In this document: positions 1-64,000 of the stretch, one piece after another | Numbering within the stretch: the first letter of the stretch is position 1 | Layout of the letters: every line of letters begins with the position of its first letter | Assembly (NCBI RefSeq): GCF_022271405.1 | Contig: NZ_JAJNAL010000024.1 | Location: 1-64,000 of the forward strand | Source: Rhodopseudomonas infernalis | Lineage (GTDB): Bacteria > Pseudomonadota > Alphaproteobacteria > Rhizobiales > Xanthobacteraceae | DNA: 64,000 bases | Direction of reading: 5' to 3' | Translations under genes and position numbers: made by a program | The notes under the pieces: model-generated | Told to the model about the DNA's origin: nothing | What the model saw: only the letters and a program-made list of their open reading frames with translations | Database searches by the model: none

Positions 1-18
1 CCCCCCCCCCCCCCCCCC
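1..18. repeat. Poly-C homopolymer at the window edge
   Basis: The first 18 bases are all C. They lie downstream of the minus-strand binding-protein gene and outside any gene I can support. It may be a true homopolymer tract or a sequencing/assembly artefact. Confidence 0.6.
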
Positions 19-70
19 GTTTCGACAGAGCGCGGACGTTGCGTCGTGTGGAGGCGCCCCCTCACCCCAA

Positions 71-96
71 CCCTCTCCCCGCGAGCGGGGAGAGGG
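71..96. repeat. Perfect 12-bp-arm palindrome, terminator-like
   Basis: The arms CCCTCTCCCCGC (71-82) and GCGGGGAGAGGG (85-96) are perfectly complementary around a 2-base loop. It lies 19 bases beyond the stop codon of the minus-strand binding-protein gene, where it could end transcription, but no T-run follows on that strand. The core resembles an intergenic palindrome that is widespread in alphaproteobacterial genomes, so repeat-element identity is more likely than a dedicated terminator. Confidence 0.65.
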
Positions 97-114
97 AGGA
101 GCGATGTGGGAGAC

Positions 115-1344
115 TTACGGCCGTTCCATCTTGCAGGTGGTCGGCAGCATGGTCTGGGCGGTGTCGACCTTGGCGACCTGCTTCCAGCCCCAACCGGTCT
201 TTTCTTCGTCGAACTGACCCGCGGGAATTTCGCCGAAGGACGAGATGTAGATCGGCTGGAAGAACTGGTGATCGTCCTTGCGCATGATGCCTTCGCCGCC
301 GTTCAACACTTCGAATTTCATGTCCTCGAGGGCCTGAGCGACCTTCACGGCATCGAGCGACTTGGCCTTCTCGGCCGCAGCAGCGAACATCCGCATTTCG
401 TTGACGGCGCGCGGATACCACAGGCTCAGGTCGACCTTGGCGCGGAACGCCTTTTCGAAATCCTGCGACTGCTTGTGTTCGACGTTGGCGAAGCCTTCGG
501 TGATCTGGAACACCTGATGGTTCAGGCCTGCCTGCTTGATCGCGGTCGGGCCGCCGGCGCCGCCGGCGTAGTAGGTGTACCAGCTCACCTTGAGGCCGGC
601 GTCGGCGGCAGCCTTCAGCAGCAGCGCGATGTCCTGGCCCCAGTTGCCGCTCACCACGGTGTCCGCGCCCGACGCCTTGATCTTGGCCACATAGGGGGCG
701 AAGTCCGAGATCTTCAGCAGCGGATGCAGCTCGTCACCGACGATCTGGATGTCCGGACGCTTCTTGGCCAGCATCGCGCGGGCCTGGGTGCGGACCGACT
801 GGCCGAACGAATAGTCCTGATTGATCAGGTAGACTTTCTTGATGGCCGGCGTGTCCTTCATGTAGTTGGTCAGCGCCTCCATCTTGATGTCGGAGTTCGC
901 GTCCCAACGGAAATGCCAGAAGCTGCACTTGTCGTTGGTCAGGACCGGGTCGACCGCGGCGTAGTTGAAGTACAGCACTTCCTTGCCGGGGTTGCGTTCG
1001 TTGTATTTGGTCAGGAAGTCCGACAGCGCGCCGGCGACGGACGAGCCGTTGCCCTGGGTGACGTAGCGAACGCCGGAGTCGATCGCCTTTTGCGCCTGGA
1101 TGAGGCTTTCCTGCGGATTGGTCTTGTTGTCGAGCGGGACGATCTCGACCTTCTTGCCGAGGATGCCGCCCTTGGCGTTGAGCTCGTCGGCGAGATACTG
1201 GAAGGTCTTGAGGCCGCCTTCACCGACGCTGGCACCGCCGCCGGAGAGCGGATCGATATATCCGAGCTTCACGGTTTCCTGGGCGATTGCCGCCGATGCG
1301 AACATCGGCGCGGCGATTGCCACGGCTGCGAGAAAACGCTTCAT
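115..1344 (-). CDS. Liv-type ABC transporter substrate-binding protein (orphan)
   Basis: A 409-residue periplasmic binding protein of the branched-chain amino acid/amide family (Peripla_BP_6). Residues 1-21 form a signal peptide ending AIA before QETVKLGYIDPLSGGGAS, the usual first strand and ligand-loop region. The body has the two-lobed pattern, with a TQGNGSSVAGAL segment near residue 95. No permease or ATPase is adjacent: the next gene upstream on this strand is hemD, beyond a 174-base gap. It is therefore either an orphan that feeds a transporter encoded elsewhere, or part of an operon continuing left of the window. The substrate cannot be read from sequence; this family in R. palustris binds amino acids, aromatic acids and other small ligands. 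Confidence 0.9.
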   Translation of the reverse strand: MKRFLAAVAIAAPMFASAAIAQETVKLGYIDPLSGGGASVGEGGLKTFQYLADELNAKGGILGKKVEIVPLDNKTNPQESLIQAQKAIDSGVRYVTQGNGSSVAGALSDFLTKYNERNPGKEVLYFNYAAVDPVLTNDKCSFWHFRWDANSDIKMEALTNYMKDTPAIKKVYLINQDYSFGQSVRTQARAMLAKKRPDIQIVGDELHPLLKISDFAPYVAKIKASGADTVVSGNWGQDIALLLKAAADAGLKVSWYTYYAGGAGGPTAIKQAGLNHQVFQITEGFANVEHKQSQDFEKAFRAKVDLSLWYPRAVNEMRMFAAAAEKAKSLDAVKVAQALEDMKFEVLNGGEGIMRKDDHQFFQPIYISSFGEIPAGQFDEEKTGWGWKQVAKVDTAQTMLPTTCKMERP

Positions 1345-1518
1345 CTGGTTCCTCCCTGAATCCCCGAAGGGCTTTTTCTATTCTTGGCGTGTTAGCGCAG
1401 ATCACTAATCAGTTTCAACCCGCCGCTGAGGTTCTTCAGAAACATCCTTTACTTTCGGGGGCCGGCCCGCCGTCCGAATGATGGACGGGCGCGGCGTGCC
1501 TCGTTCGCAGGCAGGCAC

Positions 1519-2361
1519 TCAGGCGCGGGCCGTCCGCGGAGCGCTGCCACTCAGCGCAGCGATCATCGCGCTGATCAGCGGCTTCATAAAGAACGCGCCC
1601 TCCGGCGGCGTGATCGCGGGCGTCAGTCCGTGCCGCTTCAGTTCGTCGGAGACCACCGGCCCCACCGATGCGATCGGCGTTGTCAGGAGAGCTTGACGCA
1701 GTCTGTCATCGCAGCCGCGTGCTTTCGCCACCTCCAGCAGCCGGCGAAACTGGTTGGAACTGGTCAGCGCGATCGCATCGACGCGGCCCTCCGCCATCTC
1801 ATCGATCGCCATCACCACATTGTCCTCCGCGGCGCGCGGATCGTAGGCGTAGGGCAGCACGGTATCGACTTGAGCGCCCTGCGCGGTGATTGCGCCGATC
1901 AGCGCGGCGTGGTCCTTATCCGGATATAGCTGCAGGCCGACCCGGCGCCCCTCGAGATCGTAGCTGGCCAGCGTGTTGACGATTCCCTCCGAGGTCGGCT
2001 CCTCGGTGGTGACGGTGGCATCGAGCCCAAGCTCGCGCAGCGCGCGGCCGGGCTTTGGTCCGCGAGCGAACCGCCTGGTCTTGCCGACAGCCTCGACAAA
2101 GGCAGGCTCACGGTCGAGGCTGCGCGCCAGCTTGGTGAGGCGGCGCAGGCCTTCGCCGGTGGTCAGCACCAGATCGTCGAACGGTTCGTGGATCAGCCGG
2201 TCGATCCAGGCCGCGACCGGGGCGGGGTCGGGGGCGTCGATGATCGCCACCATCGGACATTGCAGCACGTCGGCGCCCTGATCGCCAAGCAGCCGCGAGA
2301 ATTGTGCCTCCTCGCGGGTCTCGAGGATCAGGATACGATATCCGCCGAGCCGTCCAGCCAT
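1519..2361 (-). CDS. hemD: Uroporphyrinogen-III synthase family protein
   Basis: A 280-residue HemD-fold protein. HemD cyclises hydroxymethylbilane to uroporphyrinogen III, the common precursor of heme, bacteriochlorophyll and cobalamin. The N-terminal segment GYRILILETREEAQFSRLL, the middle segment TTEEPTSEGIV and the C-terminal ALTSSNQFRRLLEVA and TPIASVGPVVSDELKRHG fit the two-lobed family, in which sequence conservation is low. It stands apart from the other tetrapyrrole genes of this window (hemN at 36.4 kb, cob genes at 60-63 kb). It is divergent from purU with a gap of about 130 bases. A second hemD elsewhere in the genome cannot be excluded, so this could be a HemD paralogue. Confidence 0.82.
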   Translation of the reverse strand: MAGRLGGYRILILETREEAQFSRLLGDQGADVLQCPMVAIIDAPDPAPVAAWIDRLIHEPFDDLVLTTGEGLRRLTKLARSLDREPAFVEAVGKTRRFARGPKPGRALRELGLDATVTTEEPTSEGIVNTLASYDLEGRRVGLQLYPDKDHAALIGAITAQGAQVDTVLPYAYDPRAAEDNVVMAIDEMAEGRVDAIALTSSNQFRRLLEVAKARGCDDRLRQALLTTPIASVGPVVSDELKRHGLTPAITPPEGAFFMKPLISAMIAALSGSAPRTARA

Positions 2362-2493
2362 TCCAGATTTCCGTCAATCGCCAACGCTTTGGTCATCTTG
2401 CGCCTTTGATCGGGATTGGCGCAAGGGCGGAGGCGGTGCTAGAGCAGGGCTACCCCGCTGCCCCGGCGCGCCCGCGCTGCTACCAAGATTGCC

Positions 2494-3354
2494 ATGCCCC
2501 ATCGTCAATATGTGCTGACCCTGTCCTGTCCCGATCGCCCCGGCATCGTGGCGGCGGTGACGACTTTCCTGTTCGAGAACGGCCAGAATATTCTCGACGC
2601 CCAGCAATTCAACGACACCGAGAGCGGTCACTTCTTCATGCGGGTGGTGTTCAACGCCGCCGGCAGGGTCATCCCTCTCGCCGATCTGCGCACCGGCTTC
2701 GGTCCGATCGCGGTGAAGTTCACGATGGGCTGGCAGATGCGCGACCGCGAAAGCCGGCGCCGCGTGATGCTGCTGGTGTCGCAATCGGATCACTGCCTTG
2801 CCGACATCCTGTATCGCTGGCGGATCGGCGAACTGCCGATGATCCCGACCGCGATCGTCTCCAATCACCCGCGTGAGACCTTCAGCGGCTTCGACTTCGG
2901 CGAGATTCCATTCTACCACATGCCGGTGACCAAGGAGACGCGGCGCCAGCAGGAGGCCGCGATCACCGCGCTGATCGCGCAGACCAAGACCGATCTGGTG
3001 GTGCTGGCGCGCTACATGCAGATCCTGTCCGACGAGATGTCCCAGCGCCTCGCCGGCCGCTGCATCAACATCCACCACTCGTTCCTGCCGGGCTTCAAGG
3101 GCGCAAGGCCCTATCACCAGGCGTTCGATCGCGGCGTCAAGCTGATCGGCGCCACCGCGCACTACGTCACCAGCGCCCTCGACGAAGGCCCGATCATCGA
3201 TCAGGATGTCGAGCGCATCAGCCATCGCGACACGCCGGCAGACCTGGTGCGCAAAGGCCGCGATATCGAACGCCGCGTGCTGGCCCGCGCGATGCATTAC
3301 CACCTCGACGACCGCGTGATCCTCAACGGCCGCAAGACGGTGGTGTTCAACTGA
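2494..3354 (+). CDS. purU: Formyltetrahydrofolate deformylase
   Basis: A 286-residue PurU, which hydrolyses 10-formyl-THF to THF and formate and so balances one-carbon pools. Residues 1-80 are an ACT-type regulatory domain starting [17 protein letters not shown]. Residues 90-280 are a formyltransferase-fold domain with the conserved [20 protein letters not shown] stretch, GATAHYVT and [11 protein letters not shown], which carry the catalytic Asn/His/Asp set. Length matches the family (about 280-290). It is divergent from hemD. It is followed by a 59-base gap to a convergent gene. Confidence 0.95.
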
Positions 3355-3413
3355 TCCGGGCCCTGCCGCAAGCATCGAAGCCTGGCTTGCCGGTCTTCAG
3401 AGCTTAGGCAGGG

Positions 3414-4001
3414 TTACTTCGCCGGTAGCGCGGCGGCGAGGTCGCGGGCGACGTTGGCGGGCAGCGTCAGACCGGACAACTTCCATCCGTTGCCGGCGAA
3501 ATGGATCCGCACCTCGCTGACGTCCTCGGTCCCGGCGGTGCCGCCGACCCGAAAGCCGAACTCCATCGGATCGATGAAGCGGAAGCGCTGCAGCATTGTC
3601 AGCACATTGCCGGTTTCGAGATCGGCCAGCCGCGGCAGGCCGGTGATCTGCGGGATCTCCGGCACGCCCTGAAGCTGCCCGCTCTTCAGGATCTCCGTGA
3701 GATGCTCCGGCGTCAGCATCTTGCCGATCATCGCCTGGGCGACGCCGCTGCCGGCGGCGCGGATCAGCATCCGTTCACTGGAGCCGACCTGACGGGTCTG
3801 GCCGATGCGCGTCAGATAGGCCGCCACGACCTGGTCGGCGATCGACTGCGTCAGCGACGGCACATCGGTGCGGGCGATCACCGTGGCGCCGTCGCCCGCC
3901 CTCACCGCGTTCGCCAGGGCGGCGAGCGACCACATGGCCGAGCCGAGATAGGCTGCGATCAGGATCGCGAGCACGATGAGGCTGCCGATCAGCCGGCGCA
4001 T
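3414..4001 (-). CDS. DUF2939-type membrane-anchored protein
   Basis: A 195-residue protein starting MRRLIGSLIVLAILIAAYLG, a single N-terminal membrane segment or uncleaved signal. The following SLAALANAVRAGDGATVIAR matches the opening of DUF2939 proteins, where a hydrophobic anchor precedes a periplasmic domain of unknown role. I chose the internal ATG at 4001 over an upstream one because GGAGAAG lies 4-6 bases before it and the anchor then begins at residue 4. The C-terminus runs to ARDLAAALPAK. The gene is convergent with purU and followed on the same strand by nothing obviously related. Function unknown. Confidence 0.78.
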   Translation of the reverse strand: MRRLIGSLIVLAILIAAYLGSAMWSLAALANAVRAGDGATVIARTDVPSLTQSIADQVVAAYLTRIGQTRQVGSSERMLIRAAGSGVAQAMIGKMLTPEHLTEILKSGQLQGVPEIPQITGLPRLADLETGNVLTMLQRFRFIDPMEFGFRVGGTAGTEDVSEVRIHFAGNGWKLSGLTLPANVARDLAAALPAK

Positions 4002-4109
4002 GATCTTCTCCAAGAAAATTCGACGGTCGATTCGACGGGCCGAGCCGTCGTCAACTCGGGCCAGGACGTTTCGCTCCAACCCGGGCTGAAAGCAATCCGG
4101 TCGACCGCC

Positions 4110-4388
4110 TCAGCGGGCGGGCGCGGCAGCCTGGCCGGCCGGAGCTTCCAGCTTCGCGCGTTCGGCAGCCGGCAGGCTGCGCAAGCGCTCCTGCTCGCGC
4201 ATATAGGCGTCGTACTTCGCGGTCCCGGGACGCGGTGGGGCGTTGGCGGGCAGGCCGCCGGCCCATTGCGGGACGTACTCGCCCATCCCGGATGCCAGCT
4301 TTTCGTTCACGGTGCCGCAGCCTGCGAGCCCGCAGACCACAAGCGCTAGGGAAACCGCGACCGATAGACGCAACGAACTCGCTGGCAT
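4110..4388 (-). CDS. Small predicted lipoprotein
   Basis: A 92-residue protein with a typical lipoprotein signal: MPASSLRLSVAVSLALVVC followed by GLAGC, where the Cys near residue 24 would be acylated. The mature part is Pro/Ala-rich (GGLPANAPPRPGTAKYDAYM) with a short charged helix REQERLRSLPAAERAKLEAP. No enzymatic domain is visible. It was started at 4388 because this ATG places the signal at the N-terminus; an upstream in-frame ATG would add 27 unrelated residues. It is probably anchored in the outer or inner membrane; the role is unknown. Confidence 0.7.
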   Translation of the reverse strand: MPASSLRLSVAVSLALVVCGLAGCGTVNEKLASGMGEYVPQWAGGLPANAPPRPGTAKYDAYMREQERLRSLPAAERAKLEAPAGQAAAPAR

Positions 4389-4769
4389 TGGTATCTCGAT
4401 ATCTCGATTGGCTCGGCTGTCCGCCGGGCGACCCAGGCGGCCGCTATGAGGAAGAGCGCGGAAGGGCAAAGGACCGGCAGACCGCTGGATGATCTATCTG
4501 CTATCCTAATAAGGCATACCTGTTATCGCACCATCATCCCGGTTTCCATGGCAATGATGTGGCCAATCCGCCGGCTGTAATTGTGCACGTCGCTGGCCAC
4601 TGCTGGCGACGCCAAAGGGGCGGTTACGTCCTCATACGGACAGGTGCCTACGCCTGACAGTCCGGCAGCACCGGAGCCGGGCCGCATGACTCCGCGGCGG
4701 CACCTCGGCTAGGATGGAATCGGGGTAAAAAACCTCGGACGTAAAGCGCAGGGACAAGAGGAAACACCA
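4389..4769. other. Intergenic region, 381 bases, no gene seen
   Basis: This gap separates the divergent small lipoprotein gene and the Liv-type operon. It should hold both promoters. No convincing coding sequence, riboswitch or strong palindrome was recognised. The plus-strand end carries an AGAGGAAA ribosome-binding site just before the ATG at 4770. Confidence 0.5.
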
Positions 4770-5945
4770 ATGCTGATTGGCAGACGTACACTGCTGCAGG
4801 CCGCCTGCATCGCCATCGCGGCAGCCACACCGATCGCCGCGCAGGCCGAGGATGTCTTCAAGATCGGCCTGATCGTGCCGATGACCGGCGGCCAGGCGTC
4901 GACCGGCAAGCAGATCGACAACGCGATCAAGCTGTACATGAAGAAGAACGGCGCCACCGTCGCCGGCAAGAAGATCGAAGTCATCCTCAAGGACGACGCC
5001 GCGATTCCGGATAATACCAAACGGATGGCGCAGGAACTGATCGTCAACGACAAGGTCAACGTGATCGCCGGCTTCGGCATCACCCCGGCGGCGCTCGCCG
5101 CCGCGCCGCTCGCGACCCAGGCCAAGGTGCCGGAGATCGTGATGGCCGCCGGCACCTCGATCATCACCGAACGCTCGCCCTATATCGTGCGCACCTCTTT
5201 CACGCTGCCGCAATCGTCGAGCATCATCGGCGACTGGGCCGCCAAGAACGGCATCAAGAAGGTCGCGACGCTGACCTCGGACTACGCGCCCGGCAACGAC
5301 GCGCTGGTGTCGTTCAAGGAGCATTTCACCGCAGGCGGTGGCGAGATCGTCGAAGAGATCAAGGTGCCGCTGGCCAATCCGGATTTCGCGCCTTTCCTGC
5401 AGCGCATGAAGGACGCCAAGCCGGACGCGATGTTCGTGTTCGTGCCGGCCGGGCAGGGCGGCAACTTCATGAAGCAGTTCGCCGAGCGCGGTCTCGACAA
5501 GAGCGGCATCAAGGTGATCGGCCCCGGCGACGTGATGGACGACGACCTCCTCAACAGCATGGGCGACGCCGCGCTCGGCGTGGTCACCGCGCACATGTAT
5601 TCGGCCGCGCATCCGTCGGCGATGAACAAGGAGTTCGTCGCCGCCTACAAGAAGGACTTCGGCCAACGCCCCGGCTTCATGGCGGTCGGCGGCTATGACG
5701 GCATCCATCTGATCTACGAAGCCCTGAAGAAGACCGGCGGCAAGACCGATGGCGATTCGCTGGTCGCGGCGATGAAGGGCATGAAGTGGGAGAGCCCGCG
5801 CGGCCCGATCTCGATCGACCCCGAGACCCGCGACATCGTCCAGGATATCTACATCCGCAAGGTCGAAAAGGTCGACGGCGAACTTTACAATGTCGAGTTC
5901 GCCAAGTTCGACGCCGTGAAGGACCCCGGCAAGACGAAGAAGTAA
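4770..5945 (+). CDS. Liv-type ABC transporter substrate-binding protein
   Basis: A 391-residue periplasmic binding protein of the Peripla_BP_6 family. The signal peptide is about residues 1-26 (RRTLLQAACIAIAAATPIAA then QAEDVFKIG). The mature start DVFKIGLIVPMTGGQASTGK is the classical Liv/amide-binding opening. It begins an operon-like row with two permeases and two ATPases on the same strand, so it is likely the cognate binding protein. AGAGGAAA lies 7-8 bases before the ATG. The 157-base gap to livH contains a long palindromic repeat, which may reduce downstream expression relative to the binding protein, a common stoichiometric device. The terminal MetE-like gene hints at a sulfur- or methyl-containing ligand, but this is only inference. 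Confidence 0.92.
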   Translation: MLIGRRTLLQAACIAIAAATPIAAQAEDVFKIGLIVPMTGGQASTGKQIDNAIKLYMKKNGATVAGKKIEVILKDDAAIPDNTKRMAQELIVNDKVNVIAGFGITPAALAAAPLATQAKVPEIVMAAGTSIITERSPYIVRTSFTLPQSSSIIGDWAAKNGIKKVATLTSDYAPGNDALVSFKEHFTAGGGEIVEEIKVPLANPDFAPFLQRMKDAKPDAMFVFVPAGQGGNFMKQFAERGLDKSGIKVIGPGDVMDDDLLNSMGDAALGVVTAHMYSAAHPSAMNKEFVAAYKKDFGQRPGFMAVGGYDGIHLIYEALKKTGGKTDGDSLVAAMKGMKWESPRGPISIDPETRDIVQDIYIRKVEKVDGELYNVEFAKFDAVKDPGKTKK

Positions 5946-5976
5946 GATCGTTTACGACGCCCCGGACTCGACGTTT

Positions 5977-6082
5977 GTCATTCCGGGGCACGCGAAGCAC
6001 GAACCCGGAATCCATAACCACCTACAGGGGATATGGATTCCGGGTCTGCGCCCCGAAGAGGGGGCGCATCCCGGAATGACGA
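5977..6082. repeat. Family-A palindromic intergenic repeat
   Basis: GTCATTCCGGGGCACGCG at the left is mirrored by GGGGCGCATCCCGGAATGAC at the right, with a second nested pair GGAATCCATA / TATGGATTCC in the middle. It could fold as a long hairpin. Related copies occur at 56788-56937 and 61263-61308. It sits between the binding-protein gene and the first permease gene of the same transport operon, where an RNA hairpin could limit read-through or stabilise the upstream message. Confidence 0.85.
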
Positions 6083-6102
6083 ACGCTAGTGATTGAAGCT
6101 CG

Positions 6103-6969
6103 ATGACCTTCCTCACCATCCTGTTCGACGGCGTCGCTTACGGCATGTTGCTGTTCGTGCTGGCGTGCGGGTTGGCGGTGACGCTGGGGCTGATGAATTT
6201 CGTCAACCTCGCACACGGCGCGTTCGCGATGGCCGGCGGTTATGTCTGCGCCGTGCTGGTCAATCGCACCGGCTGGCCGTTCTTCGCGGCGCTGCCGGTC
6301 GCGTTTCTCGCCAGCGCGCTGATCGGCGCGCTGCTGGAGCGGCTGCTGTATCGCCACCTCTACGAGCGCTCGCACCTCGATCAGGTGCTGTTTAGCGTCG
6401 GCCTGGTGTTCATGTCGGTGGCGGCGGTCGATTACATCATGGGCTCGTCGCGGGTGTTCATCGCGCTGCCCGAAGCGCTGCAAGGCCAGATCGATTTGTT
6501 CGGCGTCGGCATCGGCCGCTACCGGCTGATGATCATCGTGATCTGCGGGCTGCTCACCGTTGCGCTGCAATTGACGCTGGCCAAGACGCGGTTCGGCAGC
6601 CGGCTGCGCGCCGCCGTCGACGATCCGCGCGTCGCCTCGGGCCTCGGCATCAACGTGCCGCAGGTGTTTGCGTTGACCTTCGCGTTCGGCTGCGGTCTCG
6701 CCGGCTTCGGCGGCGCTCTCAGCGCCGAGATTCTCGGGCTCGATCCCTACTTCCCGCTGAAGTTCATGATCTACTTTTTGATCGTGGTCACGGTCGGCGG
6801 CTCGTCCTCGATCACCGGTCCGTTCCTGGCTTCGCTGCTGCTCGGCATCGGCGACGTCGCCGGCAAATACTATCTGCCGAAGCTCGGGCCGTTCATCATC
6901 TACACCATCATGATCGTGATCCTGATCTGGCGCCCCAACGGCCTGTTCGGCCGCACCGCCGCGCGGTGA
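6103..6969 (+). CDS. livH: Branched-chain-type ABC transporter permease (LivH family)
   Basis: A 288-residue inner-membrane permease with about eight hydrophobic segments. LNFVNLAHGAF near residue 32 and FGSRLRAAVDDPRVASGLGI near residue 165 (the cytoplasmic EAA-like loop contacting the ATPases) are characteristic of LivH. It forms the membrane channel with LivM. Stop and next start are 4 bases apart, so coupling with livM is expected. The gene name indicates the family; the substrate need not be leucine, isoleucine or valine. Confidence 0.93.
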   Translation: MTFLTILFDGVAYGMLLFVLACGLAVTLGLMNFVNLAHGAFAMAGGYVCAVLVNRTGWPFFAALPVAFLASALIGALLERLLYRHLYERSHLDQVLFSVGLVFMSVAAVDYIMGSSRVFIALPEALQGQIDLFGVGIGRYRLMIIVICGLLTVALQLTLAKTRFGSRLRAAVDDPRVASGLGINVPQVFALTFAFGCGLAGFGGALSAEILGLDPYFPLKFMIYFLIVVTVGGSSSITGPFLASLLLGIGDVAGKYYLPKLGPFIIYTIMIVILIWRPNGLFGRTAAR

Positions 6970-6973
6970 CCGC

Positions 6974-7993
6974 ATGACCGCGCCCGCTGACAATGTCGGT
7001 TTCCACGCCCGCCGCGGCGCCCGCTGGCGCATCGGCGAAGCGGTGTTCTGGCTGGCGCTGATCGCTGTCGGCTGTCTGTTCCCGTCGCGCTATCTGATCA
7101 TGACCGAGATCGTCCGGATCGGCCTGTTCGCGCTGTCGCTCGACCTGATCCTCGGCTACGCGGGCATCGTCTCGCTTGGCCACGCCGCGTTCTTCGGTGT
7201 CGGCGCCTATGCGGCCGGCCTGATGGCGCTGCACGGGCTGGTGCCCGAGCCGGTCCTGGCGCTGCTGGTCGCCGGGCTCGTCGCCGGCGTGGTCGGCTTC
7301 GCCACCAGCTTCCTGGTGATCCGCGGCGTCGATCTCACCCGGCTGATGGTGACGCTCGGCATCGCGCTGCTGCTCGAAGCGCTGGCCGAGCGGTTCTCCA
7401 ACATCACCGGCGGCACCGACGGCCTGCAGGGCATCGTGATGCAGCCGATCCTGGGCGTGTTCGAGTTCGATATCTTCGGCAAGGTGGGGTTCTGGTACAG
7501 CGTCGCGGTGCTGTTCGTGATGTTCCTGTTGGCCCGCCGCATCGTGCATTCGCCGTTCGGTCTCAGCCTCCGCGCCATCCGCAACAATCCGCTGCGGGCG
7601 TCGGCGGTCGGCATTCCGGTCAATCGCCGGCTGGTCGCGGTCTACACGCTCGCGGCGGCCTATGCGGGCATCGCCGGCGCGCTGTTCACCCAGACCACGC
7701 AGCTGGCCTCGCTCGACGTATTCTCGTTCGAGCGTTCGGCCGATCTGGTGCTGGTGCTGGTGCTCGGCGGCACAGGCTATCTGTATGGCGGTTTGATCGG
7801 TGCGGTGATTTTCAAGATCCTGCAGGAAGTGTTCTCGACCATCACGCCGCAATACTGGCTGTTCTGGATCGGGCTGGTGCTGGTGACGATCGTGCTGATC
7901 GGCCGCGAGCGGCTGGAGCGATGGGTGATGTATGTGCCCCGCGCGGTGATGCGGACGCTGCGCCGTGAGAAGCCGGCCGGAGGTGCGTCATGA
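6974..7993 (+). CDS. livM: Branched-chain-type ABC transporter permease (LivM family)
   Basis: A 339-residue permease, the partner of LivH. It has many membrane helices, the GYAGIVSLGHAAFFGVGAYA motif near residue 60 that defines the family, and the loop SPFGLSLRAIRNNPLRASAV near residue 195. The C-terminal end is a charged cytoplasmic tail (RRLREK-like). It overlaps the following ATPase gene by 4 bases (ATGA), showing translational coupling. Confidence 0.93.
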   Translation: MTAPADNVGFHARRGARWRIGEAVFWLALIAVGCLFPSRYLIMTEIVRIGLFALSLDLILGYAGIVSLGHAAFFGVGAYAAGLMALHGLVPEPVLALLVAGLVAGVVGFATSFLVIRGVDLTRLMVTLGIALLLEALAERFSNITGGTDGLQGIVMQPILGVFEFDIFGKVGFWYSVAVLFVMFLLARRIVHSPFGLSLRAIRNNPLRASAVGIPVNRRLVAVYTLAAAYAGIAGALFTQTTQLASLDVFSFERSADLVLVLVLGGTGYLYGGLIGAVIFKILQEVFSTITPQYWLFWIGLVLVTIVLIGRERLERWVMYVPRAVMRTLRREKPAGGAS

Positions 7994-8742
7994 CTCTGGC
8001 GCTGCAAACCATCGGTCTCGACAAGCACTTCGGCGGCCTCCACGTCACCCGCAATCTGTCGCTCAACGTCGAGGCAGGCGCGCGCCACGCACTGATCGGC
8101 CCGAACGGCGCCGGCAAGACGACGGTGATCAACCAGCTCACCGGCGTGCTGAAGCCGAATGGCGGCCGCATCCTGCTCGAAGGGCAGGACATCACCGACA
8201 TGCCGGCACACCGGCGGGTGCTGAAGGGGCTGTCGCGCACCTTCCAGATCAATCAGCTCTATGCAGACCTGACGCCGCTGGAGACCATCGGCCTCGCGGT
8301 GTCGGAGCGTTCCGGCCATGGCGGCGACTGGTGGCGGCGGATGGGCACCCGCGCCGACATCAACGACGAGATCGCCGACATCCTGACGCGTTTCCATCTG
8401 CTCGACGTGATGAATGAACCGACCGGGCGCTTGCCCTACGGCAAGCAGCGCCTGCTCGAGATCGCGGTGGCGATCGCCACCAAGCCGCGCGTGCTGCTGC
8501 TCGACGAGCCGGCTGCCGGCGTACCGGAGAGCGAGCGTCACGACATTCTCGCCGCGGTGGCGAACCTGCCCCGCGAGGTCACCGTGCTGTTGATCGAGCA
8601 CGACATGGACCTTGTGTTCTCGTTCGCCGACCGCATCTCGGTGCTGGTCGCCGGCGGGCTGCTCACCGAAGGCCCGCCCGACGAGGTGGCGCGCGATCCG
8701 CAGGTCAAGGCCGTGTATCTCGGCGAGGATGCCGATGTCTGA
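7990..8742 (+). CDS. livG: Branched-chain-type ABC transporter ATPase (LivG family)
   Basis: A 250-residue ATPase. Walker A is GPNGAGKTT (residues 37-45), Walker B is VLLLDEPAAG, and the switch His is in LLIEHDMDLV. The signature loop is unusual: LPYGKQRLLEIA replaces the canonical LSxGQ, which is typical of the LivG branch. LivG and LivF form the heterodimeric motor under LivH-LivM. The gene overlaps livM by 4 bases and livF by 8 bases. Confidence 0.94.
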   Translation: MTLALQTIGLDKHFGGLHVTRNLSLNVEAGARHALIGPNGAGKTTVINQLTGVLKPNGGRILLEGQDITDMPAHRRVLKGLSRTFQINQLYADLTPLETIGLAVSERSGHGGDWWRRMGTRADINDEIADILTRFHLLDVMNEPTGRLPYGKQRLLEIAVAIATKPRVLLLDEPAAGVPESERHDILAAVANLPREVTVLLIEHDMDLVFSFADRISVLVAGGLLTEGPPDEVARDPQVKAVYLGEDADV

Positions 8743-9457
8743 CCTGCTCACCATCGATCAACTCCGTGCCGGCTATGGCGAGGCGGTGGTGATCCCCGGC
8801 ATGTCGCTGCGCATCGCCGATGGCGAGGCGCTGGCGCTGCTCGGCCGCAACGGCACCGGCAAGACGACGCTGATCAATTCGATCGTTGGCGTGACGAGGC
8901 GGTTTTTCGGTCGCATCGCGCTCGGCGGCCTCGATATCACCGCGCTGCGGCCCGACCAGCGCGCCCGCGCCGGTATCGGCTGGGTGCCGCAGGAGCGCAA
9001 CATCTTCAAGTCGCTCACCGTCGAGGAGAATCTGACCGCGGTGGCGCAGCCCGGCCCGTGGACCGTCGCGCGCATCTACGACATGTTCCCGCGGCTCGAG
9101 GAGCGGCGCGGCAACTTCGGCAATCAACTGTCCGGCGGCGAGCAGCAGATGCTGGCGATCGGACGGGCGCTGATGCTGAACCCGAAGCTGTTGCTGCTCG
9201 ACGAGCCGACCGAGGGCCTCGCGCCGATCATCGTCGACGAACTGCTGGTCGCGATCGGTGCGATCACCCGATCGGGCGGCATCTGCACCATTGTGGTCGA
9301 GCAAAATGCCCGAAAAATCCTCGGGCTCGCCGATCGCGTTGTGATATTGGAGCGCGGAATGATCGTCCACGAGGCGCCGAGCGTGGCGCTCAAGGACGAT
9401 CCGGCGACGCTCGAACGCTACCTCGGCGTCTCCGGAGCCGCCGCCATCAAGAGCTGA
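8735..9457 (+). CDS. livF: Branched-chain-type ABC transporter ATPase (LivF family)
   Basis: A 240-residue ATPase with Walker A GRNGTGKTT, signature LSGGEQQMLAIGRAL, Walker B LLLLDEPTEG and switch region IVVEQNARKI. The ATG at 8735 lies inside the end of livG (8-base overlap); another ATG two codons upstream (8729) is possible. It completes the importer. The following gene starts 21 bases after the stop on the same strand, so it may be co-transcribed. Confidence 0.94.
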   Translation: MSDLLTIDQLRAGYGEAVVIPGMSLRIADGEALALLGRNGTGKTTLINSIVGVTRRFFGRIALGGLDITALRPDQRARAGIGWVPQERNIFKSLTVEENLTAVAQPGPWTVARIYDMFPRLEERRGNFGNQLSGGEQQMLAIGRALMLNPKLLLLDEPTEGLAPIIVDELLVAIGAITRSGGICTIVVEQNARKILGLADRVVILERGMIVHEAPSVALKDDPATLERYLGVSGAAAIKS

Positions 9458-9477
9458 TCCTGCTTGGGAGTGAGACG

Positions 9478-10596
9478 ATGCAGAGAACAAAAGCCCCCTT
9501 CCGCGCCGACGAAGTCGGCAGCCTGCTGCGCCCGCAGAGCATCAAGGAGGCGCGCGCCAAATTGGAGAAGGGCGAAATCACCGCCGCCGATCTGAAGAAG
9601 ATCGAGGACTTGGAGATCGAAAAGGTCGTTCACAAGCAGGCGGCGATCGGCCTGAAGCTCGCCACCGACGGCGAGTTCCGCCGCTCTTGGTGGCACTTCG
9701 ACTTTCTCAGCCATCTGACTGGCTGCGAACTCTATCATCCGGACACCGGCATTCAATTCGCCGGCGTACAGACCCGCAACGATTCGATCCGGGTGATCGG
9801 GAAGCTCGACTTCCCGGACGATCATCCGATGCTCGATCACTTCCGCTTCCTGAAGAAGCACGCCGACACCGCACATGTGACGGCCAAGATGACGATCCCG
9901 TCGCCGGCCGTGCTGCATTTCCGCGGCGGCCGCAAGGCGATCTCCAATGACGTTTATCCTGACCTCGACGTGTTCTTCGAGGATCTGGCCAAGACCTATC
10001 GCAAGGCCGTCAAGGCGTTCTACGACGCCGGCTGTCGCTATCTGCAGTTCGACGACACGGTGTGGGCCTATCTGTGCTCGCAGGACGAATTGGAGAAGGC
10101 CCGCGCCCGCGGCGACGATCCGGACAATCTGCAGCAGATCTACGCCCGCGTGATCAACTACGCGATCGCCGATCGGCCGGCCGACATGGTGATCACCACG
10201 CATGTCTGTCGCGGCAATTTCCGCTCGACCTGGATTTCGTCCGGCGGCTACGAGCCGGTGGCCGAGACGCTGCTGGCCGGCATCAATTACGACGGCTACT
10301 TCCTGGAATACGACTCCGAGCGCGCCGGCGGCTTCGAGCCGCTGCGTTTCCTGCCGAAGGGCAACAAGGTCGTGGTGGTCGGCGTCATCACCTCGAAGTT
10401 CGGCGAACTCGAGAAGAAGGACGACATCAAGCGCCGTCTGGAGGAGGCCGCCAAGTTCGCTCCGCTGGAGCAGCTCGCCGTCTCGCCGCAATGCGGCTTC
10501 GCGTCGACCGAGGAAGGCAACATCCTCAGCGAGCAGGAGCAGTGGGACAAGCTGCGCCTCGCCGTCGAGGTGTCGCAGGAGCTGTGGGGCAAGTAG
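9478..10596 (+). CDS. MetE C-terminal-domain-like (YxjG/YxjH-type) zinc methyltransferase
   Basis: A 372-residue single-domain relative of the catalytic half of cobalamin-independent methionine synthase. It opens with FRADEVGSLLRP, and contains QFDDTVWAYL (substrate-binding Asp region), TTHVCRGNFRS (His and Cys, predicted Zn ligands) and SPQCGFAST (third ligand Cys). It lacks the N-terminal folate-binding half of MetE, so the methyl donor is probably something other than methyl-tetrahydropteroyl-glutamate, or a partner protein is needed. ATG 9478 follows GGGAGTGAGACG. It directly follows livF, so the importer might deliver a methylthio or methylated compound; that link is inferred from position only. 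Confidence 0.88.
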   Translation: MQRTKAPFRADEVGSLLRPQSIKEARAKLEKGEITAADLKKIEDLEIEKVVHKQAAIGLKLATDGEFRRSWWHFDFLSHLTGCELYHPDTGIQFAGVQTRNDSIRVIGKLDFPDDHPMLDHFRFLKKHADTAHVTAKMTIPSPAVLHFRGGRKAISNDVYPDLDVFFEDLAKTYRKAVKAFYDAGCRYLQFDDTVWAYLCSQDELEKARARGDDPDNLQQIYARVINYAIADRPADMVITTHVCRGNFRSTWISSGGYEPVAETLLAGINYDGYFLEYDSERAGGFEPLRFLPKGNKVVVVGVITSKFGELEKKDDIKRRLEEAAKFAPLEQLAVSPQCGFASTEEGNILSEQEQWDKLRLAVEVSQELWGK

Positions 10597-10605
10597 CTGA
10601 GGAAC

Positions 10606-10664
10606 AAGCAAGCCGAAAGTGAGCGGGTCACAGGATGCACCTGCTCGCTTTGCTTGCTTTCGTT
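10606..10664 (+). terminator. Long hairpin after the Liv/MetE-like operon
   Basis: AAGCAAGC...GTGAGCGGGT (10606-10628) pairs with ACCTGCTCGC...GCTTGCTT (10639-10659) with a few G-U pairs and one bulge, leaving a loop of about 10 bases. A short T-rich stretch follows. It begins 10 bases after the MetE-like stop and could end the operon. Confidence 0.5.
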
Positions 10665-10814
10665 ATCATTGCGATCGGAGCAGGCGGCACTCCGCCTGTT
10701 CTGGCGCAGGCGGAATTTCTGCTTGGCGACGGGCAACAGATCGCCAGCGGCCAGTTAGTCTTCTTTCTCCATCATGGCCGGCATAAGACCGGCCGTGCCC
10801 GTGAGACGCAGTGA
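10635..10814 (+). CDS. Possible small secreted protein (59 residues)
   Basis: An open frame with ATG 10635 encodes a plausible signal peptide (HLLALLAFVIIAIGAGG, then VLAQA) followed by a short mature part ending RHKTGRARETQ. AGGATG overlaps the start, so no properly spaced ribosome-binding site is seen. Its first codons lie in the loop and 3' arm of the hairpin at 10606-10659, and its end holds another small inverted repeat (GGCCGG/CCGGCC). The frame may be fortuitous. No family recognised. Confidence 0.28.
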   Translation: MHLLALLAFVIIAIGAGGTPPVLAQAEFLLGDGQQIASGQLVFFLHHGRHKTGRARETQ

Positions 10815-10817
10815 CGC

Positions 10818-12122
10818 TCAGCCACGCCCCACGCCCTGATACGTGAACCCGTGCTCGGCCATCTCTTCCGGCCGGTACACGTTGCGCAGGTCGACGATCA
10901 CCGGCTGCTTCATCGTGGTCTTCAGGCGCGGCAGGTCGAGCGCACGGAATTGCACCCATTCGGTGACGATCACAAGAACATCGGCGCCTTGCGCGCAATC
11001 GTAGGCATCTTCGCAATAGATGATATCGGGTAGCTCGGCCTTGGCCTGCGCCATGCCCACCGGATCGAACGCGCGCACGGTTGCGCCCATGTCGATCAGA
11101 CCGGTGATCAGCGGTATCGACGGCGCGTCGCGCATGTCGTCGGTGTCCGGCTTGAAGGTCAGCCCGAGCACCGCCGCAGTCTTGCCGCGGAGACTGCCGC
11201 CGAGGGCGTTGGACACTTTGCGGGCCATCGCGCGCTTGCGGTTGTCGTTGACGGACAGCACCGCCTCGACGATGCGCAGCGGCACGTCGTGGTCGTGCGC
11301 GGTCTGCACGATCGCGCGGGTATCCTTGGGGAAGCACGAGCCGCCGAAGCCGGGGCCAGCGTGAAGAAACTTCTGGCCGATCCGGTTGTCCATGCCGATA
11401 CCGCGGGCAACGTCCTGGACGTCGGCACCGACCTTCTCGGCGAGATCGGCCATTTCGTTGATGAAGGTGATCTTGGTCGCCAGGAAGGCATTTGCGGCGT
11501 ACTTGATCAGCTCTGCGGTGCGCCGTGCCGTGTACATCAGCGGGCCTTGGTTGAGCGACAGCGGCCGATAGATTTCACCCAGCACCTTGCGGGCGCGCTC
11601 GTCCGCGGTGCCGATGACGATCCGGTCGGGGAATTTGAAGTCGCGGATCGCCGCGCCTTCGCGCAGGAATTCCGGATTGGAGGCGACCGCGGCGTCGGCG
11701 TCTGGGTTGGTTTCGTGGATCAGCCGTTCGACTTCATCGCCGGTGCCGACCGGCACGGTCGACTTGGTGACAACCACGGTGAAGCCCTTCAGCGCTGCGG
11801 CGATTTCTCGTGCGGCCGAATAAACGTAGCTGAGGTCGGCGTGGCCGTCGCCGCGCCGCGACGGCGTACCCACCGCGATGAAAACGGCGTCTGCCTCGCC
11901 CACCGGAGCGGTAAGGTCGGTGGTGAAATAGAGCCGCCCGGCCTTGACGTTGGCGGCTACCAGCTCTTCCAACCCTGGTTCGTAGATCGGAATTTGCCCT
12001 TGATGCAAGGCGGCAATTTTGTTGGCGTCCTTGTCGACGCAGGTGACGTGATGTCCAAAATCGGCAAAGCAGGCTCCCGACACCAGGCCGACATAGCCCG
12101 TTCCGATCATTGCAATTCGCAT
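10818..12122 (-). CDS. ugd: UDP-glucose 6-dehydrogenase
   Basis: A 434-residue enzyme that oxidises UDP-glucose to UDP-glucuronate with NAD+, supplying exopolysaccharide and LPS sugars. The N-terminal Rossmann motif is MIGTGYVGLVSGACFADFG. The family signatures include STVPVGTG, NPEFLREG, the helix ELIKYAANAFLATKITFINE, and the catalytic Cys in GFGGSCFPKDTRA. The C-terminal NAD(P)-binding lobe has GLTFKPDTDDMRDAPS. Length and motifs are standard. It is transcribed alone: the upstream side is a gene-poor gap and the downstream neighbour is convergent. Confidence 0.96.
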   Translation of the reverse strand: MRIAMIGTGYVGLVSGACFADFGHHVTCVDKDANKIAALHQGQIPIYEPGLEELVAANVKAGRLYFTTDLTAPVGEADAVFIAVGTPSRRGDGHADLSYVYSAAREIAAALKGFTVVVTKSTVPVGTGDEVERLIHETNPDADAAVASNPEFLREGAAIRDFKFPDRIVIGTADERARKVLGEIYRPLSLNQGPLMYTARRTAELIKYAANAFLATKITFINEMADLAEKVGADVQDVARGIGMDNRIGQKFLHAGPGFGGSCFPKDTRAIVQTAHDHDVPLRIVEAVLSVNDNRKRAMARKVSNALGGSLRGKTAAVLGLTFKPDTDDMRDAPSIPLITGLIDMGATVRAFDPVGMAQAKAELPDIIYCEDAYDCAQGADVLVIVTEWVQFRALDLPRLKTTMKQPVIVDLRNVYRPEEMAEHGFTYQGVGRG

Positions 12123-12832
12123 GGTTCGCTCTTCCGCTCGGCCCCCAGGTGCGGCCCTGCGGAGCTCTTAGCAGAAATACCGGCATTGCAAAATGACAGC
12201 GCCAGAGACGTCGCTGTGGATCGGGATTCCTGTTGCACATAATTCGGTCAAGAGCAGCGTGAGCGCAGCGGCTCGTGGAGGGGGTGAGGAACGACGCGAA
12301 TTTGGTGATGCGCGATCAATCCTTCGCCAACCTCACACCCCCCTCAACGACAGTAGCAGGCCGACAACAGCGAACGCTCGACGCGCGCAGTCGCGCGCGC
12401 TGCGATGTGCGCCAAGAGGCGAACAGTGCGGCGACGACGAACAAATACATGAGGCTGCGGAAGATGCCGTCCTGCGTGGTGTTGAGGGCGAGGTCGTCGA
12501 TCGTGTGCTCGGCAGGTGGTGCCATTGTAGCCGATGATGCAACTCACTCCGTCGAAGAATCCGCCGAGACAGCGGCCGAACGGCACGCCGGCAAGATCTG
12601 AAGCGGCCGCGTTTCCGTTGTCGCCACGAATCTAACGTCCTGCAGTTTCGACATGATGGAGGGGCGCTGGCGAGGGCTAGGGACATGGCGGATCCGGTGA
12701 TGCGTTTCGCCCAAGGTTCCTATGCGATGCGCTCTGTGACGGAACCGGAGCCGGCTGCGGCAATTGACCATTGACGCGCAGCGCCGCGCATCCGTGTGCG
12801 GCTGCACAGCGTGTATCATCCCGAGGTTCCTG
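12123..12832. other. Gene-poor interval between ugd and the amidotransferase set
   Basis: About 710 bases without a confident gene. It holds the ugd promoter, the weak remnant frame at 12316-12525, an imperfect inverted repeat (GGAGGGGGTGAGG near 12277 against CCTCACACCCCCCTC near 12331), and presumably the promoter of the plus-strand amidotransferase operon. Confidence 0.5.
12316..12525 (-). pseudogene. Possible gene remnant or small membrane protein
   Basis: A 69-residue frame with one hydrophobic segment (SLMYLFVVAALFASWRT) after an acidic/polar start (EHTIDDLALNTTQDGIFR). Codon use in the first 45 codons resembles real genes here, then becomes Arg/Cys-rich and unlike protein. This suggests a decayed or truncated gene. 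It lies in the otherwise empty 12123-12832 interval. No homologue recognised. Confidence 0.25.
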
Positions 12833-13657
12833 ATGTGTCGCTGGATTGCCTATCGCGGAGAGGCCACTCTCTTCGAGAACTACGTCACCGAGCCGGTGCA
12901 TTCGCTCATCACGCAAAGCCTGCGTGCGCGCGAATCGGCCGGCCCGACCAATGGAGACGGTTTCGGGCTCGGCTGGTACGGCGTGCATCCCGAGCCGGGC
13001 CTGTATCGCGAGACGCGGCCGGCGTGGTCGGACGAAAACCTGCGCTATCTATGCCGGCATCTGCAATCGCACATGTTCTTCGCGCATGTACGCGCCGCCA
13101 CCGGCACGCCCGTCACGCGGCAGAACTGTCACCCGTTTGCGTGCGGCCGCTGGATGTTCATGCATAACGGCTTCGTCGGCAGCTGGAGTCGGCTGCGTCG
13201 CCGTATCGAGGCGATGATTCCTGACCCGCTGTATCCGTCGCGCAGCGGCAATACGGACTCCGAAGCGTTGTTTCTGGCCATTATGGGAGCCGGCATCGAC
13301 GCGGATCCGGTCGACGCGACTCGGAGCGTGATGATCCGGCTGCGCGATTTGCTCAATGAGAATGGCCTGCGCGAGCGGATGCGCTTCACAGCGGCTCTTG
13401 CCAATGGCCACGAGCTTTACGCCTTCCGCTTCGCAGAAAACGATACGGCAAATTCCTTGTATTACAGACAAGCCGGCGACAGGTTGATCGTCGCATCCGA
13501 GCCCTATGATGGTGAGCCGACCTGGACGGAGGTTCCGAACAATCACGTCGTGTTGTCTCGTTCCGCCCATGAAGTTGAATTGTTCCCCTTCATGCCGGAT
13601 GAACCGGAGCTGAAAGCGGAACATCCGGGTGCTCAAAAGGTTGTCGCGCGCGCCTGA
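12833..13657 (+). CDS. Class II glutamine amidotransferase (YafJ/EgtC-like)
   Basis: A 274-residue N-terminal-nucleophile glutaminase-type protein. The ATG at 12833 is chosen because it yields MCRWIAYRG with Cys2 as nucleophile after Met removal; a longer frame would bury it. NGDGFGLGWYG (Asn/Gly oxyanion region), HVRAATGTPVTRQNCHPF and FMHNGFVGSW are family motifs; SNTDSEALF-like SGNTDSEALFLAIMG follows. Such proteins hydrolyse Gln or a gamma-glutamyl amide, as EgtC does in ergothioneine synthesis, though no ergothioneine gene is present here. It lies 26 bases upstream of the AsnO-like gene and is likely in one operon with it and the GCS2 ligase. Confidence 0.88.
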   Translation: MCRWIAYRGEATLFENYVTEPVHSLITQSLRARESAGPTNGDGFGLGWYGVHPEPGLYRETRPAWSDENLRYLCRHLQSHMFFAHVRAATGTPVTRQNCHPFACGRWMFMHNGFVGSWSRLRRRIEAMIPDPLYPSRSGNTDSEALFLAIMGAGIDADPVDATRSVMIRLRDLLNENGLRERMRFTAALANGHELYAFRFAENDTANSLYYRQAGDRLIVASEPYDGEPTWTEVPNNHVVLSRSAHEVELFPFMPDEPELKAEHPGAQKVVARA

Positions 13658-13683
13658 AAGAGCAGCAAGCGAGGCCCTTCAAG

Positions 13684-15462
13684 ATGTGTGGTATCTGCGG
13701 AGAAATCCGCACCCGAGGAGATGTTCGGCTCTCGGATTTCTGGGAGATGACGCGATCGATGCAATCGCGGGGCCCGGATTCGGAGGGCGTGTTCGCCCAT
13801 GGTCTGGAGCACGGTTCGATGGCGTTCGGACATCGCCGTCTCGCGATCCTGGATCAGGCGTCGACTTCGCAACAGCCGATGATCGACAACGAACTCGGTC
13901 TCGGCATCGTCTTCAACGGTTGTATCTACAATTTTCGTGAGCTGAAATCCGAGTTGCAGGGCAAGGGATATCGCTTCTTCTCCGAAGGCGACACCGAAGT
14001 CATCCTGAAGGCCTACCACGCGTGGGGCACCGACTGCGTGCGCCGTTTCAAGGGGATGTTTGCCTTCGCGTTATGGGAGCGTGATGGCGGCCGCGTCGTG
14101 CTCGTTCGCGATCGGCTCGGCATCAAGCCGCTGTACTACACGGAAGGGGATGGTTATTTCCGTTTCGCATCGAGCTTGCCGTCACTGCTGGCCGCGGGCG
14201 GCGTCGACCGCACACTGGATCCGGTCGCGCTGCAGCAGTTCTTCAGCTTCCACGCCGCGGTGCCGGCGCCGCGCACCATCCTCAAGAGCGTGAAGAAGCT
14301 CGAGCCCGCCACCATTCTGACGATCCAGCCGGACGGCACGAAAAAAACGGAACGGTATTGGCACTTCACGGTCGGCGATCGATCCGGCGACCGCCGACTG
14401 AGTGAGCAGGAGTGGAGCAAGGCCGTCAGCGACGCGATGCTCGCGGCGGTCGATCGCCGCCGCGTCGCGGACGTACCGGTCGGCGTGCTTCTGTCGGGCG
14501 GTCTCGATTCGTCGCTGATTGTCGCGCTGCTCGCCAAGCTCGGTCACGGCAACGTCCGCACCTTTTCGATAGGCTTCGAAAGCGTCGGCGGTCAGAGCGG
14601 CGATGAGTTTTACTACTCGGACATTGTCGCGAAGCATTTCGGCACCGAACATGAGCAGATCCGCATCGACGGCGGAGAAGCCCTGGGCGTTCTCCCCGAT
14701 GCGATCCGCGCGATGTCCGAGCCGATGGTCAGCCACGACTCGGTGGCGTTCTATCTGCTGTCGCGCGAAGTCGCCAAGCGGGTCCGCGTGGTGCAGAGCG
14801 GGCAGGGTGCCGACGAGATTTTCGGCGGCTACAGCTGGTATCCGTCTTTCCTCACCGCCAACGATGCCACCCGGCAATACCGCGATGCTTACTTCGACTG
14901 GCAGCAAGACGACCTGCGTAAGTTGTTGTCGGATGACGTCGACGAAGATCACGGCACCGCATTCGTGGAGTCGTTCTTCGCCCGAACGGCCGCGACCTCG
15001 GCGGTCGACAAAGCGCTGCAGATCGACGCCGAAATCATGCTGGTCGATGACCCGGTCAAGCGTGTCGACAACATGACGATGGCGCACGGCCTAGAAGCCC
15101 GCGTCCCGTTCCTCGATCACGAGGTGGTCGAGCTCGCGGCCAGGATGCCGTCGCGGCTCAAGGTCGCGGACGGCGGCAAATACATTCTCAAGCAGGCGGC
15201 GCGCTCGTTGCTGCCCGCTGAGGTGATCGATCGGCCGAAAGGTTACTTCCCGGTTCCGTCGTTGCGGCATCTGCGCGGCGAATTTCTCGACTATGTTCGG
15301 GACGTCCTGAACTCGCCCGCTGCACGTCAGCGCGGACTGTATCGATCAGAGTTCATCCAGCATATGCTCGACGAACCGGAAGCGGAGAAAAGCCCAAAAG
15401 GTCACTCCCGGCTGTGGCACGCCGCTCTGCTCGAAGCTTGGTTGCAAGAACATGCAATTTGA
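13684..15462 (+). CDS. Asparagine-synthase family amidotransferase (AsnO-like)
   Basis: A 592-residue two-domain enzyme. Residues 1-200 are a class II glutaminase domain starting MCGICGEIRT (Cys2 nucleophile) with SRGPDSEG and FNGCIYNFRELK. Residues 240-560 are the ATP-pyrophosphatase domain with the PP-loop SGGLDSSLIVALLAK and a following GQGADEIFGGY. Length and organisation resemble AsnO, the N-acetylglutaminylglutamine amidotransferase that amidates a dipeptide osmoprotectant, more than classical AsnB, but this is recall without alignment. The usual Ngg partner (acetyltransferase/ATP-grasp ligase) is not in the window. It overlaps the GCS2-type ligase by 11 bases, which argues that the two act in one pathway. 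Confidence 0.85.
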   Translation: MCGICGEIRTRGDVRLSDFWEMTRSMQSRGPDSEGVFAHGLEHGSMAFGHRRLAILDQASTSQQPMIDNELGLGIVFNGCIYNFRELKSELQGKGYRFFSEGDTEVILKAYHAWGTDCVRRFKGMFAFALWERDGGRVVLVRDRLGIKPLYYTEGDGYFRFASSLPSLLAAGGVDRTLDPVALQQFFSFHAAVPAPRTILKSVKKLEPATILTIQPDGTKKTERYWHFTVGDRSGDRRLSEQEWSKAVSDAMLAAVDRRRVADVPVGVLLSGGLDSSLIVALLAKLGHGNVRTFSIGFESVGGQSGDEFYYSDIVAKHFGTEHEQIRIDGGEALGVLPDAIRAMSEPMVSHDSVAFYLLSREVAKRVRVVQSGQGADEIFGGYSWYPSFLTANDATRQYRDAYFDWQQDDLRKLLSDDVDEDHGTAFVESFFARTAATSAVDKALQIDAEIMLVDDPVKRVDNMTMAHGLEARVPFLDHEVVELAARMPSRLKVADGGKYILKQAARSLLPAEVIDRPKGYFPVPSLRHLRGEFLDYVRDVLNSPAARQRGLYRSEFIQHMLDEPEAEKSPKGHSRLWHAALLEAWLQEHAI

Positions 15463-16684
15463 CCCGAAGATCATCGAGCGGCTGCGGCTTCATTTGAGTG
15501 GCGATCACCGCCATCTCGTCATCCGCTCGGCTGCTGGCGTCGACGCCGTGGCGGCGAGCTACTCGTTCGGTATCGAGGAGGAGTACTTCCTCGCCGACGC
15601 CGCCACCGGCGAGGCCGCGGTGCTGACGCCGAATGAATTGTTCGAAGCCGCGAACTGGTCGACCGGCGGGCAGGTGATGCGCGAGATGCTGCAGGCGCAG
15701 ATCGAAGTCGCCACCAACGTCCATGTCGATCCGAAAGACGCGCGCGAAGAATTGCGATTTCTGCGCCGCGAAGTCGCTGCCGTTGCCGCGCAATACGGCC
15801 TCGCCATCATGGCATGCAGCACGCACCCGACCGCGTCGTGGCGTGCGTCGCAGCCGAGTCCGAAGCCGCGTTATTTCGAGATGATCGAGGATCTCCAGAT
15901 TATCGGTCATCGCAACATGCTGTGCGGCATGCATGTCCACGTGCAAATCCCCGAACCTGACAAACGGTTCGCGGTGATGTGCGCGATGATCCCCCACCTG
16001 CCGCTATTCCTGGCGCTGTCGACCTCATCGCCATTCTGGAATTCCGAGGACACCGGCCTGCGCGGTTATCGGCTGGCCGCCTACAGCGAGCTCCCGCGCA
16101 CCGGGCTGCCCGAGTTGTTTGAAGATCAGCGCGGTTACGAGGACTACGTCAACGCGCTGGTGAAGTCGGGCGTGATGCCCGACGAGAGCCACGTGTGGTG
16201 GGCCATCCGTCCGTCTTTCCGGCACCCGACGCTGGAATTGCGAGCGCCGGATGTCTGCACCCGGCTCGATGACGCGGTGTCGATCGCCTGTCTGTATCGG
16301 GCATTGGTGCGGCATATCGGCGAAATGCCGGAGACCCCGAAGGTCGATGCCGTCGAGCGGGCGATCGCCGTCGAGAACAAATGGCGCGCGCAGCGCTACG
16401 GCACCGGCTGCAGCTTCGCCTCGCGCGATGGCGCGATCCCGATCGCCGATGCGCTCGATCGCATGATCGAATTGGTCCGCGAGGACGCGGCGGCGCTCGG
16501 CTGCGAAGAGGAAGTCGCGGCTGCCCGCAACATCCTGCGGCGCGGCAGCTCGGCGGATACCCAGCTCCGCGTCTTCGAAGAGAGCGGCGGCGACCTTCGT
16601 GCTGTGACACGCTGGATCGCCGATGAGACCATCGCCGAGGCGGGCTCGTCGACCGCCCCGACCCCACGGGACGCCGTGAAGTAG
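15452..16684 (+). CDS. GCS2-type carboxylate-amine ligase (YbdK-like)
   Basis: A 410-residue ATP-dependent ligase of the glutamate-cysteine ligase 2 family. After an N-terminal extension of about 36 residues comes SYSFGIEEEYFLAD, the acidic Mg-ATP motif. Others are GMHVHVQIP, WWAIRPSFRHPTLELRAPD (substrate and metal region) and ENKWRAQRYG. The family joins an amino group to the gamma-carboxylate of Glu or a similar acid; the true substrate of YbdK-type members is usually unknown. The start overlaps the end of the AsnO-like gene, so the two are translationally coupled. Together with the upstream glutaminase this could make and amidate a glutamyl peptide. Confidence 0.88.
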   Translation: MQFDPKIIERLRLHLSGDHRHLVIRSAAGVDAVAASYSFGIEEEYFLADAATGEAAVLTPNELFEAANWSTGGQVMREMLQAQIEVATNVHVDPKDAREELRFLRREVAAVAAQYGLAIMACSTHPTASWRASQPSPKPRYFEMIEDLQIIGHRNMLCGMHVHVQIPEPDKRFAVMCAMIPHLPLFLALSTSSPFWNSEDTGLRGYRLAAYSELPRTGLPELFEDQRGYEDYVNALVKSGVMPDESHVWWAIRPSFRHPTLELRAPDVCTRLDDAVSIACLYRALVRHIGEMPETPKVDAVERAIAVENKWRAQRYGTGCSFASRDGAIPIADALDRMIELVREDAAALGCEEEVAAARNILRRGSSADTQLRVFEESGGDLRAVTRWIADETIAEAGSSTAPTPRDAVK

Positions 16685-16777
16685 AGCGGGCTGACCGAGG
16701 CAGTCGGCTCGACGGAACCGGTTCACCGGTTTCGGCGGCCGTCATTGGGACGCCTGTCGCCGAGACGGACTGCGAAG

Positions 16778-17008
16778 CTAGACGCTATGCAGCCGCGGCT
16801 TCGACGACAGGATGCGCTGCGCCAGCACGACCGGGCAGTCCGGGGCGTGCTTGATCTCGTCGCCGGTCTGCAGCCACGGCACCGAGGCGTTGCATAGTTT
16901 GCACTGATTGTGCGCGCCGCCGTCTTCTTCGGAGACGATCTCGATCGCCGTCTTCAGAAGGGCAGTCGCGACCTTGCGGATATCTTCCGGGGCGGCGAAG
17001 TCGGCCAT
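16778..17008 (-). CDS. Small protein with a Cys-x2-Cys / His-Cys pattern
   Basis: A 76-residue cytoplasmic protein. It begins ADFAAPEDIRKVATALLKTA, a predicted helix, then has CKLCNASVPW and HAPDCPVVLA, giving three Cys and one His placed as in small zinc-binding domains. No known family is assigned. It is convergent with the ligase gene and lies 33 bases upstream, on the same strand, of the small His-rich secreted protein gene. Likely real because codon use is normal and the frame is closed by proper signals. Confidence 0.68.
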   Translation of the reverse strand: MADFAAPEDIRKVATALLKTAIEIVSEEDGGAHNQCKLCNASVPWLQTGDEIKHAPDCPVVLAQRILSSKPRLHSV

Positions 17009-17041
17009 GGCATCAAGTCCGTTACAAGCTGCGGTCGTTGA

Positions 17042-17293
17042 TCAATAGCACGGATGCCGGCGGCCATCCTGGCCGCGATAGGCGGCCGCGCTCTGCTTGC
17101 ACAGCGCCGAGGTCGGACCGTCATAATAGGCGTAGGGCTGGCCGGGCCAGACCGGTGGACCATAATTGTGGATGTAGAGCGAGCCCTCGCCATGATGCCG
17201 ATGGTGATGCCGGTGCTTGTGTTTGGCCGCCGCCGGCGCGGTGGCCGCGAGCGACACCACGGCAACGGCACAAACCAGTTTGAAGACGGTCAT
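17042..17293 (-). CDS. Small secreted His-rich protein
   Basis: An 83-residue protein with a signal peptide (MTVFKLVCAVAVVSLAATAP, cleavage after AAA). The mature N-terminus KHKHRHHHRHHGEG is strongly His-rich and could bind metal ions in the periplasm. Two Cys near the C-terminus (ALCKQSAAAY and RHPCY) could form a disulfide. ATG 17293 is chosen because the signal then starts at residue 1, and GGAGATTCCCT precedes it. Function unknown. Confidence 0.72.
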   Translation of the reverse strand: MTVFKLVCAVAVVSLAATAPAAAKHKHRHHHRHHGEGSLYIHNYGPPVWPGQPYAYYDGPTSALCKQSAAAYRGQDGRRHPCY

Positions 17294-17363
17294 AGGGAAT
17301 CTCCTGCCTGCCGGATGGAACGCGGCCGAACCCGTTCGGGTTTCATCGCTGAACCTGCCGATG

Positions 17364-18386
17364 TCAAGCGGGTTGCTGGTCCCCCGCTCGCAGCGGCCTC
17401 TCCACTGCGCGCAGCATCGTGGCGCCGCCGGCGCAACCCGCCAGCCGTTCAATCTCGGCGACGATCACCTCGGCGTGCGCATGGTGCGCCATATGCCCGG
17501 CGCCCGCGATGCGGATCATCCGCGCGCGCGGCATTGCTTGCGCCAGCGCCTCGGCATGAATCTGGGGCGGCACCACCGGATCGGCGCTGCCGGCGATGAT
17601 CACAGTGGGGACGCGCACCGCCGGGTAGCGAGGCACGTGGTCAATCAACTGGTCGCGCAGCCCGGAATACTCCTGCAAGCTGCCAGAGAATCGTTTCGCC
17701 ATCAGCGCCAAGCCGAGCCGGCTGCGGTCGGCGTAGTCCGGTGGCGGCGGCTCCGGCCGGAAGATCCGCGTCGCGACGCGGCCCATCATCGCCATGAACA
17801 TCGGCGGCAGTACCGTGTAGTTGACAGACGGCTTCATCAGCACGTCGAACACGCGCTGGACCCAACGGATCCCGCGCGGCCTCGGGTGGGTGGTCGGATT
17901 GATCACCATCAGCCCCTGTACTGTGTCGGGATTATCGAGCGCATAGCGAAGCGCAATCAGCCCGCCGAACGAATGCCCGACCACGATCAGCGGCCCGGTC
18001 ACGCCGCATTCACGCAGCACCTCGCGCAGCAGCGTCACCTGGTAGGCCGGCGACGCCAGCGGTCCCATGCCGGGCGCGCTGTAGCCCTGGCCGGGCCGAT
18101 CCGGAATGATCACCCGCAGATTGCGTGACAGACGCTCGCCAAGCGCCATTCGCATATCTTCGCTGCACAGATTGGCGCCGTGCACCAGCAGCACCGTCGG
18201 CAGCGTCCGGTCGGAGGGTTGCGCCGGGGGCAGATCAAGCACGTGCATCCGCACGCCATTGGCGGTCACGAACACGCCACGCGGCGGGAATTTCGCCTCG
18301 AGCTTGCGCGCGATCGAGCACGACAGCCAGCCGGAGCCGAATAGCAGCGCGGCGGCGATCAGCACCAGCACAATGGCGGCAATCAT
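17364..18386 (-). CDS. Alpha/beta hydrolase, membrane-anchored
   Basis: A 340-residue serine hydrolase. Residues 1-25 are a hydrophobic anchor (AAIVLVLIAAALLFGSGWL). The fold then shows VLLVHGANLC (oxyanion His-Gly), the nucleophile elbow VVGHSFGGLIAL, an Asp in IAGSADPVVPP and the catalytic His in IAGAGHMAHHAHAE. The substrate is unknown; related proteins are annotated as haloalkane dehalogenase-like or epoxide hydrolase-like, but no diagnostic residues support either. It is divergent from the exporter operon starting at 18537, with a gap of 150 bases. Confidence 0.88.
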   Translation of the reverse strand: MIAAIVLVLIAAALLFGSGWLSCSIARKLEAKFPPRGVFVTANGVRMHVLDLPPAQPSDRTLPTVLLVHGANLCSEDMRMALGERLSRNLRVIIPDRPGQGYSAPGMGPLASPAYQVTLLREVLRECGVTGPLIVVGHSFGGLIALRYALDNPDTVQGLMVINPTTHPRPRGIRWVQRVFDVLMKPSVNYTVLPPMFMAMMGRVATRIFRPEPPPPDYADRSRLGLALMAKRFSGSLQEYSGLRDQLIDHVPRYPAVRVPTVIIAGSADPVVPPQIHAEALAQAMPRARMIRIAGAGHMAHHAHAEVIVAEIERLAGCAGGATMLRAVERPLRAGDQQPA

Positions 18387-18536
18387 TCAGGATCCTTCGG
18401 ACGACAGTCCCAACGCGGACAAGCTCCGCAGCGACAACGGAAATTTGATCACGTGGCGCGCCCTGCGCATTGATCTTTCGCAATGGCCGATGGGCTTGGC
18501 GGCGCTACGGCTCGGTCGGGCAATCGACGGATCACC

Positions 18537-19811
18537 ATGCAACTGGAAGCGGATCAACCGGGCAGGGCGGCGTCGACCGCGCCGGCCGCCGGGCTCGGCC
18601 GATGGGCGGGCGCGCTCTGGCGCTACAGGTGGTTGGTGCTGGGCATCGGCCTGGTGCTGATCGCGGCCGGTGCCGGTCTGGTCCGGCTGACGCTCGGCCC
18701 GCACGTCGCAGCCGTCGTGGCCGAGCGCGGCAATCTGGTGCAGACGGTGGTCGCCTCCGGCCATATCGAGACGCCCTACCGGGTCGAGATCGGCAGCCAG
18801 ATCACCGGCACCGTCGCCGACGTGCTGGTGCGCGAAGGGCAGGAGGTTCACCAAGGCCAGCCGCTGATCGCGATCGAGGCCAGCGAGCTGCAGGCCGCGG
18901 TGGTACAGGCCGAGGGCGCGGTGGCGCAGGCCGAGGCGCGGGTGCGCCAGCTTCGCGAGCTGACCAAGCCGTCTGCCGATCAGGCGCTGCAACAGGCGCA
19001 GGCCAATCTGCTCAATGCCGAGGCCGCCTATCAGCGCGCCTCCAAGCTCGCCGCCTCCGGCTATGGCACCAAGGCGACGCTCGACGACGCCACCAAGAAT
19101 CTCGACGTCGCCCGCACCCAGGTCCGAACCGCGGAGCTGCAGGTCTACACCTCGAGCCCGGTGGGCAGCGATTATGTGATGGCCGAAACCCAGCTCGGCC
19201 AGGCCCGCGCCACGCTCAACACCACGCGTGCCCGGCTCGGCTACGCCAGCATCACGGCGCCGCGCGACGGCGTGCTGATCACCCGCAATGTCGAGCGCGG
19301 CAGCGTGGTGCAGCCCGGCAGGGCCCTCCTGGTGCTGGCGCCGGCCGGCGACAGCCAGATCGTGGTGCAGATCGACGAGAAGAATCTCGGCCAGCTCGCG
19401 CTCGGCCAGAGCGCGCTGGCCTCCGCCGACGCCTATCCGGACAAGCGCTTCGCGGCGCGGCTCAGCTACATCAACCCGTCGGTCGATATCAACCGCGCCT
19501 CGGTCGAGATCAAGCTCGCGGTCACCGATCCGCCGGACTATCTGCGCCAGGACATGACGGTGTCGGTCGACATCGCCACCGCTCGTCGCGACAACGCGGT
19601 GATCGTGCCGGCGCGCGCGGTCAACGACGCCGCCACGGTGCCCTATGTGCTGAAGGCCGAGAGCGGCCGTGCCGTGCGGCAGTCCGTCAAACTCGGCCTG
19701 CGCGGCGTCGGCGCCTACGAGGTGATCGAGGGCCTCGCGCCGGGCGACCGGGTGATCCCGCTCACCACCGGCGTCAAGCCCGGCGATCGCATCCGCGTGG
19801 TCACGCCGTGA
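18537..19811 (+). CDS. HlyD/MacA-type periplasmic adaptor protein
   Basis: A 424-residue adaptor. One membrane segment (about residues 28-50, WLVLGIGLVLIAAGAG) is followed by the lipoyl/barrel half-motif VEIGSQITGTVADVLVREGQ, a long Ala/Gln-rich coiled coil (residues 110-210), and the second lipoyl half ASITAPRDGVLITRNVERGS. It bridges an inner-membrane ABC exporter to the outer membrane. The start is uncertain: an ATG at 18483 would add 18 residues, and neither has a good ribosome-binding site. It overlaps the permease gene by 4 bases (GTGA). No TolC-like gene is nearby. Confidence 0.86.
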   Translation: MQLEADQPGRAASTAPAAGLGRWAGALWRYRWLVLGIGLVLIAAGAGLVRLTLGPHVAAVVAERGNLVQTVVASGHIETPYRVEIGSQITGTVADVLVREGQEVHQGQPLIAIEASELQAAVVQAEGAVAQAEARVRQLRELTKPSADQALQQAQANLLNAEAAYQRASKLAASGYGTKATLDDATKNLDVARTQVRTAELQVYTSSPVGSDYVMAETQLGQARATLNTTRARLGYASITAPRDGVLITRNVERGSVVQPGRALLVLAPAGDSQIVVQIDEKNLGQLALGQSALASADAYPDKRFAARLSYINPSVDINRASVEIKLAVTDPPDYLRQDMTVSVDIATARRDNAVIVPARAVNDAATVPYVLKAESGRAVRQSVKLGLRGVGAYEVIEGLAPGDRVIPLTTGVKPGDRIRVVTP

Positions 19812-21034
19812 AGCGCTGGCTGCCGTTCGAGTGGATCGCCGCGGTGCGCTTCCTGCTCGACGGCGCACTACAGACGCTGGTGATCGTCGGCGGCATCGCT
19901 ATCGGCGTCGGCGTCATCGTCTTCATGTCGGCGATGCTGGCCGGGCTGCAGGCCAATTTCATCAAGCGCGTGCTGACCTCGCAGCCGCAGATCCAGCTGA
20001 TCCCGCCCGATCAGATCGCGCGTCCGCTGCGCAACGAACCCGGCACGGTCGAAATCGCGACGGTGCAGCGGCCGACCCAGCGGGTGATCTCGATCGATCA
20101 ATGGCCGAAGATCCGCGCCGAGATGCAGGCGCGGCCGGACGTCGTCTACGCCGCCGCCACCGCGTCGGGCTCGGCGCTGGCGCTGCGCGGCGACACCAGC
20201 CGGGCGATCACGCTGTACGGCATCGAGCCGGAGATCTATTTCCAGATCGTCAAGGTGCCGGATTTCATCATCGCCGGCGAAGCCCAGATCACCACCGAGG
20301 GAATCCTGATCGGCGTCGAACTGGCGCGCGATCTCGGCGCGTCGCTCGGCGACAAGATCATCGTCTCGACGCCGCTCGCCGGCAATCGCATCCTCACCAT
20401 CAAGGGCATCTTCGATTTCGGCAACAAGGCCGCCAACCAGCGCAACACCTTCGTGACGCTGCGCAACGCCCAGAGCATGCTCGGCCTGATCGGCGGCATC
20501 ACCTCGATCGACATCACCGTCGCAGACATCTACACCGCCGAAACCATCGCGCAGGAAATCCAGGCGACGCTGCCGGTGAAGGCCGATAGCTGGATCCGAA
20601 CCAACGCGCAGTTCTTCACCGCCGTGAAGGCGCAGCAGAATTCCAACACGCTGATCCGGCTGTTCGTCGGCCTTTCGGTGGCGTTCGGCATCGCCGCGGT
20701 GCTGATCGTTTCGGTGATCCAGCGCTCCAAGGACATCGGCATCCTGCGCGCGATGGGGACGCGCCGCGGGCAGATTCTCCGCGTGTTCCTGATCCAGGGT
20801 GGGCTGCTCGGCTTCGTCGGCGCGCTGATCGGCTCCGGCCTCGGCGCGCTGGCGCTGTTCGCGTGGCATCAATCGGCGCGACAGGTCGACGGCAGCGAGC
20901 TGTTTCCGCTGATCCTCGAATCCGAATTGTTCATTGCGGCGTCGCTGCTGGCGTCGCTCACCGGCGTTGCGGCCGCGATCGCGCCGGCGCTGCGGGCAGC
21001 GCGGCTCGATCCGGTGGTGGCGATCCGTGGCTGA
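19808..21034 (+). CDS. MacB/LolC-type ABC exporter permease (FtsX family)
   Basis: A 408-residue permease beginning at a GTG that overlaps the adaptor stop. It has one N-terminal membrane segment ([21 protein letters not shown]), a large periplasmic domain (residues 45-270) and three C-terminal segments, the FtsX/MacB_PCD layout. [22 protein letters not shown] near residue 310 is the coupling helix region of this family. The C-terminal end [15 protein letters not shown] is conserved in MacB-like permeases. Its ATPase is a separate protein encoded next. Substrate unknown: lipoprotein, peptide or small molecule. Confidence 0.9.
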
Positions 21035-21719
21035 AGTCCTGCGCCTCGACGGCATCCGCAAGTCCTACAATGTCGGCACCCCGGTCGAGACCGAGGTGCT
21101 GCACGGCATCGATCTCACGCTGCACGCGCGCGACTTTCTGGCGCTGATGGGGCCATCGGGCTCCGGCAAGTCGACGCTTCTCAACATCATCGGGCTGCTC
21201 GACCGGCCGACCGCGGGCAAGCTGACGATCAACGGCGAAGACACTGGCCTGCTCGGTGACGCGGCGCTGACGCAACTGCGCGGCCGCGCGATCGGCTTCG
21301 TGTTCCAGTATCACTATCTGATCTCGGCCTTCACGGCGCGCGAGAACGTGATGATGCCGATGCTGGTCGATCGCGGCCATCCGGATACGGCGATGGAGCG
21401 CCGCGCCGACGAACTGCTCGACCGCGTCGGCCTCAGCCGCTGGCGCAACAACAGCGCCAGCAACATGTCCGGTGGCCAGCAGCAGCGCGTCGCCATCGCC
21501 CGCGCGCTGGCGATGAACCCGGACCTCGTGCTCGCCGACGAGCCGACCGGCAATCTCGACACCAAATCCGCCGACGACGTGTTCGACCTGATGCGCGAAA
21601 TCAATCGCGAACGCGGCACGACGTTTCTGCTGGTGACCCACAATGACGATCTCGCCAAACGCTGCGACCGCATCGTGCAGGTGGTGGATGGACGGATTGC
21701 GGGAGAGCAGGCGACTTGA
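21027..21719 (+). CDS. LolD/MacB-type ABC exporter ATPase
   Basis: A 230-residue ATPase starting at GTG 21027 inside the permease end (8-base overlap). Walker [12 protein letters not shown]-loop [12 protein letters not shown], signature [17 protein letters not shown], Walker [13 protein letters not shown] and switch [11 protein letters not shown] are all intact. The DEPTGNLD form is typical of the LolD/MacB branch. It completes a three-gene exporter with the adaptor and permease. Confidence 0.93.
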
Positions 21720-21876
21720 TCAGGAGGTCGTTTGAGCCGACGAGAGGGCGCTGTGGTGTTGAGCGAGATTGGCGTTCCCGCGCGGGGACGGGCCTTCGCG
21801 CCCTTGCGAATCCAACGTGATAACAAGATGCGCGAGGTTGGCTCCCGCGCATCCATCGTCGCATTCAACGCTCGTG

Positions 21877-23094
21877 CTAGTTCGTGACCCTTGCCTCGAG
21901 CACTTCGCCGAACATCTCCCAGCGGTCGCCCTTGAAGCGCATCAATTGCATCTGCTCGATCGGGAAATGGTCGGTGGGGGAGGTGTTCATGGTGATGCCC
22001 GGCAGCAGCGACGAGGGCGCGTATCCCTTCAGGCTCGTCGCCACCTTCATGATGTTCTCGCGCGTCAGATTATCGCCGGCCTGTTTCAGGATGTATTCCA
22101 GCGTTTGTCCGGCGCCGAAGGAATACAGCAGCAGGCCGTTGGAGCGATCGGCGCCCGGCATGTACTTCTGCAGGAAGGCATCCCACTCCTTCACGCCCGG
22201 ATCGTCGTTCCAGGTCGGGTCGGTCGGATCCTTGACGTAGCTCGCGGTGATGGCGTCCTGCGCATATTCCAGGCCCGCCGGCTTGATCACCGCACCGACA
22301 GACGAGGAGACGTTGTTCAGAACGTGAATCGGCTTCCAGCCGAGTTCACCCATCTTGCGGATCGCCAGGGCGGCGAACTTCGGCGTCGACAGATTGAGAA
22401 ACATGTCGGCGCCCGACGCCTTGAGCTTGGCCATCTGCGAATCGATGGTCGGGTCGGTGATGTCGTAGGTTGCCTCCGAGATGATCATCGAGGTCTTGGC
22501 GCCGAGCCCGTCCTTGACGCCCTTGTAGATGTCCTTGCCGTAATCGTCGTTTGCCACCAGCACAGCGATCTTGGCATTGGGGTGGGTCGCCATGATCCAC
22601 TTCGCGTAGATCCGGCCCTCCGCCTGGTAAGGAGGATTGAATGGCATCGTCCAGGGGAAGGTCTTCGGATCATCGCCGAATCGCGTGCCGCCGCTCGACA
22701 GCATCAGCTGCGGCACCTTCTTCTGGTTCACGTACTTCATAATGGCTGTGTTCGACGGCGTACCGAGGGTGTGGTACAGGAATAGCACCTCGTCGCTTTC
22801 GATGAGCTTGCGTGTCTGCTCCACAGCCTTCGGCGGCGAATAAGCGTCGTCATACGAGATGAAATTGATCTTGCGGCCGTTGATGCCGCCTTTCTCGTTC
22901 AGCATCTTGACGTAGGCGGCCTGGACCTGGCCGACGATCCCGTAGGCCGACGCCGGACCGCTGTAGGGAACGAAATTCCCGATCTTGATCTCGGTGTCGC
23001 TGGCGCCCGGGCCGTAGGCTTTTTGTGCGAGCGCAACACCCGGCGCAAGCACCGTCGTCGTCGCAATCAAGGCCGCAAGTCTGAAGAGTTTCAT
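21877..23094 (-). CDS. Liv-type ABC transporter substrate-binding protein (orphan)
   Basis: A 405-residue periplasmic binding protein. The signal peptide (residues 1-24, ending GVALA) is followed by GPGASDTEIKIGNFVPYSGP, the Peripla_BP_6 opening. The GPGASDTEIKIG form with a Gly-Ala-Ser-Asp turn is common among Bradyrhizobiaceae binding proteins. No permease or ATPase gene lies next to it; the neighbouring exporter ATPase is convergent and unrelated. It may plug into a Liv system encoded elsewhere. Ligand unknown. Confidence 0.9.
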   Translation of the reverse strand: MKLFRLAALIATTTVLAPGVALAQKAYGPGASDTEIKIGNFVPYSGPASAYGIVGQVQAAYVKMLNEKGGINGRKINFISYDDAYSPPKAVEQTRKLIESDEVLFLYHTLGTPSNTAIMKYVNQKKVPQLMLSSGGTRFGDDPKTFPWTMPFNPPYQAEGRIYAKWIMATHPNAKIAVLVANDDYGKDIYKGVKDGLGAKTSMIISEATYDITDPTIDSQMAKLKASGADMFLNLSTPKFAALAIRKMGELGWKPIHVLNNVSSSVGAVIKPAGLEYAQDAITASYVKDPTDPTWNDDPGVKEWDAFLQKYMPGADRSNGLLLYSFGAGQTLEYILKQAGDNLTRENIMKVATSLKGYAPSSLLPGITMNTSPTDHFPIEQMQLMRFKGDRWEMFGEVLEARVTN

Positions 23095-23665
23095 CTGTTT
23101 CCATCCCGTTTTCTTGGAGCGTTCTTGGCGCGATCTTTCCGATCGTCACAGCCGAGGATACTAGGCGTTTGCGGGATGCAGGCGCAATGCCGATCACGTC
23201 GGGCCGGCCCACGCATTTGACGCACCCCGAGCGTAATTCACCCAGTTTTGGCGGCTGCGCCGCAGTCGGTAAGCCGGAAATTGCTTGGCGTGAAATTAAC
23301 GTGAGACCCGTAGGGGCGCCTCCAGCTGCGTGCCGGGATCGTTTGAACGATGCAACGGAGGTCTGGATAAAAGCGGGTCTTGGACTTGCTTGGGGGCGTT
23401 CAGGTCTTTCATGGCCTGGCGCGTCGCCGCGATCGGTGTGTTCCATTATCATCACTACGAAGTAGTAGTGGTACGTATAGATCGATCAGCAACTAAGCCG
23501 ATCAGCGGCAAAATTTTCCGACGTCAGGTCAAAAAGCGGATCCGTCAATATACGAGGTCGCCGATTGATATCGTTGATTTGATTGAGGGTTGAATTTGGC
23601 GTGGCCTTTGCAGCGCCGTCTTCGATGCGCGCCAGGGACGCGCGGCGTTGATCGGAGGGCTTCTG
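23095..23665. other. Intergenic region, about 570 bases, no convincing gene
   Basis: This lies between divergent genes (binding protein and hook/rod protein). It is more AT-rich from about 23440 to 23590 than its surroundings. Short frames occur but none has codon use, a ribosome-binding site and recognisable sequence together. Promoters for both flanking genes are expected here. Confidence 0.45.
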
Positions 23666-24493
23666 ATGGGATCGCTTGATGCACTATCGACGGCCACGTC
23701 GGGTTTGCTGGCCCAGTCGGCCGCCTTAGAGAACGTATCGGGCAATGTCGCCAACGCGCAGACGACGGCGTTCAAGGCAACGGACACGGCTTTCGATGAT
23801 CTTGTATCACAGTCGCAGGTGTCGGAGACCGTGTTGTGGCGGTCTGTTTTGACCAACGGTAGGGCCGGAGTGATCGTGGCCGGGGCGGCCGATACGGACA
23901 TGGCGATCAACGGAGATGGCTATTTCACCGTGAAGGCGCCAACCGGTGTAAGCGCCAGTGGGCAGCCGACATTCGGTGCGAGTAACACCGTGTACTCGCG
24001 CCGCGGTGACTTCACGCTCGACAGCGGCGGATATCTCGTCAACGGTGCCGGCGATTGTCTGATGGGACAACCGATTGATCCCGTCACGAAGGCGACGAGT
24101 GCGCAAGTGCAGTTGCTGCAGTTCGATACCACTACCGAGGTGCCAGGCCTCGGGATTCTGCAAAGTCTCTCGGTCAGTTCGTCAGGCAGGCTTCAAGGCA
24201 CCTATTCCAAGGGGCAGACGGTCGATGTCGCCTCGCTGCCTGTCGCCACCTTCCGCGGCCAGGGCTTCATGTCGCAGGGAGACGGCGGGACGTTCGCCGC
24301 CACGCCTGAGTCCGGTGAGGCCCAATACCTCGGCGCCAGCACCGTCGTTGGAAATGCGCTGGAGGCGTCGAATGTTGATGTGCAGGATCAGATGATCACG
24401 ATGGTTCAAGCGCAGCAGGCCTATTCGGTCGGATCGAAGGTCATCACGACGGCGAATGAGATGATGCTGACCCTCACTAATCTGACGATATGA
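23666..24493 (+). CDS. Flagellar hook/rod-type protein (FlgE/FlgF/FlgG family), isolated
   Basis: A 275-residue axial flagellar protein. The N-terminus SLDALSTATSGLLAQSAALE with NVSGNVANAQTTAFKATDTA is the conserved rod/hook helix; INGDGYFTVK and YSRRGDFTLDSGGYLVNGAG are the FlgE/F/G core motifs; the C-terminal helix ASNVDVQDQMITMVQAQQAY closes the family pattern. Length is near FlgF/FlgG (about 250-260) and well below typical FlgE. GGAGGG lies 6 bases before ATG 23666. No other flagellar gene is in the window, so it may be a spare or specialised component of a system encoded elsewhere. Confidence 0.85.
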   Translation: MGSLDALSTATSGLLAQSAALENVSGNVANAQTTAFKATDTAFDDLVSQSQVSETVLWRSVLTNGRAGVIVAGAADTDMAINGDGYFTVKAPTGVSASGQPTFGASNTVYSRRGDFTLDSGGYLVNGAGDCLMGQPIDPVTKATSAQVQLLQFDTTTEVPGLGILQSLSVSSSGRLQGTYSKGQTVDVASLPVATFRGQGFMSQGDGGTFAATPESGEAQYLGASTVVGNALEASNVDVQDQMITMVQAQQAYSVGSKVITTANEMMLTLTNLTI

Positions 24494-24609
24494 CTGGAGC
24501 GAAGCTCGGTTCGGACTTGCCGATCGGACTGCCGATCGGCCTGGCCAGTCGTTGCCGCGGCACGAAATCGGGATGGTGGGGCCGAGCGAGAGGTCCCGCT
24601 CGGCCGCGC

Positions 24610-25008
24610 TCACTTCGTCTGCGGCGTCGTTCGGTCCTCGGCCTTGAAGTATTGGCGGGCGTGGGCCACGATTTGCGGATCGGTCGGATGGTCGGCGTTT
24701 TCGACCGCCGCGATCTTTGCCTTCAAGGCGGGATTGTGGTGCGCGATGAAGGTGTCGAGCCCGTGCTTGGTCTGGCCGGGGCCGACGATCAGCACCACGC
24801 CCGCGTCGGCGATCGCCTCCATGGCGGCGCGAAAGAAGTGCTGATCCTCAGGTTCGTGGCCTGATCCGAGGCTGCGATGGTGGTGGACGTGCCGGTTGGC
24901 GTGATCGGCATGCAGCACCAGTTTCTCGGCCTCGTGTGGATTGAAGTGAAACACCCGAGCCTCGCGGTGGTCGATCCAGATCACGGCGTGGAAATGGGCA
25001 CTGGTCAT
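24610..25008 (-). CDS. eRF1-domain-like (host-attachment/translational-machinery family) protein
   Basis: A 132-residue protein starting MTSAHFHAVIWIDHREARVF, the opening of small proteins annotated as translational machinery or host-attachment proteins, which resemble domain 2 of eRF1. A His-rich stretch (HADHANRHVHHHRSLGSG) follows, then AMEAIADAGVVLIVGPGQTK and a C-terminal helix. ATG 25008 is preferred over an upstream one because GGAGAAACC precedes it and similarity starts there. Function not established experimentally to my knowledge. Confidence 0.75.
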   Translation of the reverse strand: MTSAHFHAVIWIDHREARVFHFNPHEAEKLVLHADHANRHVHHHRSLGSGHEPEDQHFFRAAMEAIADAGVVLIVGPGQTKHGLDTFIAHHNPALKAKIAAVENADHPTDPQIVAHARQYFKAEDRTTPQTK

Positions 25009-25124
25009 AGGTTTCTCCGGCACTGCGGCGCCTTCACTGCGATGGCGAGCGCGCAAGGCCGCAGACTAGGTCCGGGGCGGTGCGCCCGGGTTGATCGACC
25101 GCAATTTTTGCGAGGCTGACTGCG

Positions 25125-26138
25125 TCAGACCCGATGCCGCGTCGGCCGGCCTTCGATCGGATAGGCCGGGTCGTTGTATCCGGGCGTCGAGGGATGCCCG
25201 GTCACGACCAGACCGTCGATCAGCGCCTCGTCTTCGGCCGTGAAGGTCACGTCCAGCGCGCGGACGTAATCATCCCATTGCGACTCGGTGCGCGGCCCGG
25301 CGATCACGGAGGTCACCAACGCGTTGTTCAGCACCCAGGCGACCGCGAATTGACCGGCGGTTATGCCCTTGGCTTCAGCGTGGGCGCGAATCCGCTGCGC
25401 CAGTTGCAGCGATTCAGGCCGCCACTCGGTCTGCAGCATTCGCTTGTCGGCGCGGCCGGCGCGGCTGTCCTTGTCGGGCGTGGCGTCCGGGGCATATTTG
25501 CCGGTGAGCACGCCGCGCGCCAGCGGCGAGTAGGGAACGACGCCGAGACCGTAGAAGCCGCAGGCCGGGATTTGCTCGACCTCTGGCATCCGGTTCATCG
25601 CGTTGTAATAAGGCTGACTGACGATCGGCCGATCGATGCCGAGCCGATCGCACAGATTGCAGATCTCGGCGACGCGCCAGGCGCGATAATTCGAGACACC
25701 GAAGTAACGGATCTTGCCGGCGCGGATCAGATCGCCGATCGCCCGCACGGTTTCGTCCAGTGGCGTGGTGTGGTCTTCCTTGTGCAGATAATAGATGTCG
25801 ATCCAGTCGGTGCCGAGCCGCTTCAGGCTGGCGTCCGCCGCCTGCATCACCCAGCGGCGTGACAGACCGGCGTTGTTCGGCCCGTCACCCATCGGGTTGG
25901 CGAGTTTGGTGGCGAGCACCCAGTGATCGCGCTGTGCGGCGATCGCGCGTCCGACCACCTGCTCGGAGACTCCGCTCGAATACGCGTCGGCGGTGTCGAT
26001 GAAGTTGATCCCGGCTTCGCGCGCCTTGTCGATGATGCGTGCCGAGGTCGGCTCGTCGGTGGCGCCGCCGAACATCATGGTGCCGAGGCACAGCGGCGAG
26101 ACCTTCAGGCCACTGCGGCCGAGCGGGCGATAGTCCAT
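25125..26138 (-). CDS. Aldo/keto reductase
   Basis: A 337-residue NADPH-dependent (beta/alpha)8-barrel reductase. It starts MDYRPLGRSGLKVSPLCLG; the catalytic set is Asp and Tyr in FIDTADAYSSG, Lys in VLATKLANP and His in IDIYYLHKED. The cofactor region is TSVIAGPRTESQWDD near residue 290. It fits the AKR branch related to YajO/GsrA; the natural substrate is not predictable. The chosen ATG is preceded by GAAAGCCCC and starts the conserved barrel; an upstream ATG at 26222 would add 28 residues without similarity. Confidence 0.92.
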   Translation of the reverse strand: MDYRPLGRSGLKVSPLCLGTMMFGGATDEPTSARIIDKAREAGINFIDTADAYSSGVSEQVVGRAIAAQRDHWVLATKLANPMGDGPNNAGLSRRWVMQAADASLKRLGTDWIDIYYLHKEDHTTPLDETVRAIGDLIRAGKIRYFGVSNYRAWRVAEICNLCDRLGIDRPIVSQPYYNAMNRMPEVEQIPACGFYGLGVVPYSPLARGVLTGKYAPDATPDKDSRAGRADKRMLQTEWRPESLQLAQRIRAHAEAKGITAGQFAVAWVLNNALVTSVIAGPRTESQWDDYVRALDVTFTAEDEALIDGLVVTGHPSTPGYNDPAYPIEGRPTRHRV

Positions 26139-26217
26139 GGGGCTTTCCTTCGAGATGGCTTCAGGCGATGCAATGCCGACGGCGGACGTCGCCTTCAGAG
26201 CATAGTCGCTCGTTTTC

Positions 26218-26336
26218 GTCATTGCGAGGAGCGAAGCGACGAAGCAATCCAGCTCAATGCACTGCGCCTCTGGATTGCTTCGCGGAGCCTGTCATAGGGC
26301 GGTGCTTTGCGCCGACCCGTTGGCTCGCAATGGCGG
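26218..26336. repeat. Family-B palindromic intergenic repeat
   Basis: GTCATTGCGAGGAGCGAAGC at the left and a closing GCTCGCAATGGC at the right, with an inner pair GCAATCCAG / CTGGATTGC. A related shorter copy is at 43169-43248. It lies between the aldo/keto reductase and the next binding-protein gene. Confidence 0.8.
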
Positions 26337-26381
26337 GGAGAGGCATCGAACTCGATCGATGCTCCCGAAGTCGAGCCGCAG

Positions 26382-27590
26382 CTACTTCTTCACCAGCGGG
26401 CATGCCGGATCGGGCGGCCCGAAGGCGTCGTCGCCGGAGATCTTGGTGAGGATCTTGTAGTAGTCCCACGGATATTTCGACTCCTCCGGGCTCTTGACCT
26501 GCACCAGCATCAGGTCGTGCACCATCAGCCCGTCCTCGCGCAGCTTGCCGTTGCGGGCGAAGAAGTCGTCGATCGGCTTTTCGCGCATCTTGGCGGCCAC
26601 CTTGAGCGGCTCGTCGGTGCCGGCGTCCTTGATGCCCTGCAGATAATGCGTCACCGCGGAGTAGACGCCGGCCTGCCACATCGTCGGCATCCGGTTCATC
26701 TTGGCGAAATAGCGCTTCGACCATTCGCGGGTCTTGTCGTCCATGTCCCAATAGAACGACGTCGTCAGCAGCAGGCCCTGCGCGGCGGGCAGGCCGAGCG
26801 AGTGGATGTCGGTGATCAGCGCCAGCAGCGCGGCCATCTGTTGGCCGCCCTTGAAGACGCCGAATTCGGCGCCGGTCTTGATCTCGTTGATGTTGTTCGG
26901 CGGACCGCCGGCGATGCCGATGATCTTGGCCTTCGAGGCCTGCGCCTGCAGCACGAAGGACGACAAATCCGGCGTCGCGAACGGCGGGCTTACCGAGCCC
27001 AGCACCTTGCCGCCGGTCTTGGTGACGACCGCGGCCGCATCTTTCTCGAGCGACTTGCCGAACGCGTAGTCGTCGGTGATGAAGAACCACGAATCGCCGC
27101 CGCGCTTCACAACTTCCTGCGCTGTGCCGACCGCGAGCGCGCGGGTGTCGAACACCCACTGCATCGCATAAGGCGAGCAGAACTTGCCGTGAAAATCAGC
27201 CGCGCCGGTCGACTGCGTGATGAACATCCGCTTCTTCTCGTTGGCGATGTTCTGCACCGCGAGCCCGACCGCGGAGACCGGCACGTCGACGATCAGGTCG
27301 ACCTGTTCGACGTCGTACCAGCGCCGCGCCAGCGAGGCACCGATGTCGGGCTTGAGCTGATGATCGCCGGCGATCACGCTGACCGGCTTGCCGAGCACGC
27401 TGCCGCCGAAATCCTCCACCGCCATCTGCGCTGCGGTGACCGAGCCCTGGCCGGTCGGCGTCGAGGCCGGACCGTTCATGTCGGTCAGCACGCCGATCTT
27501 GACGACGTCGTCGGAAACTTGAGCGGAGGCGACCGACGGCGACAGCAGCGCGGCCGTCATCATCGCGGCCGCCAATGGTCTGGCGAACAT
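26382..27590 (-). CDS. Liv-type ABC transporter substrate-binding protein (orphan)
   Basis: A 402-residue periplasmic binding protein. The signal peptide is residues 1-23 (ending SVASA), then QVSDDVVKIGVLTDMNGPAS opens the mature protein. It belongs to the Peripla_BP_6 group whose members start VKIGVLTDMNG, common in Bradyrhizobiaceae. FITQSTGAADFHGKFCSPYA near residue 135 lines the hinge. The C-terminus DAFGPPDPACPLVKK has one Cys. No cognate permease or ATPase is adjacent. The divergent neighbour is a Ni/Co-type transporter 106 bases away. Confidence 0.9.
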   Translation of the reverse strand: MFARPLAAAMMTAALLSPSVASAQVSDDVVKIGVLTDMNGPASTPTGQGSVTAAQMAVEDFGGSVLGKPVSVIAGDHQLKPDIGASLARRWYDVEQVDLIVDVPVSAVGLAVQNIANEKKRMFITQSTGAADFHGKFCSPYAMQWVFDTRALAVGTAQEVVKRGGDSWFFITDDYAFGKSLEKDAAAVVTKTGGKVLGSVSPPFATPDLSSFVLQAQASKAKIIGIAGGPPNNINEIKTGAEFGVFKGGQQMAALLALITDIHSLGLPAAQGLLLTTSFYWDMDDKTREWSKRYFAKMNRMPTMWQAGVYSAVTHYLQGIKDAGTDEPLKVAAKMREKPIDDFFARNGKLREDGLMVHDLMLVQVKSPEESKYPWDYYKILTKISGDDAFGPPDPACPLVKK

Positions 27591-27696
27591 GCTGGTTTCT
27601 CCCTTGTTCCGGCTCTGCGGCCGTGTTGTGATCGCGAACTTACACGATTTGGATGTCGCCGCAATTTACCGGCGGCCCGCAAGCGATCAGGGGCTG

Positions 27697-28395
27697 ATGT
27701 TCGCGATACTGGGGTTGGGCTTCCTGCTGGGGATGCAGCATGCACTCGAGGTCGATCACATCGCCGCCGTCTCGACGATCGCGGCGCGGCGCAGCGGTGT
27801 CCGCGATATCGTCAAACACGGGCTGACCTGGGGACTGGGACACACGCTCACGCTGTTCCTGTTCGCCGGCGCCGCGATCGTGCTTGGCCAGGCGATCCCG
27901 GATCACATCGCCGAGTCGCTGGAAGGCGCGGTCGGCCTCATGCTGGTCGGGCTCGGCGCGCATCTGTTGTGGCGGCTGTGGCGGGATCGCGTGCACGTCC
28001 ATGTTCACCAGCACGGCGACGGAACGCGGCATATCCATCTGCATAGCCACGCCGATCAGCACGCACGACACGACGGACCAGCCGCGCATCGCCACGAGCA
28101 CGGCTTCCGCTGGCGCACGCTGCTGATCGGGTTGATGCACGGCATGGCAGGCTCCGCCGCGCTTCTGGTGCTGGCGGTGTCGAAGGCACCGACGCCGACG
28201 CAAGGCCTGCTCTATGTGGTGCTGTTCGGACTCGGTTCGATGGTCGGCATGGGTGCGCTCTCCGCCGCCATCGCGGTGCCGCTCGCGATCTCGGCGCGCG
28301 GATTGACTGCGGTCAATCGCGGCCTGCAGGTCGCGGTCGGGGGGCTGACCATCGTGATCGGGCTGCACACCATCCGGTCGACGCTGCTCGGCTGA
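27697..28395 (+). CDS. NiCoT-like nickel/cobalt transporter
   Basis: A 232-residue membrane protein. GMQHALEVDHIAAVSTI contains the H-x4-D-H signature of the NiCoT family, which moves Ni2+ or Co2+ inward. A cytoplasmic or periplasmic loop at residues 100-130 is extremely His-rich (VHVHQHGDGTRHIHLHSH), a probable metal-buffering segment. Later segments include LIGLMHGMAGSAALLVL. It is shorter than full NiCoT proteins (about 330-350), closer to the compact HupE/UreH-like or RcnA-like members. ATG 27697 follows AGGGGCTG. Nickel (hydrogenase) or cobalt (the cobalamin genes at 60-63 kb) are both possible. Confidence 0.8.
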   Translation: MFAILGLGFLLGMQHALEVDHIAAVSTIAARRSGVRDIVKHGLTWGLGHTLTLFLFAGAAIVLGQAIPDHIAESLEGAVGLMLVGLGAHLLWRLWRDRVHVHVHQHGDGTRHIHLHSHADQHARHDGPAAHRHEHGFRWRTLLIGLMHGMAGSAALLVLAVSKAPTPTQGLLYVVLFGLGSMVGMGALSAAIAVPLAISARGLTAVNRGLQVAVGGLTIVIGLHTIRSTLLG

Positions 28396-28410
28396 ACGGC
28401 CGACGCAGTG

Positions 28411-29046
28411 TCAGAATGACGGATCGCGCGCCAGCTTGGCCAGCTCGCAGCCTTCGCAATAGCGCGCGTCCTTATAGTCGATCCAGTTGTGGGCGTAGAT
28501 CCGCTCGGCCGGAATGGCGTAGCGGGCCTGCAGCACCCGCACCAGCACGCGCCACGCGGCGATCTGCGCCGGTGTGGCCGGCTCGGTGACGTCCGGGTAG
28601 TTGCCGGCGAATTCGATCCCGATCGAATTGGCGCGGGTCACCTGACGATAGGTCGGCTTGTTGTCGATGTACTTGTTGTCGTTGCGGTTGGCGCCGTCGC
28701 CATGGGTGGTGATCATGGTCTCGGGCACGGCCCAGTACACGGTGCCATCGGTCTCGACCCAGATGGTGACGCCGCGGCGGGTCGGGGTCTTCGCCTGTTC
28801 GCGCGCGCCATTGCGGGCGGAGCCGGCCGGGCCTTCGGTCTGGTGCACCAGGATGTTCTGCCACGGCGCCTTGCGATAATCGCCCCAGGGCGCCAGCCAC
28901 ACCATGCGAAGTCCCGGGATGTCGGGCATGCCGGCGCTGCGGGCCAGCGCGATCAGATCGGGCGAGAGCGGTCCGGCGATCGCGATGCGTGGCAGCCATG
29001 CTGCGATGATCAGCGGCAGCGCCAGTCCGAACAGCCGAAGCAGCAT
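28411..29046 (-). CDS. N-acetylmuramoyl-L-alanine amidase (Amidase_2/PGRP fold)
   Basis: A 211-residue secreted peptidoglycan amidase. The signal peptide is residues 1-24 (LLRLFGLALPLIIAAWLP). NILVHQTEG supplies the first Zn-ligand His, TTHGDGANRND the second region, and YAHNWIDYKDARYCEGC the distal His and Lys. NSIGIEFAGN is the conserved beta-strand of this fold. It cleaves the amide between MurNAc and L-Ala. ATG 29046 was chosen because the signal peptide starts there. Convergent with the metal transporter gene, with a gap of 15 bases. Confidence 0.86.
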   Translation of the reverse strand: MLLRLFGLALPLIIAAWLPRIAIAGPLSPDLIALARSAGMPDIPGLRMVWLAPWGDYRKAPWQNILVHQTEGPAGSARNGAREQAKTPTRRGVTIWVETDGTVYWAVPETMITTHGDGANRNDNKYIDNKPTYRQVTRANSIGIEFAGNYPDVTEPATPAQIAAWRVLVRVLQARYAIPAERIYAHNWIDYKDARYCEGCELAKLARDPSF

Positions 29047-29083
29047 CGGGAGCCCTGCGTAGGGGCGGGGTCGGGAAGCGGGA

Positions 29084-30289
29084 TCAGGCGATCTTGCGCA
29101 GCGCCGGCGGCAGTGACGGCGTCGTCTCCGAAGCCGGCTCATGAACCGCAAAGCGATCCTTGCCGAGTTTCTTGGCCCTGTACAGTGCGGCGTCGGCGGC
29201 CGCGATCAACCGCTCGGGATGCAGCCCGACCTGCAGCGTCCATTGCGCGACGCCGATCGAGGCGGCGATCGCAATGCTGTCGTCGGTGTCCTGCTGGGCC
29301 AGCCCGCGGCTTTCCTCGATGATACGGCGGGCCAGCATCGCGCCTTCGCGCAGCGTGGTCGCGGGCATGACCACGCAGAACTCGTCGCCCCCGGTGCGCG
29401 CCAGCAGATCGCCGGGCCGCAGCCGCGACTGCGCGGCGTGGGCGAAACGACGCAGGCATTCGTCGCCGGCCGCATGGCCGTGGCTGTCGTTGATGGCCTT
29501 GAAGCCGTCGAGGTCGATGGCCAGCACCGCGAACGGCTCGCCAGAGCGGAGCGAGACCTCGCACTGGGCCTGCATGCGCTGCAACAGATGCCGCCGGTTG
29601 GCGATGCCGGTGAGGTCGTCGACCAGTGCCAGGCTTTCGACTTCCGAGCGCAGCCGGTCGATCGCCATCAGCAGCAGCCCGAAATTGAGCGCCATCGACA
29701 GGAACACCAGCATCAGCACCATGGCGGCTTGGACGTCGTTGAAGGCCACGATCGATAGTTCGCCGCCGAACCCGAGCATGGCGGCGACAGACCGCACCGC
29801 GAACGTCGCCAACATCAGGATCGACACCGTCGCGGCCATCCGCGCGCCCGGGTTGTGGCGGGCGGCGTGTGCCAGCATCAGCGGCAGCGCCATGGCGATC
29901 GGAACGGCCTGGGCAACCGAGTAGATCACAATCCGAGCCGCCATCGAGTCGATCACAAGCAGGAAGAAGGCCAGCCCGACCATGCACCACAGGGTCAGGC
30001 CAAACGGCACCCACCAACTGAGACGCCGGCCATAAAACTGGTAGATCCCCATCCCGATCAGGCTTGCGGCCAGCACGATCGCGCCGCCGCCGGTGATCAG
30101 CGGGATTTTGTTGTCGACCAGGCCGCGCAGCATGCCGATGCCGGCGCCAACCGACAGAATGAAGCAGCCTGCGGTCCAATAGCGCGCCGGCGTGAAGCTC
30201 GGATAGCTCCGCATCACATGGGTCCAGACCAGGCCCAGCGCGAAGAAATTGATCAGAAATACAACCCAGAGTGTCGGGATGCTCAACAT
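29084..30289 (-). CDS. Membrane-bound diguanylate cyclase (GGDEF)
   Basis: A 401-residue c-di-GMP synthase. Residues 1-200 hold six or seven membrane segments (MLSIPTLWVVFLINFFALGL onward) with no recognised sensor name, MASE-like in layout. Residues 225-395 are the GGDEF domain: LVDDLTGIANRRHL opens it, the active site is GGDEF, and an RxxD inhibitory site (RPGD) lies five residues upstream of GGDEF, so product inhibition is expected. No EAL domain. ATG 30289 places the first membrane helix at the N-terminus; an earlier ATG (30370) is less likely. Confidence 0.9.
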   Translation of the reverse strand: MLSIPTLWVVFLINFFALGLVWTHVMRSYPSFTPARYWTAGCFILSVGAGIGMLRGLVDNKIPLITGGGAIVLAASLIGMGIYQFYGRRLSWWVPFGLTLWCMVGLAFFLLVIDSMAARIVIYSVAQAVPIAMALPLMLAHAARHNPGARMAATVSILMLATFAVRSVAAMLGFGGELSIVAFNDVQAAMVLMLVFLSMALNFGLLLMAIDRLRSEVESLALVDDLTGIANRRHLLQRMQAQCEVSLRSGEPFAVLAIDLDGFKAINDSHGHAAGDECLRRFAHAAQSRLRPGDLLARTGGDEFCVVMPATTLREGAMLARRIIEESRGLAQQDTDDSIAIAASIGVAQWTLQVGLHPERLIAAADAALYRAKKLGKDRFAVHEPASETTPSLPPALRKIA

Positions 30290-30649
30290 CGCCGCAGCAA
30301 AGCGGCGCGCGCCTTGTCCTTGTCTGTGAATCGCCGGTGATTCATGGTCGCATCCTGAAGTTGCGGCCACGTTGCACGGGCAGCGCTTAACGGAGTCTGA
30401 GAGGAACCGGAAAAACTACGGGGTGGTTTTAATTAAGTGAACGATGAGCGCGCCAGGATGAAGAAAAACTAAGATGAACAGCCGGTCCACGCCTGAGCCA
30501 TCGGAGCAGCGCGCCGCGGAACCGGCTTCCGCCGGGGCCTTGATCTTCTCGGCGCATTTCTGTGCCGACTCGCTTCAAATGCCGGCGGCGCTCGGATAGG
30601 GTCCGCCGCGACCGAGTTCCGGCGCCAGGCGCCCCAACCCCCGACATCG
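30290..30649. other. Intergenic region, 360 bases, divergent promoters
   Basis: Between the diguanylate cyclase (minus) and queD (plus). It contains an AT-rich patch near 30425-30440 (GGTTTTAATTAAGTG). I looked for a preQ1-type riboswitch before queD and did not recognise one. No coding sequence is supported. Confidence 0.45.
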
Positions 30650-31018
30650 ATGAAGATCACGCAAGCGTTCAGGTTCGAAGCCGCCCACCAATTGCCCCAT
30701 GTGCCCGAGACGCATCGCTGCAGGCGGATGCACGGACACTCCTATCGGGTCGAGCTGCAGCTCTCCGGGCCGATCAATCCGACCACCGGCTTCGTGCTCG
30801 ACTTCTTCGAGATCGAAGCGGCTTTCGGCCCGCTGCTGGCGCGGCTCGACCATTATTGCCTGAACGACATCGAAGGGCTTGAGAATCCGACCGCCGAGAA
30901 TATCGCGATCTGGATATGGGACCGCACCAAGCCGACGCTGGCGGCGCTGTCGAACGTCCGGGTCTATGAGACGCCGGACTGTTGGGCCGATTACGGCGGC
31001 GAAGATCAGGGCGCGTAA
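30650..31018 (+). CDS. queD: 6-carboxytetrahydropterin synthase (QueD)
   Basis: A 122-residue PTPS-fold protein. QueD converts 7,8-dihydroneopterin triphosphate to 6-carboxy-tetrahydropterin in queuosine/preQ0 synthesis. FEAAHQLP supplies the first Zn His; CRRMHGHSY gives catalytic Cys and two further Zn His residues (C-x3-H-G-H). FVLDFFEIEA and LDHYCLND (His/Asp of the catalytic triad region) and PTAENIAIWIW follow. The C-x3-HGH spacing favours QueD over eukaryote-like PTPS. It stands alone, without queC or queE nearby. Confidence 0.93.
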   Translation: MKITQAFRFEAAHQLPHVPETHRCRRMHGHSYRVELQLSGPINPTTGFVLDFFEIEAAFGPLLARLDHYCLNDIEGLENPTAENIAIWIWDRTKPTLAALSNVRVYETPDCWADYGGEDQGA

Positions 31019-31096
31019 GCCTAGGCCCTGGCCGCCGGCTTGAGGTCGGCACGGACCACCTGCATGCGCCGGCGGTCCGTGCCGTCAGTCAGAATT

Positions 31097-31684
31097 TCAG
31101 CGGATCGCCGCGGCACGACCGCGGTCTTCCTCGGTCTCCTGCTCCCACCGCAGAATGGTCGCGTAGAGATTATGAAATCGGTTGGCGGTCTCGCCGTCGA
31201 ACATCGGATCCTTGCTGGCTTCGATGCGCGAGTCGATCTTCGCCCAGTCCTCGGCGGTCAGCGTCTCCAGCGCGGCGGGGAACAGCAGCTGCTCTTCCTT
31301 CGCCATATGCCGGCGCTGATGCTCGAGGAATTCCGTCGCGGCGGCGTGGAAGGTTTGGCGCGGCAGCTCCTGATCGGCCAGGACGTCGTTGACGACCTGG
31401 GCGAAGCGGCCGAGGCGCTCGCCTTCGAGCACGTGCTCGGCCTCGATGTCGCCGACCGCGCCGGCGACAGCCGGATTGCGCTCCTTGAGGATCTGGTACA
31501 CCACATCCTCTTTCGGATGATGGCAGAGTTCCGGATACTCCTTGAAGTACTGGATCACGGCCTGGAAGATTTCGTAATCGGGGCGTTCGCGCCGGTCGAA
31601 CACGTTGAGTTCGCGCTCGATCACGCCAAGCAGCCTCGCGATGTTACGGTGCTCTTCGTGAAGTATTTCAATCATTCGTGACAT
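31097..31684 (-). CDS. Hemerythrin-domain protein
   Basis: A 195-residue four-helix-bundle protein with a likely di-iron site. EILHEEHRNIARLL gives the first His, then CHHPKEDVVYQIL (His-x-x-x-Glu), IEAEHVLEGERL and LEHQRRHMAKEEQLLFPA provide the further His/Glu ligands. Such proteins bind O2 or NO or protect iron-sulfur clusters (YtfE-like). ATG 31684 has GAGGTCGGCC before it. A TTGC-N6-TCAA box at 31770-31783 lies about 86 bases upstream, suggesting FixK/FNR-type control under low oxygen, consistent with the role. Confidence 0.88.
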   Translation of the reverse strand: MSRMIEILHEEHRNIARLLGVIERELNVFDRRERPDYEIFQAVIQYFKEYPELCHHPKEDVVYQILKERNPAVAGAVGDIEAEHVLEGERLGRFAQVVNDVLADQELPRQTFHAAATEFLEHQRRHMAKEEQLLFPAALETLTAEDWAKIDSRIEASKDPMFDGETANRFHNLYATILRWEQETEEDRGRAAAIR

Positions 31685-31769
31685 GGCCGACCTCGACTGC
31701 TCGCTGACCGGAAGACCGCGGCTGCGGCAAGATTCCACCGCGAAGATAGTGACCGGCGTGTGCCGATCC

Positions 31770-31783
31770 TTGCGTTAGATCAA
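31770..31783 (-). promoter_or_regulatory. FixK/FNR-type box before the hemerythrin gene
   Basis: TTGCGTTAGATCAA fits the rhizobial FixK/FnrL pattern TTG[A/C]-N6-TCAA. It is 86 bases upstream of the hemerythrin start on the minus strand and beyond the end of the copper ATPase gene, so it most likely serves the hemerythrin gene. Confidence 0.55.
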
Positions 31784-31833
31784 TCGAGTGCCGGCGGCTA
31801 TCAGTCGCAACAGGTCTTTACTTCACAAGGTGA

Positions 31834-34560
<2,727 letters not shown>

Positions 34561-34583
34561 CGGGTAACTCCTGGCTTGAAACC

Positions 34584-34602
34584 TATACCGTGTAGGGGTA
34601 TA
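34584..34602. promoter_or_regulatory. CsoR-type operator candidate
   Basis: TATACC (34584-34589) and GGTATA (34597-34602) form a 6-bp inverted repeat with a 7-base spacer containing GTGTAGG. It sits in the 50-base divergent gap between the copper ATPase and the CsoR-family gene, where a copper-sensing repressor would be expected to control both. The G-rich AT-flanked pattern resembles published CsoR operators. Confidence 0.65.
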
Positions 34603-34610
34603 TATCGCGC

Positions 34611-34886
34611 ATGAAATCGGACATCAAGACGGCATGTCAAAAACGCCTCGGCAGGATCGAGGGGCAGGTGCGCGGAATCTCCAGAATGATGGAGGAGGGC
34701 CGCTACTGCATCGATATCGTCACTCAGATCTCCGCGGTGCGCGCCGCGCTGCGGCGGGTCGAGGAGGAGGTGCTGAAGGATCACGTCGCGCACTGCGTCG
34801 AGCATGCGATCGCGAGCGGCGACAAGACCGATCAGCGCCAGAAGATCGCCGAACTGATGGACGTGATTCAGCGATCCAGCCGTTGA
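34611..34886 (+). CDS. csoR: CsoR-family copper-sensing repressor
   Basis: A 91-residue all-helical DUF156 (CsoR/RcnR) regulator. [20 protein letters not shown] is the conserved first helix. The Cu(I) ligand set Cys-His-Cys is visible as YCIDIVTQ and DHVAHC (His-x3-Cys). This separates it from RcnR/FrmR members, which use an N-terminal His. Cu(I) binding should release it from the operator at 34584-34602. The adjoining copper ATPase is the obvious target. ATG 34611 has no strong ribosome-binding site. Confidence 0.88.
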
Positions 34887-34963
34887 TCTGAAACGATCCG
34901 CGCGCGGCGGCGTTGCGGTCGATCAAGTCGGGGCGCGTCGGTGCGCGATGAGCCGGCCGATTC

Positions 34964-35617
34964 TCAGCGGCGGGTTTTGGCCGTCGGTCCGAACAAGGAG
35001 CTCTTCACCGCGGTGAAGCTGTTCGACAGGCCCGTCAGTCCGCAGGAGACCGGATCGCCGTCGCAGGCGTACTTCGCGGGCCGCGTCGGGACTGGTTTGA
35101 TGCTGGCGCGCGGCTTGTTCGTCGCCTGCTGCCGACGCGGCTTGGCGACGACGCGCTTGGGCTTTATGACGGTCGGGTGCGGCTTGATCTCCGGGGCGGC
35201 CTCGACCGGTTGCTGGCTTTGCAGCGCGGCGATCTGCTGCTGACGCGCCGCGAAGGCGGCCGCGATGATCGTCCTGCGGCGTTGGTCGAGAAATTCGGTG
35301 TAGTGCTCGTCCATCTTCCGCAGCTCTTCGGCAGTCGGATTGGGACCGGCGATGTCGAAGCTGCGGTTCTGCATGAAGTCGAAATAGGTGTAGCCGCCGC
35401 CTTGTTTGCGTCGGCCGGCGAACTTGGCGTCGCATTGCGCCGTCATCGCTGCCTTGGCGTCCTTGCTATCCGCGGCCTTCTCGCCCTTCTCGATGCAGTC
35501 TTCGTAGTCCACCGGCGCGCGGCTCGGCCACCACTCGGCGCTTGCGGCTGACGGCAGGGCCACCGCGCCGAGCGCGATCGCCAGATGCATCGTGGTGAGT
35601 TTCTGAAAGCCGGTCAT
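34964..35617 (-). CDS. Secreted protein of unknown function with basic tail
   Basis: A 217-residue protein. The signal peptide is about residues 1-27 (LAIALGAVALPSAASA), giving a mature start EWWPSRAPVDYEDCIEKGEK. Residues 28-125 contain two Cys (YEDC and AQCDAKF) and a charged helix (EHYTEFLDQRRR). Residues 130-185 are Pro/Lys/Arg-rich low complexity (IKPHPTVIKPKRVVAKPRRQ), and the tail has another Cys pair (ACDGDPVSCGLTG). No domain recognised. It may bind peptidoglycan or a polyanion through the basic part; that is inference. Confidence 0.72.
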   Translation of the reverse strand: MTGFQKLTTMHLAIALGAVALPSAASAEWWPSRAPVDYEDCIEKGEKAADSKDAKAAMTAQCDAKFAGRRKQGGGYTYFDFMQNRSFDIAGPNPTAEELRKMDEHYTEFLDQRRRTIIAAAFAARQQQIAALQSQQPVEAAPEIKPHPTVIKPKRVVAKPRRQQATNKPRASIKPVPTRPAKYACDGDPVSCGLTGLSNSFTAVKSSLFGPTAKTRR

Positions 35618-35822
35618 GCCCCGTCCCGCGACCGCAGATCACGCAGAAGTTGCGGATTCCGCCGCCAAGGCGCGGTTTTGTCAAGCGAAAGGCCCGCCGA
35701 GCAACGGGTCTCGGTTAGCGATCGGCTATCATCCTGTGGAGTTCGCTGCTGATCAGCGCGAATTGCCGAGTGGGCGGCGTCCGGCTGGTCAATGTTGACC
35801 ATCCGGACTGTGTCGCGAAAGC

Positions 35823-36125
35823 TCAGGCCGCGAAGTGCTCGGCCGACACCGAGTCGGCGTGCTCGATGTGATCGAGTTCCGACAGCTTGGTGACGCTCTT
35901 GCCCCGGCAGGACCAGGAAATCAGGGCCTCGTCGCCGCTGATCGACAGGATGATGCCGGTGACGTTGCCATGGGCGGTAACTTCGTCGCCGACCGAGAAC
36001 GTCTGGTTCTCGAGCGCCGCTTCGAGCGCGGCCCGCAGGCTGACAGCGTCGCTGCCGCCGGCAGCCCGGAACGCAGCGGTGGCCTTGGCGACCATATCGT
36101 CGGTGATCTTGAGTTTGTGGGTCAT
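35823..36125 (-). CDS. Small conserved-looking protein with a beta-barrel-like core
   Basis: A 100-residue cytoplasmic protein. The first half is helical (KLKITDDMVAKATAAFRAAG); the second half has alternating hydrophobic residues (SVGDEVTAHGNVTGIILSIS) that suggest an SH3-like or KOW-like small barrel. A lone Cys is in ISWSCRGKSV. ATG 36125 follows GAGGGATCTACC. A FixK-type box lies about 185 bases upstream (36309-36322), directly after the hemN terminator, so the gene may belong to the low-oxygen set. Function unknown. Confidence 0.7.
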   Translation of the reverse strand: MTHKLKITDDMVAKATAAFRAAGGSDAVSLRAALEAALENQTFSVGDEVTAHGNVTGIILSISGDEALISWSCRGKSVTKLSELDHIEHADSVSAEHFAA

Positions 36126-36308
36126 GGTAGATCCCTCGATGAGTCCGGGCGCAGCAATCAATAGGCGCGGCTGCTTAACGGTCTGCGACCATGGCCGCGG
36201 CGGCCATGAGCATGAGCGATTTTCCGTTAAGGCGGCGAGCCCGCGGACCTGACTCTCCCTGACATATTACCGCTAGCGGTAGGTATGCACCTAATCGATG
36301 GATTCGAT

Positions 36309-36322
36309 TTGACCTGCGTCAA
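36309..36322 (-). promoter_or_regulatory. FixK/FNR-type box between hemN and a small gene
   Basis: TTGACCTGCGTCAA is a TTGA-N6-TCAA palindrome with arms TTGAC/GTCAA. It overlaps the T-rich tail of the hemN terminator and lies about 185 bases upstream of the minus-strand gene at 35823-36125, its likely target. Confidence 0.5.
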
Positions 36323-36351
36323 AAGCAAAACGCGCGCCCGGGGGCGCGCGT
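36323..36351 (-). terminator. Intrinsic terminator of the bchE-bchJ-hemN row
   Basis: The arms ACGCGCGCCC (36330-36339) and GGGCGCGCGT (36342-36351) form a GC-rich hairpin. Read on the minus strand it is followed by TTTTGCTTTTGAC, a T-rich tract. It starts 23 bases after the hemN stop. Confidence 0.75.
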
Positions 36352-36373
36352 CGCAAGCATTGCGGCAGCAGGA

Positions 36374-37723
36374 TCAGACGGCGATCGAGTGCCGCACGTT
36401 GGAATTGCGCAAATACGTGTCGAAAACGGAGGCGACGACGCGTGACAGGCGAACGCCGTCTGCCGTCAGCGTCAGCTTGCCGTGGTCGCAGATCACGGCG
36501 CCGTCGCGCTGCAATTCGGCGAGGGCTTCTTGTTCCGGCGCGTACCAGTCGTCGGCGTAGCCAAAGGCGCGGCCCGCGGCGGCGAGGTCGATCTTGCCGT
36601 CGCACATGATGCGTTCGATCACATGCGCGCGCAGATTGTCGTCCTTGGTCAGGCCGTGGCCACGCGCCACCGGCAGCTTGCCGGACGCAACCGCACGGGC
36701 CCAGGCGCCGGTTTCGACGATGTTCTGGATGTAGCCGCTCGGCGTGCGACCGATCGAGGTCGCGCCGATGCCGATCAGCGTCTGCGCGGCGTCGGCGGTG
36801 TAGCCCTGGAAGTTGCGGTGGAGTTCGCCGACCTTCGCGGCGTCCGCCAGCGAGTCGCCCGGCAGCGCGAAGTGATCGATGCCGATGCGGACGTAGCCGC
36901 CCTTGACCAATGCTTCTGCGGCCGCATCCGCTTGCTCGGCGCGCTGATCGGGCTTCGGTAGCGACTCGTCGGGAATCATCCGCTGGTTCTTGGCAACCCA
37001 CGGCACGTGGGCGTAGCCGAACAGCGCCACACGGTCCGGCCGCATCTCGACGCATTGCTCGACGGTGCGCTGCAGGTCTTCGGCGGTCTGATAGGGCAGG
37101 CCGTAGATCAGGTCGAAGTTGATCTTGGACACGCCCGCCGCCTTGAACCGCGCCATCGCCGCGGCAACCATGTCGGGCGGCTGGACGCGGTTGATCGCCG
37201 CCTGAACCTTGGGGTCGAACTCCTGCACGCCGAAGCTGGCGCGCGTGAAGCCGAGCTCGCCGATGGTCGCGACCATCTCGTCGCTGAGTGTTCGCGGGTC
37301 GCTCTCGATCGCCAGCTCTGCGTCGGGCACGAACTCGAATCGTTCGCGCAGCAGCGTCATGATCGCGCCGAGGTCCTCGGGGGAGATCACGGTCGGCGTG
37401 CCGCCGCCGAAATGCAGGTGGCGCACCGGCATCGTGCCGGGCATCGCATCGGCGACCAAATCGATCTCGTCGATCAGGTTCTCGACATAGTCGGCCACCG
37501 GGCCGTATTTCGACGCCAGCTTCATGTTGCAGCCGCAGTACCAACACTGCTGCTTGCAGAACGGCACGTGCAGATACAGCGAGATCGGCTCGTCGGTATC
37601 GAGCTGGGCTAGCCAGCCGCGATAGATCGACTCCGGGAACTCCTTGGCGAAATGCGGAGCGGTCGGGTAGCTGGTGTAACGCGGCACCGAGCTCTTGGCG
37701 TATTTGTCGAGTGCAGACGACAT
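36374..37723 (-). CDS. hemN: Oxygen-independent coproporphyrinogen III oxidase
   Basis: A 449-residue radical SAM enzyme that decarboxylates coproporphyrinogen III to protoporphyrinogen IX without O2. The iron-sulfur cluster motif is CKQQCWYCGC (Cys-x3-Cys-x2-Cys), preceded by SLYLHVPFC. FGGGTPTVIS and the RASFGVQEFD region are typical. HemN's C-terminal HemN_C domain is present (residues 370-440). ATG 37723 starts the conserved KYAKSSVPRYTSYPTAPHF. It lies 26 bases downstream of bchJ on the same strand and probably shares transcription from the bchE promoter. Confidence 0.96.
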   Translation of the reverse strand: MSSALDKYAKSSVPRYTSYPTAPHFAKEFPESIYRGWLAQLDTDEPISLYLHVPFCKQQCWYCGCNMKLASKYGPVADYVENLIDEIDLVADAMPGTMPVRHLHFGGGTPTVISPEDLGAIMTLLRERFEFVPDAELAIESDPRTLSDEMVATIGELGFTRASFGVQEFDPKVQAAINRVQPPDMVAAAMARFKAAGVSKINFDLIYGLPYQTAEDLQRTVEQCVEMRPDRVALFGYAHVPWVAKNQRMIPDESLPKPDQRAEQADAAAEALVKGGYVRIGIDHFALPGDSLADAAKVGELHRNFQGYTADAAQTLIGIGATSIGRTPSGYIQNIVETGAWARAVASGKLPVARGHGLTKDDNLRAHVIERIMCDGKIDLAAAGRAFGYADDWYAPEQEALAELQRDGAVICDHGKLTLTADGVRLSRVVASVFDTYLRNSNVRHSIAV

Positions 37724-37749
37724 CGCTGGTCTCTCATATCGCCCGCGGA

Positions 37750-38460
37750 TCAACGCGCGGAAATGGTTTCGGAACTGCCGGGGATCGGCGTTGATCGGCG
37801 GCTGGCGTAAATGTTTGCGGCGTCCGGGATCGTGGTCCAGTCCGCGACGAAGCGGCAGCAGTCGTCGCCGCGCGCTCCGCATGTGGTTTCGGTCACCCGG
37901 GTATAGGGCGAGACCAGCGCCTGAAACAGCCGTTGAAATACGGAGGCGTGCCAGACGCAGACGTGGTGATCGGCATGTTCGCCGGCGCAGAGCGGGTTGT
38001 GGGCGATCTCGAACGTTACGGTCTTGCCGGTCTGCGCCGAGAACCGGCCCGACCCCGCGAACGTCCAGGCGTGGGCGGAGATCGCCTTGGTCAGCATCTT
38101 GGAGGCCAGCGACGCCGGCAGGAGTTTCAGCACCGCCTGCGCCAGCTTTGGAATCCGGTTGGCGAGGATGTAGTCACCGGTGCGCAGCCCGGCGTCGGCC
38201 AGGATCGCCGCCGCTTGCGGCGGCGGCAGCACCCTGCGGACTGCCTGGTGGATGGCGGCCACCGGGCGTTCGTCGACCATCGCGCTCGGCGGATGGGCGA
38301 GCCAGTCGCTCGCCGCAGCCTCGGCGAAGATCTCTGCGGCGGCCGGTTCGAGACCGGCCGCGTCGAGGGCGTGGATCAGTTGAATGACGGCATTGGGTCC
38401 GATCTCGGACACCGCCGCATGCAACTCCCCATTAGTGGCGGGTGAGCGAACCTGCGTCAT
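37750..38460 (-). CDS. bchJ: Bacteriochlorophyll 4-vinyl reductase family protein BchJ
   Basis: A 236-residue V4R-domain protein. BchJ is associated with reduction of the 8-vinyl group or delivery of protochlorophyllide intermediates; its direct catalytic role is debated. The V4R part holds [20 protein letters not shown] and [14 protein letters not shown], rich in Cys and His as in this family. ATG 38460 overlaps the end of bchE by 29 bases, indicating tight coupling; an upstream ATG at 38514 is possible but deeper within bchE. It lies between bchE and hemN, an arrangement typical of purple bacteria. Confidence 0.9.
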
Positions 38461-40135
38461 TTGCGCTGCCCACCATGCGGCTGGAAACGGTCTCTGCCAG
38501 AGTCTCTTTGGCAACTTCGCAGTTGGTCGGTTCCGTCATCTGCTCGGAGCCGCCGCCGCAAGCCGAGACGATGGCCATCTGCGATGCCGCCGATTTCCGC
38601 GAGCGGTCGGCATTGGCTTCCCAATCGGCCATCTGCGCGTGCGAGATCTTGCGCTTGTCGTCGAAATGGAAGTCGACTTTCTTCTTCGACTGCGGACCCC
38701 AATAACCGACGCGTCCGAGGTCGTAGAATTTTCGCTCGAAGCCGGCCTTCAGGAACGCCTTCAGACAACCCAGCAGGTAGCGCCGCCGGCGCCCCGATCC
38801 CGACCAGGGATAGGAGAAGAACGCCTTGTACATGTAGAACCGGCGATAATTGTTCATCACCCGGTCGAGCAACTCGGCGCGCTCCATCGCCGCCGGCTTC
38901 AGGATCGGCGTGACGAAGTTGTACTTGTCGAAGTCGAACACCTCGACCTTGTCGCTGAGTTCCTTGAACAACGGCGTGAACGGCCACGGCGTGTACATCG
39001 ACCAGTTGGCGAGGTCCGGCTTCCAGTCCATCGCCATGCGGTAGGTTTCTTCCAGCGTCTCGGGGGTCTCGGAGTCGAGGCCGACGATGAACTGGGCTTC
39101 GACGACGATGCCGGCTTCGCGCAGCAAGCGGATCGCCTTCTTGTTGTCGGAGATCTTGGTCTCTTTATTGAAGAGGTCGAGCTTGAGCTGCGCCGCGGCT
39201 TCGGTGCCGAGCGAGACGTGCATCAGGCCGGCTTCGTTGTAGAATTTCAGCAGCTGCTCGTCGCGCAGAATGTCGGTGACGCGGGTGTTGATGCCCCACT
39301 GCACCTTCTTGTTCAACCCGCGGGCGATCAGCTCTTCGCAGAACTGAATGAACTTCTTGCGGTTGATGGTGGGCTCTTCGTCGGCCAGGATGAAGAAGCC
39401 GACCTGATACTTGTTCACCAGCTCTTCGATCTCGTCGACCACCTTCTTGGGGTCGCGGACGCGGTAGTCGCGCCAGAACTTCCACTGCGAACAGAACGAA
39501 CAGGTGAACGGGCAGCCGCGCGCCATGTTGGGGATCGCGACCCGGGTGTTCATCGGGATGTACTTGTAGAGCGACCAGTCGAGGATGCTCCAGTCCGGGC
39601 TGATGGCGTCGAGATCCTTCACCGTCGGCGCGGCCTGCGTGGCGACGATCTTGCTCTCGCCGTTCAGACCGTCGGTGTAAGCGAGGCCCTTGATCGAGTC
39701 GCGGTTGGCGGGCCACTGGCCGGAATCGATCGCGCGTGCCAGATCGACGACGATCTCTTCGCCTTCGCCGCGCACGATCACGTCGACCCAGGGCGCCTCG
39801 CTCAGCACCTGCTGGTACATGAAGGTCGCGTGGACGCCGCCGAGCACGGTGACGATCTTGGGATTGACCTGCTTGGCGATCTTCAAGGCCTCTTCGGCCT
39901 TATAGATCGAGGGCGTGATCGAGGTCGTGCCGACCATGTCGGGATTGTAATCGGCAATGACCTTGGCGAGATTCTCGTCCGACGTATCCTCGGTCATCGC
40001 GTCGATGAACTTGAGGTCGGTAAATCCGTTGGCTTTCAGCGCGCCCGCCAGATAAGGGGCCCAGGCCGGCGGCCAATGGCCCGCGATTTCGGCGCCACCG
40101 GAATGATAATTCGGGTGAATGAGAAGGATGCGCAC
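38432..40135 (-). CDS. bchE: Anaerobic Mg-protoporphyrin IX monomethyl ester cyclase
   Basis: A 567-residue B12-binding-domain radical SAM protein that forms the fifth (E) ring of bacteriochlorophyll using water-derived oxygen. Residues 1-135 are the cobalamin-binding-like domain ([20 protein letters not shown], later [12 protein letters not shown]). The radical SAM cluster motif is [14 protein letters not shown] near residue 205 (Cys-x3-Cys-x2-Cys). [18 protein letters not shown] and [17 protein letters not shown] follow. The C-terminal tail is Ser/Ala-rich. The enzyme depends on anaerobiosis and on cobalamin, which the 60-63 kb operon helps supply. Two PpsR boxes and one FnrL box lie immediately upstream. 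Confidence 0.97.
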
Positions 40136-40153
40136 TTACATTTCTCCCGTGAT

Positions 40154-40171
40154 TGTCAAGAACTGATGACA
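40154..40171 (-). promoter_or_regulatory. PpsR/CrtJ box 1 upstream of bchE
   Basis: TGTCA-N8-TGACA is a perfect match to the PpsR consensus (TGT-N12-ACA), 19 bases before the bchE start codon. PpsR represses photosynthesis genes under aerobic or high-light conditions. Confidence 0.78.
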
Positions 40172-40178
40172 CACGTAG

Positions 40179-40196
40179 TGTCAATGATTATTGACG
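40179..40196 (-). promoter_or_regulatory. PpsR/CrtJ box 2 upstream of bchE
   Basis: TGTCA-N8-TGACG is a PpsR-type box with one mismatch. It starts 25 bases from box 1, the tandem spacing often seen for this repressor. It overlaps the FnrL-type box at 40191-40204. Confidence 0.6.
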
Positions 40197-40204
40197 CAGA
40201 TCAA
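40191..40204 (-). promoter_or_regulatory. FnrL/FixK-type box upstream of bchE
   Basis: TTGACGCAGATCAA fits TTGA-N6-TCAA. It lies 56-69 bases before the bchE start, partly overlapping PpsR box 2, so oxygen-dependent activation and aerobic repression could compete here. It could also affect the same-strand gene upstream only if promoters overlap, which is unlikely because that gene ends at 40272. Confidence 0.72.
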
Positions 40205-40271
40205 ACAAAACGGTGCTTTGGTAGTTGGTCGGCCGCTTGGCCTCCCGCGGGCATGCGCCATCGCGGTGTGG

Positions 40272-40703
40272 TCAGGGCTTCGCGGTGAAGTTGCTGTCGT
40301 GTTGAAGTGCGTCGATCGCGTCGACGTTCAGGCAATACGTTTGATAGGCCGGCACCAGCGTGCCGGCGGCGATGTCGGCGTCGCATTCCTGTTTGTGCTC
40401 GCAGATCGCGCAGGTGCGCCGCAGATCGTTGAGCAGCATCGGGTCTTTTTCGGCGAGCGCGCAAATGCTGATGCGCAGCGCGTCGAGCAGGCAGGGCAAT
40501 TCTTTGGCGCTGCTGCCCTTGGACGCGAGCGCTCGCACCTCGTCCGGAGACAGCCCGAGATCTCTCACCATATTGGCCATCGCGCGTCCGAACGCTTGGA
40601 GCTCAGCCGGACTGCCGGTGATTTCTTCCCACTGCCGGACGATATCGGCGACGGCATCGATTGCGGGCGCGTTGTTGGACTTCAGATGGCCGGATGCAGT
40701 CAT
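40272..40703 (-). CDS. Cys-rich protein resembling DUF6455
   Basis: A 143-residue cytoplasmic protein. The N-terminal half is helical (AVADIVRQWEEITGSPAELQ) with LGLSPDEVRALASKG. The C-terminal half holds LNDLRRTCAICEHKQECDAD with three closely spaced Cys, and a further Cys in YQTYCLNVDAID, a plausible metal or cluster site; DUF6455-type proteins have such a module. ATG 40703 is preferred to one at 40772. The FixK-type box 40759-40772 lies 56 bases upstream. It precedes bchE on the same strand, but bchE has its own promoter signals. Confidence 0.72.
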   Translation of the reverse strand: MTASGHLKSNNAPAIDAVADIVRQWEEITGSPAELQAFGRAMANMVRDLGLSPDEVRALASKGSSAKELPCLLDALRISICALAEKDPMLLNDLRRTCAICEHKQECDADIAAGTLVPAYQTYCLNVDAIDALQHDSNFTAKP

Positions 40704-40758
40704 GGGTGCCTCCAACGCGACTGTTTTGCTGATATACTCAGCTCGGTTCTGTGTCCCA

Positions 40759-40772
40759 TTGCGCCAGATCAA
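40759..40772. promoter_or_regulatory. FixK/FNR-type box in a divergent gap
   Basis: TTGCGCCAGATCAA fits TTG[A/C]-N6-TCAA. It lies 56 bases upstream of the minus-strand Cys-rich gene (start 40703) and 164 bases upstream of the plus-strand phosphoesterase-kinase pair (start 40936). Either or both could be targets. Confidence 0.55.
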
Positions 40773-40935
40773 GGAGCGCGTCGGGCTTGCGATGGATCAG
40801 AGACAGGTGGGTGTGTTCGAATGGCTTCGGCCTGTCTTGATCGCGCCCCGACGCAGTGAGACGTGAGACTTCAGCCGTCGCACCGCCAACAAACGACGTC
40901 CGCTCGCAAAGCGGATCAGACATCGGGAGGTGAAC

Positions 40936-41676
40936 TTGCTGCTTGCGATTTTCGCCGACATTCACGCCAACAGGCAGGCCTTCACGACCTGCCTGGCTCA
41001 GGCCCGCGAGGCGGGCGCCGAGAAGATCGTCCTGCTCGGTGACTATGTCGGCTACGGCGCCGATCCCGACTGGGTCGTCAATACCGTGATCGAATTGGTT
41101 GGAGACGGTGCCCTGGCGGTGATGGGCAATCACGACAGTGCGGTCGGCAATCCCAAGGTGCAGATGAATGCCGAAGCCGAAGCGGCGATGGAGTGGACGC
41201 GCGGTCAGCTCGACGTCAACCAGCGCCGGTTTCTCGCCGACCTGCCGATGAAGCAGGAGGACAGCAATCTGCTGTTCGTCCATTCCGAGGCGGCGCGGCC
41301 TGAGGGCTGGATTTATGTCACCGACACGTCGGTCGCCTCGCGCAGCATGCAATCCGTCGCGGCCCATGTGACGTTCTGCGGCCACGTCCACAAGCCGGCA
41401 CTGTATTCGCTCTCCGTCACCGGCAAAATGACCACCTTCGTGCCGACTTCGGACGTTCCGGTGCACCTGCTGCCCGGTCGGCAATGGCTCGCCGTGCTGG
41501 GCTCAGTCGGCCAGCCGCGTGACGGCAACCCCGCTGCGGCCTATGCGCTGTACGACACGGCCAAGCACGAACTGACCTATTGCCGCGTGCCCTACGACGT
41601 CGAGGGTGCGGCGCGGCGGATCCGCGATAACGGCCTGCCGGTCTGGCTCGCCGAGCGGCTGCTCGTGGGGCGTTGA
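40936..41676 (+). CDS. Calcineurin-like metallophosphoesterase
   Basis: A 246-residue phosphoesterase. All metal motifs are present: Asp-Ile-His in IFADIHANRQAF, GDYVGYG, GNHDSAV, and GHVHKP near residue 155. TTG 40936 is chosen as start because GGGAGG sits 5 bases upstream; a GTG at 40930 would leave no space for it. The fold includes protein phosphatases, cAMP phosphodiesterases and Ap4A hydrolases; the substrate is not certain. The kinase gene starts 6 bases after its stop, so it may reverse that kinase's phosphorylations. Confidence 0.85.
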   Translation: MLLAIFADIHANRQAFTTCLAQAREAGAEKIVLLGDYVGYGADPDWVVNTVIELVGDGALAVMGNHDSAVGNPKVQMNAEAEAAMEWTRGQLDVNQRRFLADLPMKQEDSNLLFVHSEAARPEGWIYVTDTSVASRSMQSVAAHVTFCGHVHKPALYSLSVTGKMTTFVPTSDVPVHLLPGRQWLAVLGSVGQPRDGNPAAAYALYDTAKHELTYCRVPYDVEGAARRIRDNGLPVWLAERLLVGR

Positions 41677-41681
41677 AGACC

Positions 41682-43130
41682 ATGGATACACCCTCGTTCG
41701 AGCCCGGCAGCAGCGTCGACGGCTACATCATCGAGGGCGCGTTACATCGCGGCGGCATGGCGTCGTTGTTCGCCGTCCATCGTGACGACAATCCGATGCC
41801 GATGGTGATGAAGATTCCGCGGACCGGCGAGGGCGAGGACCCGGCCGCGATCGTCAGCTTCGAGATGGAGCAGATGCTGATGCCGCGGCTACACGGGCCG
41901 CACGTTCCGCAATTCGTTGCGCTCGCCGATTTCTCGACCCACCCCTACATCGTGATGGAGCGGATCGCCGGCGAGCCGCTGCTGGGGCGCTTGCCGGACC
42001 TTCCGCTGCCTTATGACGAGGCGATCGCGATCGCCGCAAAGATCGCCACCGCAGTGGCCGACCTGCATCGTCAGCACGTCATCCATCACGACATCAAGCC
42101 GAGCAACATCATGTTTCGTCCGAGCGGCGAGGCGGTGATGCTCGACATGGGGCTCGCCTGCAGCGATCAGCTTCCCGATTTGATGCAGGAGGAGTTTCGG
42201 CTGCCGTTCGGCACCGCGCCCTATATGGCGCCGGAGCGACTGCTCGGCGTGCGCAACGATCCGCGCAGCGATCTGTTCGGGCTCGGCGTGCTGTTGTACT
42301 TCTTCACCACCGGCATCCGTCCGTTCGGAGAAACCGAGACGATGTACGGCATGCGCCGGCGGCTGTGGCGAGATCCGGTGCCCCCGCGCAAATTGCGGCC
42401 GGACTATCCACCGTGGTTGCAGGAGGTTGTGCTGCGCTGTCTGGAAATCCAGCCGGAGTGGCGCTATCCGACCGCGGCGCAATTGGTGTTCGACCTCACG
42501 CATCCGAGCGAGGTCAAGCTCACCACGCGATCGGAGAAGCTGAAGCGCGATGCGCTGCGCACGGTGTTGCGTCGGCGCTTCAACAAGGAGCTGACGCAGC
42601 CACGTCGAGAGACACTCGCCGCGCATCTTGCCTCCGCGCCGATCGTCGCAGTCGCGATCGACCTCACTGACGGCTCGGTAGCACTGAACGACGAACTGCG
42701 GGTCACCGCCGGCCGCATTCTGGCGACGTTGCCCTCGGCGCGGCTCGCCTGCCTCAACGTGCTGAAGCTCGGGCGGATGACGATCGACCGGACGCTCGAC
42801 GAGCACGGCCACAACAAGCATGTCGATCGCCTGGTCGCGCTACGGCACTGGGCGGAGCCGCTCAAGCTCTCCGAGGATCGGCTGACCGCGCATGTGCTCG
42901 AAGCCGTCGATCCGGCCTCGGCCATTCTCGAATTCGCCCAGGCCAGCCGGGTCGATCACATCCTGATCGGTGCCCGCCGCAATTCGATGCTGCGCACCCT
43001 CGGCGGCAGCGTCTCGGCGAAAGTCGCAAGCGAAGCAGGCTGCACCGTCACCATCGTCCGCGACTCCGCGCTTCGGCAGACGCGTTCCGGCAAGCCTGCG
43101 AACGTGCAGGGCAGCCGTGACGAAATTTGA
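41682..43130 (+). CDS. Ser/Thr protein kinase fused to a UspA domain
   Basis: A 482-residue protein. Residues 10-275 are a Hanks-type kinase: GALHRGGMASLFAV (Gly loop), PMVMKIPR (ATP Lys), HHDIKPSN (catalytic Asp, Lys and Asn), and DMG in place of DFG with the metal-binding Asp kept. LPFGTAPYMAPERL is the activation/APE region. Residues 310-470 resemble a universal-stress-protein domain: it starts APIVAVAIDLTDG and ends DHILIGARRNSMLRTLGGSV with the ATP-type G-x-R-R-N-S signature. ATG 41682 is chosen; an in-frame TTG nine bases upstream overlaps the phosphoesterase stop. A stress or energy sensor coupled to phosphorylation is plausible. Confidence 0.88.
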   Translation: MDTPSFEPGSSVDGYIIEGALHRGGMASLFAVHRDDNPMPMVMKIPRTGEGEDPAAIVSFEMEQMLMPRLHGPHVPQFVALADFSTHPYIVMERIAGEPLLGRLPDLPLPYDEAIAIAAKIATAVADLHRQHVIHHDIKPSNIMFRPSGEAVMLDMGLACSDQLPDLMQEEFRLPFGTAPYMAPERLLGVRNDPRSDLFGLGVLLYFFTTGIRPFGETETMYGMRRRLWRDPVPPRKLRPDYPPWLQEVVLRCLEIQPEWRYPTAAQLVFDLTHPSEVKLTTRSEKLKRDALRTVLRRRFNKELTQPRRETLAAHLASAPIVAVAIDLTDGSVALNDELRVTAGRILATLPSARLACLNVLKLGRMTIDRTLDEHGHNKHVDRLVALRHWAEPLKLSEDRLTAHVLEAVDPASAILEFAQASRVDHILIGARRNSMLRTLGGSVSAKVASEAGCTVTIVRDSALRQTRSGKPANVQGSRDEI

Positions 43131-43168
43131 TCTTCTGATTTGATCGCCCGAAGCGAAAGCCTCACCCC

Positions 43169-43248
43169 GTCATTGCGAGCGAAGCGAAGCAATCGAGCGC
43201 CGAGCACGGCGCTGGAGGGCTTCGTCGCTTCGCTCCTTGCAATGACGG
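43169..43248. repeat. Family-B palindromic repeat, short copy
   Basis: GTCATTGCGAGCGAAGCGAAGCAA on the left (read 43169-43192) is mirrored by the right arm ending CTTGCAATGAC, with inner GCGCCGAG/CGGCGC hairpin. It matches the family at 26218-26336. It lies between the kinase gene and the tandem repeat. Confidence 0.85.
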
Positions 43249-43255
43249 CGTTGAA

Positions 43256-43325
43256 AGTCGGATCTTGGGAGTCGGATCTACGGAGTGGGATCTACGGAGT
43301 CGGATCAGACAGGTCGGGTCCGAGC
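43256..43325. repeat. 14-bp tandem repeat, about five degenerate copies
   Basis: Units start at 43256, 43270, 43284, 43298 and 43312. The consensus is AGTCGGATCTACGG; copies 2 and 3 differ by one base, copies 1, 4 and 5 are more diverged. It sits between a family-B palindrome and the 3' end of the BON-domain gene. Confidence 0.75.
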
Positions 43326-43336
43326 AGCGTCGATGA

Positions 43337-43987
43337 TCAGTTGATCATCAGCCGGTCGTCGACCGCGGCAACGCCTGGTGTCGACCAGGCGGCGTTTTGG
43401 ACGGCGCGACGCTCGTCCCAGGTATCGACGCGGCCTTCGAGTACCACCATGTTGCCGTTCGTCACCGTGACGCGGATGCCCTTCGAGGCGATCTCGGCGT
43501 GACGTTCGAGTGCGGACTCCAGGCAGGCTCTGATACACGCGTGATCGCCGAGCGGATTGTTGATGACGATGTTGTTGGTGACGCCGACAACGCCCACCAG
43601 CTTGCGGACGTCGTCCTCGGCGGCGGCGCGCTCGTAGTGCCAGTCGACCCTGCCGCTCAGCGTCAGCCAGCCGTCCTCGACCTGTACGTCGATCGAGCCC
43701 GCCGGAACCAATACGTTCCAGTCGAGAATATCGGCCGCGCGTTGCGCGATGCGGTCGTCTGCCGTCCGGGTGAAAGGGTAGCGAACCTCGATGTGCTCCG
43801 AGATCGCATGCACGCCTTTGACGCGACGCGTCGCCGCGATCGCCGCGAGCTTCTCGGCGTAGCTGATGACGTGACCGGTGAGGATCACGATGTCGCGCTC
43901 GACAGCGACATGGATGTGTCCGCTGTTGAAGCTGGGATCGAACTCGAACTCGTCAAGGATGTTTTGACGGAGCTGGGACTCAGACAT
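43337..43987 (-). CDS. Triple BON-domain protein
   Basis: A 216-residue protein without signal peptide, made of three BON repeats (about residues 8-72, 80-146 and 152-216). Each has the alpha-beta pattern with the Gly at the end of strand two (VILTGHVISYAEK, LTLSGRVDWHYER, VVLEGRVDTWDER). BON domains bind phospholipids or other proteins; cytoplasmic triple-BON proteins are often stress-induced. ATG 43987 follows AGAGGTCACTC. It is divergent from phosphoketolase, and the shared gap holds two FixK/FNR boxes. Confidence 0.88.
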   Translation of the reverse strand: MSESQLRQNILDEFEFDPSFNSGHIHVAVERDIVILTGHVISYAEKLAAIAATRRVKGVHAISEHIEVRYPFTRTADDRIAQRAADILDWNVLVPAGSIDVQVEDGWLTLSGRVDWHYERAAAEDDVRKLVGVVGVTNNIVINNPLGDHACIRACLESALERHAEIASKGIRVTVTNGNMVVLEGRVDTWDERRAVQNAAWSTPGVAAVDDRLMIN

Positions 43988-44051
43988 GAGTGACCTCTGA
44001 AGTTCCGCTGCGCGAACGCGCGGCATCTTCCGTGGTTGAAGGTCAAACACA

Positions 44052-44065
44052 TTGATCCCAATCAA
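44052..44065. promoter_or_regulatory. FixK/FNR-type box, perfect palindrome
   Basis: TTGATCCCAATCAA has TTGAT and ATCAA arms, a full match to the FNR/FixK consensus. It lies 64 bases upstream of the BON gene start and about 250 bases before phosphoketolase. Confidence 0.75.
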
Positions 44066-44083
44066 CCAGATGCGGCGTGACGG

Positions 44084-44097
44084 TTGATCTGCGTCAA
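44084..44097. promoter_or_regulatory. Second FixK/FNR-type box in the same gap
   Basis: TTGATCTGCGTCAA (one mismatch from the palindromic consensus). It starts 32 bases from the first box, within the divergent promoter region of the BON and phosphoketolase genes. Confidence 0.62.
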
Positions 44098-44314
44098 ACA
44101 CTGTCATCATGGTTTCATCGCCGTAATCTCAACAATCCAGTGACCGACCATCTCCGGTATGGTCCGGGCCTTGCACTGCGTCCCGTTCGCATGCGGCAAT
44201 GTCAGGACAGACTGACACTTGCCGCCGCGGAGTCGGACGCGGCAGACCGGATCAGCCGAAGGTCGGCGGCGCTCACGTGCGCCGACGATGTTGAATGCAG
44301 AAGCGGAGAGATCG

Positions 44315-46669
44315 ATGACGGCCGTGTTGTCCAATGAACTGATGCAGAAGATGGACGCCTATTGGCGTGCCGCGAACTACTTGTCCGTCGGGCAGATCTA
44401 TCTGCAGGACAACCCGCTGCTGCAGGAGCCGCTCCGGCTCGAGCACCTCAAGCCGCGGCTGCTCGGCCATTGGGGTACGACACCGGGGCTGAACCTGCTC
44501 TACGTGCATCTCAACCGGATCATCACCGCTTACAATCTCAATATGATCTACATCATCGGTCCCGGTCATGGCGGCCCCGGGCTGGTGGCGAATTCCTATC
44601 TCGAAGGATCCTACTCCGAGCGCTATCCGGCGATCGAGCGGAACACCAACGGCCTGCAGCGGCTGTTCCGGCAGTTCTCCTGGCCGGGCGGCGTGCCGAG
44701 CCATGTGTCGCCGGAGACGCCCGGCTCGATCCATGAAGGCGGCGAGCTCGGTTACTCGCTGGCGCATGCGTATGGCGCGGCGTTCGACAATCCCGAACTG
44801 ATCGTCGCCTGCGTCATCGGCGACGGTGAGGCCGAAACCGGCGCGCTGGCGACGAGCTGGCACTCCAACAAATTTCTCAATCCGGCCCGCGACGGCGCGG
44901 TGCTGCCGATCCTGCATCTCAACGGGTTCAAGATCGCCAATCCCACGGTGCTGGCACGGATCAGCCGTCAGGAACTGACCGAATTGATGCGCGGCTACGG
45001 CTACGAGCCGATCGTCGTCGAGGGTGACGACCCGGCGATCGTGCATCACGCGCTCGCTGCGGCCTTGGAAAAGGCGCTGACCGATATCCGGGCGATCCAG
45101 GCGGCAGCGCGGCATGAAGGTGTCACGGTGCGGCCGCGCTGGCCGATGATCGTCATGCGGACGCCGAAGGGCTGGACAGGGCCGAAGCAGGTCGACGGCA
45201 AACCGATGGAAGGCACCTGGCGAGCCCATCAGGTGCCGATCGCCGATTTCAAGAATCCCGAACACATCAAGCTGCTGGAAGACTGGCTGCGCAGCTACCG
45301 GCCCGACGAACTGTTCGATGCGAACGGCCGCTTCCGCGACGACCTCGCGGCGCTGGCGCCGACCGGCCATCGCCGGATGAGCGCCAATCCGCACGCCAAT
45401 GGCGGCGAACTGCTGCAGCCGCTGTCGCTGCCGGACTTCCGCGACTACGCGGTGGCGCTGCCTGCGCCTGGTGCCGTCAAGGCCGAGGCCACCCGCGTGC
45501 TCGGCAGCTATCTCCGCGACGTGATGCGCGACAACCTCGAGGCCCAGAACTTCCGTCTGTTCGGCCCCGACGAGACCGCCTCCAATCGCCTCGATGGCGT
45601 GCTCGAGGTCACCGACAAGGAGTGGATGGCGGACATCGAGAGCGTCGATGTCGCGCTCGGCCCCGACGGCCGGGTGATGGAGGTGCTGAGCGAGCATCTG
45701 TGCCAGGGCTGGCTCGAAGGCTATCTGCTGACCGGCCGTCACGGCCTGTTCTCGTGCTACGAGGCCTTCATCCACATCATCGATTCGATGTTCAACCAGC
45801 ACGCCAAATGGCTGAAGGCGTGCGCGGCAATCCCGTGGCGGCGGCCGATCGCCTCGCTGAACTATCTACTGACGTCGCATGTCTGGCGCCAGGATCACAA
45901 CGGCTTCTCGCATCAGGACCCCGGTTTCATCGATCATGTCCTGAACAAGAAGGCGAGCGTCGTCCGCGTCTATCTGCCGCCGGACGCCAATACGCTGCTG
46001 TCGGTGGCGGATCACTGCCTGCGTAGCCGCAACTATGTCAACGTCATCGTGGCGGGCAAGCAGCCGGAATGGCAGTGGCTCGAGATGGACGACGCGGTCC
46101 GCCACTGCTCGGCGGGCGCCGGGGTGTGGGAATGGGCCAGCAACGATGACGGCGATCCCGACGTGGTGATGGCCTGCGCCGGCGACGTGCCGACCGTCGA
46201 GACGCTGGCGGCCGTCACGCTGCTGCGCGACTACGTGCCGGACATCCGGATTCGCGTCGTCAACGTCGTCGACCTGACGGTGCTGCAGCCGAGCTCCGAG
46301 CATCCGCACGGCTTCGACGATCGCCGTTTCGACGAGATGTTCACCACCGACAAGCCGGTGATCTTCGCCTTCCACGGCTATCCATGGCTGATCCACCGGC
46401 TGACCTATCGCCGGCGCAATCACTTCAACATCCATGTCCGCGGCTACAAGGAGGAGGGGAGTACCACTACACCGTTCGACATGGTGGTGCTGAACGATCT
46501 GGACCGTTACCGCCTGGCGCTGGATGCGATCCGGCGGATTCCGCGTCTGGCCGGTGAAGTCGAGGCCGCGACGGCGCGGTACTGGTCGACCATGCAGCGG
46601 CACAAGCTGTACATCGCCGAGCATGGCGACGATCTGCCGGAAGTCCGCGATTGGCGCTGGCCCAGCTGA
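44315..46669 (+). CDS. xfp: Phosphoketolase (xylulose 5-phosphate/fructose 6-phosphate)
   Basis: A 784-residue thiamin-diphosphate enzyme that splits xylulose 5-P or fructose 6-P with phosphate to give acetyl phosphate and a triose or tetrose phosphate. The ThDP/Mg motif is [19 protein letters not shown] near residue 165. [20 protein letters not shown] lies near residue 80 and [11 protein letters not shown] near residue 530. Length matches the family (about 790). ATG 44315 follows GGAGAGATCG; upstream in-frame codons would add unrelated residues. Low-oxygen control is suggested by the two FixK-type boxes, which fits a role in fermentative or photoheterotrophic carbon flow. Confidence 0.96.
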
Positions 46670-46825
46670 GCCGCATCGGTTGAATTGTCGCCGCGCCGAT
46701 AAGGCGTGGTCAACCACGGAATAATGCGCACGGCCCGGCGTCCCCGGCGCCGTGCTGAATTAACGGTCGCTTCCCCGGCCGCGCGCTAATCCTGCATCCG
46801 CAACCTCACTGAAAGGAGCGGGCCG

Positions 46826-47323
46826 ATGCCGACGCGCGACGAAAATACCGGGCCGCCGGAAACCGCCGGCGACCGGCTGCTCGGATTGCTGAACCTGCTG
46901 GTGGTGGATGACGACCCGGTTCAGCGGATGCTGATCGCCGGCGCCGCCGAGAAGGCCGGCTTTGCCACCACCCCTGCGGCCTCCTGTGCCGAAGGCATCG
47001 CGCTGATCCGTGAGCGTCCGTTCGACTGCATCACGCTCGATCTGAAGCTCGACGATGGCGACGGCGCCGATGTGATGCGCGCCATGGCGGACGCGCAATA
47101 TGCCGGGCCGCTGATCGTGATCAGCGGCATGAATTCCGAGCGTCGCCGCGGTTCCCGGGCGCTCGCCAAGTCGCTCGGCATGGATCTGCTGCAGAGCTTC
47201 CCCAAACCGATCGATCTCGCGGCGCTGCGCATCTCGCTCGCCAATCTGCGCAGCAACGTCGCCGGTCTGCCCATCGTCCATTCCTGGGGCGAGGTCTGCG
47301 GTCCGCGCTTCGAGCGCAACTAA
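46826..47323 (+). CDS. Stand-alone response-regulator receiver
   Basis: A 165-residue protein with one receiver domain (about residues 20-145). The acidic pocket is VVDDDP, the phosphorylation Asp lies in FDCITLDLKLDDGDG, the Thr/Ser switch in LIVISGM and the Lys in SFPKPIDLA. It lacks an output domain. GGAGCGGGCCG precedes ATG 46826. Its VVDDDPVQ and KPIDLA segments resemble those in the receiver-EAL protein at 49085, suggesting a duplicated pair. Confidence 0.88.
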   Translation: MPTRDENTGPPETAGDRLLGLLNLLVVDDDPVQRMLIAGAAEKAGFATTPAASCAEGIALIRERPFDCITLDLKLDDGDGADVMRAMADAQYAGPLIVISGMNSERRRGSRALAKSLGMDLLQSFPKPIDLAALRISLANLRSNVAGLPIVHSWGEVCGPRFERN

Positions 47324-47799
47324 AGTCGCATTTCGCCAGGTGAGTTCGGCAGGTTCGTCCACCGGCTGGGCGAGCGCAGCCGAACACTACGTTCGATCAA
47401 TCGAATATTCGAAAAATGAGGCGTTCGCCAGAAATGCGAGCGGCGATGTCCGCGAACGTGCTGCTGCGCGCCTGTTGGAAGTACGCTGGTACGACTACGA
47501 GGCGCAAAATTAACGAGAGTGAAGGTCTGTCGCGGCTACAGCGAATGGAGGTGAGTTCCGGGTCGGAGCGGTCCCTTGGGCCGCCGCCGGAAAGTCGAGG
47601 AAGGCGCTCTAGGATTGACGACGTCGATCTGCACCGCGGAACCGGCCGAGCGGCTGGACCTATCCATCGCGCCGGCGCTTGCGCCGGAACGGCGGTTCGC
47701 GCGATGGCAGGGTGAGGTCAACGTCCTGACGCCGAGCGCAGCCCGACGGGTCGTCCTTCACCGCAATCCGCCGTGCGCGACCGTGCCTGGAAGGATCCC
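47324..47799. other. Intergenic region, 476 bases, no supported gene
   Basis: Between the receiver gene and cheR, same strand. A short hairpin (GCGCCGGCGC / GCGCCGG-like, about 47668-47695) is visible. Short frames here lack ribosome-binding sites and recognisable sequence. Nothing else is seen. Confidence 0.45.
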
Positions 47800-48669
47800 A
47801 TGACCCCGCTCGACTACGACTATCTGCAGAAGGTGCTGAAGGACCGCTCCGGGCTGATGCTGTCCGCCGACAAGAAATATCTGTTGGAGAGCCGGCTGCT
47901 GCCACTCGCGCGCAAGATCGGCGTGCCGGGCATCAGCGAACTCGTCCAGAAGATGAAGGGTGGCTCGGAAAAGCTCATCCACGACGTGGTGGAGGCGATG
48001 ACCACCAATGAGACCTTCTTCTTCCGCGACAAGACGCCGTTCGATCATTTCAAGGACAGCGTGCTTCCGGAACTGATCAAGGCGCGCTCCGGACGGCGTA
48101 GCTTGCGGATCTGGTGCGCGGCGTCGTCGACCGGGCAGGAGCCGTATTCGCTGGCGATGCTGCTGAAGGAGAGGGCGGCTGACCTCAGCGGCTGGCGCGT
48201 CGAAATCGTCGCGACCGATTTGTCGCCCGAGGTGCTGGAAAAATCGCGCAGCGGTCTCTACACGCAGTTCGAAGTTCAGCGCGGCCTGCCGATCCAGTTT
48301 CTCGTCAAGTATTTCAAGCAGGACGGGATGATGTGGCAGCTCAATCCGGATGTGCGCGGGATGGTGCAGTTCCGGCAGTTCAACCTGCTGCAGGAGTTCG
48401 CGGCACTTGGCAAGTTCGACGTCATCTTCTGTCGCAACGTGCTGATCTACTTCGACCAGGCCACCAAATCGGACATCTTCAATCGTCTGATGAAGGCCAA
48501 CGAACCGGACGGCTATCTGTTTCTCGGCGCGGCCGAGACGGTGGTGGGTCTCACCGACAGCTACAGGGTCTGTCCCAAGCGCCGCGGCGTCTATTTGCCG
48601 AACGTGAGTTCTGCCGCGGCGCCAGGCCTTGCCGGTGGCCTGAAGCCGGCGGGCGTCCTTGGCCGCTGA
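47800..48669 (+). CDS. cheR: CheR-type chemoreceptor methyltransferase
   Basis: A 289-residue SAM-dependent protein-glutamate methyltransferase. Residues 1-75 are the all-alpha N-terminal domain (DYDYLQKVLKDRSGLML, later TTNETFFFRD). The catalytic domain has RIWCAASSTGQEPYSLAM (SAM site), IVATDLSPEVLEK and FDVIFCRNVLIYFD. ATG 47800 follows GGAAGG. It is not accompanied by a chemoreceptor, CheA or CheW here; the neighbours are receiver, PilZ-like and EAL proteins, so it may serve a dedicated pathway or the main chemosensory system encoded elsewhere. Confidence 0.93.
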   Translation: MTPLDYDYLQKVLKDRSGLMLSADKKYLLESRLLPLARKIGVPGISELVQKMKGGSEKLIHDVVEAMTTNETFFFRDKTPFDHFKDSVLPELIKARSGRRSLRIWCAASSTGQEPYSLAMLLKERAADLSGWRVEIVATDLSPEVLEKSRSGLYTQFEVQRGLPIQFLVKYFKQDGMMWQLNPDVRGMVQFRQFNLLQEFAALGKFDVIFCRNVLIYFDQATKSDIFNRLMKANEPDGYLFLGAAETVVGLTDSYRVCPKRRGVYLPNVSSAAAPGLAGGLKPAGVLGR

Positions 48670-48682
48670 TGGAGCGTTCGGG

Positions 48683-48997
48683 GTGTCCGAGGAAACTGTC
48701 GGTACCGACCGTGTAGCGTTCGGACGTGGCTACCCTGTGTGGATCATGGGGATCGATGGCACGTGGCGGCGCAGCTGCGTGCTCAAATCCGTGTCGAACA
48801 GCGAGGCCGAGCTCGAGCTCGAGGGCTCGATCGAAGGGCTCAACCTCAAGGAGTTCTTCCTGCTGCTGTCGTCGACCGGGCTTGCGTATCGTCGCTGCGA
48901 ACTGATCCGGGTCAACGGCTCTGAAATCAATGTCCGGTTTCTCCAGACCAAAAGCAGGTCCGGACGGCCGATGAGCCGCGACGATCGCGCTTCGTGA
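48683..48997 (+). CDS. PilZ-like small protein
   Basis: A 104-residue protein, tentative. The layout GTWRRSCVLKSVSNSEAELE resembles the Arg-rich and Ser-containing strand of PilZ c-di-GMP receptors (RxxxR then [D/N]xSxxG), but the second motif is degraded (SVSNSEA), so nucleotide binding is doubtful. The C-terminus is basic. Start uncertain: GTG 48683 follows GGAGCG; a TTG at 48659 would overlap cheR. It lies directly after cheR, so co-transcription is likely. Confidence 0.6.
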   Translation: MSEETVGTDRVAFGRGYPVWIMGIDGTWRRSCVLKSVSNSEAELELEGSIEGLNLKEFFLLLSSTGLAYRRCELIRVNGSEINVRFLQTKSRSGRPMSRDDRAS

Positions 48998-49084
48998 ACC
49001 GGCACGACGGAAAGCTAACCATCGCTCCGACATCGGGTCGTATCCGTGATTTTCGGAATAGTTCGTTCAGCAGAAGCGAGTAGC

Positions 49085-50377
49085 ATGTTGCGGACCGGTC
49101 CAGCGTCGAGCGGGACTCGTGAGACCGTGGATATGCCGATGACAGATGCCAACGAGAAGCGACCGAGGCGGCAAATCCTCGTCGTGGATGACGACCCGGT
49201 TCAGGGCGCGGTGATCAGCGGCGTCTGCCGCCGGCTGGGCTATCAGCCGGTTTTCGCCGACTCGTATCAGGCGGCAGCCGATCTGATCGCGGCGCACTCT
49301 TTCGATTGCTACACTCTCGATCTGTCCCTTGGCGATCGTGACGGCATCGAATTGTTGCGGCTGATCGCGTCGAGTGGCGTCGCGCGGCGTGTCATTGTGA
49401 TCAGCGGCTGCGACGAACGCATTCTCAGTGCGACGGTGCGGATGGCGCACGCCACGGGCATCGTCGATGCGATTTCGTTATCGAAGCCGATCGATCTGGC
49501 GTCGCTGCGCGAAGCGCTGGCGTTCGATGGCGGCCGGCCGTCCGCACAGCCGGCGAGCGAGGACAGCTCGCGTCCGATCAACGCAGGCGACTTGCGCCGC
49601 GGCGTCGACCGCAATGAACTGTACGCGATGTTCCAGCCCAAGGTTGATCTGGCGAGCGGCCGCGTGGTCGGTTGCGAGGCGCTGGCGCGCTGGGACAGTC
49701 CGATCTTCGGCGCCGTGCGGCCGGATTTGTTCATCCCGATCGCGGAGGCAAGTGACGCGATAAAGCCGATCACGCTGGTTATGCTGCGAGAGTCGATGCG
49801 GCTGGCGCGCGACTATCTGGCGGTCGATCCTGCATTCGTCGTTGCGGTCAATCTGTCGGCAACGCTGCTGACCGACGTCGGCATCCTGGATCAGATCGAG
49901 CTGATGCTGGATGAAACCGGCCTGCCAGCACGCGCGCTGATGATCGAGGTGACGGAATCGACCGCCATGTCCGACGTCGGCCGGGCGATGGACGTGCTGC
50001 TGCGGCTCCGCATCAAGGGCGTCGGGATCTCGATGGATGATTTCGGCACCGGCTATTCGTCGCTGTCGGCGCTGGCGCGGATGCCGTTCAGCGAACTGAA
50101 GATCGATCGCTCCTTCGTCAATGATTTCCTGAAGGATGCCGATATGCGGAAGGTGGTGGCGGCGTCGGTCGCGATCGCGCACGAATATAAGATGAAAGTC
50201 GTCGCCGAGGGCATTGAAGACGCCGATACTTGGCGGGCCCTGGAGGAACTCGGCTGCGACATCGGTCAGGGATTTGGAATTTCTCCTCCGCTGAGCCGGA
50301 AGGCTCTGGATGCCTGGTACGGTCTTTGGAATCCCTCGGCGTCCGCCAGCCGCATCCGCCGCGCTGGGGTCGAATGA
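49085..50377 (+). CDS. Receiver-EAL c-di-GMP phosphodiesterase
   Basis: About 430 residues. A receiver (about 30-150: LVVDDDP, YTLDLSLGDRDG with the Asp, VIVISG, SKPIDLA) is followed by an EAL domain (170-410) with CEALARW (EAL motif), NLSATLLT, EVTESTAMSD, MDDFGTGYSS and VVAEGIED, i.e. the metal-binding Asn, Glu and Asp-Asp set and the Glu of the last motif are present. It should hydrolyse c-di-GMP, switched by phosphorylation. The start is uncertain: ATG 49085 has AGCGAG upstream; 49133 is another candidate and would still keep the receiver. Confidence 0.88.
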   Translation: MLRTGPASSGTRETVDMPMTDANEKRPRRQILVVDDDPVQGAVISGVCRRLGYQPVFADSYQAAADLIAAHSFDCYTLDLSLGDRDGIELLRLIASSGVARRVIVISGCDERILSATVRMAHATGIVDAISLSKPIDLASLREALAFDGGRPSAQPASEDSSRPINAGDLRRGVDRNELYAMFQPKVDLASGRVVGCEALARWDSPIFGAVRPDLFIPIAEASDAIKPITLVMLRESMRLARDYLAVDPAFVVAVNLSATLLTDVGILDQIELMLDETGLPARALMIEVTESTAMSDVGRAMDVLLRLRIKGVGISMDDFGTGYSSLSALARMPFSELKIDRSFVNDFLKDADMRKVVAASVAIAHEYKMKVVAEGIEDADTWRALEELGCDIGQGFGISPPLSRKALDAWYGLWNPSASASRIRRAGVE

Positions 50378-50468
50378 GCGCAGGCGCCTGCTTGGTTCGG
50401 CTGTCGGCTCAGACAACAGCAATTCTGCTTCCGATAGAAACGCCGCCGAGCCCCGAGCGCCTTGGCTG

Positions 50469-50508
50469 CATCCTTCGAGGCGCGTTACGCGCGCACCTCG
50501 AGATGACG
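50469..50508. repeat. Short palindromic repeat (family C)
   Basis: CATCCTTCGAGGCGCG then TTAC then GCGCGCACCTCGAGATG: arms pair with small mismatches. It lies between two convergent signalling genes and may end transcription from both sides. This differs from the A and B families in the window. Confidence 0.7.
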
Positions 50509-50553
50509 ACTCCGAATTTGAGAAGCCGGCGACGCTTCGATCAATGAAGCGCT

Positions 50554-53160
50554 CTAAGCCGCGTATTCGACCAGCAGATCGTCGCCGGCCGGAGCGTGTT
50601 GCGCAGCCGCGAAGCTTGCTTGGATAGCCCCGACCAGTTGGACATAGTCGCGCGGAGAGAGTTCCAGCGCGCGGACTTCGAGATCACGCGCAAGGCTTGC
50701 AAGCGCGTCCAGGCCAAAGGTGCCGGCCGCGCTTTTCAGCGAATGAGCTTCACGCTCGATCCTGCGGCAGTCGGCCGGAATGCTGAGCGTGTCGAACAGC
50801 TGCAGCCGGGCTTCGGTGTCGCGAATGAACACAGCGAGCACGTCGCGGGTGGCTTCCTCGCCGATCTCGGCCGCCAGATGTTCGAATGCTCGCTTTCCGA
50901 CGTAGAGACGCGGGCCCTGGCCGGCCTGCGTTCCCCGTGGAGCCGGGGCCGTCTGCTTGCTGGTCTGCTGGGCTGCTGCAGCCGTCTCCAGCATCTGGGT
51001 CGCGTGGGTTTGCGCCGGCGCCGGCGGCAAGGCACGCAGGATCGCTTCGATCAGCTTGGTCTTGCGCACCGGTTTGGCGATGTGGTCGTTCATGCCGGCT
51101 GCGCTGCAGGCCGCCTGATCTTCCGCGAAGGCATTGGCCGTGAAGGCGATGATCGGGACGGTCGACAGCTCGCCGCCCTTGGCGCGGATCGCCCGCGTGG
51201 CTTCGAGCCCGTCCATTTCGGGCATTCGCATGTCCATCAAGATGACGTCGTAGCTGAAGCTCGTCGCGGCCGTCACGGCTTCGCTGCCGTCGCAAGCGGT
51301 GTTGGTCTGGATCGCGAACTCGCTGAGCATCTGAACTGCGACCGCGCGGTTGGTCGGATTGTCGTCGACCACGAGGACGCGAAGCGGACGTCCGCCGGCC
51401 GCAATCCGTGCGTGCAGCTCGGCATATTGCGCTCCGGGATCCTGGTCGCGCGGCAGCTCGGCGGCGACTGGCATGTCGAGTGTGAACACGAATGACGAGC
51501 CTTGGCCAGGGGTCGACGTCACGCTGATCTTGCCGCCCATCTGTTCGATCAGCCGACGGCTGATCGCCAGACCGAGGCCGGAACCGCCGAACCGGCGCCG
51601 GATTGAACTATCGGCTTGCACGAAGTCGCTGAACAGCGATTCGATCTTGTCGGGCTCGATTCCGATCCCGGTGTCGCGCACGCTCCACTGCACGCGCGCA
51701 GTGGTGCCATCGGTCGCCAGGCATTCTGCTGCGACGACGATGCTGCCGGACGGGGTGAATTTCACGGCGTTGGAGATCAGGTTGAGCAGCACCTGCCGGA
51801 CCCGGCCCGGATCGCCGATCAAGGCTTGCGGCAGGTCGTCGCTGAACACGGTGCGGATCGTCAGTCCCTTGGCGGCAGCTCGCGATCCGATGACGCTCAG
51901 CGGATGCTCGGCGACCTTACGCGGCGAGAACGGGATCAGTTCGAACGACAGCCGTCCGGCTTCCAGCTTGGAGAAGTCCAGAATATCGTCGAGGATCTCG
52001 AGCAGGCTGTCGCCGGCGTCGTGAATGCCGAGCACAGCGCGGCGCTGCGCGGGATCGAGCTTGCTGTCGAGCAGATTGCTGGCGAGTCCCAGCACGGCGT
52101 TCATCGGCGTACGGATCTCGTGGCTCATCATCGCCAGGAAGCTCGATTTTGCGGCGCTGGCGACTTCGGCCGCGTCGGCGTAGACCGCCTGCTTGTTCCA
52201 CCACCGCGCGATCGCGATACTCCCGGTCAGGATGATCAACGCGCTCACGACCGACATCGCGACGAGCAACACGGCCATGTCCTGCCAGCTTTGCAGCGCG
52301 CTCTCTTCGCTCAAGGCGACCGTGACCATCACGGGAAAATTCGGCAGCATCCGGGACGAGCGAAGCTCCGGTTTGGCGCTGGCCGAGCTGATGGCTTCAC
52401 GGATGCTGCCGCCGGACTCCAGCGCCCGCCGACCGCTGGTCGATTTCTGCTCGCCGGCGCTGTCGAGATGTGGGTAGCTGGCGAGCACCACGTCGTCGGC
52501 CCGAACCAGGGAGGTCTTGGTGTCCGGGCCGAGCGCCGTTGCGGCGAAGAAGTTCTCGATATATTGCTGCGACATCGCGCCGAGCAGCAATCCCATGAAA
52601 TTGCCGTTCGGATCGTTGAGGCGGCGGGCAATGTAGATGTTCCAGGTGCCGGAGCCGCGGTTTCGCGTCGGCATGCTGATGTAGCTTTCCAGATTGCTGT
52701 CGGTGCTGAGCGCCTTGAAGTAGTCCCGGTCGGCGACGTTCACCGCAGGAATCGGCCAATAGCGGGAGAAATTGATCAGCTGGCCGGTGTGGTCGATCAT
52801 CGTCACGGCCTCGACCTGGGGCAGCCCGCTGACCTTTTCCTTCAGCATCATGTGGGTGACGTGATCCGACATCGTCTCCTGGTAGGACGCGCTGTCGGTG
52901 ACGCCGCGGCGGGCCAGATAGTCGCTGATGCTCGACAGCACGAGGTCCAGCGACTTGAACGATCGGTCCGCTTCTTCGGCAAGCGTCATGCTGTAGCGCT
53001 GCAGGTGCGACTCGGCGGTCTTGAGAAGGTTTTCCCGCAGGTTGCCGAGGAAGATCAAGTTGGTGCCGATGATCGAGACGATCAGCGCCAAGGCGACGAG
53101 ACGCAGCGCGACTTGAGAGCGCTTCAGCTGGGGGCGGATCGAGGCGGGAGGTTGGCTCAT
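50554..53160 (-). CDS. Hybrid histidine kinase with Cache-like sensor, receiver and HPt
   Basis: An 868-residue membrane sensor. Two membrane segments (about residues 20-40 and 297-322) flank a periplasmic domain that resembles dCache. A HisKA/HATPase core follows ([18 protein letters not shown] with the phospho-His, then [15 protein letters not shown] and [12 protein letters not shown]). A receiver (about 605-725; [25 protein letters not shown]) and an HPt domain ([15 protein letters not shown] with the His) end the protein, giving a full internal phosphorelay. ATG 53160 overlaps the stop of the Bug-type gene by 4 bases. Its output is likely the LuxR-type regulator encoded divergently. Confidence 0.92.
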
Positions 53161-54137
53161 TGCCACGCCCGCTGCCCGTCCGAAAGCGGCGCCTGCTCCA
53201 AATGCGGCTTCCAACTTGCGACCTCCGCGTGGATCAGGTCGTCGAGCGCTGCCCGGCCGCGCTGCTCGACCACCGCAATGTCGCCGGCAAGGTCCGTGAA
53301 TTGCTGACGAACCGCAGCATCGTCGAGCGCCGCGCTGAGTGCGGCGCTGAGACGGTCGATCAGCTCGGGGGGCGTGTTCTGGGGCGCGAAGAGCGCGTGC
53401 CACGCGGTCATATCGAAGCCCGGAACCCCAGCTTCTGCAGCGGTGGGGACGTCAGGCAGAAACGGGTTTCGCGCATTGGCGGAAATGGCAAGCGCCCGCA
53501 GCTCGCCGGTCCGAACACGGTCGATCGAGTTGACGATCTGGTCGCACATGTCATCGATCCGCCCATCGGGCAAAGCCCGCAAAGCGGGGCCGCTACCCCG
53601 AAGTGCTATGTCGGCGGATTGAAGCTGCACGATCGAAGCCGGCAATGTGCAGGAGGCGTAGGAAATCGAGCCGGCCCCGGCGTGAACCATCTTGGTGTTG
53701 GGATGCTGGCGGAGATAGGCGAGCAGTTCGGGCAGGGTTTCTACCGGAAGTTGCCGGTTCGTCATCACCAGGATTACCGCGGGCGCGTTACGGTGCGTTC
53801 CCATCTGGCCCGTGGTCAGCGTGTAGCGATCGGGTGTCGCGCGCATCCCGCGGGCCGCGGTCGTTCCGCCGCCGCCACCGACGACGTTCTCGATGACGAA
53901 TTGTTGGCCGAGTGTGGTCGCCAAATACCCTGTGATGATAACTGCGACTTTATCAGTCGGGCCACCGGCCGCGAACGGTACAATCACGGTGACGGAGCGG
54001 GATGGGTAGGCGGAGCTCGGACTGGCCGTCAGCGGCCAGGTCGGCAGACACAACAGCCCACCGCGCAGCAACTTCGCCAGGTTATCCACCCGGGACGACG
54101 GGCTGCAGGCTGATGAGCTTGCTCGAATCTGTCTCAT
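53157..54137 (-). CDS. Bug/TctC-type substrate-binding protein, internally shortened
   Basis: A 326-residue periplasmic binding protein of the tripartite tricarboxylate family. [20 protein letters not shown] near residue 45 and the [20 protein letters not shown] loop are family signatures; [20 protein letters not shown] and [20 protein letters not shown] follow. Between [10 protein letters not shown] and [10 protein letters not shown] the usual stretch of about 30-40 residues (with the YDP..DF motif) is missing or reduced, so ligand closure may be altered. No TctA/TctB membrane genes are adjacent. It is coupled (ATGA) to the hybrid kinase, which suggests a sensing role, as for Bug proteins that feed two-component systems. 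Confidence 0.82.
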
Positions 54138-54368
54138 GGTGCTATGCGATCGAGAGTTTCTTATTTATGAATATCTCAACCCAATGAGTAGTGCGTAAAC
54201 GGCGGCTGGCCGAGCCGTAAATCTCAACTGCTCCTGCTCACGCAACAATAGCGTCGCACGACAGTTACGGAAGCAGATAGCACCGCTGTTCCCAGGATTT
54301 GGTGGTTCATTCTAATGGTTCGTTTGTTTTGTTGTTCTCGTCGGGCGCAATCTTCGCGCTAAATTATT

Positions 54369-54386
54369 CCTCGTATTGATACGAGG
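54369..54386. promoter_or_regulatory. Perfect 18-bp palindrome before the LuxR-type regulator
   Basis: CCTCGTAT-TG-ATACGAGG, a perfect inverted repeat with a 2-base centre, 49-66 bases upstream of ATG 54435 and in the gap divergent from the Bug-type gene. It is a good candidate binding site for the regulator encoded next to it. Confidence 0.6.
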
Positions 54387-54434
54387 ACGCTAGATTGTCA
54401 GATGCATCTCTCAGAGCTGTTTGGAGGTCGATCG

Positions 54435-55064
54435 ATGAGTGAGACGTCGTCAGGAGGGGAGGTCTTCGTCGTCGATGACGATCCGGCCGTGCGCGAAACT
54501 CTCTCGATCGTTCTGTCGGCTGCCGGCTACGAGGTGATCTGTTTCGCCGATGGCGAGTCGCTGCTGGCCGTGGCGCGGAGCCGCAGCCCGGCCTGCATCC
54601 TGCTCGATGTGCACATCCCCGGCCGATCCGGCCTCGACATCCTGGCGGAACTGCACGCCGAGGACTATCCGGCGCCGATCTTCATGATTTCGGGGAAAGG
54701 CGATATCGCGATGGCGGTCAACGCCATCAAGAGCGGTGCGCTCGACTTCATCGAGAAGCCGTTCCGGGGCAAGGAGATCGTTGTCCGCGTCGAGGAGGCG
54801 ATCGAGGCGTTTCAGCGTCGCCGCGATCCCGGCAAGACGGCGAAGGCGCCGTCCTACAACTTCCCCGGCAGGGAACCGTTGACGCTGCGGGAGCGGGAGG
54901 TGCTGGAACTGTTCGCGTCCGGCAACACCAACAAGGAGGCGGGCCGTCACCTCGGCATCAGCCCGCGCACCATCGAGTATCACCGGGCCAACATTATGAA
55001 GAAGCTCGGTGCCCGCAACGCCACCGACCTGGTCCGCATCGTGATGACGGCGCCGAGGGCGTAA
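54435..55064 (+). CDS. FixJ/NarL-type response regulator
   Basis: A 209-residue two-domain regulator. The receiver (about 8-125) has VVDDDPAVRETL, the phospho-Asp in CILLDVHIPGRSG, MISGKGD and the Lys in IEKPFRGKE. The LuxR-type helix-turn-helix (150-205) has LTLREREVLELFASGNTNKE and GISPRTIEYHRANIMKKLGA. The LDVxIPG..GLD and KxF spacing resembles FixJ/TodT-like regulators. GGAGGT precedes ATG 54435. It is divergent from the Bug-type gene and hybrid kinase and probably their partner. Confidence 0.92.
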   Translation: MSETSSGGEVFVVDDDPAVRETLSIVLSAAGYEVICFADGESLLAVARSRSPACILLDVHIPGRSGLDILAELHAEDYPAPIFMISGKGDIAMAVNAIKSGALDFIEKPFRGKEIVVRVEEAIEAFQRRRDPGKTAKAPSYNFPGREPLTLREREVLELFASGNTNKEAGRHLGISPRTIEYHRANIMKKLGARNATDLVRIVMTAPRA

Positions 55065-55082
55065 CGTCGCGGGCGACCGCCG

Positions 55083-55865
55083 TCAGAGCGTCCCGGGGAA
55101 GGCGCCGCCGTCGAGCAGGAGGTTCTGACCGGTGATGTAACCGGACCTGGCGCCGCACAGGAATGCGCAGGCCAGGCCGAATTCTTCGGGGTCGCCGAAG
55201 CGGCCGGCCGGGTTTTCGTTCATCCGCGTTTGCAGGATCTGATCGGCCGAAACGCCGGCCGCCTTGGCCTGACCCGCAGCCACCCCGCGCAGCCGGTCGG
55301 TGTCGAACGGGCCCGGCAGCAGCGCATTGATGGTCACATTGTGCCGCACGGTTTTGCGCGACAGCCCGGCGACGAAGCCGGTGAGGCCGGTGCGTGCGCC
55401 GTTGGACAGACCGAGCACGTCGATCGGCGCCTTCACGGCGGCCGAGGTGATGTTGACGATGCGGCCGAACTTCCGCTCGATCATCTTGTCGACGGTCGCC
55501 TTGATCAGCTCGATCGGCGTCAGCATGTTGGCGTCGAGCGCTTTGATCCAGTCGTCGCGGGTCCAGTTGCGGAAATCGCCGGGCGGCGGGCCGCCGGCAT
55601 TGTTCACCAGGATGTCCGGTTCCGGGCAAACCTTCAGCGCCGCGTCACGGCCCTCGGGCGTGGTGATGTCGCCCGCCACCTCGGTGATCTCGACATCCGG
55701 ATACGCCTTGCGCAGTGCGGCGGCAGCCTGCGCCAGCGCCTCGGCGCCGCGCGCCGTCATCGTGACATGAACGCCTTCGGCCGCGAGTGCCTCCGCGCAG
55801 GCGCGCCCCAGTCCCTTGCTCGATGCGCACACCAGCGCGCGGCGGCCCTTGATTCCCAGATCCAC
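55083..55865 (-). CDS. SDR family oxidoreductase lacking the Tyr-x3-Lys active site
   Basis: A 260-residue Rossmann-fold SDR. The cofactor motif is CASSKGLGRAC (G-x3-G-x-G altered to S-S-K-G-L-G), NNAGGPPPG is the NAG motif, and NITSAAVKAP holds the catalytic-type Ser. Where Tyr-x3-Lys should follow (Ser +13), the sequence reads SNGAR: Ser replaces Tyr and Arg replaces Lys. The classical dehydrogenase mechanism is therefore unlikely. Related proteins with LSNGARTGL are known in databases under SDR names. It may act as a binding or non-redox enzyme. It is convergent with the LuxR-type gene. Confidence 0.85.
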   Translation of the reverse strand: MDLGIKGRRALVCASSKGLGRACAEALAAEGVHVTMTARGAEALAQAAAALRKAYPDVEITEVAGDITTPEGRDAALKVCPEPDILVNNAGGPPPGDFRNWTRDDWIKALDANMLTPIELIKATVDKMIERKFGRIVNITSAAVKAPIDVLGLSNGARTGLTGFVAGLSRKTVRHNVTINALLPGPFDTDRLRGVAAGQAKAAGVSADQILQTRMNENPAGRFGDPEEFGLACAFLCGARSGYITGQNLLLDGGAFPGTL

Positions 55866-55973
55866 GTTTCACTCCCGGATGCATGGCGATGTCGATGAGG
55901 CCGGCACTCTAGCCATCCCGGTTCGGCATGGTAAGGGGAGGGCAACGCATAACGCATCAACGGGAAACGCGGC

Positions 55974-56735
55974 ATGGATCAACTGTTCGACGTCAGCAAC
56001 GAAGTCATTCTGGTCACCGGCGCCTCGCAGGGCCTCGGGCGGCAATTCGCCCGCGTGCTCGCCGAGCGCGGCGCAGCGGTCGTGCTCGCGGCGCGCCAGG
56101 TCGACAAGCTGAAAGCGCTCGAACAGGAGATCAAGCAAAAGGGCGGCCGCGCCGTTGCGGTGCAGATGGACGTCACCGATCTGGCCTCGATGGCGGCCGC
56201 GCTCGATCAGGCCGAGGCCGCGCTCGGCCCCATCACCGTGCTGATCAACAATGCCGGCGTCGCCACCGAGAAGCTCGCGGTCGACACCAGCGAAGCCGAT
56301 TGGGACAAGGTGATCGGCGCCAACCTCAAGGGCGCGTATTTCCTCGCGACCGAAGTGGCACGGCGGATGATCGCGCGCCAGCAGGGCGGCAACATCGTCA
56401 ACATCGCCTCGGTACTCGGCCAGAGCGTGCTGAAATTCGTCTCGCCCTACGCGATCTCCAAGGCCGGCATCATCCAGGCCACCAAGGCGATGGCGCTCGA
56501 ACTCGCCGCCTCCCGCATCCGCGTCAACGCGCTGGCGCCCGGCTACATCGACACCGACATCAACCGCGACCTCTGGGCAACCCCCGCCGGCGAAAAACTC
56601 GTCAAAAGCATCCCCCAACGCCGCGTCGGCCACGAGTCGGATCTCGACGGCGCGATTTTGCTGCTGTCCTCGAATGCGTCGCGGTACATGACCGGGAGCG
56701 TTGTGACGGTGGATGGCGGGTTTTTGTTGGGGTAG
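55974..56735 (+). CDS. SDR family oxidoreductase (FabG-like)
   Basis: A 253-residue classical SDR. Cofactor motif TGASQGLGRQF, NNAG in LINNAGVATEK, catalytic Ser in NIASVLGQS and Tyr/Lys in YAISKAGIIQATKA. It ends YMTGSVVTVDGGFLLG. Substrate unknown; FabG-like enzymes reduce 3-oxoacyl or other ketones with NAD(P)H. It is divergent from the atypical SDR above (gap 108 bases). Confidence 0.92.
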   Translation: MDQLFDVSNEVILVTGASQGLGRQFARVLAERGAAVVLAARQVDKLKALEQEIKQKGGRAVAVQMDVTDLASMAAALDQAEAALGPITVLINNAGVATEKLAVDTSEADWDKVIGANLKGAYFLATEVARRMIARQQGGNIVNIASVLGQSVLKFVSPYAISKAGIIQATKAMALELAASRIRVNALAPGYIDTDINRDLWATPAGEKLVKSIPQRRVGHESDLDGAILLLSSNASRYMTGSVVTVDGGFLLG

Positions 56736-56787
56736 TTCCGACGCTGGAGCCGCGGGACGGGCGGCGTTACTCCACAGCCTCTCGTTC

Positions 56788-56937
56788 GTCATTCCGGGGC
56801 GCGCGCAGCGCGAGCCCGAAATCCATAACCCCAGAATTCTCGGCTGAGCCCGGTCGATGAACCGCTTCGCGTCAACAACCGGCCTCAGAGAGTATGGATT
56901 CCGGGCTCGCGAGCTACGCTCGCGCCCCGGAATGACG
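56788..56937. repeat. Family-A palindromic repeat, long copy
   Basis: GTCATTCCGGGGCGCGCG on the left and CGCGCCCCGGAATGAC on the right, with inner arms GAAATCCATAACC / TATGGATTCCGGG. About 150 bases, the longest copy in the window. It lies between convergent genes. Confidence 0.85.
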
Positions 56938-56950
56938 GAGAGAGGCGGTG

Positions 56951-58558
56951 CTAACGCATCTCTTCCTTGATCAAATCCGCCGCCTTCTCGCCGATCATGA
57001 TGGTCGGGGCGTTGGTGTTGCCGCCGATCAGGCTGGGCATCACTGACGCGTCGACGATGCGCAGGCCTTCGAGGCCGCGCAGCTTGAGGTGCGGGTCGAC
57101 CACCGCGGCTGGGTCGTTGGCCGTGCCGATCTTGCAGGTGCCGACCGGGTGGTACACGGTGTCGACGCGGGCGCGCAGGATGGCGCGGATGTCGTCGTCG
57201 GTGCGGACGTTCGCGGTGAACAGATCCTTCTGCTGTAGCGCACGCAGCGCCGGCGTTTCCATCAGCCGCAGCGTCGTCTTGTAGCCGGCGACCATCGCCT
57301 CGAGGTCCTCCGCCTCGCCGAAGAAATTCGGGTCGATCCGCGGCGGCGCCAGCGGATCGGCGCTGCTGAGCCCGACGCTGCCGCGGCTCTTCGGGCGCAG
57401 TAGGCAGACGTGGCACGAGAACCCCGTGCCCCAATGCCGCTTGCGGCCGTGATCGTCGACCATTGCCATGCCGAAATGTAGCTGGATGTCGGGCACGTCG
57501 AGGTCCGGCCGCGTCTTCAGGAAGCCGCCGCATTCAGCGAAGTTGGTGGCGAGCGGGCCGCGGCCTTCGCGGCGATACTGGCCGATGGTCGAGAGCAGCC
57601 GGCCGATGCCGGTGAAGCTGGTGCCGGTGAAATACGGCGCGTCGGACTGATAGGCGAAGATGAAATCGGGATGGTCCTGCAAATTCCGGCCGACGCCGGG
57701 TAGGTGATGCACGGTGGCGATGCCGTGCCGCTGCAGCATTTCGCCGTCGCCGACGCCGGAGAGCTGCAGCAGTTGCGGCGTCTGGAACGCGCCGGAGGCG
57801 AGGATTACTTCGCGGCGCGCACGCACCTGCCGCGTCTCGCTGTCCTTGTGAAATTCCACGCCGATCGCGCGGCCACCCTCGAACAAAATCCGCGTCGCCT
57901 GCGCGCCGGTCTCGACCCGCAGGTTCGGCCGCGTCGCCATATGCGGATGCACATACGCGCGCGCCGCGCTCCAGCGCTCGCCGTCGTGCTGCGTGAGCTG
58001 ATACAGGCCGAGGCCTTCCTGCTCCTCGCCGTTGAAATCGTCGCGGATGCGGAACTGTGCCTCGCGCGCCGCCTGCAGGAAGATCTCGTGCACCGGATTG
58101 TCGGTGCGCAGCCGGTCGACGTGCAGCGGGCCGTTTTGTCCGTGATACGCGCCGTTGAATTCGGCGTTGTTCTCGGAGCGCTTGAAGTAGGGCAGCACGT
58201 CCGCATAGGACCAGCCGTCGGCGCCGAGTTCGGCCCAATGGTCGTAGTCCGATTTGTGGCCGCGGATATACACCATGGCGTTGATCGCCGAGGAGCCGCC
58301 GAGCGCCTTGCCGCGCGGCTGATAGCCGATCCGGCCGTTGAGGCCCGGCTGCGGCACCGTCTCGAAGTGCCAATTGTTGAGCTTGCTCGGCACCATCAGC
58401 GACAGCGCGTAGGGCGTCTTCACCACCCAATTGTCGCCGGTGCCGCCGGCCTCGAGCAGCGCCACCGACGTGCCGGGATCTTCCGACAGCCGCCCGGCCA
58501 CCGCGCATCCGCCCGAGCCGCCGCCGACCACGACAAAGTCATAGGTCTCCGTCATCAT
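56951..58558 (-). CDS. GMC-family FAD oxidoreductase (choline-dehydrogenase-like)
   Basis: A 535-residue flavoprotein. The N-terminal dinucleotide motif is VVVGGGSGGCAVAGRL, the GMC signature region QPRGKALGGSSAINAMVYIR is near residue 80, and the C-terminal active-site His is in VYHPVGTCKIGT, with Asn in GGNTNAPTIMIGEKAADLI. Such enzymes oxidise alcohols; BetA-like and PEG-dehydrogenase-like members share this layout. Substrate not predictable. It is followed on the same strand by the aldehyde dehydrogenase gene running in the same direction upstream, so alcohol-to-acid oxidation in two steps is plausible. Confidence 0.92.
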   Translation of the reverse strand: MMTETYDFVVVGGGSGGCAVAGRLSEDPGTSVALLEAGGTGDNWVVKTPYALSLMVPSKLNNWHFETVPQPGLNGRIGYQPRGKALGGSSAINAMVYIRGHKSDYDHWAELGADGWSYADVLPYFKRSENNAEFNGAYHGQNGPLHVDRLRTDNPVHEIFLQAAREAQFRIRDDFNGEEQEGLGLYQLTQHDGERWSAARAYVHPHMATRPNLRVETGAQATRILFEGGRAIGVEFHKDSETRQVRARREVILASGAFQTPQLLQLSGVGDGEMLQRHGIATVHHLPGVGRNLQDHPDFIFAYQSDAPYFTGTSFTGIGRLLSTIGQYRREGRGPLATNFAECGGFLKTRPDLDVPDIQLHFGMAMVDDHGRKRHWGTGFSCHVCLLRPKSRGSVGLSSADPLAPPRIDPNFFGEAEDLEAMVAGYKTTLRLMETPALRALQQKDLFTANVRTDDDIRAILRARVDTVYHPVGTCKIGTANDPAAVVDPHLKLRGLEGLRIVDASVMPSLIGGNTNAPTIMIGEKAADLIKEEMR

Positions 58559-58633
58559 TTCCTCCTGGAGTAGTCTTGTTTGTTCGAAGCGCCGGCTCTT
58601 CGTCCGGTCGCTGGTCGTCAGCTCGTCGTCAGA

Positions 58634-60067
58634 TCAGGACAGCCATCGCAGCAGTTTCGACAGTCGCGCGATCTTGCCGCCATAGGGCGGGTAGAGGTCG
58701 GCGAAGCGGTTGTAGGGCGAGCGATAGAACACCGGCTTGAGCTGGCTGAAGGTGTTGAAGCCCCATTCGCCGTGATACGCGCCGGTGCCCGACGCGCCGA
58801 CGCCGCCCATCGGCTGGTTCTGCTGCGCGAAGTGCACCAGGCAGTCGTTGATGGTCACGCCGCCCGAGACGGTGCGGGCCAGCACTTCGTCGCGCGCGGC
58901 CTCGTCGGTGCCGAACCAGTACAGCGCCAGCGGCCGGTCGCGGCCGTTGATGAAGCGGATCGCCTCCGCCGCATCGTCGACGCCGAGGATCGGCAGCAGC
59001 GGGCCGAAAATTTCTTCCTGCATGATCTTCATGTCGGGCGTGGCGCCCAGCACCAGCGTCGGCGGAAACTTGCGCCGGCTGCGCCAGGCCGCGTCGTCGG
59101 CCGATGCCGGCTGCAGCAGGGTCGCGCCCTGCGCGGCGGCGTCGTCGATCAGCCCCTTCAACCGCGCGTAGTGCCGGTCGGCGACGATCGAGGTGTAGTC
59201 GGTGTTGGCGGGGTCGCTGCCGAACATCGTCTGCATCGCGGCGCGGATCTTCTCCGCCAAGGCCTCGACCTTGTCCCGCGGCGCCAGCACGTAGTCCGGC
59301 GCGATGCAGGTCTGGCCGGCGTTCATCAGCTTGGCATAGGCGATCCGGGGCGCGACCTCGTCGAGATCGGCGGAGCGGTCGACGATGGTCGGCGACTTGC
59401 CGCCGAGCTCGAGCGTCACCGGCGTGAGATTGCGGCCGGCGGCCTCGGCGACGATGCGCCCGACGCGGGTCGAGCCGGTGAACATCAGATGGTCGAACGG
59501 CAGCCGCGCGAACGCCTCGGCGATGCCGTCCTCGATCCCGGTCACCACCATCTCGTCGGCGTTGAACTTTGCCGCGACGGTCTCCTGCAGCAGCGCCGAG
59601 AACGCCGGCGACAATTCGCTCGGCTTGATCATCACCCGGTTGCCGGCGGCGAGCGCGCCGATCGCCGGCGCGATGGTGAGCTGCAGCGGATAATTCCACG
59701 GCGCGATGATGCCGACCACGCCGAGCGGCTGCGGGATCAGCCGGTTCTGCCCCGGCCAGAACTGCAGCTCGGTCTTCACCTTGCGCGGCGCCATCCAGGG
59801 TTTGACGTGCCTGGTGGTGTGCTTGATGTCGCCGAGCAGGCTGAGCGTCTCGGCGATCAGCGTCTCGACCGCGCAGCGATGGCCGAAATCGGCCGAGATC
59901 GCCTGCTCGAATCGCTTTTCGTTGTCCGTCAGCAGGCTGCGCAGCCGTTTCAGCCGATCGAGCCGCAGCTCCAGCGTTGCGGGCGCCTCGGCCCGCGAGC
60001 GTTCGACCATGCGGTGGAAGCTGTCCTGCAGGGCATTGGCTCCGAAACCGGTCAACGGCTGGTCCAT
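58634..60067 (-). CDS. calB: Coniferyl-aldehyde-dehydrogenase-like ALDH
   Basis: A 477-residue NAD(P)-dependent aldehyde dehydrogenase of the CalB type. GIIAPWNYPLQLTIAPAIGA (substrate and cofactor), VTLELGGKSPTI (Glu) and NAGQTCIAPDYVLAP (catalytic Cys) are present. Its length (about 475) is shorter than most ALDHs and it lacks the C-terminal extension, as in coniferyl aldehyde dehydrogenases, though the true substrate may be another aldehyde. ATG 60067 follows GGGAGCGCACC. It lies 75 bases upstream of the GMC gene on the same strand, giving a likely alcohol and aldehyde oxidation pair. Confidence 0.9.
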   Translation of the reverse strand: MDQPLTGFGANALQDSFHRMVERSRAEAPATLELRLDRLKRLRSLLTDNEKRFEQAISADFGHRCAVETLIAETLSLLGDIKHTTRHVKPWMAPRKVKTELQFWPGQNRLIPQPLGVVGIIAPWNYPLQLTIAPAIGALAAGNRVMIKPSELSPAFSALLQETVAAKFNADEMVVTGIEDGIAEAFARLPFDHLMFTGSTRVGRIVAEAAGRNLTPVTLELGGKSPTIVDRSADLDEVAPRIAYAKLMNAGQTCIAPDYVLAPRDKVEALAEKIRAAMQTMFGSDPANTDYTSIVADRHYARLKGLIDDAAAQGATLLQPASADDAAWRSRRKFPPTLVLGATPDMKIMQEEIFGPLLPILGVDDAAEAIRFINGRDRPLALYWFGTDEAARDEVLARTVSGGVTINDCLVHFAQQNQPMGGVGASGTGAYHGEWGFNTFSQLKPVFYRSPYNRFADLYPPYGGKIARLSKLLRWLS

Positions 60068-60342
60068 GGTGCGCTCCCGATCCGGCCGATGTCGATGATT
60101 TTGGCCGATTTCGTCGAAGTCTTGCAGGCGCACGGGGCCGCCGCAACCGCATCCGGTTCCGGCCGTCATAATATCTTGAAAATCTGCCGCTCGGGGCTTC
60201 CCAAACCCCGCGAGCATTGCTAGACACCCCTCGCGCCCCGGGCACTGCCCCGGGCCCCTTCTCAGGAAGCTTCCGGGAGGATCGATCGACGCCCTTGGGC
60301 GTTGATGGTCATCTGCTTTCTGAAGATCGCGCAAAGGTTTAA

Positions 60343-60419
<77 letters not shown>

Positions 60420-60424
60420 AATTG

Positions 60425-60456
60425 AACCCCGGTCCTTGTGGCCGGGGTTCTTTTTT
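60425..60456 (+). terminator. Intrinsic terminator after the initiator tRNA
   Basis: AACCCCGG (60425-60432) and CCGGGGTT (60442-60449) pair around a 9-base loop, followed by C and six Ts. A classical rho-independent terminator, 5 bases after the tRNA. Confidence 0.92.
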
Positions 60457-60461
60457 GCGCC

Positions 60462-61229
60462 TTACGCGTCCGCCTTGCCGCCCCTGCGCAGCAGATAAAT
60501 ATCCATCACCCAGCCTTTGGCTTCGCGCACCTGCCGGCGGGTGCGGCTGATGTTGGCGGCGACGTCCTTGAGCGGGCCGGAGATCAGGACTTCGTCGGCG
60601 AGGCCGAGATTTGCGGCCCAGTAGATATCGAGATCGGCTGGCTCGATCTTGGCGAAGGTCTCGTCGCCGTCGAGCATCACCACGGTGCTGTCGGCGTCGA
60701 TCGGCAGGCCGGCGGCGAGTTTGCGGCCGGTGGTGATGGTGATCGGCTCGCCGATGCGGTTGAGCGCGATGCGGTGGCGCGCCGCCAGCGCCTGCACCGC
60801 GGTGATGCCGGGGATGATCTCGTAGTCGAGCGCCAGCCCCTGCGCGCGCAGCCGGTCGAGGATGCGCAGCGTGCTGTCGTACAGCGCGGGATCACCCCAC
60901 ACCAGAAACGCGCCGCACTCGCCGTCGGCGAGTTCGCTGGTCAGCAGCGCCGCGTAGCGCGCGGCGATGCGGGCGTGCCAGTCGTCGACCACCCCGCGAT
61001 AATCGTCGCCGGCCGGCGCGCGTTGCGGGATGTCGATGCTGACGAAGCGGGTGCCCGGCGCTTTGATGAAGCGTCGGCAGATCTCTTCGCGTGCGGTTTT
61101 CAGTTCGGCCTTCTCGGCGCCTTTGTCGGGCAGGAAGAACACGCTGGCGCGGTTCAGCGCCTCGACCGCCTGCAGCGTCAGATAGTTGGGATCGCCGGGG
61201 CCCATGCCGATCAGGAGAAGTTTGCGCAT
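60462..61229 (-). CDS. cobF: Precorrin-6A synthase (deacetylating)
   Basis: A 255-residue SAM-dependent corrin methyltransferase. CobF methylates C-1 and removes the acetyl group to make precorrin-6A in the aerobic cobalamin route. The start MRKLLLIGMGPGDPNYLTLQ is the family's first motif; FLVWGDPALYDSTLRIL, the DYEIIPGITAVQALAARH region and TGRKLAAGLP follow. It runs in the same direction as cobS but is separated from it by 96 bases with a family-A repeat, so it may be a distal operon gene or independently expressed. Confidence 0.94.
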   Translation of the reverse strand: MRKLLLIGMGPGDPNYLTLQAVEALNRASVFFLPDKGAEKAELKTAREEICRRFIKAPGTRFVSIDIPQRAPAGDDYRGVVDDWHARIAARYAALLTSELADGECGAFLVWGDPALYDSTLRILDRLRAQGLALDYEIIPGITAVQALAARHRIALNRIGEPITITTGRKLAAGLPIDADSTVVMLDGDETFAKIEPADLDIYWAANLGLADEVLISGPLKDVAANISRTRRQVREAKGWVMDIYLLRRGGKADA

Positions 61230-61262
61230 CGGCGAGGAGTCCTATTGCTTCGTGATGAGCAG

Positions 61263-61308
61263 AGATTCCGGGTTCGCGCGCCAACGGCGCGCGCCCCGGA
61301 ATGACGGC
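61263..61308. repeat. Family-A palindromic repeat, short copy
   Basis: ATTCCGGGTTCGCGCG and CGCGCGCCCCGGAATGACGG form near-complementary arms around CCAACG. It lies between cobS and cobF on the operon strand. Confidence 0.8.
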
Positions 61309-61325
61309 GGGGAGGGGGCGTGCAA

Positions 61326-62087
61326 CTAACCATGCGCGGCGACGCCGAGCAGCAGGCCGATCTGGGCGAACTGCTCGGTGGCGCCGAGCACATCGCCGAC
61401 ATAGCCGCCGATCAGCCGCGCAGCGGCCAGCGCCGGCAATGTACCGAGCAGGATGGCGCCGATCAGTCCGCGCGCCGCGGCGGCTGGGTCGATCCACAGC
61501 TGTGGCGCCAGGCTGAGCAGCGCGAATGCCGTTGCGGTCAGCGCCGCGCCGGTGTCGATCCGGCTGTCCGGATAGTTCAGCTTCGCGGTCGCGACATTGC
61601 CCGCATAAGGCAGCATCGACATCGCGGCCAGGATGCCGGCGCGGCCGAGGCTGTGGCTGGCGACCAGCGCGGCGGCGCCGACCCAGGGCGGCAGTGTCGC
61701 CAGCGCGGCGATGCGAATGATCAGGCTGGCGATCAGTGTGACGGCGCCGTAATTGCCGATCCGGCTGTCCTTGATAATCGTCAGCCGCTGCTCGCGCGTG
61801 CGGCCGCCGAACAGCCCATCCGCGCTGTCGGCAATGCCGTCCTCATGCAGCGCGCCGGTGAGCGCCACGCCGGCGATCACCGCCAACACGGCCGGCACCA
61901 GCCCCGACCAGATCGCCGACGCCGCGATCAGCACGCCGCCGCAGAAGAGGCCGATCAGTGCGCCGACCAGAGGAAAGTACTTGGCGGCGGGGAGCAGCCA
62001 GCCGTCGTCGAACTGCGCGGCGCGCGGCGCTGGCAGGATCGTCATGAATTGCAGCGCGTTGAAAAACGGGCGGAGCGCGGGCGTCAC
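61326..62087 (-). CDS. cobS: Adenosylcobinamide-GDP ribazoletransferase
   Basis: A 253-residue integral membrane enzyme joining adenosylcobinamide-GDP and alpha-ribazole to give adenosylcobalamin (5'-phosphate form in some cases); called cobV in Pseudomonas nomenclature. FFNALQFMTILPAPRA starts the protein, and ALHEDGIADSADGLFGGRTR with Asp/Glu clusters is the Mg-binding motif. Five to six membrane segments are predicted. It starts at GTG 62087 overlapping the cobT stop by 4 bases, indicating coupling. Confidence 0.94.
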   Translation of the reverse strand: MTPALRPFFNALQFMTILPAPRAAQFDDGWLLPAAKYFPLVGALIGLFCGGVLIAASAIWSGLVPAVLAVIAGVALTGALHEDGIADSADGLFGGRTREQRLTIIKDSRIGNYGAVTLIASLIIRIAALATLPPWVGAAALVASHSLGRAGILAAMSMLPYAGNVATAKLNYPDSRIDTGAALTATAFALLSLAPQLWIDPAAAARGLIGAILLGTLPALAAARLIGGYVGDVLGATEQFAQIGLLLGVAAHG

Positions 62088-63148
62088 TGCGTCTGTCCAA
62101 GGCGGCCCGCCAGCACGTCGGACAAGTCCGCCAGCTCGGTCAGAATGCCGGCGGCGGCGCGCAGCAGCGGCACCGCCATCAGCGCGCCGGTGCCTTCACC
62201 GAGCCGGAAGCCGAGGTTGAGATAGGGCGTCGCGGTCATCGCGCCGAGCAGCACCGCGTGGCCGCGCTCCGCCGAGCGATGCGAGAACACGCAGTAATCG
62301 CGCGCCGCCGGATGCAGCCGCACCGCGACCAGCGCGGCGGCGCTGGCGATGAAGCCGTCGATCACCACCGGCCGCCGCTTTGCTGCGGCGGCCAGCACCG
62401 CGCCGGCCATCATGGCGATCTCGTAGCCGCCGAATTCCGCCAGCACCTCGAGCGGCGCCGTTGCGTCGGTACGCGCCGCCGCCATCCGCGCGATCGCGCG
62501 CTTGTGCGCAACGCCCGCGTCATCAAGCCCCGCGCCGCGGCCGACGCAATCGTCGATCGGCGTGCCGGTCAGGCGATGCGTCAGCAGCGCCGCCGATGTG
62601 GTGTTGCCGATGCCCATTTCGCCGATCGCGACGATGTCGACGCCGCCCTCGATCGCATCGGACACCACGGCGATCGAAGCGCTCAGCGCACGGCGGGCGT
62701 CGTCGATCGTCATCGCCGGCTCGCGGCTGGCGTTACGGGTGCCATAGCCGATCTTGCGGTTGATCAGTCCGGGGTGAGGCGGCAGATCCGCATTGATGCC
62801 GGCATCGACCACGCACACTTCGGTCGCCGCGGCCCTTGCCAGCACGTTCATGCCGGCGCAGCCGGCGAGATAAGCGCCGACCATCGCCTGCGTGACGCTG
62901 GTCGGGTAGGGCGAGACGTTGTCTTCGGCCAACCCGTGATCGCCGGCGAACACGAACACCATGGCGCGCGCGGTGCGCGGCGGCGCCGGGTGCCAGATCA
63001 GGCCGAGCTGGACGGCGAGATCTTCGAGCCGGCCGAGCGAGCCGGGCGGCTTGGCCTTGCCATCGATGCGGGCGCGGAGCGCCGGTTCGAGCGCGGCATC
63101 GACGGCGTCGATGGACAATTTGCTGAAGTGATCGAGCGGTGCGTGCAT
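62084..63148 (-). CDS. cobT: Nicotinate-nucleotide-dimethylbenzimidazole phosphoribosyltransferase
   Basis: A 354-residue enzyme making alpha-ribazole phosphate from DMB and NaMN (cobU in Pseudomonas nomenclature). It starts with a helical segment and then RIDGKAKPPGSLGRLEDLAV, the base-binding motif. VFAGDHGLAEDNVSPYP, IGEMGIGNTTSAALL and RGAGLDDAGVAHKRAIA are the other family signatures, with the catalytic Glu expected near the C-terminal GEGTGALMAVPLL. ATG 63148 is about 190 bases downstream of the cobalamin riboswitch, which should repress this cobT-cobS operon when B12 is abundant. Confidence 0.95.
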   Translation of the reverse strand: MHAPLDHFSKLSIDAVDAALEPALRARIDGKAKPPGSLGRLEDLAVQLGLIWHPAPPRTARAMVFVFAGDHGLAEDNVSPYPTSVTQAMVGAYLAGCAGMNVLARAAATEVCVVDAGINADLPPHPGLINRKIGYGTRNASREPAMTIDDARRALSASIAVVSDAIEGGVDIVAIGEMGIGNTTSAALLTHRLTGTPIDDCVGRGAGLDDAGVAHKRAIARMAAARTDATAPLEVLAEFGGYEIAMMAGAVLAAAAKRRPVVIDGFIASAAALVAVRLHPAARDYCVFSHRSAERGHAVLLGAMTATPYLNLGFRLGEGTGALMAVPLLRAAAGILTELADLSDVLAGRLGQTQ

Positions 63149-63339
63149 GGGAAAGGGCGATCGGGTGACGACAGGCGGCGCGATGTGCCACCTGTCATTG
63201 CGGCATGTCGCAGGGGGGGCCGCGGCGTCGGTGCGGCTCGGCGGCGACGGATGAAATCAGCCGTGTCGGAAACGGCGCTACGTCGGGAGCGGATGCGGCA
63301 TCGGAACGTCCTTCTTCGACCCACCGTCGAATGGTTGTG

Positions 63340-63526
63340 CAGGTCTCCGGCCGGTCTCCTGGCTCGCGGATGTTGTCCCGATCGCCTTCCCGGGGCCGGA
63401 GATTGGCCGCAGTGGCTGGTGTGATCGGCGACGATCCGCTTACAGTTGCGGGGGCAGCCGCGGCTTCGGCGATCGCTCGCCTCACCGCATTCCCGTTTCA
63501 CCCTTCCGAAAAAGGGCACCGAAGAT
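63340..63526 (-). ncRNA. Cobalamin riboswitch
   Basis: On the minus strand the B12 box AGCCAGGAGACCGGCC (63352-63367 region) is followed upstream by GGAAGGCG, CCACTGCGGCC and CCCGCAACTGTAAGCGG (with the conserved CAACTGTAAGCGG), and GGGTGAAACGGGAATGCGGTGAG near the 5' end. These are the conserved blocks of the AdoCbl riboswitch in order. It ends about 190 bases before the cobT start, so it regulates cobT-cobS, and possibly cobF. Its expression platform is not resolved here. Confidence 0.95.
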
Positions 63527-63783
63527 GCGGCACAAGAGCATGGCGCCAAGCCTCGCGCAACATCGCCGGCCTGCCGCAGCCGCCTCGTCAGACGAAGGTG
63601 CAACGGCACGGCGGCGGTCAAGCATGGGGGTGGCCCGGCCGGCTGCGGTGGCTTTTCTTGGGGCCAAGCGGGTACCCAGCTTGCGCGAACGCGCTATAAC
63701 GGCGCCGGCGCGTGCCGTTGCCGGACCATGGCTGCGGCCGCGCCGATGCGGCGGAGGGGAGCTCCGCCAGACGGAACCATGGC

Positions 63784-63918
63784 TTGAAGTCGCTCGGTAT
63801 CATCGTTCTGCTGGCCCTGGCGGTTTTCGCCTATGGCCTGTACGCCGACATCACCCTGACGCGCTGCGTGCGGGGCTCGGTCACGGCCGCCCTCGGCCTG
63901 TGCGCTAAAGGTGACTGA
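63784..63918 (+). CDS. Small single-membrane-segment protein
   Basis: A 44-residue frame from TTG 63784 gives KSLGIIVLLALAVFAYGLYA, one membrane segment, then DITLTRCVRGSVTAALGLCA with two Cys. A GTG at 63712 would give 68 residues with an unlikely N-terminus. The start codon and ribosome-binding site are weak. Codon use is normal. Function unknown. Confidence 0.45.
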   Translation: MKSLGIIVLLALAVFAYGLYADITLTRCVRGSVTAALGLCAKGD

Positions 63919-64000
63919 CGCGCCCAACTCAGACGTCCAAGCTGAAAACTCAGCCGCCGGAACGCCGTAAATGGTGTGATGACGAAGAGGTCTTGCCCGA

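Follow-up and report, generated by a model that had tools for sequence, protein, structure and literature searches.

In NAGGN synthesis, Ngg yields an N-acetylated dipeptide. An osmotic role is known for NAGGN, as stated in PMC8070244. The NAGGN cassette of Sinorhizobium meliloti and Pseudomonas runs asnO-ngg-M42, and in most of the loci compared its AsnO is 54–61 per cent identical to the one encoded in the 64,000-nucleotide stretch of Rhodopseudomonas infernalis DNA analysed here (the window). In both the NAGGN cassette and the three-gene set of the window (the trio), a ligase adjoins AsnO and a hydrolase is mostly found next. They differ in that the trio has a GCS2 ligase and an EgtC-like hydrolase (GAT) instead of Ngg and the M42 peptidase, a different AsnO tail motif, and, frequently in its type, an EcfG-type promoter.

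The two partners of AsnO also have described relatives. E. coli YbdK (a PRK13516/TIGR02050 GCS2 protein) was reportedly identified by Lehmann in 2004 as a gamma-glutamyl:cysteine ligase. It shares family and motifs with the trio ligase, which differs in being PRK13515-type, extended at its N-terminus and linked to AsnO. Ergothioneine synthesis likewise combines a GCS2-type ligase (EgtA) and a class II Ntn gamma-glutamyl hydrolase (EgtC) in one pathway, where EgtC frees glutamate from a gamma-glutamyl intermediate (PMC4621440). In contrast to EgtC, GAT scores below the EgtC cut-off and lies off the EgtC branch, and the trio shows no linkage to EgtB or EgtD and includes an AsnO. Finally, PMC2588565 describes a ligase operon that is likewise paired with an enzyme able to open gamma-glutamyl bonds; that ligase is of a different family from the trio's, and the term 'asparagine synthetase' is absent from the main text.

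Results

Layout of the operon

The trio forms one tight operon on the plus strand, in the order GAT, AsnO-type amidotransferase, GCS2. The reading frames, the 26-nt gap between the first two genes, the 11-nt overlap between the last two, the Cys2 and SGGLDSS motifs and the GCS2 assignment given by the initial annotation were all confirmed by reading-frame and family matches.

12741..12765, plus strand: EcfG-like promoter, imperfect (-35 GGAAC at 12741-12745, 16 nt, then AATT at 12762-12765; consensus CGTT)
12823..12826, plus strand: Shine-Dalgarno-like GAGG of gene 1, from sequence inspection
12833..13657, plus strand: gene 1, GAT, class II Ntn amidohydrolase (GATase_4), EgtC-like; 274 aa, MCRW..., Cys2 nucleophile
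13671..13674, plus strand: Shine-Dalgarno-like GAGG of gene 2, from sequence inspection
13684..15462, plus strand: gene 2, AsnO-type glutamine-dependent amidotransferase; 592 aa, MCGICG..., Asn_synthase and GATase_7
15452..16684, plus strand: gene 3, GCS2/YbdK-type carboxylate-amine ligase; 410 aa, N-terminal extension of about 33 residues

The three genes have the second, seventh and tenth lowest codon-model scores among 48 genes, and their GC3 values (0.73, 0.77 and 0.81) compare with a median of 0.86. This somewhat atypical codon use allows for acquisition without proving it. No direct repeats of at least 20 nt that could serve as mobile-element borders were found in 10600-19000.

We also considered a larger operon and rejected it because the flanking genes vary among lineages. 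Genes for a UDP-glucose dehydrogenase and a MacAB-like exporter lie near the trio copies of the window and G013, and RND-pump-like genes (judged by reading the sequence only) lie near those of G003, G005, G010 and G015. Given these differing neighbours, no fourth gene was added to the cassette.

The three proteins

The AsnO-type protein scores 904.3 bits against TIGR03104 in NCBIfam, above the cut-off of 570.1. Among asparagine synthetase models, TIGR01536 gives 444.1 (above its own cut-off of 267.1) and PRK09431 gives 290.1 (below its cut-off of 499). SGGLDSS occupies residues 271-277, and the protein has its own glutaminase domain, including Cys2. Its AlphaFold model (mean pLDDT 93.6) is closest among solved folds to TsnB9 (Z 39.6) and E. 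coli AsnB (Z 38.3). In trees built without an AsnB outgroup, it is placed among Ngg-linked AsnO proteins. The far higher TIGR03104 score and this placement support the AsnO-like assignment of gene 2 in the initial annotation over that of a true asparagine synthetase.

GAT reaches 195.6 bits against TIGR03442/EgtC, below the cut-off of 218.65 (NCBIfam), and EgtC is among its closest solved relatives. Cys2, N-x-DGFG, Arg, HNG and Asp are invariant in 41/41 aligned sequences. Two genuine EgtC proteins are part of this alignment; each is encoded between egtB and egtD, and they form a long branch apart from GAT. GAT is also found alone in numerous bacteria, among them entries from Sinorhizobium and Azospirillum, two genera that have Ngg. 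The GCS2 ligase exceeds the cut-off of PRK13515 (501.1 bits vs 371; NCBIfam) and that of TIGR02050. Its closest solved relatives are 1tt4 and 1r8g (YbdK), with the common motifs GIExE, HVHV and IRPS...E.R.

The initial annotation took GAT for an extra stand-alone glutaminase. It is more probably an EgtC-like gamma-glutamyl amidohydrolase than an ammonia donor, since AsnO already carries a glutaminase domain with Cys2. The same point counts against a scheme in which GAT passes ammonia to GCS2, which amidates a carboxylate, and AsnO then adds a second amide. The class II glutaminase motifs of GAT would suit such a glutamine-dependent pair, as would G199, where GAT and GCS2 are paired with no AsnO adjoining. 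However, no GCS2 lay beside GAT in the nine AsnO-less loci inspected (L045, L051, L052 and six annotated plasmid stretches), and the activity reported for YbdK is that of a gamma-glutamyl:cysteine ligase. We regard this scheme as decidedly unlikely.

Distribution in the genus and family

The complete trio is present in 7/16 species of the window's genus and all three genes are missing in the other 9/16, while its flanks differ between lineages. In a distant alphaproteobacterial order, AsnO was found in 5/262 genomes; two of these loci are GAT-AsnO-GCS2, one is GAT-AsnO, one has Ngg and M42, and one is solo. The trio is a real module, beyond chance, as it is co-inherited in the genus and recurs in identical gene order in the distant order.

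AsnO occurs in 53 of 391 genomes of the family, of which seventeen are Ngg-type and thirty-six are not. In the seventeen, AsnO sits with Ngg and M42 in the NAGGN cassette. Ngg (TIGR03103 above cut-off) was present in 17/17 of the Ngg-type and 0/36 of the non-Ngg genomes, GAT in 0/17 and 34/36, and GCS2 in 15/17 and 35/36. These counts bear out the earlier claim that Ngg is absent with a GCS2 in its place, though genome-level GCS2 presence does not separate the types. The absence of GAT from the Ngg-type genomes is partly phylogeny, as thirteen of the seventeen come from one genus. Neither the window nor the remaining thirty-five non-Ngg family neighbourhoods gave an M42 match.

Among the thirty-six non-Ngg AsnO clusters, sixteen include both GAT and GCS2 (fifteen by script plus G113, where the AsnO end, GCS2 and GAT lie together on a second contig), eight GAT only, two GCS2 only and ten neither. 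One or both partners are therefore clustered with AsnO in 26/36, and GAT is the commonest (24/36). Adjacency is thus not rare in relatives, yet ten of the thirty-six AsnO genes lack either partner in the cluster. The GCS2 detected in G028, G030 and G033 is a member of a broader clade, away from AsnO, so any contribution it makes there must be in trans. Of the eighty-five AsnO loci listed (eighty from the genome scan, five from plasmid records), Ngg is nearby in fifty; thirty-four of the other thirty-five have GCS2, S9 or GAT nearby.

The AsnO tail motif and the NAGGN pathway

A C-terminal motif, defined in the present analysis, splits Ngg-linked from other AsnO almost perfectly. Gly574 is present in 86/87 Ngg-type sequences vs 0/34, 0/3 and 1/33 in three other groups, and the window AsnO, with the tail PKGHS and no Gly574, is of the non-Ngg type. 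The correlation of motif and type includes just two well-supported independent pairs, which leaves the sign test (median P = 0.5) underpowered.

These results bear on whether the cassette still produces NAGGN, with an unlinked ligase substituting for Ngg. AsnO does score above the threshold of TIGR03104, the equivalog model for NAGGN, and the genome encodes an ATP-grasp-like protein of 342 aa with a match to the Ngg model over its C-terminal half. That match, at 54.7 bits, is the best to TIGR03103 (cut-off 569), and no Ngg was found in the whole window genome. In addition to the lack of Ngg from all thirty-six genomes with the window's AsnO type, the window tail motif is unlike that of 86/87 Ngg-linked AsnO, and PMC11059613 reports an Aquabacter genome with asnO in which the NAGGN genes are absent. 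Continued NAGGN synthesis is the least probable of the alternatives weighed here.

Ergothioneine and glutathione

GAT and GCS2 might instead act in ergothioneine synthesis as EgtC and EgtA, or have a glutathione role, with AsnO as an unrelated neighbour. The window genome has egtB-egtD on another contig, GAT matches TIGR03442 (albeit below cut-off), and in a study of Methylobacterium the names egtA and egtC are given to homologues encoded apart (PMC4621440). GAT and EgtD also correlate across the family, EgtD being more frequent in AsnO genomes with GAT than in those without: it was found in 28/33 non-Ngg AsnO genomes searched and in 6/7 GAT-bearing genomes lacking AsnO, compared with 4/17 GAT-less Ngg-type genomes. 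However, EgtD is present in each of the nine genus members that lack the trio (split into two fragments in one of them), with neither GAT nor such a GCS2, which disfavours a required role of the trio in ergothioneine synthesis. Conversely, G028, G033 and G098 retain AsnO-GAT and no EgtD was found in them, and the two true EgtC sit on their long separate branch. We consider this reading very improbable.

A putative EcfG-type promoter

The EcfG consensus is GGAAC-N16-CGTT as printed in PMC3892343. Within 170 nt upstream, GGAAC-N16/17-YGTT precedes 11/36 trio-type clusters vs 7/405 control genes (Fisher P = 5e-9), and within 400 nt an EcfG motif precedes 14/36 trio-type clusters vs 1/21 Ngg-type loci. 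Across ten aligned upstream regions the only invariant positions are GGAAC, the TT of the -10 element, one C and the start codon. GGAAC is also the only 5-mer in all ten segments, a count that is weak by itself as GC-rich 5-mers reach nine. No exact GGAAC-N16/17-YGTT lies upstream of the window trio, where the -10 is AATT rather than CGTT, and no GGAAC was found within 400 nt upstream of the distant-order loci. A putative general-stress promoter of EcfG type thus appears to precede many related cassettes, with the window's own copy degenerate.

Actinobacterial loci

Many actinobacteria carry GCS2-AsnO-S9 peptidase loci, some with a circularly permuted ATP-grasp between GCS2 and AsnO. Like the trio, they combine GCS2, AsnO and a hydrolase, and their AsnO lacks Gly574 in 32/33 cases. 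They differ in having an S9 peptidase where the trio has GAT, in a GCS2 that best matches the PRK13517.1-1 subfamily (fused to PF14403 in three tested cases), and in an AsnO placed elsewhere in the tree. GCS2 partners of different AsnO groups match different subfamily models best. When the AsnO proteins of the window type, the distant order and the actinobacteria are taken two groups at a time, AU tests reject a single clade in every case (P = 0.002, 1.2e-5 and 0.005), including window-type plus actinobacterial AsnO (P = 1.2e-5), though tests on the actinobacterial group are less clean because it encloses Ngg-type sequences.

Discussion

We propose, with a probability of roughly 0.55, that the trio is a self-contained cassette for making and turning over a gamma-glutamyl-capped peptide amide, following the NAGGN plan with the first enzyme swapped. 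Going by its family, GCS2 would be an ATP-dependent enzyme linking glutamate, through its gamma-carboxylate, to an amino acid or peptide at the amine. AsnO, by analogy with its known reaction, would then use glutamine nitrogen and ATP to amidate the free C-terminal carboxylate of that product, and its altered C-terminal motif may reflect a matching change of substrate. Lastly, the EgtC-like hydrolase would cut the gamma-glutamyl bond, most likely for solute recycling, a task that may fall to the M42 peptidase in the case of NAGGN and to an S9 peptidase in the actinobacterial version. Removal of gamma-glutamate as a protecting group would be a less likely use of this step.

That last option amounts to a different route, in which GCS2 adds gamma-glutamate to an amino acid, AsnO amidates it and GAT deprotects it to leave a free amino-acid amide. 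EgtA and EgtC work in this way in ergothioneine synthesis; GAT is an EgtC paralogue with EgtC among its nearest solved relatives, and no other partner is found as often in the AsnO cluster. Sister cassettes, however, hold unrelated hydrolases (M42 with Ngg, S9 with actinobacterial GCS2), and such variety in the third-gene slot would fit turnover better than a required biosynthetic step. We therefore think the protecting-group route unlikely and favour a capped peptide amide that is made and recycled.

Given the EcfG-type promoter before the operon in many relatives, the product of such a cassette is most likely a stress solute, probably a protectant related to NAGGN yet different from it. Gamma-glutamylglutamine amide would be the simplest guess, and we offer it as little more than that. 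The initial annotation suggested an osmolyte or a thiol-like compound; the promoter enrichment suits a stress role, while a thiol-like product fits poorly with a trio that is dispensable for ergothioneine genes and with the 9/16 genus members lacking such a GCS2.

More tentatively, GCS2 ligases may have replaced Ngg beside AsnO in three separate lineages. This would give a widespread second branch of gamma-glutamyl-capped peptide amides, an undescribed class of general-stress solutes of Bradyrhizobium-like alphaproteobacteria and actinobacteria, whose genes currently carry NAGGN, glutathione or ergothioneine annotations. No description of GCS2-AsnO or GAT-AsnO-GCS2 linkage turned up in the portion of the open-licence full-text literature covered. 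The 2009 amidoligase survey by Iyer and colleagues may already list it, so we make no claim of a first report.

If our proposal is true, the label 'N-acetylglutaminylglutamine amidotransferase' misleads for a large share of genomes, namely the 36/53 AsnO carriers found in the family without Ngg, and the short tail motif could help annotation pipelines distinguish genomes that make NAGGN from those of the other type. Three lineages that each surround the one conserved amidotransferase with different ligases and hydrolases would show how small-peptide amide pathways diversify, and the cassette would point to a new stress metabolite among soil-dwelling and phototrophic bacteria.

A three-gene module without Ngg

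Re-reading the open reading frames confirmed the three genes where the initial annotation had placed them, with a 26-nt gap between GAT and AsnO and an 11-nt overlap between AsnO and GCS2. Pfam and NCBIfam profile searches identified them as follows.

12833-13657, + strand: GAT, an EgtC-like class II Ntn hydrolase (GATase_4)
13684-15462, + strand: AsnO, an amidotransferase (TIGR03104)
15452-16684, + strand: GCS2, a carboxylate-amine ligase (PRK13515)

AsnO scored 904.3 bits against TIGR03104 (cut-off 570.1) and GCS2 scored 501.1 bits against PRK13515 (cut-off 371). GAT reached 195.6 bits against the EgtC model TIGR03442, below its cut-off of 218.65. Ngg was not found in this genome by profile search with TIGR03103 (best score 54.7 bits, cut-off 569). 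That score comes from an ATP-grasp-like protein of 342 aa encoded on a different contig (L001 1261-2289, G000:C16), and its weak match covers the C-terminal half of the model.

The trio is a module. Counting the window's own genome, GCS2, AsnO, and GAT occur all together in seven of sixteen genus members and are all missing from the other nine. Gene order and near-constant spacing are preserved across the seven copies, and the flanks vary by lineage. In the window and in genome G013, a UDP-glucose dehydrogenase gene lies upstream and MacAB-like genes downstream; in G003, G010, G005, and G015 the downstream genes read like an RND pump. The window's downstream genes (18537-21719) encode a membrane-fusion protein (HlyD_D23), a MacB-like permease, and an ABC ATPase; among relatives, only the closest (G013, G011) keep these genes behind the trio. 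Elsewhere in the window, a cobalamin-independent methionine synthase-like gene (Meth_synt_2, 9478-10596) sits directly behind an ABC ATPase gene. In G034, from another genus, GAT and GCS2 are kept, and the AsnO that lies between them is reduced to residues 311-592, the first 310 being lost (L043 8949-11891); this cassette is decaying.

Two AsnO types in the Xanthobacteraceae

AsnO is present in 53 of 391 family genomes, and we compared all 53 neighbourhoods with five queries. In seventeen, AsnO is followed by Ngg and an M42 peptidase, which is the NAGGN cassette. Ngg was found in none of the other thirty-six, neither nearby nor elsewhere in the genome. GCS2 presence alone does not discriminate between the AsnO types (35/36 non-Ngg genomes vs 15/17 Ngg-type). 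GAT occurs somewhere in 34/36 non-Ngg genomes versus 0/17 Ngg-type genomes, though the latter count is partly phylogeny, because thirteen of the seventeen belong to one genus.

Within the thirty-six non-Ngg clusters, both partners adjoin AsnO in sixteen, GAT only in eight (one convergent), GCS2 only in two, and neither in ten; these assignments are sensitive to the tblastn thresholds, to how long each stretch is, and to where contigs end. The scripted count was 15, 8, 2, and 11, and G113 was then counted under ‘both’, since a second contig carries the end of its AsnO together with GCS2 and GAT. Genes in fetched loci were called with a codon-model caller made for this analysis. The gene orders seen were GAT-AsnO-GCS2, AsnO-GCS2, AsnO-GAT, and AsnO-GCS2-GAT, and one genome (G199) has two separate pairs, AsnO-GCS2 and GAT-GCS2. 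Its second GCS2 copy, with GAT (L183 5376-7450), lies far from its AsnO-GCS2 pair. Genus g58 holds both AsnO types, in different species. In two loci (L045 2635-3426 and L051 9611-10402), a stand-alone GAT adjoins a gene that by eye reads like LepA (elongation factor 4).

Occurrence beyond the family

Across the class, AsnO was found in 23 of 385 genomes, the window's included. Ngg-type neighbourhoods account for twenty-one of the other twenty-two; the last, in G718, is GAT-AsnO-GCS2. The order of G718 has AsnO in 5/262 genomes: two GAT-AsnO-GCS2, one GAT-AsnO, one Ngg-M42, and one solo. The G718 proteins are 39% (GAT) and 49% (AsnO) identical to those of the window, and its GCS2 is 31% identical to its nearest query.

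A wider set comprised at least 80 loci from named genome contigs, ordered by their similarity to an AsnO of Nonomuraea (one, L140, repeats family genome G216), and five plasmid records. Among the matches listed (85 loci), fifty have Ngg in the fetched stretch, forty-three of these with M42 as well. Thirty-five lack Ngg; in thirty-four of them the stretch contains GCS2, an S9 peptidase, or GAT, and the remaining one is a 3.6-kb contig. Many of the actinobacterial loci listed are GCS2-AsnO-S9 and others are Ngg-type; GCS2, AsnO, and S9 are all present in 22/85 of these matches, plus L104, where the script masked the AsnO match. In three tested cases, GCS2 and a circularly permuted type 2 ATP-grasp domain (PF14403) form a single protein, encoded upstream of AsnO and the S9 peptidase.

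L107 4226-6901: GCS2/ATP-grasp fusion
L117 4357-6978: GCS2/ATP-grasp fusion
L134 4454-6997: GCS2/ATP-grasp fusion

Such a fusion is possibly a two-step ligase, with a longer peptide made before amidation. An Acidimicrobiaceae contig (L152 5708-10212) has AsnO beside both GCS2, on the opposite strand, and Ngg. A ‘Nevskia’ record (L127) is probably a misbinned contig; its AsnO and GCS2 group with Mycobacterium.

Phylogeny and a C-terminal motif

Non-Ngg alphaproteobacterial AsnO, represented by thirty-five family rows (G034 excluded) plus Methylorubrum, group in one clade (SH-aLRT 100) near Ngg-type Azospirillaceae, and the actinobacterial and distant-order (order of G718) proteins are placed elsewhere. 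AU tests on a careful 40-row tree rejected a single clade for trio and distant order (p 0.002), for trio and the actinobacterial GCS2 type (p 1.2e-5), and for the distant order and that actinobacterial type (p 0.005); the groups were picked after earlier trees, the distant group has a long branch, and Ngg-type rows fall inside the actinobacterial group. The GCS2 partners have different best models (PRK13515, PRK13517.1-1, and PRK13517.1-3, the last below its cut-off). AsnO-linked family GCS2 form their own clade (SH-aLRT 99) of eighteen rows: sixteen AsnO-adjacent, G113, and the second G199 copy.

The AsnO types also differ directly before the C-terminal helix (576-589 in a predicted model, mean pLDDT 93.6). 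TPL-x-G occurs in 78/87 Ngg-type AsnO, and in non-Ngg AsnO the glycine is shifted one residue towards the N-terminus. All Ngg-type proteins but one (86/87; L152 lacks it) have Gly574, numbered as in the window. This residue is missing from 34/34 family-type AsnO with a tail (two further proteins are cut off), 3/3 distant-order AsnO, and 32/33 of the remaining GCS2/S9-linked AsnO, nearly all actinobacterial. Phylum alone does not explain the split, since the seven Ngg-type actinobacteria have TPLRGN (five), TPLNGN (one), and TTLKYN (L152). Phylogenetically independent comparisons gave two well-supported pairs, which is not significant. We infer that the tail motif is a mark of substrate.

A putative upstream EcfG-type promoter

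The Rhizobium etli general-stress sigma factor EcfG1 has been described with the motif GGAAC-N16-CGTT (PMC3892343). GGAAC-N16/17-YGTT lies at most 400 nt upstream of 14/36 non-Ngg clusters versus 1/21 Ngg-type loci, compared with about 1.6% of random stretches. Within 170 nt it precedes 11/36 non-Ngg clusters (seven genera) versus 7/405 other genes in those loci (Fisher p 5e-9, optimistic because the loci are related). An alignment of ten upstream regions shows no variation in GGAAC or in the -10 TT. At 12741 the window carries GGAAC, and EcfG control of its trio is only suggested, because AATT stands where the consensus has CGTT. Upstream of the distant-order loci, GGAAC is absent from the nearest 400 nt.

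Ergothioneine and glutathione

EgtD usually occurs where GAT does: it is found in 28/33 non-Ngg AsnO genomes and 6/7 GAT-bearing genomes lacking AsnO, versus 4/17 Ngg-type genomes. The window's genome has egtB-egtD on another contig. That the trio is simply a set of ergothioneine genes is disfavoured: all nine trio-less genus members carry EgtD (one in two fragments) without GAT or this kind of GCS2, EgtD was not found in G028, G033, or G098, which retain AsnO-GAT, and two true EgtC proteins, each with its gene flanked by egtB and egtD, are placed well away from the trio-type GATs. A Methylobacterium study describes separately encoded egtA and egtC homologues (PMC4621440); that egtC may be this GAT gene, since the Methylorubrum zatmanii locus is AsnO-GAT. 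The sole evidence bearing on a glutathione role is the absence of this GCS2 from nine genus members.

Proposed function

Ngg and AsnO are reported to synthesise NAGGN (PMC8070244). Sister cassettes share a common plan of ligase, amidotransferase, and hydrolase: Ngg-AsnO-M42 in the NAGGN cassette, GCS2[-ATP-grasp]-AsnO-S9 in actinobacteria, and GCS2-AsnO-GAT in the window. Judging from their families, GCS2 would turn the gamma-carboxylate of glutamate into an amide, AsnO would use glutamine nitrogen to amidate a C-terminal carboxylate, and gamma-glutamyl bonds would be opened by the EgtC-like GAT. The hydrolase differs with the ligase across cassettes, which we take as matched turnover of each product. 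On this reading the window's cassette would yield a gamma-glutamyl peptide amide or a gamma-glutamyl amino-acid amide, with gamma-glutamylglutamine amide as no more than the simplest guess.
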